DNA of 42,049 nt from Candidatus Dormiibacterota bacterium (GTDB taxonomy: Bacteria > Chloroflexota > Dormibacteria > Dormibacterales > Dormibacteraceae), in assembly GCA_955652835.1 (NCBI GenBank), contig CATPBO010000208.1:1-42049 (forward strand), in the 5' to 3' direction. Of the stretch, positions 1 through 42,049 are shown one piece after another. The stretch's first letter is position 1. Each line of letters opens with the position of its first letter. The position numbers and the translations under genes were made by a program. The notes beneath the pieces were generated by a model. The model did not search any database. It saw only the letters and a program-made list of their open reading frames with translations, and was not told where the DNA came from.

Positions 1-693
1 ATCGTCTCGGGTGGCACAGGTTCCGGCAAGACGACGCTTCTCAACGTGCTGTCCGGCTTCATCCCGGCCAACGAGCGCATCGTCACGTGCGAGGATGCCG
101 CCGAGCTGCGGCTCCGCCAGGTTCACGTGATCAGCCTCGAATCCAAGCCGCAAAACGTGGAAGGCCGGGGTGCGATCTCGATCCGCGACCTGGTGCGCAA
201 CTGCCTGCGCATGCGGCCCGACCGGATCATCGTCGGCGAGTGCCGTGGCCCAGAAGCTCTGGACATGCTGCAGGCGATGAACACCGGCCACGACGGGTCG
301 ATGAGCACGCTTCACGCCAACAACCCGCGCGACGGCCTCAACCGTCTGGAAACATTGGTCTTGCTCGCCGGCACCGAGCTTCCCTCTCGGGCCATCCGCA
401 GCCAGATCACATCCGCCGTCAACGTTATCGTTCAGACGGAGCGGTTGCGTGGCGGCGCGCGCAAGGTGGTGAGCGTGGCCGAGGTCATGGGGATGGTCGA
501 CGGCGAGATCGCGCTCCAGGAGATCTTCGCCTTCCGCCAGGTCGGGGTGACGCCAGACGGTCGAGCGGTCGGTTACCACACTGCCACCGGGACGAAATCG
601 ATCTTTCTCGCGCACTTCGTCTCCAACGGCGTGCAGCTGCCGGATTCGATGTTCGTGCCCACGAATCGGCCTCCGGCGGAGCAGCTCAACTAA
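1..693 (+). CDS. cpaF: CpaF/TadA-type secretion ATPase, C-terminal part (5' end outside window)
   Basis: This is the C-terminal 230 residues of a hexameric type II/IV secretion ATPase of the CpaF/TadA family, which powers assembly of Tad/Flp-type pili at the inner membrane. The reading frame is open from the first base. Walker A (GGTGSGKTT) is at fragment residues 4-12, the Asp box with CEDAAELRL at about 30-38, Walker B (RIIVGECRG) around residue 80, and the His box ([10 protein letters not shown]) around 99-108. All are intact, so the enzyme should be active. The N-terminal domain lies outside the window. A hybrid histidine kinase follows 45 bases later on the same strand. Other Tad genes are not seen next to it here; a prepilin peptidase and a AAA ATPase occur elsewhere in the window. 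Family assignment is secure; CpaF versus another VirB11-like subfamily is a strong inference from the motifs. Confidence 0.92.
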
Positions 694-738
694 GCCATGG
701 GGGTATTTGACCAGCGTGGTGAAGAGGAGGTGAAGCCC

Positions 739-2325
739 ATGGAAGAGGGAGCCCGCACCGACGGCGTCCCGAAACCCGGAGTGCTGGATGCGGAGCTGCT
801 CGGCGACTTCGGGCACCAGGTGCGCAACCAGCTGAACGCAGTGGTGGGGGCGGCCGGCCTGCTCGCCACCAGCGCCTCGTCAAGCGAAGAGCGTGAGCTC
901 GCGTCGATCGTCGAGATCGGGGCAGAACAGATCGCGAGATTGGTTGACGACGTCCTCGACGCGGCGACCATACAGAGCGGCGAGTTCGAGCTTGCCCTAC
1001 ATCCGTTCGATGTGCGCGCCAGCGTCGAGACCTGCATCGGCCTCGTCGCCGACGCCGCGGGCGCCAAGAGCCTCGACCTTTCCTTTAAAGCGGCGCCGGA
1101 CGTGCCGCCCGTCATCGTCGGCGACTCGCGGCGTCTGGAGCAGATCGTGCTCTCCCTTCTGCACGGTGGGATCGAGCGCACATTCCGCGGCGGTGTCGGG
1201 GTCGAACTCGGCGTCGAGGACAAGGGTGGACTCGTCGCGCTCAGCTTCACGATCCGTGACACCGGGCGAGGGATCCCGGCAAGGATCCTCCGTGGTGGGC
1301 TCGATGGCGCGGCGAATCCTCGCGATCGCCTGGAGCCTGGCGACCGGCTCGCGGTGTTAAGCCTCGGGACCACCAGGCGGCTTGTCGAGATGATGGACGG
1401 CGAGCTGCGCGTTGAGCAAGGCGGTGTCGAGGCGGGACCTGACGCGGGCACGTCGTTTGCGTTCACGATCCTGGCTGAGGTGCTGCCGGCTTCCGTCACG
1501 ACCTCACAGCTCACGCTCGAAGCGATGCGCGTCCTGGTGGTGACCGCCGACCCCACCGAGCGGCGAGTGCTCGCGCTCCAGTCGGAGCAGTGGGGAGCCA
1601 CAGCAACGTCCGCGACGCCCGAAGAAGCGCTGGCGGTGGTGACGGCGGGGCACCCGTTTGACATCGCGGTTGTCGAGCACCGGCCCCCTGTTATCGAAGG
1701 CCTCGAGCTGTCAACAGCGCTGCGCGCGTTGAAGCGTGCGGACCAGCTGCCGATCGTCCTCATCGCGGTGGCGATGCCCGGTCCGGAAGTTGCAGAGGCC
1801 GCCGACACCGGCGTCATCCAGGCCACGCTTACCAAGCCGGTGGCGGCTCGCACGCTTCACGACGTCATGGTCCAGGTCGGCGTCCATGCAGTGCCGCCTC
1901 CCAAGCCTGAGGTCGAAGTGGTGCCAGGGGCGCTCCACGTGCTGATCGCGGATGACAATGCCCTGAACCAGAACCTCTTGAAGCGGCTTGTGGCCAAGCT
2001 CGGACACAGCGTCGATGTGGTATCAAACGGCCGCGAGGCGGTCGCGGCGGTGGCGCAGCAGCCATACGACGCGCTGCTCATGGACGTCCTGATGCCGGAG
2101 ATGGACGGCCTTGAGGCGGCTGAGGCGATCTGCCGTCGCTGGCCGCGCGGTAGCCGGCCGCGCCTGATCGCGCTCACTGCGATGGCCGGCCCAGGTGACG
2201 AGGAACGCTGCCTCAAGGCAGGCTTCGATGACTACATGAGCAAGCCGGTGCACCTGGAGGACCTGGTCGAGGCTTTCAAGGCGGCGGCCGGGTACAGGAC
2301 GACGAGAGAAAAAGCCGACCTCTAG
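739..2325 (+). CDS. Hybrid histidine kinase with two receiver domains (degenerate kinase core)
   Basis: A soluble 528-residue signalling protein without membrane segments. I chose ATG 739 because AGGAGG ends 8 nt upstream; an in-frame ATG at 697 has no such site. Order: HisKA-like helix with His26 (FGHQVRNQLN), HATPase domain about 90-245 with a G1 box DTGRGIP at 174-180, receiver 1 at about 263-381, receiver 2 at about 399-517. Receiver 2 is complete, with acidic residues ADD, Asp449 in LLMDVLMPEMDG, and SKP. Receiver 1 carries Glu313 where the phospho-acceptor Asp belongs. In the N box the Mg-binding Asn is replaced (LLHGGIERT), and His26 is followed by Gln rather than the usual Glu. It lies directly after the secretion ATPase and its stop overlaps the stop of the convergent gene. 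It may control or respond to the pilus system, which is inference. Confidence 0.85.
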   Translation: MEEGARTDGVPKPGVLDAELLGDFGHQVRNQLNAVVGAAGLLATSASSSEERELASIVEIGAEQIARLVDDVLDAATIQSGEFELALHPFDVRASVETCIGLVADAAGAKSLDLSFKAAPDVPPVIVGDSRRLEQIVLSLLHGGIERTFRGGVGVELGVEDKGGLVALSFTIRDTGRGIPARILRGGLDGAANPRDRLEPGDRLAVLSLGTTRRLVEMMDGELRVEQGGVEAGPDAGTSFAFTILAEVLPASVTTSQLTLEAMRVLVVTADPTERRVLALQSEQWGATATSATPEEALAVVTAGHPFDIAVVEHRPPVIEGLELSTALRALKRADQLPIVLIAVAMPGPEVAEAADTGVIQATLTKPVAARTLHDVMVQVGVHAVPPPKPEVEVVPGALHVLIADDNALNQNLLKRLVAKLGHSVDVVSNGREAVAAVAQQPYDALLMDVLMPEMDGLEAAEAICRRWPRGSRPRLIALTAMAGPGDEERCLKAGFDDYMSKPVHLEDLVEAFKAAAGYRTTREKADL

Positions 2326-2636
2326 TCCTTCAGCCGGCTGTCCAGGCGGTCCTCGCGTCCCGCCCGCCGCGACGCCCGAGCCTCGAGAAAGACGACCACG
2401 ATCACTATCACACCGCCGAGCACCATCAAACCACCCAGTGCCTCGGCCTCCACGCCGCGTGGCTGGCTGATGATCTGAACCATCGCCGCGCCGAAGACCA
2501 GGATGTAGCTGACGCCAAGCAGCCTGACCCGCGGCGTCACTCCGACCTCCTCGCCTCCTCGCCACGGCCGCTTGCCGATGATGAGCAGGTATGCACCCAT
2601 GACCAGCGCGAGAGCGGCGAGCGCAAGGGAGACCAT
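2322..2636 (-). CDS. Small membrane protein with three predicted helices, unknown function
   Basis: I do not recognise a family. From ATG 2636 the product has 104 residues. Hydrophobic segments are at about 2-20 (VSLALAALALVMGAYLLII), about 41-58 (LLGVSYILVFGAAMVQIIS) and about 68-87 (GLMVLGGVIVIVVVFLEA), followed by a very basic and acidic C-terminal tail (RASRRAGREDRLDSRLKD). An alternative ATG at 2702 would add 22 residues but overlaps the hisS start on the other strand; a minus-strand promoter candidate at 2667-2696 favours the shorter form. Neither start has a Shine-Dalgarno site. The stop codon overlaps the stop of the hybrid kinase. Existence is supported by the clean membrane topology and the matching intergenic space; function is unknown. 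Confidence 0.6.
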   Translation of the reverse strand: MVSLALAALALVMGAYLLIIGKRPWRGGEEVGVTPRVRLLGVSYILVFGAAMVQIISQPRGVEAEALGGLMVLGGVIVIVVVFLEARASRRAGREDRLDSRLKD

Positions 2637-2666
2637 CTGAACAAGGGCTGTAGTCACCGGCGACTG

Positions 2667-2696
2667 ATAGTAACCGTAGGTTCTTACAATCGTCAC
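2667..2696 (-). promoter_or_regulatory. Candidate promoter of the small membrane protein gene
   Basis: On the minus strand GTGACG (plus 2691-2696) and TACTAT (plus 2667-2672) are separated by 18 bases. Transcription would start near 2660, about 24 nt before ATG 2636. The element overlaps the candidate -10 of hisS, so the two divergent promoters would compete. Each hexamer matches the sigma-70 consensus at only four of six positions. Confidence 0.3.
2685..2690 (+). promoter_or_regulatory. Candidate -10 element of hisS-aspS (near-leaderless)
   Basis: TACAAT lies 10 nt before ATG 2701. There is no convincing -35 hexamer and no Shine-Dalgarno site between it and the start codon. A transcript starting 6-8 nt downstream of the hexamer would have a leader of only a few bases. 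The same spacing recurs at dinG and thrS. Confidence 0.45.
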
Positions 2697-2700
2697 TCTC

Positions 2701-3957
2701 ATGCCACGCTCTGAGCCGATCAAGGCCGTCCGCGGAATGCGCGACATCCTGCCTCGGGAACGCGCGATCTGGCGCGTCGCCGAGAAGGCCGCTGCAGACG
2801 TCGCTCGCAGCTTCGGCTATGCGGAAATCGTGACGCCGGTGATCGAGCACGCGGAGCTGATCGAGCGCGTGGGCGAAGACACCGACGCCGTCGCCAAGGA
2901 GCTATACCGCTTCGACGACCGGGGCGGACGGCACCTCGCGTTGCGCCCGGAAGCCACCGCGGGCGTGGTCCGCGCGTACTTCGAAGGCCACCTCAACCAG
3001 GAGCCACCGCCCGCGCGCCTCTTCTTGATCGGGCCGATGTTCCGCTACAACCGCCCTCAGAAGGGTCGGTATCGCCAGTTCTTCCAGCTCGATGTGGAGG
3101 CGATCGGCAGCGACAGCCCGGCTCTGGACGCGGAGGTGATCGAGATCGCAGCCACCTGGCTGCACGAGCTCGGCCTTCGTGAGCTGAGGCTGGAGCTCAA
3201 CACCATCGGGGACTCGAAGTGCCGCCCCGCCTATCTCGAGCTCCTGCGGGCCTACTACCGTCCTTTGCAAGACCAGCTGCATGGCGACTGCCAGCGCCGG
3301 CTCGAGACCAACCCGCTGCTGCTGCTTGATTGCAAGGTCCCGCAGTGCCAGCCATTCAAAGTAGACGCGCCCCGCATCACCGACCACCTGTGCGAGGAGT
3401 GCACGGTAGCGTGGGCGGCGGTGCGCCGCCTGCTGGATGCCTCAGGGATCGAGTATCGCCTGGATCCTTACCTCGTGCGCGGCCTCGACTACTACACGCG
3501 CACGGTCTTCGAGATCTACCCCGCGAACGGCGAGGGAGCCCAGGACGCGCTGGGTGGCGGGGGGCGGTATGACGGCCTGGCGGAGGCGGAGGGCTGGCCG
3601 CCGACACCGGGCGTCGGTTTCGCGGGCGGATTGGATCGCGTGACCGAGTTGGTCAAGGCCGGCGGGGCGGAGGTGATTGCAGCTCCGGCGGCGGAGGTCG
3701 TAGTGCTTGCGGACGCCGGTCTCGATGTCGCCGCCGCGGACGTCGCTCGCATCTGCCGCACGGTGCGATCGGTCGCCGTCGACTACGAGTCGAAGAGCCT
3801 GAAGGCGAAGATGCGATCGGCGAACAAGCTCGGCGCCCGTTGGGTGTTGCTGCTCAGCGCGGCCGAGGTCGAGCGTCGTGTTGTGCAGCTGAAAGAGATG
3901 GCCAGCGGCGAGCAGGTCGAAGTCGGGTGGGCGGACCTGCCGTCACATCTCGCATGA
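2701..3957 (+). CDS. hisS: Histidyl-tRNA synthetase
   Basis: A class II synthetase of 418 residues, the usual bacterial length, which charges tRNA-His in the cytoplasm. Motif 1 with the ALRPEATAGVVRAY stretch, motif 2 (FRYNRPQKGRYRQFFQ), the histidine-binding LVRGLDYYTRTVFE segment and motif 3 (GVGFAGGLDRV) are all present, followed by an anticodon-binding domain over roughly the last 100 residues. ATG 2701 gives the expected N-terminus (KAVRGMRDILP near the start). It overlaps aspS by four bases (ATGA), so the two are translationally coupled. The hisS-aspS pair is widespread in Firmicutes and relatives. No T-box leader is present, since there are only about 65 bases between hisS and the upstream gene start. 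Confidence 0.97.
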   Translation: MPRSEPIKAVRGMRDILPRERAIWRVAEKAAADVARSFGYAEIVTPVIEHAELIERVGEDTDAVAKELYRFDDRGGRHLALRPEATAGVVRAYFEGHLNQEPPPARLFLIGPMFRYNRPQKGRYRQFFQLDVEAIGSDSPALDAEVIEIAATWLHELGLRELRLELNTIGDSKCRPAYLELLRAYYRPLQDQLHGDCQRRLETNPLLLLDCKVPQCQPFKVDAPRITDHLCEECTVAWAAVRRLLDASGIEYRLDPYLVRGLDYYTRTVFEIYPANGEGAQDALGGGGRYDGLAEAEGWPPTPGVGFAGGLDRVTELVKAGGAEVIAAPAAEVVVLADAGLDVAAADVARICRTVRSVAVDYESKSLKAKMRSANKLGARWVLLLSAAEVERRVVQLKEMASGEQVEVGWADLPSHLA

Positions 3958-5711
3958 GCGGCTACACAGCGCCGCACTGCGGCTCGCTCCGCGCATCGGA
4001 TGAAGGGCGGGAGCTGGAGCTCTACGGGTGGGTGGCCCGGCGACGCGACCACGGAGGTTTGATCTTCATCGACCTGCGCGACCGCTGGGGCGCGGTGCAG
4101 GTGGTGTTCAACCCGACCAAAGCGCCGGACGCGCATGCGGCCGCATCCGACCTCAGGTCCGAGTACGTCGTGCGTGTCAAAGGCATGGTGGGCCGCAGGC
4201 CCACTGGTTCGGAAAACCCCCGGATGCCGACGGGCGATGTAGAGCTGACGGCTTCCGAGCTGGAGGTGATCTCCATCGCGAAGACGCCGCCATTCCAGAT
4301 TGAGGATGAGGTCGAAGCGGACGAAGCGCTGCGTCTGAAATATCGGTATCTGGATCTGCGCAGGCCGCGAATGCAGCGCATTCTCGAGACCCGGCATCGC
4401 GTCACAAAGGTCATCCACGCGTACATGGATGCCAACGAGTTCGTTGAGGTCGAGACCCCGATGCTGCTCAAAGGAACGCCCGAGGGAGCGCGGGACTTCA
4501 TAGTGCCGTCTCGACTTCATCCGGGTAACTTCTTCGCATTGCCGCAGTCGCCGCAGCAGTTGAAACAGCTGCTCATGGTTGCCGGCATGGGCCGCTACTA
4601 CCAGATTGCGCGCTGCCTCCGCGACGAGGACCTGCGGGCCGACCGAGTGCTGGAGATCACCCAGCTGGACGTTGAGATGTCCTTCTGCACGGAAGAGGAC
4701 GTCTTCAGCTTGATCGAAGGTCTCTGGGTCCGCATCTGGAAAGAGATCCTCGACGTTGACCTCGTCACTCCGTTTCCTCGACTCGATATGCAGCAATGTC
4801 TGCTGCGCTACGGCACCGACAAGCCCGACCTGCGCTACGAGCTGGAGATCGCCGATGTCACCGATGCGCTGCGTGAAACCAATGCAACGCGTCTGCGCGC
4901 TGCTTTGGATCAGGGTGGAGTTGCGCGGTGTCTCAGCGTGCCGGGCGGGCGCGACATGTCACGACGCGAGCTCGACGAGCTGGCTCTGATGGCGCAGGGC
5001 GCCGGAGCGAAGGGTCTCACCTGGCTGCCCGGGCCGCTGGACAAATTCCTAAGCGAAGGCGAGCAGGCGGCCATCAAGTCGGCAGTACAGGCCGGCTCGG
5101 ATGACCTGGTCCTGCTCGTCGCGGACCGCAAGCGCAAAGCAGAAACGGTGATGGGCTTGCTGAGGCGCGAGATCGCTCGCCGTCGCAAGCTCGCCCGGGA
5201 AGAAGAATGGCGCCCGCTGTGGGTGTTTCCGATGTACCTCTTCGAGGAGGACGACGAGGGTCGCTTGACTTACGGCCACCATCCTTTTACTTCGCCGTGG
5301 CCTGAGGATCTCGAACTGATCGAATCGAGACCCCTCGACGTCCGCGCCCGCGCATACGACAGCGTCATCAACGGCGTTGAGCTGGCGAGCGGAAGCATCC
5401 GAATCCACCAACGTGCTTTGCAGGAGCGCGTGTTCGAGATTCTCGGCATGGACAAGGCCACGATTCAGAATCGCTTTGGCCATCTTCTCGAAGCATTCGA
5501 GTATGGGGTGCCACCTCACGGCGGGATCGCACCGGGGATCGATCGACTGATGATGGTGCTGATCGGCACCGACAACATCAGGGACGTCGTCCCTTTTCCC
5601 AAGACTCAGAGCCACCAGGACTTGATGCTCGGCGCGCCCAGCCCGGTCGATGCGGCGCAGCTCGAAGAGCTCCACATCCAGGTTGTTCCCCCCAAGAAGC
5701 CGGCCTCGTAG
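3954..5711 (+). CDS. aspS: Aspartyl-tRNA synthetase, probably non-discriminating (Asp/Asn)
   Basis: A bacterial-type class II synthetase of 585 residues: N-terminal OB-fold anticodon domain (residues about 1-115), catalytic core interrupted by a GAD-like insertion, and C-terminal motif 3 (GGIAPGIDRLMMVL). ATG 3954 overlaps the hisS stop and gives the expected GSLRASDEGRELELYGWVARR start. His33 in ARRRDHGGLIFIDLRD sits where discriminating enzymes such as E. coli have Leu. His at this position is characteristic of non-discriminating AspRS, which also charges tRNA-Asn for later amidation by GatCAB. That specificity is inferred, since no asnS or gatCAB lies in this window. It is followed by a 180-base gene-free stretch with hairpins. 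Confidence 0.97.
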   Translation: MSGYTAPHCGSLRASDEGRELELYGWVARRRDHGGLIFIDLRDRWGAVQVVFNPTKAPDAHAAASDLRSEYVVRVKGMVGRRPTGSENPRMPTGDVELTASELEVISIAKTPPFQIEDEVEADEALRLKYRYLDLRRPRMQRILETRHRVTKVIHAYMDANEFVEVETPMLLKGTPEGARDFIVPSRLHPGNFFALPQSPQQLKQLLMVAGMGRYYQIARCLRDEDLRADRVLEITQLDVEMSFCTEEDVFSLIEGLWVRIWKEILDVDLVTPFPRLDMQQCLLRYGTDKPDLRYELEIADVTDALRETNATRLRAALDQGGVARCLSVPGGRDMSRRELDELALMAQGAGAKGLTWLPGPLDKFLSEGEQAAIKSAVQAGSDDLVLLVADRKRKAETVMGLLRREIARRRKLAREEEWRPLWVFPMYLFEEDDEGRLTYGHHPFTSPWPEDLELIESRPLDVRARAYDSVINGVELASGSIRIHQRALQERVFEILGMDKATIQNRFGHLLEAFEYGVPPHGGIAPGIDRLMMVLIGTDNIRDVVPFPKTQSHQDLMLGAPSPVDAAQLEELHIQVVPPKKPAS

Positions 5712-5891
5712 TATTGGCAGGCTCCCGAAGGGCTGCGGGCGATGTGCGCGTTGCCCAACTAGACAGCATTAGGGACCCCGGAGTCCGGATAGCCGACCAA
5801 ATGCCCGCTCGACGGGACTTGGAAAGCCATGGCAGGGGACCCACCTGAGCTCGCTCAGGACAACCCACCCCCGTGACCCGGAGGGAGCACG
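5712..5891 (+). ncRNA. Hairpin-rich intergenic stretch, candidate small RNA (possibly 6S-like)
   Basis: The stretch between aspS and the next gene has no plausible coding frame. Visible structures are an 8-bp hairpin at 5737-5756 (GGGCGATG, loop TGCG, CGTTGCCC), GGAC/GTCC around 5773-5786, CCCG/CGGG at 5804-5815, and CCTGAG-CTCG-CTCAGG at 5844-5859. A possible long-range pairing is GCATT 5766-5770 with AATGC 5800-5804, and TGCC 5752-5755 with GGCA 5831-5834, enclosing an asymmetric bubble. In Bacillus subtilis the 6S RNA gene bsrA lies just downstream of aspS, which is why I consider 6S. I could not assemble a full closing stem, so identity is unproven. No SRP RNA, tmRNA or tRNA signature was found. 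Confidence 0.25.
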
Positions 5892-6221
5892 TTGGACCTG
5901 CTCAGACTGATCCCTCCTGGCCTGATCGTGGGCACTTTGATGGTTCTGATTCTGTCCCAACTGTTTTTTGCCTTCCTGCCCTACCGCCGGCGCGCTTACA
6001 TACCGATCCTTCTGATGACCGCGATCGGGTTCGCGCTCGGCCAACTGTGGGATTTCATCGGCCTCTCTTCGTTCCGCCTGGGGGAGGCGAACGCGCTGCC
6101 TGCCGTCGCGTTCGCTCTTCTCCTCCAGCCCCTGGCGCGCTTTGTGCCGCGCCCAAGCCGGGAACCCAAGGAACCAAAACCGAGCAAGCCCGAAGACTCT
6201 CGACCGGCGCGTGGCCAATAG
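5892..6221 (+). CDS. Small membrane protein, unknown function
   Basis: A 109-residue protein starting at TTG 5892, supported by GGAGG at 5880-5884 with 7 nt spacing. Two clear hydrophobic helices (about residues 7-29, GLIVGTLMVLILSQLFFAFL, and about 36-52, YIPILLMTAIGFALGQ) and a shorter third one (about 67-84) precede a charged, proline- and lysine-rich C-terminal tail (PRPSREPKEPKPSKPEDSRP). I recognise no family. A hairpin directly behind its stop may end the transcript, separating it from the stress module that follows. The good ribosome binding site and clear topology make it a real gene. Confidence 0.7.
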   Translation: MDLLRLIPPGLIVGTLMVLILSQLFFAFLPYRRRAYIPILLMTAIGFALGQLWDFIGLSSFRLGEANALPAVAFALLLQPLARFVPRPSREPKEPKPSKPEDSRPARGQ

Positions 6222-6240
6222 GAACCGCCCGGTTCCTTCT
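6221..6240 (+). terminator. Possible weak intrinsic terminator
   Basis: A perfect 6-bp hairpin (GGAACC, loop GCCC, GGTTCC at 6221-6236) starts at the last base of the preceding stop codon and is followed by TTCT, then a loosely T-rich stretch around 6248-6261. The U-tract is poor, so termination efficiency is uncertain. Its place just before the SigB-type promoter fits a boundary between transcription units. Confidence 0.4.
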
Positions 6241-6257
6241 CATACACTTGCTTTTGT

Positions 6258-6283
6258 GTTTGCAGGCTTGATCCAAAGGGTAT
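6258..6283 (+). promoter_or_regulatory. SigB/SigF-type stress promoter upstream of the sigma operon
   Basis: GTTTGC (6258-6263) and GGGTAT (6278-6283) are separated by exactly 14 bases. This matches the SigB consensus of Bacillus (GTTTAA, N12-14, GGGWAW) and the related actinobacterial SigB/SigF consensus. ATG 6291 follows after 7 bases, so the transcript would begin at or next to the start codon and be leaderless. The operon it drives encodes a SigB-type factor and its candidate antagonist, so the promoter is probably autoregulatory. Confidence 0.75.
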
Positions 6284-6290
6284 TCACAGG

Positions 6291-6614
6291 ATGAGCGCGC
6301 AGAGCTTCATGTGGCTCGCGTTCGGGGTCGCCGCGCTTCTCGTGGCGCTGGCCCTGGCCGCGGTGCTTTTACGGCTCCGCGGCACCCTTGGGGCGGTTGA
6401 AGAGCTTTTGGAAACGACCAATGAGGAGATGAAGGAGACGCTGCCCGAGGTCCGGCAGACCATCGGGAACGTCAACGACATCACGGCCGGCGTAAACGTA
6501 GGTCTGCGGACGGCGGGCGGCGGAGCGGCGGCTGCTGGTCGCGGGATTCGTTCCGCTGCTCACGGTGTGAAGGTGGCGGGTCAGAGCCTTGTTCGAACCG
6601 TATTAGGAGGTTAG
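6291..6614 (+). CDS. DUF948 family protein (YtxG-like)
   Basis: A 107-residue protein with one N-terminal membrane helix (about 8-27, FGVAALLVALALAAVLLRL) followed by an amphipathic, coiled-coil-like stretch (LGAVEELLETTNEEMKETLP) and a segment rich in Gly, Ala and Val. This is the layout of DUF948, to which Bacillus YtxG belongs. In B. subtilis ytxG and ytxH are in an operon controlled by SigB and SigH. Here the gene is the first of a unit with a YtxH-like gene 2 bases later, a RsbW-like gene and a SigB-type gene, under a SigB-type promoter. A general-stress role is inferred from this context; the biochemical function of the family is not known. Confidence 0.75.
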   Translation: MSAQSFMWLAFGVAALLVALALAAVLLRLRGTLGAVEELLETTNEEMKETLPEVRQTIGNVNDITAGVNVGLRTAGGGAAAAGRGIRSAAHGVKVAGQSLVRTVLGG

Positions 6615-6616
6615 CG

Positions 6617-6946
6617 ATGGCTGACGAGACGAACGGTGGCGGTGGTGGCTTTGGTTGGTTCATTCTTGGCGGCTTGATCGGTCTCGCCGCCGGCGCCTAC
6701 ATTGCTTCGGGCCCAGGACGATCCCAGGTCGACAGCCTCCGCAGCAAGACCATCGAGCTCAGCGGAAGCGAACCAGTGCAGCGCGCGAAAGACGCAGCAC
6801 AGCGTGCGCGGCAGATGGTCACCGATCCGGATCACCCGGTCGGCAAGGCGATCCAGGACGGGGTCGCGGCCGCGAAGCGCAAGCGCGAAGAGCTCGAAGC
6901 GACGGCCATGCGCAAGATGCAGCAGCCCACGGACGGCAAGGAATAA
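6617..6946 (+). CDS. YtxH-like stress-associated membrane protein
   Basis: A 109-residue protein. After a glycine-rich start, one short membrane helix (about residues 12-30, FGWFILGGLIGLAAGAYIA) is followed by a long charged helical tail (QRAKDAAQRARQMV and later AAAKRKREELEATAMRKM). This is the typical organisation of the YtxH/Gvp-like family linked to general stress in Firmicutes. AGGAGG at 6605-6610 gives a strong ribosome binding site 6 nt before ATG 6617, and overlaps the end of the upstream gene. It sits between the DUF948 gene and the anti-sigma gene, in the same order as ytxG-ytxH. Molecular function is unknown. Confidence 0.72.
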   Translation: MADETNGGGGGFGWFILGGLIGLAAGAYIASGPGRSQVDSLRSKTIELSGSEPVQRAKDAAQRARQMVTDPDHPVGKAIQDGVAAAKRKREELEATAMRKMQQPTDGKE

Positions 6947-6959
6947 AGGAAGAGGACAG

Positions 6960-7382
6960 TTGGCTAAGCGCAACCTGGCTGAGCTCAAGATCCCGGCGTC
7001 GTCGGCGTTCATTCCGGTCGCCAAGCGGGTGGCCACGACGCTCGGCGGCCAGTTGGGTTTCAGCCTGGTGGACCTTGACGAGCTGACGATTGCCCTGACG
7101 CAGGCATGCGACAGCGCGATCGCCGCGGCGAGCGATCTGGGCTCGCCGGCGGACCTCAAGCTCACCTACTTCGCAACCGATCGCGCGTTGGTGGTGGACG
7201 TCGACCTGATGCCAAGCGGCAACACAGCCCTCCCCGCGCCCAAGCCAGACGCCGCCGTCGACCCGGAGCTGCAGCGACTCGCCTACGAGATGATCCGCTG
7301 CTTCGTTGACGACTTCCGGCCCCAGGTCGAGCCCACTACCGGGCACGTCAGTTTCCGGATGGTCAAGTACCTGGCGGGCTGA
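6960..7382 (+). CDS. RsbW/SpoIIAB-like anti-sigma factor, degenerate ATPase domain
   Basis: A 140-residue protein with the fold pattern of HATPase anti-sigma kinases. TTG 6960 is the likely start, with AGGAAGAGG ending 5 nt upstream. The helix LTIALTQACDSAIAAAS (42-58) aligns with the N box of RsbW (usually xxEAxxNA), but the Glu is Gln49-like and the Asn is replaced by Ser. No DxGxG ATP-lid motif is visible; residues 84-100 form a Pro/Ala-rich loop instead. The C-terminus (GHVSFRMVKYL) resembles the last strand of the fold. Placement 37 bases upstream of a SigB-type sigma gene supports the anti-sigma role. I infer sigma binding without effective kinase activity. Homology at this divergence is moderate. 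Confidence 0.65.
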   Translation: MAKRNLAELKIPASSAFIPVAKRVATTLGGQLGFSLVDLDELTIALTQACDSAIAAASDLGSPADLKLTYFATDRALVVDVDLMPSGNTALPAPKPDAAVDPELQRLAYEMIRCFVDDFRPQVEPTTGHVSFRMVKYLAG

Positions 7383-7419
7383 CCGCCGCCCGCACTCAAA
7401 AAGCCGACACTAAAGGCCA

Positions 7420-8202
7420 GTGGCTGCACAACAGCGGATTCCCCGCGAAGAGCTGCGGGCGCTCCATCGTCGCTATAGGGAGACAACGGACCCGGCCGAG
7501 AAGGAGCGCATTCGCGAGCAGCTCGTCAACGCTTATCACGACTTCGTCTACTTTCTCGCCCGCAAGTTCCAGAACCGCGGCGAGCCGCTCGACGACATCG
7601 TGCAGGTTGGCTATCTCGGTCTCATCAAGGCCATCGAGCGCTTCGACCCCGACCTGGGATTTGAATTCACGACCTTTGCCACGCTGACCGTCGCGGGGGA
7701 GATCAAACGGCACTTTCGAGACAAAGGCACCGCCATCCGCTTTCCGCGCCGCCTCCAGGAGCTCCACCAGTCCGTGGTTCGCGTCAATGAACAGATGAAG
7801 AACGAGCTCGGAAGGGAGCCGACCGTGGCCGAGCTGGCCGAACGACTGGGCGTAACGCCGGACGATGTGACCGAGGCGATGGAAATGGGCCCGGCCTACA
7901 TGCCGCTTTCCCTGGACCAGCCGATCGCTTCAAGCGATGGCGGGGACAGCCGCGCTATCGCCGACCAGATCGGCGGCGCGGACCCTGAGCTGGACCGAGT
8001 CGAGATGCGCGACGTCCTCGACCGCGCGATGGAGCACTTGACACCGCGCGAGCGGGCGATCATGGCGATGAGGTTTTACGAGCAGATGTCACAGTCAGAG
8101 ATCGCTCGCCGACTCGGCATCAGCCAGATGCACGTCTCGCGCCTGCAACGGGCAGCCCTCGAGCAGTTGCGAAAGTACGTGCCGCAAGAATCCGCCTCTT
8201 AG
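7420..8202 (+). CDS. sigB: SigB/SigF-type alternative sigma factor
   Basis: A 260-residue group 3 sigma-70 factor. Region 2 runs from about 25 to 110, with DDIVQVGYLGLIKAIERFDP and FTTFATLTVAGEIKRHFRDKG. FPRRLQELHQSV and the region 3 helices (LGREPTVAELAERLGV) match the SigB/SigF/SigG branch. Region 4 ends with the helix-turn-helix MSQSEIARRLGISQMHVSRLQ. There is no region 1.1. GTG 7420 is the only sensible start; the ribosome binding site (AAAGG) is weak and close. The gene follows its candidate anti-sigma factor and overlaps pdxH by one base. The SigB-type promoter at 6258 suggests it transcribes its own operon. No RsbV or PP2C-type partner is present in the window. Confidence 0.92.
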   Translation: MAAQQRIPREELRALHRRYRETTDPAEKERIREQLVNAYHDFVYFLARKFQNRGEPLDDIVQVGYLGLIKAIERFDPDLGFEFTTFATLTVAGEIKRHFRDKGTAIRFPRRLQELHQSVVRVNEQMKNELGREPTVAELAERLGVTPDDVTEAMEMGPAYMPLSLDQPIASSDGGDSRAIADQIGGADPELDRVEMRDVLDRAMEHLTPRERAIMAMRFYEQMSQSEIARRLGISQMHVSRLQRAALEQLRKYVPQESAS

Positions 8203-8798
8203 TGGGGCTGCTCGAGTCGAAGGCACCGGCCGACCCGCTGACGCTGTTTCGGCGGTGGTATCGGGAGGTGCAAGACGCGGGCGCGCCGCAGCCCGATGCG
8301 GTCGCCCTCGCCACGGCCGGCGCCGAGGGCCCGTCGGTGCGCATGGTCCTTTTCAAAGGCATCCAGGACGGATCGTTTCTGTTCTATTCGAACTACGACA
8401 GCCGCAAGGGCCGAGACCTGGCGGAGAACAATCGCGCGGCGTTCGTCTTCTACTGGCCCGCGACTCGCCACCAGGTGCGCGTCTCGGGGACCGTCAGACG
8501 CCTGGATCGCAAGGCTTCGCTTGCCTACTTCAGAAGTCGGCCGCGCGGCGCGCAACTGTCCGCGCTGGCCTCGAGGCAGAGCCGCGCTGTGCCCTCGCGC
8601 AAGGTGCTAGAGCGTGCAGTGGCCAAGCTGGCGGAGAACTACCCCGGCGATGTTCCTCTGCCACCGGATTGGGGTGGCTATGCGCTCCGGCCGCGGTGGA
8701 TCGAATTCTGGGAGAACCGCGAGGACCGGCTCCACGACCGTTTGCGCTACATGCGCAAGACCGGCGGCGCTTGGCGGCTGGAGAGGCTCGCGCCGTAA
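8202..8798 (+). CDS. pdxH: Pyridoxamine 5'-phosphate oxidase
   Basis: A 198-residue FMN-dependent oxidase that converts pyridoxine or pyridoxamine 5'-phosphate to pyridoxal 5'-phosphate. N-terminal FMN-binding elements (SVRMVLFKGI, FYSNYDSRKGRDL) and the C-terminal PdxH signature (RWIEFWENREDRLHDRLRY, then WRLERLAP) are intact; the RLHDR part carries substrate-binding Arg and His. GTG 8202 overlaps the sigma factor stop by one base, so its translation is coupled to the stress sigma gene. The sigma-pdxH coupling is unusual and suggests co-expression of PLP salvage with the stress module, which is inference. Confidence 0.95.
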   Translation: MGLLESKAPADPLTLFRRWYREVQDAGAPQPDAVALATAGAEGPSVRMVLFKGIQDGSFLFYSNYDSRKGRDLAENNRAAFVFYWPATRHQVRVSGTVRRLDRKASLAYFRSRPRGAQLSALASRQSRAVPSRKVLERAVAKLAENYPGDVPLPPDWGGYALRPRWIEFWENREDRLHDRLRYMRKTGGAWRLERLAP

Positions 8799-8812
8799 GC
8801 TAAGCCCGCCCC

Positions 8813-11380
8813 TTGACTGGGAATGAGATCCGCACACGTTTTCTAGAGCATTTCAAGAGCCGGGAGCATCTGGTCCTGCCCAGCGCGTCGCTGGTGCCGC
8901 ACGGGGACCCGAGCACGCTTTTCATCTCGGCTGGAATGCAGCCGCTCAAGCCTTTCTACCTGGGGTTGAGCGATCCGCCCGCGCCCAGGATCGCGACCTG
9001 CCAGAAGTGCCTGCGCACCGGTGACATCGAAGAGGTGGGGAAGACCGACCGCCACAACACCTTCTTCGAGATGCTCGGCAACTTTGCCCCGACCGGAGAC
9101 TACTTCAAGGAGACGGCGATCCCGCTGGCATGGGAGCTGGTCACGAGTCGGTTCGAAATGCCCGTGGACCGCCTGCGCGCGACGATCCATCCGAGCGATG
9201 ACCAGGCATATGAGATTTGGCTCGGGCAACCAGGCATGACCGCGGATCACGTCACGCGCCTCGAAGACAACTGGTGGGGCCTGGGCGCGGGACCGTGCGG
9301 ACCCGATTCAGAAATCTGGTGGGATCGCGGTAAGGAGGTCGGCTGCGGACGCGACGATTGCGTCCCCGATCATTGCGATCGCTTCACCGAATTCTGGAAC
9401 CTCGTGTTCCCTCAGTACGACCAGCGCGGCCCGATAGCAGGTACATCAGGCGAAGCTGTCATGCGCGGCGTGGCCGACGGGAGCCTCGTCCCGCTGGCGC
9501 GTCCGGCGATCGACACGGGGATGGGGCTCGAGCGCATCGCGTACATCCTGCAGGGCAAGACGAACGTCTTCGAAACAGATCTCCTGGCACCGGTCATCGA
9601 TCGCGTCCGCGAGGTGTCAGACAAGCAGGTGACTCTATCTGAGCGCATCGTCGCGGACCATGTTCGCGCTGCCTGTTTTGTGATGCTGGAGCACATCAAC
9701 CCGAGCAATGAGGGCCGCGGCTACGTGCTTCGCCGGCTGATCCGCCGAGCAACCGTGCATGCGCGGCGGTTGAACATGCACTCACAGCTGGGGGCCCTGG
9801 TCGATGAAGTAGTCAAGGTGATGGGCTCGCCGTACCCGGAGCTTCGAGACCACGAAGCCGTGATTCGCGCCGGCATCGATTCGGAACAAGGGCGATTTCA
9901 GCACACGCTCGATCAGGGGATGGAGATGTTCGAGCGCATCGTTGCCAAGCATCCCCAAACCATCCCCGGCAGCGAGGCATTCAAGCTGCATGACACTTTT
10001 GGTTTTCCAATCGATCTCACCCGCGAGCTGGCGCAAGAGCGCGGGCTTCACGTCGATGAGGAAGGGTTCAAAGCTGAGATGGCCGCTCAGAAAGAGCGAT
10101 CACGTCGCGAGATCCCCCGCGGGTGGTCAGTGGCGAAAGACCTGCCGAAATCGGAATTCACCGGCTACAACGCGGTCAGCACGCAGACGTCGATCGTCGC
10201 GTTGCGCAAGGACGGCAAACCCGTCGACCATGCGGTCGAGGGCGATGACGTCGAGGTCTTTCTCGCACGCACTCCTTTCTATGCGGAGTCGGGCGGGCAG
10301 GTCGGTGACACCGGCACGATCACAACCGAGAGCGGCGTGGTGCGCGTGGAAGATACGCAGAAACCCGCTGATGGTGTAATCGCCCATCTTGGCGCGGTGA
10401 TCACGGGCGACCTGGTGGCCGGCCAGACGGCGACCGCCGCTGTTGACGCGGGGCGTCGCCGGCAGATCGCGCGCCACCACTCGGCCACCCACCTGCTTCA
10501 CAAGGCGCTTCGTGAAACCCTCGGCGAAAACGTCGTGCAGAGGGGCTCATGGGTTGGTCCTGATCACACATCGTTCGACATCCCGTTCAACAGGGCCATC
10601 ACGAAAGACGAGCTCGTGCGGATCAATCGTCGCGTCATGGAAAAGGTGCGCGCGGCGCTGCCGTTTCACGAAAGCCAGAAGCCTTACAAAGAAGCGGTCG
10701 CGCAGGGCGCCATGCACCTGTTCGATGAGAAGTACGGCGACGTCGTGCGCGTGGTGTGCTTCGGTGATTGGACATGTGAGCTCTGCGGCGGAACCCACGT
10801 CACCAACACCGCTGACGTCGGCACTGCTGTGATCGTCTCGGAGTCCAGCATCGGATCGGGCTTGCGGCGCATCGACATGGTGGTCGGTGAAGCCGCCGAC
10901 GACCTGGTGTTTCGTGACCGCGAGCTGCTCTCGGAGCTTGCGCGTACGTTCAACACCGGCCCGGAACAGCTGCCCGCTCGGGTGCAGGCGCTGCGCGTGC
11001 AGCTAAAAGAGGCAGAGCGCGAGCTGGAGAAGCTGCGCGACCAGGTTCGGACTGCTCGCGTCGGCGGTGGGGACGGCCTGGCGATCAAGCACGGCAAGGT
11101 TGCCTACGTGACCGAAATCGTCGACGCCTCTAACCTTGACGAGTTGAAGTCCTATGCAGATCGCTATCTCGAGGCGCTGAAGTCCGGCATCGTAACCGTT
11201 GTCGGCGGTGGCCTGTTTGTCATCAAGGTGTCCAATGACCTCGTCTCCCAATACGATGCCAACCGCCTCAAAGCCTTCTTCGGCACCGGCGGTGGCCGGC
11301 CACAGCTCGCCAGCGGCAAGCTGACCGTCCCTGTCGAGGAGGCGTTCAAGCGCCTCGACCATGAGCTCGCCTCCCTATGA
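8813..11380 (+). CDS. alaS: Alanyl-tRNA synthetase
   Basis: An 855-residue class II synthetase with all expected parts: catalytic core starting with IRTRFLEHFKSREHLVLPSASLVP, motif 2 (RHNTFFEMLGNFAPTGDYFKE), tRNA-recognition helical domain, the editing domain with HHSATHLLHKAL (HxxxH) and CELCGGTHV (CxxxH-type zinc ligands), a coiled-coil region around residues 720-745, and a C-terminal DHHA1 domain ending in GTGGGRPQLASGKL. The start is TTG 8813; a nearby ATG at 8823 is out of frame. No T-box or clear promoter is visible in the 14 bases after pdxH. The last codon overlaps the next gene (ATGA). Confidence 0.97.
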   Translation: MTGNEIRTRFLEHFKSREHLVLPSASLVPHGDPSTLFISAGMQPLKPFYLGLSDPPAPRIATCQKCLRTGDIEEVGKTDRHNTFFEMLGNFAPTGDYFKETAIPLAWELVTSRFEMPVDRLRATIHPSDDQAYEIWLGQPGMTADHVTRLEDNWWGLGAGPCGPDSEIWWDRGKEVGCGRDDCVPDHCDRFTEFWNLVFPQYDQRGPIAGTSGEAVMRGVADGSLVPLARPAIDTGMGLERIAYILQGKTNVFETDLLAPVIDRVREVSDKQVTLSERIVADHVRAACFVMLEHINPSNEGRGYVLRRLIRRATVHARRLNMHSQLGALVDEVVKVMGSPYPELRDHEAVIRAGIDSEQGRFQHTLDQGMEMFERIVAKHPQTIPGSEAFKLHDTFGFPIDLTRELAQERGLHVDEEGFKAEMAAQKERSRREIPRGWSVAKDLPKSEFTGYNAVSTQTSIVALRKDGKPVDHAVEGDDVEVFLARTPFYAESGGQVGDTGTITTESGVVRVEDTQKPADGVIAHLGAVITGDLVAGQTATAAVDAGRRRQIARHHSATHLLHKALRETLGENVVQRGSWVGPDHTSFDIPFNRAITKDELVRINRRVMEKVRAALPFHESQKPYKEAVAQGAMHLFDEKYGDVVRVVCFGDWTCELCGGTHVTNTADVGTAVIVSESSIGSGLRRIDMVVGEAADDLVFRDRELLSELARTFNTGPEQLPARVQALRVQLKEAERELEKLRDQVRTARVGGGDGLAIKHGKVAYVTEIVDASNLDELKSYADRYLEALKSGIVTVVGGGLFVIKVSNDLVSQYDANRLKAFFGTGGGRPQLASGKLTVPVEEAFKRLDHELASL

Positions 11381-12636
11381 CCAAGTTCAAGTTCCTACGC
11401 AAGCGCAGCGAGTACTACCGCCACTTCACGGTGCTGGACATTGGGACGGACTTGATCAAGGTCCTTGTCGTCCGCCGAGAGGGTCCGGATGGCGAAGTGC
11501 TTGGTGTCGGCCGGGAGCCGCAGGCACCCGCGGCGATGTCAGGCGGCGCGATCGCCGACCTCGAGTCGGTGATCCAGTCCAGCAACCGAGCCCTGGAAGC
11601 GGCCGAGGACATGGCGAAAACCGTGCCGGGACAGGTCGTCGTGGGCATCGCGGGTGAGCTCATCAAGGGCTTTTCGTCGACCATCGCCTATCCTCGCGAG
11701 AACTCGAAAGCGCGAGTGCGGTCCAGCGAGATCACCACGATGCTGCAGATGGTCCAGCGCCGCGCGCTGCGCGAAGCGCAGCACTTGCTGGAGATGGAGC
11801 GCAGCTACGGCCAGCTCGAGGCGCGACTTGTGCATTCGGCGATCACGAACGTCCGGGTGGACGGCTACCCCGTCACGAACCCGGTTGGATTCACCGGCAA
11901 GAACCTCGAGGTCACCGTCTTCAACACGTTTGCGCCGATGACTCACATCGATGCGATCGAGACGGTCGTGCGCGAGCTCGACCTGGAGCTAGCGGCTGCC
12001 GTCGCCCAGCCTTATGCCCTCGCACGAGCGTGCGCCAGCGAGGAGACCTGGGCGGAAGGCGGGATCTTCGTCGACGTCGGCGGTGGCACGACCGATGTCG
12101 CGCTGATCCGCGATGGTGGCGTCGAAGGCACCCGGATGTTCAACCTGGGCGGCCGAGCCTTCACCCGGCGCCTCGCGCTGGCGTTCGGTTTGAGCTACGA
12201 GGAGGCGGAAGCCCGCAAGCTCCGGCACTCAGAAGGTCTGCTCTCGGCGGACCAGCACCGCCAGGTGTCCGAGCTCTTGAGTGCCGACGCCGAGGTTCTG
12301 CTGCAGGGCCTCGCCTTGAGCATCAAGGAGCTTTCGCGTGGTGAGCGCCTGCCGACCAGCATCTTCCTCTGTGGAGGCGGAAGCCTCCTCCCGGAGCTGA
12401 CGCTGGAGATGGTGAAGAACAACTGGGCCGCCGGCCTCCCGTTCCCGCGCGAGCCGCGGATCCGGCACCTCGTACCCCCGGATGTGCGTAATCTGACCGA
12501 CTCTACAGGTCAGCTTTCGAGCCCACAGGACATCGCCCCGATGGGCCTGGCGAACCACGCTCTCCGAACTGAAGCCGAAGAGCGGGACACGGTGAACACC
12601 GTCATGCGCCGGGTCCTAGGCGGTATAAAGGTCTGA
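11377..12636 (+). CDS. PilM/FtsA-like actin-fold ATPase
   Basis: A 419-residue protein of the actin-like superfamily. The phosphate 1 loop is VLDIGTDLIKVLVV (about 19-32), an SHS2-type insertion begins near PGQVVVGIAGELIKGF, phosphate 2 is FVDVGGGTTDVALIRDG (about 228-244), and the adenosine motif is IFLCGGGSLLPEL (about 329-341). PilM of type IV pili and FtsA share this design; an FtsA-type C-terminal amphipathic tail is not obvious, and no ftsZ is near. The next gene encodes a bitopic membrane protein with an extracellular domain, which could be its partner as PilN is for PilM. I favour a PilM-like envelope scaffold, with moderate certainty on the exact role. It overlaps alaS by four bases. 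Confidence 0.75.
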   Translation: MTKFKFLRKRSEYYRHFTVLDIGTDLIKVLVVRREGPDGEVLGVGREPQAPAAMSGGAIADLESVIQSSNRALEAAEDMAKTVPGQVVVGIAGELIKGFSSTIAYPRENSKARVRSSEITTMLQMVQRRALREAQHLLEMERSYGQLEARLVHSAITNVRVDGYPVTNPVGFTGKNLEVTVFNTFAPMTHIDAIETVVRELDLELAAAVAQPYALARACASEETWAEGGIFVDVGGGTTDVALIRDGGVEGTRMFNLGGRAFTRRLALAFGLSYEEAEARKLRHSEGLLSADQHRQVSELLSADAEVLLQGLALSIKELSRGERLPTSIFLCGGGSLLPELTLEMVKNNWAAGLPFPREPRIRHLVPPDVRNLTDSTGQLSSPQDIAPMGLANHALRTEAEERDTVNTVMRRVLGGIKV

Positions 12637-12664
12637 AAAGGCCCCCAGGAGACTTGTAAACGCC

Positions 12665-14263
12665 ATGGCAACGAACCCGATTTACGTCGAGACGGAAGAG
12701 GAGATCCCGGAGGTGGTCGAGCGCCTTCGCCGCTTCGACGGCGAAGAAACGATGCTCGTGCTGCCGATGCGCTCCCGCATCGGTCAAAGCCGCTTCAACT
12801 TCCAGCTGCTGCGCAACTACGCCGCGCGCCTGGGGAAGCGGGTAACCGTCGTCTGCGATGATCCGGCCGTCCAGAAGATGGCGTCGGAGAGCGGTTTTGC
12901 CGTCTTCGGGGCCGTAGGTCTGCAGGGCGAGGGCATTCCTTCAGAGCCTGAAGCTCCGGAGCCGGTACGCCGCTGGTGGCAGCGGGTGCGCACCTCGCCC
13001 ACGACGCACGTGGGCATTGCGGCGCCGACCAGGTTGCTGACCAAGACGGCGACCGAGCTGAAGCCGGGCCGTTTCCTCCTCTACGTCACGGCATCGACGC
13101 TGCTACTGGTCGGCCTTTTCGGTGCGGCGATCTACGTGCCGTCTGCCTCGGTCACGCTCACCGCGCAGGCCGCCCCGTTCACCCAGAAGGACGTCGAGAT
13201 CCAGGCCCAGCCGGGCAAGGGGCCGGTCAAAGTGCGGTCGGTGGTCATTTCCCGCTCCAGCTCTCAGGGTTTCAAGACCACCGGGCTCATCCAGGTCCCG
13301 TTGGCGCCGGCCATCGGACAGGTGGTCTATACGAACAGCTGCACCGCCAACACTCACGGAGCGCCGGGCATCTATCTCTACAGAGGCCAGCGGCTGATCA
13401 ATGCGAACGGGCTTGTGTTCGCCCAGACCTCTGGCGACACCATGGTTCCGTGGGGGCAGGCGAGCTCGCTCCTGAACATCGTCGCCGTTCAGCCCGGATC
13501 GCCTGGCAACGTGGGCTCGGGGACGATCAGCGGGCCGCAGGCGATCCAGGGCAACAACTTCCAGTGCCTGAGCGTCAACAATCCTCAGGCCACAGGCGGG
13601 GGAACCGATCCATCGTCGACACCGCAGATGACGGTGTCCGACTTCGACGCCGGGCGGGCACAGCTCGAGCAGGAGCTGCACCAGAGCATCGCCCAGACCC
13701 TGAGCACCTCGGGCCAGGCGGGTGAGAAGCTCAGCGAGACGATCATCTTCGGTCCGCCCCAATACTCGACCGACCACCAGCCCAACGACAAGGTGCCAAC
13801 CTTCAGCGGGACCATGACAGTAAGTGGTGAGGGCGACTTCTACAGCGACTCGGACGTCCAGAAGGCCTTCCAGACGTACCTGTCGCAGCGGGTGCCAAAC
13901 GATCAGCAGCTGCTCACCGAGAGCCCGATCCAGGTCCAGTACCGCATCCTCAGCTCGACCCAGGGGGGCAACCTCACATTCCTCGGCACCGCCGCGGCTT
14001 ATGTCGCTCCGAAGCTCGACGAGGCGAAGATCCGCTCGCAGATCGTCGGCCGGCCGGTAGCGCAGGCGCGGTTCTACCTCGAACGCCTGCCTATCCGCTC
14101 GGTGGCGATCAAGGAGCAGCCCATGACACTGCCCCTAATGCCACTGCTGGTCGGCCGCATCTCGCTGCATTACGTGGTCCAACAGGGTGCGCCGTCGAGC
14201 GCAGCGGCGGCGGGAACCCCGGAGACCGGATCGCCGTTGGCATCCCCAAAGCCGTCGCCCTAA
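12665..14263 (+). CDS. Bitopic membrane protein with baseplate-J-like extracellular domain
   Basis: A 532-residue protein with a cytoplasmic N-terminal domain (1-135; strands such as TMLVLPMR and KRVTVVCDDPAVQKMASESGFAVF suggest a small Rossmann-like fold), one membrane helix (about 137-157, FLLYVTASTLLLVGLFGAAIY) and a large external part. Residues about 215-300 show the baseplate J pattern (GIYLYRGQRLINANGLVFAQT, then VAVQPGSPGNVGSGTI). The C-terminus is Pro/Ser/Ala-rich. An AGGAG lies 13 nt before ATG 12665, a long spacing. A TATAAA at 12624-12629 could be a -10 element for an internal promoter. Function is unknown; pairing with the actin-like ATPase suggests an envelope-spanning complex, perhaps pilus-related (inference). 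Confidence 0.7.
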   Translation: MATNPIYVETEEEIPEVVERLRRFDGEETMLVLPMRSRIGQSRFNFQLLRNYAARLGKRVTVVCDDPAVQKMASESGFAVFGAVGLQGEGIPSEPEAPEPVRRWWQRVRTSPTTHVGIAAPTRLLTKTATELKPGRFLLYVTASTLLLVGLFGAAIYVPSASVTLTAQAAPFTQKDVEIQAQPGKGPVKVRSVVISRSSSQGFKTTGLIQVPLAPAIGQVVYTNSCTANTHGAPGIYLYRGQRLINANGLVFAQTSGDTMVPWGQASSLLNIVAVQPGSPGNVGSGTISGPQAIQGNNFQCLSVNNPQATGGGTDPSSTPQMTVSDFDAGRAQLEQELHQSIAQTLSTSGQAGEKLSETIIFGPPQYSTDHQPNDKVPTFSGTMTVSGEGDFYSDSDVQKAFQTYLSQRVPNDQQLLTESPIQVQYRILSSTQGGNLTFLGTAAAYVAPKLDEAKIRSQIVGRPVAQARFYLERLPIRSVAIKEQPMTLPLMPLLVGRISLHYVVQQGAPSSAAAAGTPETGSPLASPKPSP

Positions 14264-14271
14264 CCACTAGG

Positions 14272-14688
14272 TTGCGGATCCTGGCGGTAGATCCGGGGTC
14301 GAAGCGCATTGGCCTTGCTGTGAGCGACCCGACCGGAACCATCGCGCAGGCGCTGACCACGGTGCCGGCCGAGCCGGCAGCGACTCTCGCATCGCGGCTG
14401 GCGGAGATCGCCAGGACGCAGGAAGCTCGTCGCATCGTCGTCGGCCTGCCGCTGCGCCTGGACGGCACGCGCGGGCCTGAGGCGGCCGCGGCTCAACAGC
14501 TGGCACACGGCTTGCGCCAGGCCGCGCGGCTGCCAGTCGACATGGTCGACGAACGCCTAACGACAGCAGCGGCGGAACGCTCCCTGATCGCGGGCGGCGT
14601 GCGCCGGGAGAAGCGCCGGCTGAGCATTGACCGGGTCGCGGCCACCCTCCTGCTGCAGGGTTATCTAGACCACAAACGTGGCGGCTGA
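14272..14688 (+). CDS. ruvX: RuvX/YqgF family Holliday junction resolvase-like nuclease
   Basis: A 138-residue RNase H-fold protein that starts at TTG 14272. The first strand with the catalytic Asp is LAVDPGSKRIGLAVSDP. RRIVVGLPLRLDGTRGPEA and VDMVDERLTTAAAE (second acidic residue) follow, and the last catalytic Asp is in SIDRVAATLLLQGYL. Members process 16S rRNA ends or resolve junctions. The chain ruvX, DUF1292, mltG is conserved in Firmicutes and related bacteria and supports the call. It overlaps the next gene by 11 bases. Confidence 0.93.
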   Translation: MRILAVDPGSKRIGLAVSDPTGTIAQALTTVPAEPAATLASRLAEIARTQEARRIVVGLPLRLDGTRGPEAAAAQQLAHGLRQAARLPVDMVDERLTTAAAERSLIAGGVRREKRRLSIDRVAATLLLQGYLDHKRGG

Positions 14689-14911
14689 CGAACCCCAATC
14701 CATCACGCTGATCGATGAGACCGGGCTCGAGCGCCGGTTCCACCTTCACGACGCCTTCGACGTAGAGGGTGTCCCTTACTACCTGGTCGAGGCGGAGAAC
14801 GATCCATCGCAGGTGCTTCTCCTTCGCGAAGCGGCCGGCGGCCTGGAGACCGTCGACGGCGAGGAGTTCAAAAAAGTGATCGCCGCGCTCGAGCAGGACA
14901 AGGTCGAGTGA
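14678..14911 (+). CDS. DUF1292 family protein (YrzB-like)
   Basis: A 77-residue acidic cytoplasmic protein starting at GTG 14678. The pattern of ITLIDETGLERRFHLHDAFDVEG, YYLVEAEND and LRE, then GLETVDGEEFKKVIAALEQ is that of DUF1292, found next to ruvX (yrrK in Bacillus) and alaS in Firmicutes. It overlaps ruvX by 11 bases and mltG by 4, so all three are coupled. No function is known for the family. Confidence 0.85.
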   Translation: MAADEPQSITLIDETGLERRFHLHDAFDVEGVPYYLVEAENDPSQVLLLREAAGGLETVDGEEFKKVIAALEQDKVE

Positions 14912-15954
14912 AGCGCCTCGCGGCCATCCTCCTGCTCATCGCCCTCCTGGGCTTCGGCACGTCGAAAGGAGTCGATTGGTGGAATTTCAACGTCAACACC
15001 CCGATCTCGTCGTCCAGCCACTCGGTCCCTTTCCACATTGACTTGGGCGAAGCGCCATCGCAAATCGGGCAGGATCTCTACACCCTCGGTCTGATCCGCA
15101 GCACCATCGCCTTTGATCTGTATACGCGCGTTACCAACACAGCGCCGAAGTTCGAGGCCGGATCCTTCGTGCTCAACAAGAACATGTCCCTGGCCCAGAT
15201 CGTCGACGCGCTCCAGCATGGCACGTCCGACCAGAAGTTGATCACGTTCCCGGAAGGGTTCCCCCTCAGGGAGCAGGCCAAGGTCGTAGAAACCAAGAAG
15301 ATCGCGACCGCGGCTGAATATCTTGCGGCGGCGAAGGACCCGGCGTGGGCCTCGACGTACACGTTCCTGCCTGCGCATCCCGGCAACGCCGATGCGCCTT
15401 ACGAGGGCTACCTCTTCCCAGACACCTATCTCATCGACCCTGCCGGCGGCACGCGCGGGCTGGTCAAGCAGCAGCTCGACCAGTTCGGGGTCATCTTCTC
15501 CGCCGGCGTGCGCGCGCAGATCGCTCAGGGGACGGCCGCACGGCCGGCCGAGACGATCCAGTCGATCGTGATCCTGGCCTCGATGGTGGATCGCGAGGCC
15601 AACGCGGTCACGCCAACTGATCGTGGGAACGTCTGCAGCGTCTACTACAACCGCCTCAAGATCAACATGTCGCTGGGCGTCGATGCGACGCTGCTGTATG
15701 CGCTGGGAAGGCTGACCCCGGAACCCACGGCGGCCGAGCTGCAGCTCAACTCGCCGTACAACACCCGCACACATGCCGGTCTCCCGCCCGGGCCGATCAG
15801 CAACCCAGGTAAGGCGGCAATCCTGGCGTGCGTCAATCCGCCTCAGACCCAGTACCTGTTTTACTTCACCGACCGGCAGGGAGTCACCCACTTCGAAACC
15901 AACCAGGCGGATTTCGACCGTGACATACAGAAGTACGGCGTGAGCGGCAGCTGA
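14908..15954 (+). CDS. mltG: Endolytic murein transglycosylase MltG (YceG-like)
   Basis: A 348-residue, inner-membrane-anchored lytic transglycosylase that cuts nascent glycan strands. GTG 14908 overlaps the upstream stop. An N-terminal membrane helix (about 3-18, RLAAILLLIALLGFGT) precedes a LysM-like region (FHIDLGEAPSQIGQDLYTLGLI). The catalytic domain includes FPEGFPLREQAKVV, YEGYLFPDTYLI, ILASMVDREAN, VYYNRLKINMSLGVDATLLYALG and YNTRTHAGLPPGPISNPG. In most relatives the MVDRE stretch reads IVEKE or IVERE, so the first acidic residue is Asp instead of Glu here. Its stop overlaps the apparent CTG start of aroE. Confidence 0.94.
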   Translation: MKRLAAILLLIALLGFGTSKGVDWWNFNVNTPISSSSHSVPFHIDLGEAPSQIGQDLYTLGLIRSTIAFDLYTRVTNTAPKFEAGSFVLNKNMSLAQIVDALQHGTSDQKLITFPEGFPLREQAKVVETKKIATAAEYLAAAKDPAWASTYTFLPAHPGNADAPYEGYLFPDTYLIDPAGGTRGLVKQQLDQFGVIFSAGVRAQIAQGTAARPAETIQSIVILASMVDREANAVTPTDRGNVCSVYYNRLKINMSLGVDATLLYALGRLTPEPTAAELQLNSPYNTRTHAGLPPGPISNPGKAAILACVNPPQTQYLFYFTDRQGVTHFETNQADFDRDIQKYGVSGS

Positions 15955-16724
15955 GAGTTTTTCTTCTCGGCCACGAAATCTCCTACTCCCGAAGCCCCGA
16001 CATGCACAACGCGGCGTTTGCCGCACTGGGACTGGAATGGACCTACGAGCTGCTCGATGTGCCGCCTGCCGAATTGCCCGCGGCGGTTCAAGGCTTGCGG
16101 CACGCCGACGTGGCCGGGGCCAACGTCACGATTCCCCACAAGCAGGCCGTTATGCAGCACATGGACGGTGTGGACCCTGACGCCGTGCGGGCGCGTGCGG
16201 TGAACACGATCGTCCGCGACGGTGATCGGCTGATTGGATCGAACACGGACATCGAGGCGATTCGCTCGACGATCGCAAGCGTCGGCGTGGAGCCGAAAGG
16301 CGCCAAAGCTGTGATCCTCGGCGCGGGTGGATCGGCTCGCGCGGCAGGGGTGGCGCTCGAAGGCGCTCATGTCACCTTCGTCTCGAGGCACCCAAATGAC
16401 GGCGACGAGCCTGGCAGGTCAATCGCGTGGGACGACCCATCGCTCCATGCGCTCGTCAGGTCGGCCGATCTTCTTGTCAACGCCACGCCGCTCGGCCGTC
16501 GCGAGGAGATGCCGATCCGGCCAGCGGCTCTGCCGCGCGACGGGGCGGTCATCGACCTCGTCTATGTCACAGGTGGAACGCCCCTGGTGCGGAAGGCACG
16601 TTCGCTGGGGCTACGTACGGCTGACGGTTGGGAAATCCTGTTGGCTCAAGGCGCCAGGTCATTCGAAATGTGGACTGGGCGCCCCGCGCCCGTCAGCGCT
16701 ATGCGCGAGACTTTGCACCCGTGA
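15951..16724 (+). CDS. aroE: Shikimate dehydrogenase, apparent CTG start
   Basis: A 257-residue NADP-dependent enzyme that reduces 3-dehydroshikimate to shikimate. Visible are SRSPDMHN (shikimate-binding serines), ANVTIPHK (catalytic Lys), AVNTIV, GSNTD (catalytic Asp), GAGGSARA (nucleotide loop), VNATPLG and DGWEILLAQGARSFEMWTG. The first ATG (16002) would remove the RVFLLGHEISYSRSPD strand and the two serines. In that frame, upstream of 16002, no ATG, GTG or TTG exists back to a stop at 15921-15923. CTG 15951 overlaps the mltG stop as CTGA, the same arrangement as the ATGA and GTGA overlaps of other genes here. I therefore place the start at CTG. Confidence 0.92.
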   Translation: MRVFLLGHEISYSRSPDMHNAAFAALGLEWTYELLDVPPAELPAAVQGLRHADVAGANVTIPHKQAVMQHMDGVDPDAVRARAVNTIVRDGDRLIGSNTDIEAIRSTIASVGVEPKGAKAVILGAGGSARAAGVALEGAHVTFVSRHPNDGDEPGRSIAWDDPSLHALVRSADLLVNATPLGRREEMPIRPAALPRDGAVIDLVYVTGGTPLVRKARSLGLRTADGWEILLAQGARSFEMWTGRPAPVSAMRETLHP

Positions 16725-17386
16725 TCTCGTCCGGTTCGCTGGTGATGACCCTGCTCTGGACGGTCGTCGGCGCGGCAGTCGGGTGGTTCGTGCGCTGGGG
16801 CTCCGTGCGACTGGCGAAGCTGGAAGACCTCGACCTCGAACCTGGCAACAAGCCATGGCAGGTGTACGGGCCACCAGTTCTCTGCGCCCTGCTGTTCGGA
16901 ATCTTTGCCTTCCACGTGAGCTCGTTCCCAATGCTCGCGCTGCGCAGCGTGTTCGTGGCCGTGCTGGTGCAGGTGATCTTCTTCGACTTCGAGTACCGCC
17001 TGATCCTCGATCGGGTGATGTTCCCGTCGATGGCACTGGCGCTGCTGGTGAGCCTGTCGGGTGATCCATGGTTCTCCGGCCATGACCGCTGGCACGGCAT
17101 CGCGACCGGCCTGGGAGCGGGGTTGCTGTTCTTGCTTCTGGCTATCGGCGGCTCGTTGATCTTCAAAACGGAGGCGATGGGGTTCGGTGACGTCAAGCTC
17201 GTCACCTTCATCGGCTTTCTGCTCGGCCCGCTGCCGACCGCGCAGGCGCTCTTCTACGGCGTATTCCTGGCCGGCGTAGGGGGCGTGACCATCATCATCT
17301 GGCGCAGATCGATGAAAGGGACGATCGCTTATGGTCCGTACCTGGCCGCAGGCACGCTGATCGCTCTCTTCCAACTGCCACAATAG
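16721..17386 (+). CDS. Prepilin peptidase (A24 family), peptidase domain only
   Basis: A polytopic membrane aspartic protease of 221 residues from GTG 16721 (GTGA overlap with the aroE stop). It cleaves the leader of type IV prepilins or Flp pilins. The two catalytic aspartates are Asp89 (IFFDFEYRLILD) and Asp157 in GFGDVKL, separated by the usual helices. The short N-terminal part lacks the zinc-binding cysteine motifs of the methylase domain of bifunctional PilD, so methylation is not expected from this protein. About six hydrophobic segments are seen. It lies inside the shikimate gene run, between aroE and a PH-domain gene. With CpaF, the PilM-like protein and the AAA ATPase it suggests a pilus system encoded in scattered pieces. 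Confidence 0.9.
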   Translation: MISSGSLVMTLLWTVVGAAVGWFVRWGSVRLAKLEDLDLEPGNKPWQVYGPPVLCALLFGIFAFHVSSFPMLALRSVFVAVLVQVIFFDFEYRLILDRVMFPSMALALLVSLSGDPWFSGHDRWHGIATGLGAGLLFLLLAIGGSLIFKTEAMGFGDVKLVTFIGFLLGPLPTAQALFYGVFLAGVGGVTIIIWRRSMKGTIAYGPYLAAGTLIALFQLPQ

Positions 17387-17392
17387 GGTCCG

Positions 17393-17926
17393 ATGGGCAA
17401 CCTGCTCCCCGGCGAAAACCTTGTCCTCAAGGACCACCCTCACTGGGTCGTCCTCATCAAGTCGATCTGGATCCCGATCGTCCTGGTGATCATCGTGATC
17501 ATTGCCGACTTCACTTTCCTGCTGGACAACTACAGCGCTCTACCCCTTCACTTTCGGACCTATCTCACCCTTGGCGTGGTCGCGCTCGCAGGCCTCTGGC
17601 TCATCGTGGTGTGGATCCGCTGGCAGTCGACCACCTACACGCTGACCGACCAGCGAATCAAGATCGAAACCGGAGTCTTCGGCCGCCAGGAGAAGGTCAT
17701 CCCGATCGACCGAGTCCAGGACGCCACGACGAGGATGTCGCTCTTCGGGCGCATGCTCGGCTACGGACGGGTCGAGATCGACGCGGCCGGCGCGCAAGGC
17801 GCCGAGGTTCTCGACCACCTGCCTAATCCCGGCACGTTCCGCGACCAGGTCTTCATGCAGACGGAGAAGCGTCGAGGAGCGCCGGCGGCAGCTCCGGCGG
17901 TTCCGACCAATCCCAGCGGCATCTAA
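17393..17926 (+). CDS. PH domain-containing membrane protein (bPH2, YdbS-like)
   Basis: A 177-residue protein. LLPGENLVLKDHPHWVVLIKSIW leads into two membrane helices (about 26-43 and 56-76). A bacterial PH-like domain follows (TTYTLTDQRIKIETGVFGRQEKVIPIDRVQDATTRMS, then LFGRMLGYGRVEIDAAG), and a Pro/Ala-rich tail ends the protein. This is the standard build of the bPH2/YdbS family, whose exact role is unknown. ATG 17393 lies 6 bases after the peptidase stop. Its stop overlaps the apparent ATT start of aroK. Its presence in the aro run looks like operon hitch-hiking rather than a pathway link. Confidence 0.85.
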   Translation: MGNLLPGENLVLKDHPHWVVLIKSIWIPIVLVIIVIIADFTFLLDNYSALPLHFRTYLTLGVVALAGLWLIVVWIRWQSTTYTLTDQRIKIETGVFGRQEKVIPIDRVQDATTRMSLFGRMLGYGRVEIDAAGAQGAEVLDHLPNPGTFRDQVFMQTEKRRGAPAAAPAVPTNPSGI

Positions 17927-18423
17927 TTCGCCGTCCTTTAGCCCTCATCGGCTTTATGGGTTCGGGGAAGAGCGTCGTCGGCGCGCTGGTCGCGCAGCGC
18001 ACACAGGCGCCGTTTCACGACCTGGATCGGATGATCGAGCTCGAGGCCGGCATACCCATCCCGGAGATTTTCGCGAACGGAGGCGAGGCTGCTTTTCGTG
18101 CCCTCGAGAGCGAAGTGCTCCCCAATGCTCTGGAACCGGGGTCGGTGGTGGCGCTCGGAGGCGGTAGCCTGATGAATGACACGAACTGGCACCTCGTTGC
18201 CGCCACATCCTCCACGGTGTATCTCGAGGTTCCCTTCGACACGATGTGGGAAAGGATCCGAAAGCTCAGTGGAAGGCCGCTCGCCTCAGGGCGTTCCCGG
18301 GATGAGGTTCGGGCACTATTCGAGCTCCGCCTGCCCCGCTATGAACAGGCGCAGCACCGCGTGGATGGCGATCGCCCGCCAGGAGCCGTCGCTGATGAGG
18401 TCATCAAACTTTGGTCCGCCTGA
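17926..18423 (+). CDS. aroK: Shikimate kinase, apparent ATT start
   Basis: A 165-residue P-loop kinase that makes shikimate 3-phosphate from ATP. The Walker A loop GFMGSGKS is preceded by the first strand LALI. FHDLDRMIE carries the shikimate-binding Asp, EAAFRALESEVL the conserved Arg, ALGGGSL the Walker B-like loop, and GRPLASG plus RLPRYEQ the lid and last Arg. The first ATG (17956) codes for the Met within the P-loop and cannot be the start. No ATG, GTG or TTG exists upstream in frame before the conserved strand. ATT 17926 overlaps the last base of the previous stop and gives MRRPLALIGFMGSGKS, as in other shikimate kinases. The rare start is inference. Confidence 0.92.
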   Translation: MRRPLALIGFMGSGKSVVGALVAQRTQAPFHDLDRMIELEAGIPIPEIFANGGEAAFRALESEVLPNALEPGSVVALGGGSLMNDTNWHLVAATSSTVYLEVPFDTMWERIRKLSGRPLASGRSRDEVRALFELRLPRYEQAQHRVDGDRPPGAVADEVIKLWSA

Positions 18424-19487
18424 TCCTCGACTCGTCGACAGGAAGCTACCCGGTGATCATCGGCAGCAGCCTCAACCGCGAGCTTCGCGCCGTCGTTACG
18501 AGGCTGGATCCGACCGGAGTGGCGATCGTCACCGACTCCAACGTCAGGCCGTGGGCGGTGAAGGTCGCCAAGACGATTAAGCGCGCCGGCCTCAAGACCG
18601 CAATCCACGTGGTCCCGGTCGGGGAGCGGTCGAAATCCATGAGCCAACTCCACGAAGTGCTTGCGTTCCTGGAGCGCCAGCGCATCGACCGCGGCGGTTG
18701 CGTGATCGCGGTGGGCGGCGGGCGGGTGGGGGACCTCGCCGGCTTCGCGGCAGCGGTGTGGCAGCGCGGCGTTCGACTTGTGACTGTGCCGACAAATCTC
18801 TTGGCCATGGTCGATTCGAGCATTGGGGGCAAGACCGGCATCAACGGGACTCGCTCGAAAAACGCGATCGGGGCCTTCTGGCAGCCGTCGGCCGTTGTCT
18901 CCGACCTTGCCTGTCTCGAAACGCTGCCGGCGGCGGACTATCGAGACGCGTTCGCCGAGGTTGTAAAGTACGCCGTGGCCATGGACCGGGGCCTGTTCGA
19001 TCTCCTGCAAAAGGAACGCCCGCGCCTTCTCGCGGCTGACCGCGCGATGCTTGAGAGGGTGGTGTTTCGATGTGTCGCGGCCAAGGCGCTCATCGTGGCC
19101 AAGGACGAGCGTGAGAAGGGACCCCGAGCGATCCTCAACTACGGCCACACGGCCGGCCATGCGCTCGAGGCCGCGACAGGCTTTCGCATCTCGCACGGCC
19201 GCGCGGTCGCTTTCGGCATGCGGGTCGCGGCCCGGATCGCTCTGTCCATGGACCTGTGCAGCAAGCGGCTCGTCGAATCCCAGGACGCGCTGCTCACCGC
19301 CTATGGACTGCCGGACAAGGCTCCGCGCGTTGATCCGTCCCGCCTCCTGTCCGCGATCCCTCGGGACAAAAAGGCGCGCCGGGGCAAGGTCGCATGGGTC
19401 CTGCCGCGCCGGCTCGGACATGCCGACTTCGGCCACGCGGTTCCGTCCGCACTGGTGCGACGAATCGTGACGCGAGCGCTCGCATGA
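18411..19487 (+). CDS. aroB: 3-Dehydroquinate synthase
   Basis: A 358-residue NAD- and metal-dependent enzyme that forms 3-dehydroquinate from DAHP, the second shikimate step. Start is TTG 18411, overlapping aroK by 13 bases. Features are the NAD loop AVGGGRVGDLAGF, VPTNLLAMVDSSIGGKTGIN (usually PTTLLA), and metal ligands in EVVKYAV (Glu), NYGHTAGHALE (His) and ISHGRAVAFGM (His). The second half is the alpha-helical domain. It is coupled to aroQ by a 4-base overlap. aroA, aroC and the DAHP synthase gene are not in this window. Confidence 0.96.
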   Translation: MVRLILDSSTGSYPVIIGSSLNRELRAVVTRLDPTGVAIVTDSNVRPWAVKVAKTIKRAGLKTAIHVVPVGERSKSMSQLHEVLAFLERQRIDRGGCVIAVGGGRVGDLAGFAAAVWQRGVRLVTVPTNLLAMVDSSIGGKTGINGTRSKNAIGAFWQPSAVVSDLACLETLPAADYRDAFAEVVKYAVAMDRGLFDLLQKERPRLLAADRAMLERVVFRCVAAKALIVAKDEREKGPRAILNYGHTAGHALEAATGFRISHGRAVAFGMRVAARIALSMDLCSKRLVESQDALLTAYGLPDKAPRVDPSRLLSAIPRDKKARRGKVAWVLPRRLGHADFGHAVPSALVRRIVTRALA

Positions 19488-19921
19488 AGCGGATCGTCAT
19501 CGTCAACGGACCGAATCTAAACCTGCTCGGGAAGCGTGAGCCGCACGTGTACGGCACGCGCTCGCATGCCGACCTGGTCAAGACCGTGCGCGCGAAAGCG
19601 CGCGAGCTGGGCGTCGCCGTCAGCGTTTTCCAGAGCAACGACGAGGGCGCGATCATCGACTTTTTGCAGAAGGAGGCCCCGGGCGCGCTCGGGATCGTGA
19701 TCAACCCGGCGGCGCTATCTCACTACTCGCTTGCCCTTTTTGATTGCCTGCAGGCGCTCGAGGTTCCAACCGTAGAGGTCCACATCTCGAACATCCACGC
19801 GCGTGAAGAGTTCCGGTCGAAGAGCGTGACGGCTCGCGCCGCTAAAGGCGTGATTACGGGACTTGGCTTTGCGGGCTACGGGCTTGCGATGGAGTACCTG
19901 GCCGCCTTGGAAAAGAAGTGA
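19484..19921 (+). CDS. aroQ: 3-Dehydroquinate dehydratase, type II
   Basis: A 145-residue dodecamer-forming enzyme that dehydrates 3-dehydroquinate. The ATG overlaps the aroB stop. IVIVNGPNLNLLGKREPHVYG contains the flexible loop with the Arg and catalytic Tyr; FQSNDEGAIIDFLQ, INPAALSHYS, and VEVHISNIHAREEFR (catalytic His and Arg) follow. All key residues are present. The INPAALSHYS stretch differs from the usual NPGAYTHTS but keeps the Asn and His. Together with aroE, aroK and aroB this covers four shikimate steps in one coupled run. Confidence 0.96.
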   Translation: MKRIVIVNGPNLNLLGKREPHVYGTRSHADLVKTVRAKARELGVAVSVFQSNDEGAIIDFLQKEAPGALGIVINPAALSHYSLALFDCLQALEVPTVEVHISNIHAREEFRSKSVTARAAKGVITGLGFAGYGLAMEYLAALEKK

Positions 19922-20475
19922 TCTCAACCAGCGACTTCCGCAACGGGACAATGTTCGAGATGGACGGCCAGCTGCTGCAGGTCGTCAACGTCGAGCACAT
20001 CAAGCTGGCTCGAGCAGGCGCGGTCATCAAGGCCAAGCTGCGGAACCTCATGACCGGCTCCATCTTCGAGCACAGCTTCCGCAGCGGCGACAAGTACAAG
20101 ACGGTCCGGATCGACAAGAACGACGCAACCTACCTGTACTCAGACGGCACGCACCACTACTTCATGGACACGCAGACGTATGACCAGGTGCCGGTCGATG
20201 AAGAGCTCCTCGAGTCGGTGCTCCCGCTCCTGAAAGAAGGGAGCGTCGCTTACCTGCTGCGGTACCAGGACCGGCTCATCGGCGTCGAGCTGCCGATCAA
20301 CGTGGAGCTAAAGGTCGTCTCGACCGATCCAGGATTTCGAGGCGACACGGTTTCCGGTGGGACCAAACCCGCCAAGCTCGAGACCGGGGCCACGATCCAG
20401 GTTCCGCTCTTCATCCAGCCAGGCGACGTGATCCGGGTGGACACGCGAACCCAGTCGTATATGGAGCGTGCCTGA
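19918..20475 (+). CDS. efp: Elongation factor P with atypical tip loop
   Basis: A 185-residue three-domain factor that rescues ribosomes stalled on polyproline. GTG 19918 overlaps the aroQ stop. Domain I has ISTSDFRNGTMFEMDGQLLQVV and KLRNLMTGSIFEHSFRSGDK; domain III has FRGDTVSGGTKPAKLETGATIQVPLFIQPGD. The domain I tip, which reaches the peptidyl-tRNA, reads IKLARAGAVIKAK. The usual PGKG is missing and Arg32 stands where E. coli has its modified Lys34. An Arg tip occurs in rhamnosylated EF-P of Pseudomonas, but the flanking LA-AGAV is different. No earP, epmA or epmB lies in this window. Confidence 0.96.
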   Translation: MISTSDFRNGTMFEMDGQLLQVVNVEHIKLARAGAVIKAKLRNLMTGSIFEHSFRSGDKYKTVRIDKNDATYLYSDGTHHYFMDTQTYDQVPVDEELLESVLPLLKEGSVAYLLRYQDRLIGVELPINVELKVVSTDPGFRGDTVSGGTKPAKLETGATIQVPLFIQPGDVIRVDTRTQSYMERA

Positions 20476-20487
20476 GGCCCCTCGCGG

Positions 20488-20493
20488 TAAAGT
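20488..20493 (+). promoter_or_regulatory. Possible -10 element for the Asp23 gene
   Basis: TAAAGT lies 7 nt before ATG 20501, the spacing expected for a leaderless start. There is no recognisable -35 hexamer and no ribosome binding site. It is one of only a few spots in this run where two genes do not overlap. Evidence is weak on its own. Confidence 0.25.
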
Positions 20494-20500
20494 TCGCCAT

Positions 20501-20851
20501 ATGGGACAAAACGGCTCCTTAGGAGCGGTCCGTGTGGCCAACGAGGTCATCGCCAGCATCGCGGCCCTTGCCGCGTGCGAGGTCGAAGGCGTCGAAGGCA
20601 TGGATGAGGCGGCGGCGCGGCATTTCGGTGACTGGGTGCGCCGCCAGGCCGCCCACCGCGGCGTCCGCGTGCACATCGAGTCCGATCGCTCGATCCACCT
20701 CGAGGTCTTTATCACCGTGGCCTCGGAGGCGAAGCTCGCCGAGGTGGCGGCCTCAGTCCAGACCAACGTCGTCGAAGCGACAGAGCGGATGCTCGGCCTG
20801 GAAGTGGGGGAGGTCAACGTCTTCGTCTCGAGCGTCGCCTTCGCCAACTAG
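20501..20851 (+). CDS. Asp23/Gls24 family protein
   Basis: A 116-residue protein with the Asp23 pattern: GAVRVANEVIASIAALAACEVEGVEGM, then VRVHIESDRSIHLEVFITVASEAKLAEVAASVQTNVVEATERMLGLEVGEVNVFVSSVAF. The family is envelope- or stress-associated and is usually encoded between efp (or accBC) and nusB in Firmicutes, exactly as here. ATG 20501 starts just before the domain; an upstream in-frame GTG at 20468 would overlap efp by 8 bases and is a possible alternative. Exact function is unknown. Confidence 0.88.
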   Translation: MGQNGSLGAVRVANEVIASIAALAACEVEGVEGMDEAAARHFGDWVRRQAAHRGVRVHIESDRSIHLEVFITVASEAKLAEVAASVQTNVVEATERMLGLEVGEVNVFVSSVAFAN

Positions 20852-20860
20852 CAGGACCCG

Positions 20861-21265
20861 TTGGGCAAGAGACATCAGGCCAGGGAGCTGGCGCTCAAGA
20901 CGCTTTTCCAGCTTGAAGGCGCGGATGACGACCCTGAGCAGGTCGTGAGCTACCACGCGGCGGAGGGGGCGGCCCCACCCGACGTCGCAACCTTCGCGTT
21001 GCAGCTCGTACGGGGAGTGATCGCCAACCGCGAGAAGCTCGACTCGATTCTCAGCGAAGCTTCCGACCACTGGAAGCTCGGGCAGATGGCGAAAGTCGAC
21101 CGCATCATCCTGCGCATCGCGGTTTACGAGATCGCCATCGACCGCCACGTGCCGACGAAGGCCGCGATCAACGAGTCGATCGAGCTGGCCAAGACATTCT
21201 CCGGAGAGGAGGCCGGCCGGTTCGTCAACGGCATCCTGGGCCGCGTCGCCGCCACCGCGACTTGA
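20861..21265 (+). CDS. nusB: Transcription antitermination factor NusB
   Basis: A 134-residue, all-helical protein that with NusE binds boxA in rRNA transcripts. KRHQARELALKTLFQLE is the basic N-terminal helix. WKLGQMAKVDRIILRIAVYEI and TKAAINESIELAKTFSGEEAGRFVNGILGRV form the conserved C-terminal half. Start is TTG 20861, 9 bases after the Asp23 gene. The stop overlaps xseB (TTGA). Confidence 0.95.
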   Translation: MGKRHQARELALKTLFQLEGADDDPEQVVSYHAAEGAAPPDVATFALQLVRGVIANREKLDSILSEASDHWKLGQMAKVDRIILRIAVYEIAIDRHVPTKAAINESIELAKTFSGEEAGRFVNGILGRVAATAT

Positions 21266-21507
21266 GCCTGGCAGACCCAGAAATCCCGGTCGAGACAGCA
21301 CGCTTCGAGGATCTTCTGACGACCCTTGAGAAGACCATCGCCGAGCTGGCGGGTGGCATCGCGCCTCTCGAGGAGCTGGTCGCCGCGCACCAGCGCGCGC
21401 TTCTACTGCTGGCCGAGGCGCAGTCGCGACTTGACGAGCTCAAAGCTCGGGCAGACCTGATAACCCGATCATTAACAAGCCCCACGAACTCGGAGGCTAC
21501 GCCGTGA
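21262..21507 (+). CDS. xseB: Exodeoxyribonuclease VII small subunit
   Basis: An 81-residue helical protein: FEDLLTTLEKTIAELAGGIAPLEELVAAHQRALLLLAEAQSRLDEL, the typical long antiparallel helices with the conserved Gly before the second helix. It partners with XseA to degrade single-stranded DNA. TTG 21262 overlaps the nusB stop. The large subunit gene xseA usually sits directly upstream but is absent here, so it must lie elsewhere in the genome. Confidence 0.88.
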   Translation: MSLADPEIPVETARFEDLLTTLEKTIAELAGGIAPLEELVAAHQRALLLLAEAQSRLDELKARADLITRSLTSPTNSEATP

Positions 21508-21532
21508 GTTCGCGGGGACCCCTGGTGATCGC

Positions 21533-21946
21533 GTGAAGTATCTTCTCGCCCCGCTGGTGGCATGGGCGATCGCCCAGGCGGCCAAGGTGATCCTCACCTC
21601 AATGCGTCAGCGAAGGCTCAACCTGAGAGTCCTCGCGGAGACCGGCGGGATGCCCAGCAGTCACGCCGCCATCGTGATGGGCATGACCACCGCGGTCGGT
21701 AAATATTCGGGCGTCTCTTCCGCTGCCTTCGCCATCGCCCTTATCTTCTCGTTCGTGGTCATGTACGACGCCGCCGGCCTGCGCCGCGCCGCCGGGCGGC
21801 AGGCAGCCATCTTGAATCGCCTCGTCGAAGACCTCGTCCACATGCGCGGCATGCAGGAGCAGAGGCTTCGTGAGCTGCTCGGCCATACGCCCGTCGAGGT
21901 GTTGGTCGGAGCCTTGCTTGGAATCGGCGTTGGGCTGATCCTCTGA
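21533..21946 (+). CDS. Divergent PAP2 family / DUF212 membrane protein (YuiD-like)
   Basis: A 137-residue membrane protein from GTG 21533. YLLAPLVAWAIAQAAKVILT, ETGGMPSSHAAIVMGMTTAVGKYSG, FAIALIFSFVVMYDAAGLRRAAGRQAAILNRLVED and LLGHTPVEVLVGALLGIGVG match DUF212. The GMPSSHAA motif resembles the second phosphatase motif of PAP2 enzymes, hence the family name; activity is unproven. It takes the place between xseB and tlyA where many bacteria have isoprenoid genes (ispA, dxs), which fits a role in lipid phosphate metabolism (inference). Confidence 0.88.
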   Translation: MKYLLAPLVAWAIAQAAKVILTSMRQRRLNLRVLAETGGMPSSHAAIVMGMTTAVGKYSGVSSAAFAIALIFSFVVMYDAAGLRRAAGRQAAILNRLVEDLVHMRGMQEQRLRELLGHTPVEVLVGALLGIGVGLIL

Positions 21947-21951
21947 AGGCG

Positions 21952-22668
21952 ATGCCGCGTCTTGACGTGCTGGTCACAAGAAACGGCCTGGCCGAGTCGC
22001 GCGAGCGCGCGCAGGCTCTGATCATTGCGGGGAAGGTGCGGGTGGCGGGGGAGACTGTCCGGCGCCCGGATCGTTCGGTCAGCGACGACGCCACCATCTC
22101 CGTCGAGTCGGGGCCGGACTTTGCCAGCCGCGGGGCTTTGAAGCTGGGCCCAGCCCTGGATCGCTTCCATGTCGATCCGAACGGCCGCGTCTGCGCGGAC
22201 ATCGGCGCCTCGACCGGAGGGTTCACCGACGTGCTGCTCCGGCGCGGGGCGCTGAAGGTGTTCGCGATCGACGTCGGCCGCGGCCTGATCCACTGGCGGC
22301 TGCGCCAGGACACGCGAGTCGTGGTCATCGAGCGGGTGAACGCACGCGACCTCGAGGCCTTCCCAGAGGCGGTGAGCCTGATCGTCGTCGACGTCTCCTT
22401 CATCAGCCTCGAGAAGGTGCTGCCCGCTTTGCGCCGGGCAGGGCCCAGCGCCGAGGTGGTCGCACTGTTCAAGCCGCAGTTCGAGGTTGGCCGGACGGAG
22501 GTGGGAAAGGGTGGCATCGTCCGGGACCAGGCCGCGATCGTGGCCGCACTCCAGAGGTTTCGCGACTGGTGCCCGCCCAACGGATACGAGGTCGCGGGCG
22601 AGGCCGCTTCCGAAGTCACTGGAGCCGAAGGCAACCAGGAATTCTTGATCCACCTCATGCCACTGTGA
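21952..22668 (+). CDS. tlyA: TlyA-type rRNA 2'-O-methyltransferase
   Basis: A 238-residue protein with an S4 RNA-binding domain (residues about 2-60, LDVLVTRNGLAESRERAQALIIAGKVRV) and an FtsJ-like SAM-dependent methyltransferase domain (ADIGASTGGFTDVLLRRGA, VVDVSFISL, FKPQFEVG, NQEFLIHL). The Lys-Asp-Lys-Glu residues needed for 2'-O-methylation are visible in ASRGALKL, VVDVSF, FKPQ and NQEF. Mycobacterial TlyA modifies 16S and 23S rRNA and sets capreomycin sensitivity. The gene is followed by nadK and recN, a widely conserved order. Confidence 0.94.
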   Translation: MPRLDVLVTRNGLAESRERAQALIIAGKVRVAGETVRRPDRSVSDDATISVESGPDFASRGALKLGPALDRFHVDPNGRVCADIGASTGGFTDVLLRRGALKVFAIDVGRGLIHWRLRQDTRVVVIERVNARDLEAFPEAVSLIVVDVSFISLEKVLPALRRAGPSAEVVALFKPQFEVGRTEVGKGGIVRDQAAIVAALQRFRDWCPPNGYEVAGEAASEVTGAEGNQEFLIHLMPL

Positions 22669-23501
22669 AGGTCTGCATCCTGCGTGGACCGCGAGCGGAG
22701 CAGTCGGTGATCGACCACGCCATCGCCACCTTGAAGGCTCGTGGCGTCGAGGGAGTGGAAGTCCAACGCGACGGCCCCGCGAACGCGATCACCCCCCATC
22801 TCAAGGACACGTCCCTGATCGTGACGCTCGGCGGCGACGGCACGTTTCTGGCCGGGGCACGGCTGGCCGCCCCCCGAGGCATTCCGATCCTCGGTGTCAA
22901 TCTGGGCCGGCTCGGCTTCCTCACCGAGCTGGAGTCGACCGAGCTTGAAGTCGGTCTGACGAAGTTCCTCGACGGTGCGTACCGAGTCGAGGAGCGGACG
23001 ATCCTGCAGGTGACCCTCACCCGCGGCGCGCGCAGGGTGGCCCGCTCGATTGGTCTCAACGAGGTCGTGGTCGATCACTCCGGCGAGGCACGGATGCTGC
23101 GAGTCGAGATCGACGTCGGTGGCCAGCCGGTTGGCGTCATCGATTCCGACGGCGTGATGGTGGCGACGGCAACCGGTTCCACGGCCTACGCGCTTGCCAG
23201 CGGTGGACCGATCCTGGAACCGACGCTTCGCGACCTGGTGCTCGTGCCGATGAACCCGTTCGCGCTCACGGTGCGTCCCATTGTTTTTCCTCCCGGCCAG
23301 GACATCACGCTGTCAGTCCTGCGCGGGCCGGCCGAGATGCGGATCGACGGCCGCCGCGGGCGAGCAGTGTCGACCGGTGACGCCGTCCGCTGCGGATCCC
23401 ACCCTCGCCGGCTCAAGGTGGTCCGCTTCGGCCCTCCGGAACAGTTTTACCGGCAGTTGGGCGAAAAGCTCGGCTGGGGCCGCCCGCTCGTACCTAAGTA
23501 A
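22665..23501 (+). CDS. nadK: NAD kinase
   Basis: A 278-residue ATP/polyphosphate-NAD kinase making NADP. GTG 22665 overlaps the tlyA stop and gives MKVCILRGPR as N-terminus. Diagnostic motifs are LIVTLGGDGTFLAGAR (GGDGT), LGVNLGRLGFLTE, LNEVVVDH, and VATATGSTAYALASGGPIL. The length and the order tlyA-nadK-recN are typical. Its stop overlaps recN by one base (TAATG). Confidence 0.96.
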   Translation: MKVCILRGPRAEQSVIDHAIATLKARGVEGVEVQRDGPANAITPHLKDTSLIVTLGGDGTFLAGARLAAPRGIPILGVNLGRLGFLTELESTELEVGLTKFLDGAYRVEERTILQVTLTRGARRVARSIGLNEVVVDHSGEARMLRVEIDVGGQPVGVIDSDGVMVATATGSTAYALASGGPILEPTLRDLVLVPMNPFALTVRPIVFPPGQDITLSVLRGPAEMRIDGRRGRAVSTGDAVRCGSHPRRLKVVRFGPPEQFYRQLGEKLGWGRPLVPK

Positions 23502-25096
23502 TGCTCAAAGAACTGAGGGTCCGCGACCTGGCGCTGGTCGCGGAGTGTCGGGTTCGCTTTGGTTCCGGCCTCAACCTCCTCACCGGCGAAACGGGCAGCG
23601 GCAAGTCGCTCATCGTCGACGCGCTGAGCCTCACGCTTGGAGCGCGAGGAGGCGCCGACCAGGTCCGCCACGGAGCCGAGCGCGCCACAGTGGAGGGCGC
23701 ATTCGAGTCCGGCGGAGCGGCTATCGTGCTTCAGCGGGAGCTCGGCAAGCGCAGCACCGCCCATATCGACGGACGGCCGGCCAGTCCCGGGCAGCTGCGC
23801 GAGCTCGGGCGCAACCTCGTCGCGCTCCATGGACAGCACGAGCATCACGCGCTGCTCGACAGCGACACGCAAACCGAGCTCCTCGACGGGTACGCTGGGG
23901 CGCTTGAGATGCGGGCCGCGGTTGCCGCGAGCCACTCAATGTGGGTTGAGGCCGGCAACAAGGTTCGCGATCTGGAGCAGCTGCGGTCGCGCGGTCAGCG
24001 TGAACATGAGTACATGCGCTGGCAGCTCGAGGAGCTGAGCGCGGCTGACCCTCGCCCGGGAGAAGACGAGCAGCTTTCAGCTGAGCGCGCAGCGGCCAGG
24101 CACGCCGCTCGCCTCGCGGAGCTCGGGCAGCAGGCGATCGACGCGCTGCGCGAGGACGGCGTGGCCCGAGCGGCCGCAGCCATCCGCTCCGCGGCAGAGC
24201 TCGACCCCCGGCTTGGCGAGCAGGCTTCGCGCCTGGAGCTGTTGGCGGAGGAGTCGTCGGACGCGGCCGCCGACCTCCGGCGGTATGGCGACGTGCTCGA
24301 TCCCGATCCCGGGCGGCTCGAGGCCGTCGAATCGCGACTGGCGGTCCTCGACGGGATCAAGCGCAAGTACGGGGCCACCCTGGAGGCCGCCATCGATGAA
24401 CGTCGCCGTCTCGAGCTGCAGATCGGCGCCACCCAAGACCTCGAAGGGGCGGTTGCAACGGCGCTGGCCGAACGCGACCGATGTCGCGCCGACCTGGAGG
24501 CGGCCGCTGGGCGGTTGACCGCGGCCCGCGAACAGGCGGCCCGCCGGATGCAGAAGGCGGTTGCCAGTGAGCTCGCCGGCCTGCGCCTCGAGGGCGCGCG
24601 CTTCGAGATCGCGCTGAGAAGTGCGGCCGAGATCGCTCCGACAGGCGCCGAGGGCGCAGAGATGATGTTTTCGGCGAACCCTGGCGAGCCGCTACAACCC
24701 CTTGCACGTGTCGCTTCAGGCGGGGAGCTGGCTCGCGTGATGCTGGCCATCAAGACCGTCGGTGCGGATGCGGACCGGCTGCCGACGCTGGTGTTCGACG
24801 AGGTCGATGCCGGGATCGGCGGCGAAGCCGCGGTCCAGGTCGGCCTGCGGCTCAGGGCTCTTGGTTCACGGCACCAGGTGCTGGTGGTCACGCACCTCGC
24901 GCAGATCGCAGCGTTCGCAGACCATCACCTGCTGGTCGAGAAATCTCCCGGCCCAGATGGGCGCAACGTGGTTTCAGTTCGCGAGCTGGCGTCGAGTGAC
25001 GAGCGCGCTCGAGAGCTCGCGCGGATGATGAGCGGCGGCGTCACCGCCAAGGCGGTGGCACGAGCCCACGAGCTGTTAGAAGAGTCGAGAAAGTAG
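23501..25096 (+). CDS. recN: DNA repair protein RecN
   Basis: A 531-residue SMC-like ATPase acting in double-strand break repair. The N-terminal Walker A is LLTGETGSGKSLIVDAL. The centre is a long coiled coil (about 150-380) rich in Arg, Glu and Ala with many REHEYMRWQLEEL-like heptads. The C-terminal lobe carries the signature RVASGGELARVMLAIK and Walker B LPTLVFDEVDAGIGGEAAVQVG. It is slightly shorter than the usual 550-560 residues, through a shorter coiled coil. SOS control cannot be judged since the gene is inside an operon. Confidence 0.96.
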   Translation: MLKELRVRDLALVAECRVRFGSGLNLLTGETGSGKSLIVDALSLTLGARGGADQVRHGAERATVEGAFESGGAAIVLQRELGKRSTAHIDGRPASPGQLRELGRNLVALHGQHEHHALLDSDTQTELLDGYAGALEMRAAVAASHSMWVEAGNKVRDLEQLRSRGQREHEYMRWQLEELSAADPRPGEDEQLSAERAAARHAARLAELGQQAIDALREDGVARAAAAIRSAAELDPRLGEQASRLELLAEESSDAAADLRRYGDVLDPDPGRLEAVESRLAVLDGIKRKYGATLEAAIDERRRLELQIGATQDLEGAVATALAERDRCRADLEAAAGRLTAAREQAARRMQKAVASELAGLRLEGARFEIALRSAAEIAPTGAEGAEMMFSANPGEPLQPLARVASGGELARVMLAIKTVGADADRLPTLVFDEVDAGIGGEAAVQVGLRLRALGSRHQVLVVTHLAQIAAFADHHLLVEKSPGPDGRNVVSVRELASSDERARELARMMSGGVTAKAVARAHELLEESRK

Positions 25097-25767
25097 TGCC
25101 GAAGTTGTTCAGCGGCCCAGAAGATCGCCGCATCAAGCGGGCGCTCTGCATCGTCGCCCATCCCGACGACATCGAGTTCTACTGCGCAGGCGCCGTGCTG
25201 TTGATGACCCGCCACGGTGCGGTCGTCGATTTCGTCCTCGCGACCTCAGGTGACAAGGGCGCCCGTGACGCGAGCAAATCCCGCGCGAAGGTGGCTCGCA
25301 TCCGTGAACGCGAGCAGGAGATGGCGGCCGACGTGCTGGGCGTGAAACGGGTCGCTTTTCTCCGCCACCCCGACGCAGAGCTCGTCGAAAATCTCGAGCT
25401 GCGCGAGGAGTTCGTGCGCGAGATCCGCACCTCGAAGCCGGACGTTGTATTCACGTTTGACCCCAACGTTCCCTACCGATTTCATCCCGACCATAGGGTG
25501 GTGGGGCGTGTGGCCCTCGACGCGGCCTGGCCGAGCGCCCGGGATCCGCTCACCTTTCCGAAGGCCGGACGGCCTCACGAAACTGCGGAGGCATGGTGTT
25601 TCGGCGGCGTGCAGCCCACGCTGGAGATCGATGTGGGCGACGTGCTGAGCAAGAAGATCGAGGCGCGTCTCGCGCACTCGAGCCAGACGCGGAGTCCGGC
25701 CTCCCTCATGCGTCGATGGCGCGCCATCGCACGCGTGGAGAAGTTCCACCAGGTCAACCTGAGGTAG
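25096..25767 (+). CDS. PIG-L/LmbE family zinc-dependent deacetylase
   Basis: A 223-residue enzyme with the zinc-binding motif IVAHPDDIEFYCAG near residue 20 (AHPDD) and RFHPDHRVVG (second histidine site) near 130. The family removes N-acetyl from GlcNAc-linked substrates, including steps in bacillithiol and mycothiol synthesis and GPI anchors. The substrate here is unknown, and no thiol-synthesis neighbour is present. GTG 25096 overlaps the last base of recN. The gap of 11 bases to scpA is among the larger ones in this run. Confidence 0.9.
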   Translation: MPKLFSGPEDRRIKRALCIVAHPDDIEFYCAGAVLLMTRHGAVVDFVLATSGDKGARDASKSRAKVARIREREQEMAADVLGVKRVAFLRHPDAELVENLELREEFVREIRTSKPDVVFTFDPNVPYRFHPDHRVVGRVALDAAWPSARDPLTFPKAGRPHETAEAWCFGGVQPTLEIDVGDVLSKKIEARLAHSSQTRSPASLMRRWRAIARVEKFHQVNLR

Positions 25768-25778
25768 CCTTACGCCTC

Positions 25779-26507
25779 GTGGAACAGCCGCTTGCTGGCC
25801 CGCGCCTCGGCGTAAGCACGCAGGTGTTCGAAGGACCGCTCGAGCTTCTCCTGGCTTTGGTAGAACGCGAGGAGCTCGACATCTTCCAGGTCTCGCTCGC
25901 GAAGGTGACCGACGCATACCTGGCGGAGATCGCCGCGCGCGAAGTCGCCGACCCGCAGGAGATGGCCGAGTTCTTGTGGATGGCCGCGCGCCTCTTGCTG
26001 ATCAAGTCGATTCGCCTGCTGCCCGGCGAGCCGCCCACCGAGGAGGAGACCGACCTCCTCGGTTGGGAAGAGGACGTCCGGCGGAGGCTCGAGGAGTACC
26101 GCGCCTACAAAGCGATGGCCGGCGAGCTCATGGAGCGAGCGCAAAACGATTCCTTCGCGTTCCCACCGCCGGCACGCCCGGTCGAGGCGGGCGGCCAGGA
26201 GGAGCCTCTGGAAGTTGAGCTGCTTCTTGTCGCCTTCAACAGCGTCCTCGCTCGCATCCCACCCCGTCCATTGGTCGTTACCGGGCGCACCTGGACGCTG
26301 CAGGAAAAGCTCGATCTGATCACCGTCCGCCTGCGGCACGGACCGATCGAGCTCGTAGAGCTGATCCTGGAGTCGGAGGATCGTCTCGAAGCCGTCGTGA
26401 CCTTCGTCGCGGTCCTGGAGCTGCTCCGGCGATCACTCGTACGCGTCCGGCAGAAGGAGCGCTTCGGCGCGATCCACGTTGAGGCAACAGAGCCGGCCGG
26501 TGAGTGA
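25779..26507 (+). CDS. scpA: Segregation and condensation protein A
   Basis: A 242-residue kleisin that bridges SMC head domains together with ScpB. GTG 25779 gives a short lead followed by VFEGPLELLLALVEREELDIFQVSLAKVTDAYLAEI, the typical N-terminus. MAEFLWMAARLLLIKSIRLLP and a C-terminal winged-helix (LVVTFVAVLELL-type segment VVTFVAVLELLRRSLVRVRQ) follow. The smc gene itself is not in the window. Overlap with scpB is 8 bases. Confidence 0.95.
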   Translation: MEQPLAGPRLGVSTQVFEGPLELLLALVEREELDIFQVSLAKVTDAYLAEIAAREVADPQEMAEFLWMAARLLLIKSIRLLPGEPPTEEETDLLGWEEDVRRRLEEYRAYKAMAGELMERAQNDSFAFPPPARPVEAGGQEEPLEVELLLVAFNSVLARIPPRPLVVTGRTWTLQEKLDLITVRLRHGPIELVELILESEDRLEAVVTFVAVLELLRRSLVRVRQKERFGAIHVEATEPAGE

Positions 26508-27042
26508 CGTCTCGGCCGCGCTGGAGGCGATTCTCTTCAGCTCCAACCGCCCCCTCAAGCTGCGCGAGCTGCAGCAGGCGACCGACGCGGATCGCACCGC
26601 GGTTGAGCGCGCGCTCGAAGAGCTGCGTCAGCAGCTGGAGGGACGCGGGGTGATGCTGATGAGACACCACGACGAGATTCACCTCGCGACGCGGCCGGAG
26701 TTCGCGGCTGCGGTTCGCCGCGCACTCCGCCCCGAGGTTTCTGGCAAGCTGTCTCCGGCCGCCTACGAGACGCTCGCCATCGTCGCCTACCAGCAGCCGG
26801 TCGCTCGCGCGCGGATCGAAGATGTCCGAGGGGTGAACTGCGAGAGCGTGCTGACCAACCTCGAATTGCGCGACCTGATCACCGAAGTCGGCCGCGGCTC
26901 CGGCCCAGGCCAGCCGAAGCTCTACGGCACGACGATGAGGTTTCTCCAGGTGTTGGGTCTCGAGTCGCTGGACCACCTGCCCACGCCGCGCCTCGAGGGT
27001 TCTGAAGCGAGCACAGCATCGAGCGAACGAGCTCCAACCTAG
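26500..27042 (+). CDS. scpB: Segregation and condensation protein B
   Basis: A 180-residue protein with two winged-helix domains. From GTG 26500: VSAALEAILFSSNRPLKLRELQQATD, then LSPAAYETLAIVAYQQPVARARIEDVRGVNCESVLTNLELRDLI, then RGSGPGQPKLYGTTMRFLQVLGL. It dimerises and binds the ScpA linker. An upstream in-frame TTG (26479) would extend it by 7 residues. Its stop lies inside the start region of rluB, whose reading frame extends upstream of it. Confidence 0.95.
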   Translation: MSDVSAALEAILFSSNRPLKLRELQQATDADRTAVERALEELRQQLEGRGVMLMRHHDEIHLATRPEFAAAVRRALRPEVSGKLSPAAYETLAIVAYQQPVARARIEDVRGVNCESVLTNLELRDLITEVGRGSGPGQPKLYGTTMRFLQVLGLESLDHLPTPRLEGSEASTASSERAPT

Positions 27043-27821
27043 AACGCCTGAATCGCTTCCTGGCACGATCCGGCGTGGCCAGCCGCCGTGCCGCCGACGA
27101 GCTGATCGCGTCAGGTGCGGTCCGCGTCAACGGCCAGGTTCCGCCGGCCTCAGGCCTGCTGGTCGACCCCGAAAAGGACCGGGTCACTGTGAACGGCCAA
27201 GCCGTCAAGCCGGTCACGCGCCACCGCTACATCGTGTTGAACAAGCCCCTGGGTGTGATCACGACGGCGAAGGACGAGTCATCGAGAACCACTGTGCTCG
27301 ATGTGGTCGGGGACGAAGGCAAAGGGGGCCATCGGTTGTTCCCGGTCGGGCGCCTGGACGCCGACACGTCAGGCCTGCTTCTGCTCACAGACGATGGCGA
27401 TCTCGCCTATCGCCTTACGCATCCCGCCTACAAGGTGGCGAAGGAGTACATCGCGTTTGTCACCGGCAATCCGAACACCGCTGACGTCGAGACCTTGCGC
27501 AAAGGCGTCAAGCTCGATGACGGCATCACCGCTCCCGCCGAGGTCGAGGTACTCCGAATTACGCCCGGGAGCCGCGAATCTGGGATTGCCGAGGTCCGGG
27601 TCGTGATCCGCGAAGGGCGTCACCGGCAGGTCCGCCGCATGCTGCATGCCGTTGGGCACAAGGTTCAATCACTGCAGCGGGTAGGCTTCGGCCCGTTGAA
27701 GCTGGGACGCTTGAAAGCGGGCGGCTGGCGGGTGCTGGGCGAGGCGGAGATCGCGGCCCTTCGCCGGGCGGTGGATCAAATGGGCAGCCCTAAGGCCGCC
27801 CCGCGCGCGCCGCGCAAATGA
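27018..27821 (+). CDS. rluB: Pseudouridine synthase RluB-like, start codon unclear (ATC or CTG)
   Basis: An rRNA pseudouridine synthase with an N-terminal S4 domain (ERLNRFLARSGVASRRAADELIASGAVRVNG) and the RsuA/RluB catalytic domain. GRLDADTSGLLLLTDDGDLAYRLTHP holds the catalytic Asp; YIVLNKPLGVITTAKDE and REGRHRQVRRMLHAVGHKVQSLQRVGFGPLKL are also diagnostic. The first conventional start, GTG 27075, would cut off the first S4 helix (ERLNRFLARSG). In that frame there is no ATG, GTG or TTG back to the stop at 27003-27005. Candidates are ATC 27018, used here, and CTG 27048. Neither has a good ribosome binding site. The assignment as RluB rather than RluE or RsuA follows from the scpB-rluB-cmk order. 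Confidence 0.9.
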   Translation: MERTSSNLERLNRFLARSGVASRRAADELIASGAVRVNGQVPPASGLLVDPEKDRVTVNGQAVKPVTRHRYIVLNKPLGVITTAKDESSRTTVLDVVGDEGKGGHRLFPVGRLDADTSGLLLLTDDGDLAYRLTHPAYKVAKEYIAFVTGNPNTADVETLRKGVKLDDGITAPAEVEVLRITPGSRESGIAEVRVVIREGRHRQVRRMLHAVGHKVQSLQRVGFGPLKLGRLKAGGWRVLGEAEIAALRRAVDQMGSPKAAPRAPRK

Positions 27822-28477
27822 TCGTCGCCATCGATGGCGGCGTCGCCTCCGGCAAATCAGCGGTCGGTCGCCGGGTGGCGGAAGCCCTCGGGCTTCCATT
27901 CGTCGACAGCGGCTTGATGTATCGCGCCATCACAAGGATCGCCGCGGAGCGTGGCATCGACCCGCGCGATTCCGAGGCGATCACGCGGCTGGCACGGACC
28001 ACCGACTTGAAGCTCGACGGCGAGCGCGTCTGGGCTGACGGAGTCGAGCTCACGCATGGGATCTACGACGCTGACCACGCCGAGGCGCTGCCATTGATCG
28101 CAGCCAACCCAGGCGTCCGGGAGGCCCTGGTCGCGCAGCAGAGGAGGATGGGAGGGACGGGAGTCGTGATGGCTGGGCGCGACATCGGCACGGTGGTGTT
28201 TCCGGATGCTGACCATAAGTTCTTCCTGGTCGCAAGCCTCGACGAAAAGGTCCGGCGGCGCGCAGCGCAGTACGAGCGGCGGGGCGAGCGGGTGGATGAG
28301 GAAGCGATGCGGAAAGAGGTCGCAGAGCGCGATCGCGTGGACACGCAGCGCGCGGTCGCTCCGCTGCGGCCAGCCCAGGACGCCATCGTGATTGACACCG
28401 ACCACCTCGATGTCGAGCAGGTGCTCGATGTGATCCTTAAGCACATCGCCGAGCGCTCTCAAGCGAAGACGAAATGA
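27818..28477 (+). CDS. cmk: Cytidylate kinase
   Basis: A 219-residue NMP kinase making CDP and dCDP. VAIDGGVASGKSAVGRRVAEALG is the P-loop, FVDSGLMYRAIT the CMP-binding segment, GTGVVMAGRDIGTVVFPDADHKFFLVAS the NMP-binding core, and RVDTQRAVAPLRPAQDAIVIDT the C-terminal signature (usually RDxxDSxRxxxPLxxAxDA). ATG 27818 overlaps the rluB stop, and the end overlaps plsC by four bases. Confidence 0.96.
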   Translation: MIVAIDGGVASGKSAVGRRVAEALGLPFVDSGLMYRAITRIAAERGIDPRDSEAITRLARTTDLKLDGERVWADGVELTHGIYDADHAEALPLIAANPGVREALVAQQRRMGGTGVVMAGRDIGTVVFPDADHKFFLVASLDEKVRRRAAQYERRGERVDEEAMRKEVAERDRVDTQRAVAPLRPAQDAIVIDTDHLDVEQVLDVILKHIAERSQAKTK

Positions 28478-29175
28478 TCTACGCGTTTCTACGTGCGAAG
28501 ATGCGCCTGCTGACGCGGACCTACCTGGCCGGGCTGTTCAAGGTCGTCGGGGTCGAGAACGCTCCTCGCGCCGGAGCTCTGATCATCTGCCCCAACCATT
28601 CGGCGACCCTCGACCCGCCGATGGTCCCCGCGTTCGTTCCTCGCGGCGACACGTGGAGCATGGCGAAGTCGGAGTACTTCAGGAACCCGCTTTCAAATTT
28701 CATCTTCCGCGCCTATCACGCGTTCCCGGTGGTGCGCCACACGGCCGACCGAACCGCAGTGCGGTGGTCTCTCGACCTGCTCAATGCGGGTCACGCACTG
28801 ATCATCTTTCCGGAGGGGACTCGTGTTGAAGCCGGCGTCCTGGGGCCGCCGGAGCCGGGCGCCGGGTTCCTCGCCCAGAAGGCGGGATGCCCCGTGCTGC
28901 CGGTGGGGCTCACCGGCACGCGCGAGTGCCTGCCGAAGGGAGCGCGCTGGCCTCGCCGGACAAGGGTTTCCATCACGTTTGGGAAGCCTTTCGTGGTGCT
29001 GCCAAAGCGAGTGGACGGCACACGCGTGTCGCGCGAGGATGCTTCCGACGCGATCATGCTCGCCATCGCCGAGCTCCTACCGCCGGAGCAACGCGGACTG
29101 TTCAGCGACCTGGATTCCCTCAGAAAACGACTGGCGGGCGTAACCACTCCCATCCTCCGCAAGGGGGAGGGCTAG
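28474..29175 (+). CDS. plsC: 1-Acyl-glycerol-3-phosphate acyltransferase (PlsC family)
   Basis: A 233-residue membrane-associated acyltransferase of phosphatidic acid synthesis. His42 and Asp47 form the HX4D catalytic motif in NHSATLD; FPEGTR at 112-117 binds the glycerol phosphate. LPVGLTGTRECLPKG is motif IV. The order cmk-plsC is common in Terrabacteria, often followed by ispH or der, which are missing here. The last residues (TPILRKGEG) are encoded within a palindromic, REP-like sequence, so the C-terminal end looks added or replaced. Confidence 0.92.
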   Translation: MIYAFLRAKMRLLTRTYLAGLFKVVGVENAPRAGALIICPNHSATLDPPMVPAFVPRGDTWSMAKSEYFRNPLSNFIFRAYHAFPVVRHTADRTAVRWSLDLLNAGHALIIFPEGTRVEAGVLGPPEPGAGFLAQKAGCPVLPVGLTGTRECLPKGARWPRRTRVSITFGKPFVVLPKRVDGTRVSREDASDAIMLAIAELLPPEQRGLFSDLDSLRKRLAGVTTPILRKGEG

Positions 29176-29191
29176 GGTGGGGCCGCTCCCC
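29150..29191. repeat. REP-like palindrome overlapping the plsC stop (possible terminator)
   Basis: Bases 29150-29158 pair with 29163-29171 around a GCAA tetraloop, with one mismatch and one G-U pair. GGGTGGGG follows at 29175-29182, and GGGGAG/CTCCCC (29164-29169, 29186-29191) offers an alternative stem. A similar arrangement (CCTCCCC, loop, GGGGAGG, then GGGTGGGG) lies at 39202-39280, suggesting a dispersed repeat. It sits between convergent genes and could stop transcription, but has no U-tract. Confidence 0.4.
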
Positions 29192-29203
29192 TATTGACTT
29201 GCC

Positions 29204-30514
29204 CTATCCGATAGCGGGTCGCGCCCAGTCGTCCTCGGTAAGGCTGCCCAGGGCGGGGTTGAAGCAGGCGTCGAACGCTTCCTTAAGGGTCTGCGGGGTC
29301 AAGCGTGGAGGTTCCTGGCGATAGTTGGCGAGGTCGACGAGTCGCGCGATCAGCGCCCGCGGGTGGGAGCCGCGCAGCGGCTTTTTCCCATACAGGTTGT
29401 TAAGCAGGTACCCGATCGCCTTCTCGTCGAACGCGACGCCCTGGCGGTCGCACTCGTAGCGGAGGATTCGGCCGAACGCCTCGGGCGACGGGTTTCCGAC
29501 GCCGATCTTGTAAGCCATGCGGCGGAGGAAGGCCTCGTCGACGAGCTCGGTGGGTGAAAGGTTGGTCGAAAAGACGACCTGGCACAAGAACGGCAGCTCG
29601 ATCTTGCGACCGGATGCGGACAGGTCGAGGTAGTCGACCTTCTTCTCCATCGGGACGATGAAGCGGTTCAGGAGCCGCATGGGCGGCACCTCCTGCCGGC
29701 CGAAGTCGTCGATGACGAAGACGCCCGCGTTTGCCTTCCACTGAAGGGGCGCTTCGTAGTAGCGGTTGGACCCGTCGTAGGTGAGGTCCAGCTGCTGTAA
29801 CTTGAGCTCACCACCAGCGACGACCACCGGCCGCTCGACCTTGACAAGCCTCCGATCGATCGGCTGCTCGCCCTCGGCGATCTTGTGATAGACGGGGTCG
29901 ATCACCCGAATGATCTCGTCGCCGACGGCGACCGCATGGGGGATCTCGATCGGCGCGCCCATCAGCAGAGCCATGCGCTCGGTGATCGTGCTCTTGCCAT
30001 TGCCGGGGGCGCCGAAAATGAACAGGGAGGCGCGCGACACCATCGCGCCGCCGATCTGGTCGATCACATGCTGCTCGAGCTCAAGGGTGCCGAGCGCCTT
30101 CTTCAGGGCTGTGTCGGTGACGTTGGCCTTGCCGGCGACCTGCGAGCGGACGAGGCCGAGATAGTCTTCGAAGTTGATCGGGCAGGGCCCCAGGTAGCGC
30201 GTCTGGACCGCAGACATTTCTGCCGCGCGCTGCCGGCCCGCGCTCGACACGACGTAGTTCATGCGCACCGGAATGGGCCGGCCTTCGACAGTCGGATCAT
30301 TCGAGAACCCCATCGTGTCCATGAGCTGGGACTTCTGGAACTCTTCGATGATCGGCTGCAGCGTCTCGAACGGCAGCCCGAGCCGCGTCTCGATGGCTGC
30401 ACCACTGAGCTGGTCTGCGAATGCAATCGTCCTCAGGAGGAGGCTCGCGACGAGGTCACGGCGGACGTGAAGGTCCTCCAGCCGTTTAGGTGCCTCGATC
30501 GCCCCGGTTAACAT
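29204..30514 (-). CDS. AAA-family ATPase with N-terminal helical domain
   Basis: A 436-residue cytoplasmic ATPase. The N-terminal third (LEDLHVRRDLVASLLLRTIAFADQLSG, then PFETLQPIIEEFQKSQLMD) looks like a winged-helix module. Then come Walker A FIFGAPGNGKSTITERM (about 170-186), Walker B GVFVIDDFGRQEVPPMRLLNRF (about 270-290), and the sensor 1 region QVVFSTNLSPTELVDEAFLRRM. A helical lid (GVAFDEKAIGYLLNNLYGKKPLRGSHPRALI) completes a AAA module. ATG 30514 is preferred over TTG 30532, which would lie inside the promoter. Related ATPases are often found with Tad pilus or secretion genes, but the specific role is not known. It is divergent from dinG. Confidence 0.8.
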   Translation of the reverse strand: MLTGAIEAPKRLEDLHVRRDLVASLLLRTIAFADQLSGAAIETRLGLPFETLQPIIEEFQKSQLMDTMGFSNDPTVEGRPIPVRMNYVVSSAGRQRAAEMSAVQTRYLGPCPINFEDYLGLVRSQVAGKANVTDTALKKALGTLELEQHVIDQIGGAMVSRASLFIFGAPGNGKSTITERMALLMGAPIEIPHAVAVGDEIIRVIDPVYHKIAEGEQPIDRRLVKVERPVVVAGGELKLQQLDLTYDGSNRYYEAPLQWKANAGVFVIDDFGRQEVPPMRLLNRFIVPMEKKVDYLDLSASGRKIELPFLCQVVFSTNLSPTELVDEAFLRRMAYKIGVGNPSPEAFGRILRYECDRQGVAFDEKAIGYLLNNLYGKKPLRGSHPRALIARLVDLANYRQEPPRLTPQTLKEAFDACFNPALGSLTEDDWARPAIG

Positions 30515-30522
30515 CGGGCGCA

Positions 30523-30531
30523 AATATAGCA
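30523..30531 (-). promoter_or_regulatory. Extended -10 promoter of the AAA ATPase gene
   Basis: On the minus strand TGCTATATT is an extended -10 (TGnTATAWT) ending 8 nt before ATG 30514. There is no -35 match, as is usual with extended -10 elements. The predicted transcript is leaderless or nearly so, and no ribosome binding site is present. Confidence 0.55.
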
Positions 30532-30572
30532 ACCGGCGCTCGGCTTAGACCCTGCCTTCGAACATCCTTACG

Positions 30573-30578
30573 TAGAAT
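30573..30578 (+). promoter_or_regulatory. Candidate -10 element of dinG operon
   Basis: TAGAAT (five of six consensus bases) ends 10 nt before GTG 30589, the same spacing as at hisS and thrS. It lies in a 74-base divergent intergenic region. No -35 or ribosome binding site is visible, again suggesting a very short leader. Confidence 0.45.
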
Positions 30579-30588
30579 CCCCCTAGCG

Positions 30589-33321
30589 GTGCCGGAATAC
30601 GCAGCCCTCGATCTCGAGACCACCGGTCTGGACCCGGCTCGAGATCGAGTGATCGAGGTGGGGGCGGTCGCCTTCACCCCTGAGCGCGTCACAACGACGC
30701 TCGAGCGCCTGGTCGATCCCGGACGAGCCGTCCCGGAGACCGTCCTCAGGTTGACCGGGATCAAGCCCGAGGACTTGCGCGGCGCGGCCAGCCCCGAATC
30801 CGCATTACGCGAGCTGGCCGACTTCCTGCACGGCCGTCAGCCCGTCGGGCACGGCGCCCGGCTTGACGTCGACTTCCTGGCGGCGGCAGGGCTCTGGGAC
30901 GCGTCCATTGAGATCCTCGACACGCTGGACGTGGCGCGAATCCTTCTACCGTCGGCCGCCAGCCACAGCCTTCCCCTTCTGGCGACAGAGATGGGTTTCA
31001 ACCAGCCGAGACCGCACCGCGCGCTGGATGACGCCGACGCCACGCGCCAGCTGCTGCTGAGGCTGCGCGAGGAGGCGGCGGCTCTCGACGAGACGCTGAA
31101 GGAGTCGATGCTCGCGCTGGTGGCGCCCTACGGGTGGTCGATCGCCCGCTTCTTTGCCGATGCGCTCACCGCGCCCAATCCCGACCCCGGTCTGACGTCG
31201 CACCGGGTCGTCGACTCCGATCGGGGTGGGGCGGCCGAGGCGCCCCCCGACGACCCGGCGCTGATGACCGCCCTGCTCGGACCGGAGGGACCCCTGGCCG
31301 GAGTGCTGCCCGGCTACGAGCACCGCGAGCCGCAGCTCCAGATGCTGCTCGCCGTGGCCCAGATCCAGGCTCGTGGCGGAACACTGGTGGTCGAAGCCGG
31401 CACGGGCACGGGAAAGAGCCTTGCCTACCTCGTTCCCTCGATCGCCCGAACGGTGCGCCACAGCGAGCGCGTGGTCGTGTCGACCAACACTCACACGCTC
31501 CAGGAGCAGCTGATGGTCAAGGACCTGCCTGGCCTGCGCGAGTGGCTGCCCTGGGACTTCAAGGCTTGCCTGCTCAAGGGCAGGTCCAACTATGTGTCGC
31601 TGCGGCGCTGGCGCCGAACGCTGGCGGAGCCCTGCAAGGACGCGGACGAGCTGAAGTTCAAGCTCAAGGTACTGATGTGGCTGCACACGACCGAGAGCGG
31701 CGACCGCTCGGAGCTGCGCCTTCACGGGCGTGAGGAAGTGCTGTGGGCCCAGATCGCGTCTGACCCGCTGGACTGCGTCGGGATTCATTGCACGAAGGAG
31801 GACTGCTACGTGCACCGCGCCCGCGCGGAGGCGGAGGCGTCACACCTGGTCGTGGTGAACCACGCGTTGCTGCTCGCGGACGCCGAGGTGGGGGGCGGTC
31901 TGCTTCCGGAGTTCGACCACCTTGTCATCGACGAAGCCCACCACCTAGAGGAGGCCGCGACGCGAGGTTTGCGGCAGGAGGTGGACGGCCCGGGTCTGCG
32001 GGCGCTCCTCGACCGCCTCGCCACCCCAGCCAGTGGGGAGGTCCCCTCTGGTTTGCTCGCAGAGTTGCGACGCCAACCGCACCTCGGTTCGTCCGACGAG
32101 GCGTTCGGCAATGCGATGCCGATGAGCCTGGCCGCCGGAGAGCGGGTCCGCGCATTTTTCGACCAGGCGGAGCGATGGGTGGGAGCGAAACTTGGCGAGT
32201 CCGAGCGCAGGGACGACTCGGTCCGGCTCACGCCGGAGCTGCGGGACGACGCGGAGTGGGAATCGATGAGTGTCGCCGCGGAAAACGCCGTGACCGCCCT
32301 CACCGCGTTGGATGCGGGGCTGCGGCGGGCGGTGGGCGGTGTGCGCGACTGGTTGGGAGGCCTGGAGCCTGATCAGGGCATCCGTGAGCTGGAGATCATC
32401 CGCGGCCGGCTGGACGCTGCGGCGCGCGTTCTCGACGAGGCAATGCTGACACCGGATCCAAATCGCGTGTACTGGTTCACGCTGCTCGCGCGCACGGAGA
32501 ACCTGGTCCTGCGCGCGGCGCCCATCAACGTCGGATCGCTGCTGCGCGAGCGCGTGTATTCCGAGCGCCGCTCGACTGTCTTCACGTCGGCCACCCTTGC
32601 GGTGGGAGGGACATTTGACTACTTCCGGTCGCGTGTCGGTCTTGGCCCGGAGATCGAGGAGCTCATCCTGGCGTCGCCGTTCGACTTCCTCCACCAGGCC
32701 CTGGTCTGCCTGCCGACAGACTTTCCGACGCCCGAGCACGAGACATTCGACCAGGAGGTCGAGGAGGTTGTCGCCGCCGTTGCGCGCCGGGTCGGCGGGC
32801 GCACGCTCGTGCTGTTCACCTCACACCGGCAACTGAGGGACGTTCATACCGCCTTGAAGCATCGCGTCGACCTGGATGAGGTGCTGATTCTCGGGCAGGG
32901 CATCGACGGCCAGCGACGCCAGATCTTGAAGTCGTTCGAGGAGGCCGAGCGCCCATTGCTGCTGGGCACCGCGAGCTTTTGGGAAGGCATCGACGTGCCC
33001 GGTGAAAGGTTGAGCTGCGTGATCATGGTCCGCCTTCCTTTCCCCGTCCCGACCGAACCCGTATACGCAGCGCGTGCGGAGCAGGTCCGCGACGCGTTTA
33101 CGCAGCTCGCACTGCCCCAGGCGGCGCTACGCCTGAAGCAGGGCTTTGGCCGACTGATCCGGCGCTCAACCGACCGCGGGGCCGTTGTGATCCTCGACAA
33201 CCGCATCCTGGGTCGTGACTACGGCAAGGCCTTCCTGGACGTGCTGCCGCCCGCTTCACGCTTTGTCGGCCCGGCGGAGGAGATCGCAGACAGGGTTGGC
33301 GACTGGTTGGGGAGGGATTGA
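30589..33321 (+). CDS. dinG: DinG-family helicase fused to DEDDh exonuclease domain
   Basis: A 910-residue protein. Residues about 1-165 form a DnaQ-like 3'-5' exonuclease: ALDLETTGLD (DxE), GHGARLDVDFL (second Asp), HRALDDADAT (HxxxxD). The rest is an XPD/DinG superfamily 2 helicase: Walker A VVEAGTGTGKSLAYLVPS (about 268-285), DEAH box LVIDEAHHLEEA (about 445), and C-terminal motifs FTSATLAVGG, TASFWEGIDVPGERL and QGFGRLIRRSTDRG. Cys327, Cys396, Cys401 and Cys406 are spaced like an XPD-type 4Fe-4S cluster. Bacillus DinG has the exonuclease fusion; having the cysteines as well is notable. GTG 30589 starts exactly at the exonuclease domain. It overlaps rsmI by four bases. Confidence 0.93.
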   Translation: MPEYAALDLETTGLDPARDRVIEVGAVAFTPERVTTTLERLVDPGRAVPETVLRLTGIKPEDLRGAASPESALRELADFLHGRQPVGHGARLDVDFLAAAGLWDASIEILDTLDVARILLPSAASHSLPLLATEMGFNQPRPHRALDDADATRQLLLRLREEAAALDETLKESMLALVAPYGWSIARFFADALTAPNPDPGLTSHRVVDSDRGGAAEAPPDDPALMTALLGPEGPLAGVLPGYEHREPQLQMLLAVAQIQARGGTLVVEAGTGTGKSLAYLVPSIARTVRHSERVVVSTNTHTLQEQLMVKDLPGLREWLPWDFKACLLKGRSNYVSLRRWRRTLAEPCKDADELKFKLKVLMWLHTTESGDRSELRLHGREEVLWAQIASDPLDCVGIHCTKEDCYVHRARAEAEASHLVVVNHALLLADAEVGGGLLPEFDHLVIDEAHHLEEAATRGLRQEVDGPGLRALLDRLATPASGEVPSGLLAELRRQPHLGSSDEAFGNAMPMSLAAGERVRAFFDQAERWVGAKLGESERRDDSVRLTPELRDDAEWESMSVAAENAVTALTALDAGLRRAVGGVRDWLGGLEPDQGIRELEIIRGRLDAAARVLDEAMLTPDPNRVYWFTLLARTENLVLRAAPINVGSLLRERVYSERRSTVFTSATLAVGGTFDYFRSRVGLGPEIEELILASPFDFLHQALVCLPTDFPTPEHETFDQEVEEVVAAVARRVGGRTLVLFTSHRQLRDVHTALKHRVDLDEVLILGQGIDGQRRQILKSFEEAERPLLLGTASFWEGIDVPGERLSCVIMVRLPFPVPTEPVYAARAEQVRDAFTQLALPQAALRLKQGFGRLIRRSTDRGAVVILDNRILGRDYGKAFLDVLPPASRFVGPAEEIADRVGDWLGRD

Positions 33322-33992
33322 GCCGGCTGTTTGTCGTGGCAACCCCCATTGGGAACCTGGATGACGTCACCGCCCGCGCCCTGCGGGTGCTCGGCGAGGT
33401 CGGAGCCATCGCCGCGGAGGACACGCGAATCACCGCGAGGCTTCTCGCCCGGCACAGCATCCGCAAGCCGTTGATCAGCTACCGCGCACCGGTGGAGCGC
33501 CGCGGCCTGCCCCGCGTCATGGCTGAGCTCGACCAGCACGACGTCGCGCTGGTGAGCGATGCGGGGACACCCACCCTTTCGGATCCCGGTCAGGCGCTGG
33601 TCACCGCCGCCTGGGCGGCGGGACATTCTGTGGTGGCGATTCCGGGACCCAGCTCCGTCACCGCGGCCCTGTCGGTCGCGGGTTATGGCGGCCCCGGCTT
33701 CGCATTCATCGGCTACCTGCCCCGCAAGCCTGGCGATATGCGGCGGCTGCTCGCGACGCTGGCTGACGATCCACGGCCCACCGTCGCCTTCGACTCGCCG
33801 TATCGCATCAGGAAATCGCTGGCGATCATCGCTGAGGTCATGCCCGAGCGTCACGTCACCTTGACCCGCGAGCTGACCAAGCTTCACGAGGAGATCTTGC
33901 GTGGCAGCTCGGCGGAGGTCCTGGACGCCCTCGGCGACCCGCCTCGCGGCGAGTTTACCCTTGTGATCTCCGGTGGCCGAAGCAAAGACTGA
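33318..33992 (+). CDS. rsmI: 16S rRNA 2'-O-ribose C1402 methyltransferase
   Basis: A 224-residue SAM-dependent tetrapyrrole-methylase-fold enzyme. The N-terminal [65 protein letters not shown] and the FIGYLPRK stretch are hallmark RsmI motifs. The C-terminal [13 protein letters not shown] is also typical. TTG 33318 overlaps the dinG stop. The order rsmI-metG-tatD-ksgA is a well-known conserved run. Confidence 0.96.
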
Positions 33993-35736
33993 ACGAAGAA
34001 CTGTCCTGGTGGCGCCGGCATGGCCTTACGCCAACGGCCCTCGCCACATCGGCCATGTGGCCGGCTTCGCCGTGCCTGCCGACGTTCTCGCGCGCTTTGA
34101 ACGGCTTCGCGGATCGCGGGTGCTCATGGCGAGCGGGACCGACGAGCACGGCACGCCCATCACCTATGAGGCCGACAAGCAGGGCGTGCCGCCACGCGAG
34201 TTCGCCGACCGCAACAACGCGCTGATCGTCGAAGACCTCCGCCGGCTCGGAATGACTTACGACGTCTTCACACGCACCACGACCGCCAATCACCACCGCG
34301 TCACGCAGAGGTTGTTTCTCACCCTTTACGAGAAGGGCTACCTGGTCAAAGAGAAGCAGATGGGAGCTTTCGATCCGGCTTCAGGCCGGACTTTGCCCGA
34401 CCGCTACATCGAGGGCACCTGCCCGATTTGCGGTTTCCCCGAGGCCCGCGGTGACCAGTGCGATAACTGCGGCAACCAGCTAGATCCTGTCGACCTGATC
34501 AATCCGCATCAGCGCGGAAGCGATGCACCGGTGGAGTTTCGCGAGACCGAGCATTTCTTCTTTGACCTTCCCGCTTTCGGAGAGCAGCTCAAAGACTGGA
34601 TCGAGCAGCACGACAACTGGCGCCCCAACGTGCGCAAGTACTCGCTCGAGTACGTTCGCAACCTCAAACGACGCGCCATCACGCGTGACCTGGACTGGGG
34701 CGTCCCTGTTCCCCTGCCCGGTTGGGAGGACAACCCGCACAAGAAGATCTACGTCTGGTTTGACGCGGTGATCGGCTACCTGTCGGCGTCGATCGAATGG
34801 GCGGCGCAGCGCGGTGAGCCTGAGGCGTGGAAGGACTGGTGGCAAAACACCGACTCCTGGCATTACTACGTCATGGGCAAGGACAACATCACGTTTCACA
34901 CCGTGATGTGGCCCGCGATTCTCATGGGCGTGAGCGACGAGAAGCAGACGTATGAGCTGCCGGATGACATCGTGGCCAGCGAGCACCTGCACATGGAGGG
35001 CAAGAGGCTCTCCACCAGTCGAGGCCACGTCATTTACGTGCGCGATGTCCTGGACAAATACGACGCCGACGCCTTGCGGTACTACCTGATCATCGCCGGC
35101 CCGGAGAACCAGGACACCGACTTCACCTGGTCAGAGTTCGTACGGCGCAACAACGACGAGCTCGTAGCCACGTGGGGCAACCTGGTGCATCGCACGCTGG
35201 TCAACGCACACCGCAACTTCGGCGGTGTGCCCAAACCGGAGACTCTCACCCCGGCGGACGAGACTCTCATCAAGGACGTCGAGAGTGCGTTGGACCAGGT
35301 TGCCTTGCAGCTCGGTCAGTCCCACTTTCAGCTGGCTTTGAAATACGCAATGTCGACGGCGGCCAAGGTCAACGTTTATCTGGGTACCGAGCAGCCGTGG
35401 CACACGATCAAGACCGACCGCGAGAGGGCCGGCACCGTGCTGTATGTCGCACTGCGCTGCGTCGACAACCTTAAGACGATGCTGACGCCGTTTCTTCCGT
35501 TCTCCTCGCAGAAGCTGCACCGGATGCTCGGCTACGACGACGTGATAGCTGAGCAGCCTGAAGTGCGTGAGGTCGTTGAGGACGGGGCCTCGCACTCGGT
35601 CCTCACCGGTGACTACGCAAGCGAAGACCGCTGGCGACCCTCCCAACTTCCACCCGGCCGCACGCTGCCGCCTCCCGAGGCGCTGTTCAAGCGGCTGGAT
35701 GAAGTGGTCGAAGAGGAGCAGCCCGCATCTACGTAG
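33973..35736 (+). CDS. metG: Methionyl-tRNA synthetase
   Basis: A 587-residue class I synthetase. HIGH motif at residues 25-28 (GPRHIGHV). A CXXC pair of zinc sites lies around residue 150-170 ([20 protein letters not shown]). The KMSKS-type loop reads [10 protein letters not shown], a variant like the KxSTS form of actinobacterial and some archaeal MetRS. The helical anticodon domain follows; no C-terminal EMAP/tRNA-binding domain is present. GTG 33973 overlaps rsmI by 20 bases. The last codons contain the ribosome binding site and apparent ATC start of tatD. Confidence 0.96.
35713..35718 (+). promoter_or_regulatory. Ribosome binding site of tatD supporting an ATC start
   Basis: GAGGAG lies 8 nt before ATC 35727, ideal spacing. 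It sits within the metG coding end. No other start candidate in the tatD frame (ATG, GTG, TTG or CTG) exists before the conserved THLHL motif. Confidence 0.6.
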
Positions 35737-36476
35737 ACACGCACCTCCACCTCGAAGAGCTGGGTGATCCCGGCCAGGTGGTGGAGACGGCGGTCAGGGC
35801 GGGCGTCACGCGGATGATCACCATGGGAGTCGATCTGGAGCGCAGCCGCACGGCTGTCTTGCTGGCCCACCGTCTGGATGCGGTGTGGGCGGCGGTCGGG
35901 CACTACCCCGGCGAGCACGCACCTCCTGACATGAAAGCGCTGGGAGAGCTGGCGAGGGACACGCGCGTCGTCGCCATCGGTGAGGTAGGCCTTGACTTCG
36001 AAGAACATGGCACCCCACCCCGCGACGTGCAGGGAGAGCGGCTGCACCAGATGTTCGAGCTTGCGGTGGAGCTCGACCTTCCGGTATCCGTTCACAATCG
36101 CGGCGCCGCTGCCGAAATCGCCAGCGCCATCGCTGCGCATCGGGGCCTGCGCGGTGTGATGCATTACTTCGCCCTCGAGTGGGATTGGGCCGAGCGCTTT
36201 CTCGAGCTGGGCTTCTACCTTTCGTTCGCCGGACTGGTCACGCGACCGAGTCGCCACGCCCTGCGAGGGGTCGTCAAGCAATGCCCCGCTGATCGGTTGC
36301 TCCTCGAAACCGATTCTCCTTATGGCAACGCGCACAAGCGCATGGGCGTGCCCAACCAACCCGCCTACCTGCTTGACACCGCAGAGCTTGTCTCGGAGCT
36401 GCGCGGGATGAGTCTCGAAGAGCTGGCCGCGCAGGAAAGCGCCAACGCGCTGGCTCTCTTCCGAAATATGAAGTGA
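35727..36476 (+). CDS. tatD: TatD family metal-dependent hydrolase, apparent ATC start
   Basis: A 249-residue TIM-barrel hydrolase/DNase. Metal ligands are DTHLHLEE (HxH, residues about 4-11), the Glu in [15 protein letters not shown] (normally VH.R), MHYFA and ETDSPYGNA. The first conventional start, GTG 35778, would delete the HxH metal site, so it cannot be right for an active enzyme. The frame is open only from 35703, and the sole reasonable start is ATC 35727, preceded by GAGGAG. It yields [13 protein letters not shown], matching the normal TatD N-terminus. metG-tatD-ksgA order supports the call. Confidence 0.92.
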
Positions 36477-37315
36477 TCGATCCCGCCGACATCCGGCAGC
36501 TCGAGAGCCTGCTGCGCCGGCACCGCATCGACCTCAGGCATTCGCTCGGCCAGAACTTCCTGACCGACCCGGGGTTGCGCGACGCCATCGCCGAATCCGC
36601 GCGCATCACGCCCGAAGACGAGGTGCTCGAGGTTGGCGCCGGCGTCGGGACTCTGACCGTGGCGCTGGCTCCGCGATGCCGCCGGTTGGTCGCGGTTGAG
36701 CTGGACGGCCGGCTCCTACCCGCGCTGCGCGATGTCCTCGCGGGGCATCAGAACGTCGAGGTTGTGCGCTCGGACATCCTGCGCTTCAACACCCGCTCCG
36801 CCTTCCCCGACGGCAAAGAGATCGTCGCGGGCAACATCCCCTACAACCTGACCGGCGCCTTGATTCGCAAGTTCCTCGACGAACCGCCGCGACCCCGCCG
36901 GCTCTCACTGGTGGTGCAGAAGGAAGTCGCAGAGCGGTGGACGGCTTCCAGCGGCGCGAGCCTGGCTACCGTCGCTGTGCAGGTATTCGCCCAGGCCCAG
37001 GTCATCCTCACCATCCCGGCCGCCGCCTTCACACCGCTGCCCCGCGTGGATTCGGCGCTCGTGCAGCTTGATGTACGCGAGAAGCCCGCGGTCGATGTCG
37101 ATGACTTCGGCGCCTTCTTCCGCTTTGTCGAGGCAGTGTTTCAGGGCCGCCGGAAGCAGCTCGGCGGAACGTTGGGCCGGATCAGTGGCACCGGAAGCAC
37201 AGAGGCCGGGGCACGCGTGCGCAAGCTGGGTATCGACCCAGAGCGACGCCCGCAGACGCTCACACTCCCCGAGTGGCAGGCGATTTATGCGGAGTTTCGA
37301 AGTCCCGGCGGCTAA
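36473..37315 (+). CDS. rsmA: 16S rRNA dimethyladenosine transferase KsgA/RsmA
   Basis: A 280-residue SAM-dependent enzyme that dimethylates the two adenines of helix 45. LRHSLGQNFLTDPGLRDAI, EVGAGVGTLTVALAPRC (SAM loop), NIPYNLTGALIRKFL (catalytic NIPY), VVQKEVAERWTASSG, and FTPLPRVDSALVQL are all present, with the C-terminal helical domain ending in LTLPEWQAIYAEF. GTG 36473 overlaps tatD by four bases. It closes the rsmI-metG-tatD-ksgA operon; an MFS gene follows 15 bases later. Confidence 0.96.
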   Translation: MIDPADIRQLESLLRRHRIDLRHSLGQNFLTDPGLRDAIAESARITPEDEVLEVGAGVGTLTVALAPRCRRLVAVELDGRLLPALRDVLAGHQNVEVVRSDILRFNTRSAFPDGKEIVAGNIPYNLTGALIRKFLDEPPRPRRLSLVVQKEVAERWTASSGASLATVAVQVFAQAQVILTIPAAAFTPLPRVDSALVQLDVREKPAVDVDDFGAFFRFVEAVFQGRRKQLGGTLGRISGTGSTEAGARVRKLGIDPERRPQTLTLPEWQAIYAEFRSPGG

Positions 37316-37330
37316 TCTCTAGCCCGCCAT

Positions 37331-38650
37331 ATGGAGGAACCATTCAGGTTTCCAATCGAAAGCCCGGACGCGGGTGGCTTTCGAACGGTGCTCCGGTACA
37401 CCGCGTTCAGGAATATCTGGTTCGCGCAGCTCGCCGCGCAGCTGGCCGACAAGTTCCTGCTCTTCTCGCTGATCATCCTTGCGTACAAGATCTCCGGGGG
37501 CAGCACGCCGGTGGCGATCACGCTGCTCACCTACACCGTTCCGGCTGTGCTTTTCGCGCCACCCGCCGGCGTCATCGCGGACCGCATGGACCGCAAGCAG
37601 ATCATGATGTGGTGCAACTTCGGCCGCGCTGGTGTGGTCGCGCTCATACCACTCGCCGCGCTCGTGCCGGGTCTAAAGGGCGACTTCGCGCATCTGCTCT
37701 TGATCACCCTCATCTTTTCCGCCGTCGGCCAGCTCTTCGGCCCCGCCGAGGCGGCCGTCATTCCCACGATCCTGCCGCGTTCGGCCCTCATCACGGCCAA
37801 CTCGATGGCGCTGTTGACGATGGTTTTGACGCTGGTCGTCGGCGGCGCGCTGGCGCCGGTGATCTCCAGGATCGATCTCTACGCGCCCTACTGGTGCGCG
37901 GTGGTGCTCCTGATCATCGGGGGAACCTTGATCTTCGCCTCGGACATCCCGAACCTGCAGCGGACGACCGAACCTCCTGTTGCCGATAGCCGCAACCGCT
38001 TCCACCAGATGCTGGTCGACCTCAAGGAGGGTATCGACGCGCTGCGCGCATCACGTGGACTGATGCTCGCATTCGGCCAGGTGAGCATCGCGGTGCTGGT
38101 GCTGTTCATGCTGTTCGCGCTGGCGCCCGCGTATGTGAGCAAGGTCATCGGAATCGCGGCGCAGGACACCTACGTCATCCTCGGCCCGGCCACAGGAGGA
38201 GCGATCCTCAGTGCGGTGCTCCTGGGTCAGTTCGTGCGCAATCTCGATCGCACGCGCCTTCTGGCAGGCTCTCTGATCGCGAATGGAATGACGATGCTGG
38301 CGCTGGCCGCGGTGCCCCAGGCGATGGCTCATTTTCCTGACCTTCAGGTCCACAACCGCATCACCGCGGCAGCCTTCAGCTTCCTGCTGGGCGTGGAGTT
38401 CGGGGCGATCATGATTCCCGCGATCACCTACCTGATGGAATCGACCAGCGACGAGATCCGCGGCCGCATCTTTGCGCTGCTCTACATGGTCATCAACGGC
38501 GTGACCGCGGTCCCTGTGCTCGTGGCCGCAGCCCTCTCGGACACCATCGGCACCGCACGCGTCATCGGAGGCCTTGGCGTGCTCCTGGTCAGCGGCGGTG
38601 TAGCGATCATCTTGGCCGCGACGCGCTCTGCCGAGCCACGATCAAGGTGA
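37331..38650 (+). CDS. MFS transporter (EntS/MFS_3-like)
   Basis: A 439-residue membrane transporter with about twelve hydrophobic helices. Between helices 2 and 3 is the family A-like motif GVIADRMDRKQIMMWCN; a matching loop appears in the second half (FVRNLDRTRLLAGSL). The central loop (SRNRFHQMLVDLKEGIDALRA) is cytoplasmic. This group includes exporters such as EntS, but the substrate here is unknown. TAATCT at 37313-37318 might be a -10 element; no ribosome binding site is seen. The last 44 bases overlap the dedA gene on the other strand. Confidence 0.88.
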   Translation: MEEPFRFPIESPDAGGFRTVLRYTAFRNIWFAQLAAQLADKFLLFSLIILAYKISGGSTPVAITLLTYTVPAVLFAPPAGVIADRMDRKQIMMWCNFGRAGVVALIPLAALVPGLKGDFAHLLLITLIFSAVGQLFGPAEAAVIPTILPRSALITANSMALLTMVLTLVVGGALAPVISRIDLYAPYWCAVVLLIIGGTLIFASDIPNLQRTTEPPVADSRNRFHQMLVDLKEGIDALRASRGLMLAFGQVSIAVLVLFMLFALAPAYVSKVIGIAAQDTYVILGPATGGAILSAVLLGQFVRNLDRTRLLAGSLIANGMTMLALAAVPQAMAHFPDLQVHNRITAAAFSFLLGVEFGAIMIPAITYLMESTSDEIRGRIFALLYMVINGVTAVPVLVAAALSDTIGTARVIGGLGVLLVSGGVAIILAATRSAEPRSR

Positions 38651-39197
38651 CGACGATCAGGACGACGACGATCAAGCCTCCCAAACCGATGCCGCGGAGG
38701 ATCGCTTCGAGCAAAGCGAGGTTGCTTCCCAGGAGGTAGCCGGCGGCACCGACTACAGCGGCCCACGCGAGCCCTCCCAAAGCGCTGAACAGCTGAAAGC
38801 GCCAGAACGGCATGCGGGCCATGCCCGCGAGCATCGAGCCCCACGTGCGCAGTCCCAGGACAAAGCGTGCGGCCAGGACTGCCTTATCGCCATGGCGTGC
38901 GAAGAACAGCTCCGAGTGCGCGATGTGCTCGGGGCGGATGTGGAAGATGCTGCCGAACTTCTCGACGAAAGGCCGGCCGCCTTTGAACCCGAGGAAGTAA
39001 CCGATGTCGCCCCCCGCCGTGGCGCCCAGGAACCCGAACAGGATCACCAGGAGAATGGAGTGGTGCCGCGCCGCCGCCCAGGCGGCGGCGGCAAGGAGAA
39101 GCACCTCGCCTGGAAACGGAATGCCCGCGCTCTCGATGAGGATGCCCAGCCCCGCAGCGGGGTAGCCGAGAGCATCAACAATCGCGGTTGGATTCAC
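38607..39197 (-). CDS. DedA family membrane protein
   Basis: A 196-residue membrane protein. From GTG 39197: AIVDALGYPAAGLGILIESAGIPFPGEVLLLAAAAW, GFLGATAGGDIGYFLGFKGG (DedA motif), FFARHGDKAVLAARFVLGLRTWGSMLAGMARMPFWRFQLFSALGGLAWA (typical RF...R..LAG pattern) and a final helix (IGLGGLIVVVLIVVTLIV). DedA proteins act in membrane homeostasis, and some members move undecaprenyl phosphate or phospholipids. The start is fixed by GGAGGTAACT directly upstream. That site lies in the arm of a strong palindrome. Confidence 0.92.
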   Translation of the reverse strand: MNPTAIVDALGYPAAGLGILIESAGIPFPGEVLLLAAAAWAAARHHSILLVILFGFLGATAGGDIGYFLGFKGGRPFVEKFGSIFHIRPEHIAHSELFFARHGDKAVLAARFVLGLRTWGSMLAGMARMPFWRFQLFSALGGLAWAAVVGAAGYLLGSNLALLEAILRGIGLGGLIVVVLIVVTLIVARQSASRPR

Positions 39198-39201
39198 AGT
39201 T

Positions 39202-39280
39202 ACCTCCCCGCTCGCCGGGGAGGTCGGCCGTGTCCTTGGGAGTCCCCGCGCTTTTGGTGCGCGGGGGCACCCGGGTGGGG
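39202..39280. repeat. Double palindrome (REP-like) between dedA and thrS
   Basis: Two strong hairpins: ACCTCCCCG-CTCGC-CGGGGAGGT (39202-39224, 9 bp) and CCCCGCGC-TTTTGGT-GCGCGGGG (39244-39266, 8 bp). A palindrome CACCCGGGTG (39268-39277) and the string GGGTGGGG follow. It shares design with 29150-29191. On the minus strand the first hairpin contains the ribosome binding site of dedA, so folding would hide it. It might also end transcripts coming from either side. Confidence 0.55.
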
Positions 39281-39306
39281 GGATCCGGGCTGATTCAAAC
39301 CGTCCA

Positions 39307-39312
39307 TATACT
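39307..39312 (+). promoter_or_regulatory. Candidate -10 element of thrS
   Basis: TATACT (five of six consensus) ends 10 nt before ATG 39323. No -35 and no ribosome binding site are present. The spacing equals that at hisS and dinG. No T-box or other tRNA-sensing leader fits in this interval. Confidence 0.5.
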
Positions 39313-39322
39313 GGACGACCCC

Positions 39323-41086
39323 ATGGACGAGTACGGCGAGCACGAGGCAACCGACGATCCACTGCAAGTGCTGCGGCACTCGACCGCGCACTTGCTTGCC
39401 GCCGCAGTCATGGAGCTCTATCCCGACGCGAAGTACGGCATCGGACCGCCGGTCCAGGACGGTTTCTACTACGACTTCGCGTTCACCAAGGCCATCTCGG
39501 AGTCCGACCTCGGCGCCATCGAATCGCGTATGCGCCGGATCGTCAATGAGGACCGGCCTTTCGTTCACGAGACGTTGTCGCGCGAAGAAGCAATCGCCGA
39601 ATTTCGCAAACGCGGCCAGGACTACAAGCTCGAGCTGATCGCAGACAAGGTCGAGGGCGACGACGTGAGCGTCTACCGCACCGGTGACTTCCTCGACCTG
39701 TGCAGGGGGCCGCACGTTCGATCGACTCGCGACCTGAAGGCATTCAAGCTGCTGCGGGTCGCGGGCGCCTACTGGCGCGGCGATGAGAAGAAGCCGCAGC
39801 TGACGCGCATCTACGGCACCTCTTGGCTGACCCCGCAGCAGCTCGACGACTATCTGAAGTTCCTCGAGGAGGCTGAGAAGCGCGACCACAAGAAACTCGG
39901 AAAGGAGCTGAAGCTCTTCATCGTCGACGAAAGGGTCGGCGCCGGACTCCCGCTGTGGCTCCCCGATGGAGCGACCATCCGTCGCGAGCTCGAGCGCTTC
40001 ATCGTCGACGAGGAGTTGGCTCGTGGATATCTGCACGTGCGCACTCCGGACGTCGCCAAGCTCGAGCTGTTCAAGCAGAGCGGCCACGCGCAGCTCTACG
40101 CCGAGTACATGTACCCGCCGATGAAGTTCGAGGACGGCGAGGAGCTGGAGCTGCGTCCCGTGAACTGTCCTCACCACATCGTCATCTACCAGTCGGACCT
40201 GCGCAGCTACCGCGACCTGCCGATGCGGATCGCGGAGATCGGCAACAACTGGAGATATGAGCGCTCGGGAACTTTGCTCGGCCTCAATCGAGTACGTGCC
40301 TTCGCGCTAAACGACGCGCACATTTTTTGCACCCCTGAGCAGCTGATGGGCGAGGTCAAGGGATCGATCGAGCTGGCGCTGTATTTCTCTGATGTGTTGG
40401 GCATCGAGGATTTCTCGTACCAGGTCTCGACGCGCGACGACGTCAAGGAGAAATGGCTCGGCACGGAAGAACAGTGGCAGCGAGCGCAGGCTGCCCTGAT
40501 CGAAGCGCTCGAATCCATGGACCAGCCCTACCGGATTGGAGTGGGAGAGGCTGCGTTCTATGGACCGAAGATCGATTTCCAGGTCAAGGACGCTCATCGC
40601 CGTGAATTCACCAACTCGACTGTCCAGGTGGACTTCCAGCTGCCAGAACGATTCGACCTCGAGTACGTCGCCGAGGACGGGTCACGCCAGCGACCGATCA
40701 TGGTTCACCGCGGCGCAGCCGGTGCCATGGAGCGGTTGTTCAGCTATCTGATCGAGCGCTACGTTGGCGCCTTTCCCACCTGGCTGCACCCGGTGCAGGT
40801 GATCGTCATCCCGATCACCGACGCGCAGCTGGATTACGCCCGCAAGGTGGCGGACCGGTTGCGCTCGCTGCGTCTTAGGGTCGAGGTCGACACCCGGCCC
40901 GAGCGCATGCAGCGCAAGATCCGCGACGGCCAGGCACGCAAGGTGCCTTACATGGCGATCGTCGGCGCGCGCGAGGCGGAAACCGAACACGTCAACATCC
41001 GCGACCGTTCCGGCAACCAGGTGGACTCATCTCTGGAGTCGTTCGCCAGCATGGTCGCGACCGAGGTCACGGAGCGCCGGCGCTAG
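39323..41086 (+). CDS. thrS: Threonyl-tRNA synthetase lacking the N-terminal TGS domain
   Basis: A 587-residue class II synthetase. It starts almost at the editing domain: LRHSTAHLLAAAVMELYPDAKYGIGPP with HxxxH at 19-23, DGFYYDF, and FLDLCRGPHV. The catalytic core has motif 1, RPVNCPHHIVIY (zinc Cys and His), motif 2 (NNWRYERSGTLLGLNRVRAF), and motif 3 (HRGAAGAMERLFSYL, usually HR...GSxERxxA). A C-terminal anticodon domain follows (QVIVIPITDAQLDYARKVADRLR). The ~60-residue TGS domain of most bacterial ThrRS is missing, and the sequence upstream of ATG 39323 does not encode one in frame. Confidence 0.96.
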   Translation: MDEYGEHEATDDPLQVLRHSTAHLLAAAVMELYPDAKYGIGPPVQDGFYYDFAFTKAISESDLGAIESRMRRIVNEDRPFVHETLSREEAIAEFRKRGQDYKLELIADKVEGDDVSVYRTGDFLDLCRGPHVRSTRDLKAFKLLRVAGAYWRGDEKKPQLTRIYGTSWLTPQQLDDYLKFLEEAEKRDHKKLGKELKLFIVDERVGAGLPLWLPDGATIRRELERFIVDEELARGYLHVRTPDVAKLELFKQSGHAQLYAEYMYPPMKFEDGEELELRPVNCPHHIVIYQSDLRSYRDLPMRIAEIGNNWRYERSGTLLGLNRVRAFALNDAHIFCTPEQLMGEVKGSIELALYFSDVLGIEDFSYQVSTRDDVKEKWLGTEEQWQRAQAALIEALESMDQPYRIGVGEAAFYGPKIDFQVKDAHRREFTNSTVQVDFQLPERFDLEYVAEDGSRQRPIMVHRGAAGAMERLFSYLIERYVGAFPTWLHPVQVIVIPITDAQLDYARKVADRLRSLRLRVEVDTRPERMQRKIRDGQARKVPYMAIVGAREAETEHVNIRDRSGNQVDSSLESFASMVATEVTERRR

Positions 41087-41092
41087 GAAGTC

Positions 41093-42049
41093 CTACAGGC
41101 CGCCCGGGATTCGGCCCGCGCAGTCACCTTGAGCCAGGACCGGGGCGATGTTGCCCGTTGTGACGTCGCCGACACGCGGTTGCAGCTGCGCGTCTCCGCC
41201 CGAGAGGACGTGCGTGCCATCGATCCACCCGCATGCAACAAGGTTCACGACACCGTTTGACGGAAACAAGGTGGTGGTCGGCGCTGTGTTTGACACAACC
41301 GCGACCTGTGTGCCGTCGGGAGAGAGGTACGCCGGCGTGTAGCCCGGGATTGCAACCGAGCTCGTTGTGGTTCCCGTCCAAGTCAAGACACTGGCTTGTG
41401 CGTTGGTCTCACATACCGCGCCGGCGGGTGATGGCGGTCCGGCGAGCACGCAGGTCGGGCCGCCGATGGTGAAGCGCCGGAAGGCTGTCGTGGGATCGAC
41501 CACGTGGAGCTCCTGGGGTCCGCAGCAGAACGGTCCGCCGCCCTGCGTGCAGGCGGGCACTTTCGCGACTACCAGGTTGCTCGTACCGTGCCAGCCGGTG
41601 GGCCAGAGCGTGTAGGCATTGGATTGGCTGTATGGGTCGACATGGTGGCCGCCACCGTTCAGGTCTTCGACGTACAGCCTGGTCGTTGCTCCATTCGATA
41701 TGAAGTCGTCGACGATCACGGCGATGCGCTGGTCGTCGGGGCTAACGGCGAACATACTGCGGCGCGCGGGACCGATTGGAACTGTGGTGGCTTTGCCCGT
41801 GTCACCGTTTGGGGCCAGGAAACGAACGACGCCCAGCGCGTCCATGAAGTACACCCGGGTGTTGCTGGTGCTGACGGGCAGGGGAACGACAGCGGCTGCT
41901 GCGTTGGCGCACGTGACCGCGCCCGGAGTGCTGGCGATGGAGCTCGAGACGACGCGGCCGGCAACCCCGACCAAGCTGACCGTGTAGCTGCTGCCGCTCA
42001 ACGGGCTCACCAGCACGCCGAATGCGCTGCCGACAGCCACAGGGGAGGG
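41093..42049 (-). CDS. Probable beta-propeller (WD40/TolB-like) protein, C-terminal part
   Basis: The last 319 residues of a longer protein; the frame runs open into the window edge with PSP before VAVGSAFG, so a Pro/Ser linker probably lies upstream. Repeating short blocks such as SMFAVSPDDQRIAVIVDD, TRLYVEDLNGGG, PAYLSPDGTQVAVVSN and NLVACGWIDGTHVLSGGD have the SPDG-type turn of TolB/WD40-like propellers. It is rich in Thr, Ser, Val and Gly and has several cysteines (e.g. KVPACTQGGGPFCCGPQE), consistent with an exported protein. No catalytic motif is recognised. The thrS and this gene converge with 6 bases between their stops. Confidence 0.65.
   Translation of the reverse strand, partial: PSPVAVGSAFGVLVSPLSGSSYTVSLVGVAGRVVSSSIASTPGAVTCANAAAAVVPLPVSTSNTRVYFMDALGVVRFLAPNGDTGKATTVPIGPARRSMFAVSPDDQRIAVIVDDFISNGATTRLYVEDLNGGGHHVDPYSQSNAYTLWPTGWHGTSNLVVAKVPACTQGGGPFCCGPQELHVVDPTTAFRRFTIGGPTCVLAGPPSPAGAVCETNAQASVLTWTGTTTSSVAIPGYTPAYLSPDGTQVAVVSNTAPTTTLFPSNGVVNLVACGWIDGTHVLSGGDAQLQPRVGDVTTGNIAPVLAQGDCAGRIPGGL

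Follow-up and report, generated by a model that had tools for sequence, protein, structure and literature searches.

Where does translation of a gene begin when its frame offers no canonical start codon ahead of the sequence encoding its catalytic residues? The question is raised by tatD in a contig of 42,049 nucleotides (hereafter the window, i.e., the whole stretch of DNA analysed), which belongs to a draft genome (G000) of 2.63 Mb in 263 contigs (completeness: 85%), related most closely, among named genomes, to Candidatus Dormibacterota MAGs. On the forward strand, the metal-binding HxH site of TatD (the T-H-L-H of DTHLHL) is encoded at 35739..35750, with its His codons at 35742 and 35748, while the first in-frame canonical start is a GTG at 35778..35780, an unlikely start whose position varies in relatives. 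The tatD frame is closed by a TGA at 35700-35702 and open from 35703; eight codons (AGT GGT CGA AGA GGA GCA GCC CGC), none of which is ATG, GTG, TTG, AUN or CUG, then lead to an ATC at 35727..35729, the sole near-cognate start between the opening of the frame and DTHLHL. A Shine-Dalgarno (SD) sequence, GAGGAG (35713..35718, + strand), precedes this ATC with an 8-nt spacer and doubles as the Glu-Glu codons of the C-terminus of MetG. Indeed, metG (methionine--tRNA ligase; 33973..35736, + strand, TAG at 35734-35736) extends 10 nt into the beginning of tatD, in a different frame. Read from the ATC, the tatD coding sequence spans 35727..36476 (+ strand), i.e., 249 codons before a TGA stop (36474-36476) that is itself overlapped by the GTG start of the next operon gene, rsmA/ksgA (36473..37315, + strand). 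A sequence-only reading of the same DNA had already described the frame as open only from 35703, ATC 35727 as its single usable codon, GAGGAG as lying 8 nt upstream and the HxH site as encoded ahead of the first ATG/GTG/TTG; this description proved correct in all details.

Translated from the ATC, the protein matches the Pfam profile TatD_DNase (PF01026) with 210.6 bits (gathering threshold: 27; E-value: 3e-62) over profile positions 1-253 of 253, position 1 of the profile aligning with the Val codon at 35733. It carries the motifs DTHLH, GEVGLDF, VHNR, MHYF and ETDSP, aligned with 1j6o/2gzx, the residues of which we take to be metal ligands from what is known of the TatD family. Hence, the N-terminal HxH and the E, H, H and D residues of TatD-type metal-dependent DNases are all present, and the full-length PF01026 match likewise places the protein alongside TatD/YcfH DNases, even though it stays below the curated cut-off of the NCBIfam model TIGR00010 (174.6 bits vs. 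206); only its start codon is unusual. The GTG at 35778, the first canonical start in the frame, is what standard gene finders would predict; the conservation upstream would then be incidental, and a GTG is frequent in relatives at codon 15 or 16 after V, owing to two Val codons there. However, since the PF01026 match begins at Val 35733, such a start would cost the protein its HxH ligands, along with the first strand matched by the profile. Moreover, the first GTG, TTG or ATG downstream is found at variable places in relatives, between codons 4 and 27 after V, whereas variation across tatD codons 1-16 amounts to 0.107, 0.042 and 0.375 at the first, second and third codon positions, respectively, a third-position bias that shows these codons, upstream of the GTG, to be translated in this very frame. 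We thus regard a start at 35778 as very improbable.

The tatD gene was located in 40 of the 42 genomes of the family of the window (f1), and the DNA around the DTHLH motif was read in each of them. An ATC occupies the same codon in 22 loci and lies one codon upstream in 3 more (25/40), one locus has a CTG, two others have an ATG (L017) or a GTG (L021) at the same codon, and most of the remaining loci have an ATG, GTG or TTG nearby. Judging from these aligned 5' ends, tatD begins with AUC in at least 25 species of Dormibacterota, a group of uncultured soil bacteria. In a maximum-likelihood tree of the 40 sequences, the clade including the window comprises 30 rows, 25 of which have an ATC start. 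None of the 10 rows of its sister clade has one, and several tatD genes of that clade sit behind an apparent rsmI end instead of metG, according to their sequence context. The proposal of the sequence-only reading, that tatD starts at ATC with a strong ribosome binding site, is therefore supported by the relatives. That reading had also named what would undo it, namely relatives with ATG at this codon combined with a base-calling error. An error concealing a true ATG might be suspected in a MAG that is a fragmented draft, but the same ATC recurs in about 25 genomes obtained independently, some of L031-L038 coming from assemblies that were deposited separately, against a single ATG and a single GTG; with more than 20 independent assemblies in agreement, a sequencing or assembly error is refuted, its probability being practically nil.

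Some relatives have the tatD frame open further upstream, which would allow for a start inside metG at an unrecognised codon, the Ile then being internal. Yet, in two loci, an in-frame stop directly adjoins the ATC (TAA in L016, TAG in L059), so that the start cannot be upstream there, and in the window only the eight non-near-cognate codons precede the ATC; we consider such a start exceedingly doubtful. As ATC is the commonest Ile codon here (85.5%), the invariance of the triplet is weak evidence by itself, and, in overlapping loci, the conservation of ATCTTCGTAG is partly forced by the last codons and the stop of metG. Due to this codon bias and this overlap, the case rests on the non-overlapping loci, the adjoining stops and the SD. 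Regarding the first of these, the metG stop lies 4-5 nt upstream of the tatD ATC in L018-L020 and L061, which means that the ATC is kept where metG imposes no constraint. Regarding the SD, a match of at least 5 nt precedes 18 of the 22 ATC codons, and one of at least 4 nt all 22, compared to 30 out of 280 (at least 5 nt) for the ATC triplets found inside the upstream metG (Fisher p = 9e-13). Together with the conservation of the ATC across species, this enrichment indicates that the codon is not there by chance. Unlike the ATC loci, the ATG locus (L017) and the GTG locus (L021) have no SD, and the tatD orthologues display the compensation between start codon and SD that would be expected of an initiator codon.

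The overlap of metG and tatD in different frames in the window could also be taken as the mark of a MetG-TatD fusion produced by -1 frameshifting or stop readthrough, without any independent tatD start. However, the metG stop is found at +7, -3, -6, -7 or -8 relative to the tatD start depending on the species, which covers every relation possible between the two frames, so that no single recoding event could serve them all. Furthermore, no slippery heptamer was seen at the metG end in the window sequence, and an SD at start-codon spacing before the ATC argues against a fusion as well. Accordingly, this explanation was rejected, and we grant it hardly any credence. Two tatD variants may be mentioned separately. 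In L007 (G005, about 1480-1510, reverse strand), the gene has no ATC, and a GTA overlapping the metG TAG (AAGGAG-N7-GTAG) is a possible start. In another family, f3 (L071-L075), tatD has no ATG, GTG or TTG, and its likely start is a CTG overlapping the metG TGA (CCTGATCGAT), with GGAG 8 nt upstream.

Our preferred reading, to which we assign a probability of roughly nine in ten, is that tatD is translated from the AUC at 35727 by fMet-tRNA, in an SD-driven and probably metG-coupled manner, with a low output sensitive to IF3. Briefly, the initiator fMet-tRNA would read the AUC, yielding a TatD protein with the N-terminus (fMet)-Tyr-Val-Asp-Thr-His-Leu-His; the strong GAGGAG within the metG end would make this weak codon usable; and ribosomes that finish metG at its overlapping stop would probably assist by local re-initiation on tatD. 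As a result, TatD would be produced at a low level, coupled to MetG and sensitive to IF3. The open frame, the ATC and its conservation, the SD, the metG overlap and a codon-level constraint reaching down to the first codon are features of the DNA itself, from which we infer initiation at AUC, the use of fMet, coupling to metG and sensitivity to IF3. Other explanations were sought in the mRNA and in the initiation machinery. Folding around the tatD start showed nothing notable (z = +1.36), and mRNA structure was rejected because the start region is not unusually folded. Nearly all genomes searched have the anticodon stem-loop GGGCTCATAACCC in their initiator tRNA (13-nt stretch compared), in f1 and in the three other families of the class (f2-f4) alike, and an altered initiator tRNA was rejected because this canonical stretch is found in both. 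A visibly aberrant IF3 was rejected too, as the protein, compared by overall alignment, matches solved IF3s normally.

Non-AUG starts of this kind have been described in other bacteria, even though prokaryotic start codons very seldom change from AUG to CUG or AUU (PMC5622118). In Listeria, the ATC start of rnhC (L. monocytogenes) and the ATT start of infC are fixed and experimentally confirmed, and fixed non-canonical starts are counted in 6 of 2265 Listeria core genes (PMC13068326). In Staphylococcus aureus, infC starts with AUA, while the Staphylococcus genes ccpN (AUA) and cvfC1 (AUU) have conserved starts with strong extended SDs, documented by ribosome profiling; AUA/AUU starts yield about 10% of the output of AUG with a reporter in poor medium, and their control is attributed to IF3 (PMC13009471). 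The start-codon and SD parts of our model are supported by this literature from other bacteria. In a literature search of partial coverage, no paper on start codons in Dormibacterota was found.

A close parallel is infC, the autoregulated gene of IF3 (AUU/AUC/AUA), with which tatD shares a conserved AUN start other than AUG and an SD; as in infC, there is no ATG, GTG or TTG from the upstream stop to the conserved N-terminus, the non-canonical codon is shared across species, and the SD is strong and properly spaced. In contrast to infC, tatD does not encode an initiation factor, which implies no direct feedback loop, and it overlaps an upstream gene, metG. Like tatD, Listeria rnhC is a gene for a nucleic-acid nuclease with an ATC start, but it belongs to a different gene family and phylum, and a conserved overlap with metG is not known to us in that case. 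As for ccpN and cvfC1, the likeness lies in conserved non-canonical starts with a strong SD, whereas the genes, codons and lineage differ, and ribosome profiling stands there against comparative sequence for tatD. In terms of kind, tatD is thus, from its comparative record, a further conserved infC-type non-AUG start, of a sort already known, and a strong case for AUC as a stable and long-lived start outside infC.

The sequence-only reading had added that such starts are very rare outside genes such as infC, a statement that fails for this lineage, in which nrnA, a DGK-like gene, hflX and ribF also start with ATA or CTG. To look at other genes, we used a homology-based scan of N-termini over about 1.2 Mb of sequence drawn from seven f1 genomes, extended to the three other families. 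As shadow ORFs made the first automatic scans noisy, a GC3 filter was introduced and matches were checked by eye. Raw flags after the scan amounted to 64/659 genes in f1, 17/253 in f3, 3/238 in f2 (all infC) and 4/137 in f4 (which look like shadow ORFs). After curation by hand, non-canonical starts other than infC numbered about 24/655 in f1 vs. 0/372 in f2 and f4 together, with a p-value (3e-5) that is only indicative, since curation was non-blind and retained the less certain UDG and rluB, while the counts pool non-independent orthologues and the number of relatives per call differs among families.

The infC gene served as a positive control. In the genome of the window, it starts with ATC (TAG CGT CTC ATC TCG TTT), an in-frame stop lying three codons upstream, and in each of the 27 family loci read the start is ATC or ATA, at a position that does not vary (L151/L085, G000:C97:385-885; L146-L175); the C-terminal part of the query was a generic IF3-like approximation, used only to find loci, of which the own DNA was then read. 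In f4, infC has an ATA by eye, missed by the scan, and in f3 it appears to start with ACG (TGA TCC ACG GCA TTT AGG). Beyond infC, nrnA (a nanoRNase-like DHH phosphoesterase) starts with ATA behind GGAGGA-like SDs in 24 of 25 loci, including that of G000 (L280, G000:C219; L255-L279), the last one having GTA (G001), and yet ATA represents only about 5% of Ile codons. In all six loci read of a YegS/diacylglycerol-kinase (DGK)-like gene, the start is an ATA preceded by GGGAGG-like sequences, while CTG starts are found for hflX (3/4) and ribF (5/6), the remaining locus having in each case an ATG at the same codon (stretches from G001/G002/G008/G029/G030/G031, L086-L145). In f3, both tatD and rpsO read CTG. 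AUC, AUA and CUG starts in several other genes of the lineage make tatD one case of a broader habit.

The scan suggests an enrichment of non-canonical starts in this lineage, unreported and only partly quantified; under the same sampling, the two sister families f2 and f4 have such starts in infC alone. It is an evenly poised question whether, among f1 and the three other families sampled, the related families f1 and f3 would have expanded their stable starts to AUC, AUA and CUG, occasionally ACG/GUA, in several percent of genes, and whether infC, tatD, nrnA, the DGK-like gene, hflX, ribF and f3 rpsO would form a conserved network of genes with weak initiation, which would respond to IF3 or to the global fidelity of initiation. 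The AUA starts of nrnA and of the DGK-like gene and the CUG starts of hflX and ribF make start-codon stringency a testable trait that differs between sister families, with an IF3 and an anticodon stem of the initiator tRNA that both look ordinary. In practice, gene callers that accept only ATG, GTG and TTG will shorten or overlook genes of this phylum, TatD losing its catalytic histidines.

Finally, a few more genes without an obvious canonical start were noticed. The rpsO gene (ribosomal protein S15) has an apparent CTG start behind GGAGGT/GAGGTA in L235-L248 (G038, G046), where f1 has TTG at the same codon. In the window, an aroK-like gene (17826-18420, + strand) and a rluB-like gene (27005-27820, + strand) have no ATG, GTG or TTG upstream of their conserved N-termini, their candidate starts being an ATT and an ATC. 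Likewise, G002, G008, G030 and G031 have a uracil-DNA-glycosylase-like gene (KSLS...CTKCGLHATRTQ) that lacks a canonical start; in G002 and G030, a TGA lies directly before AAG TCG CTT, with AAG or CTT as candidate start.
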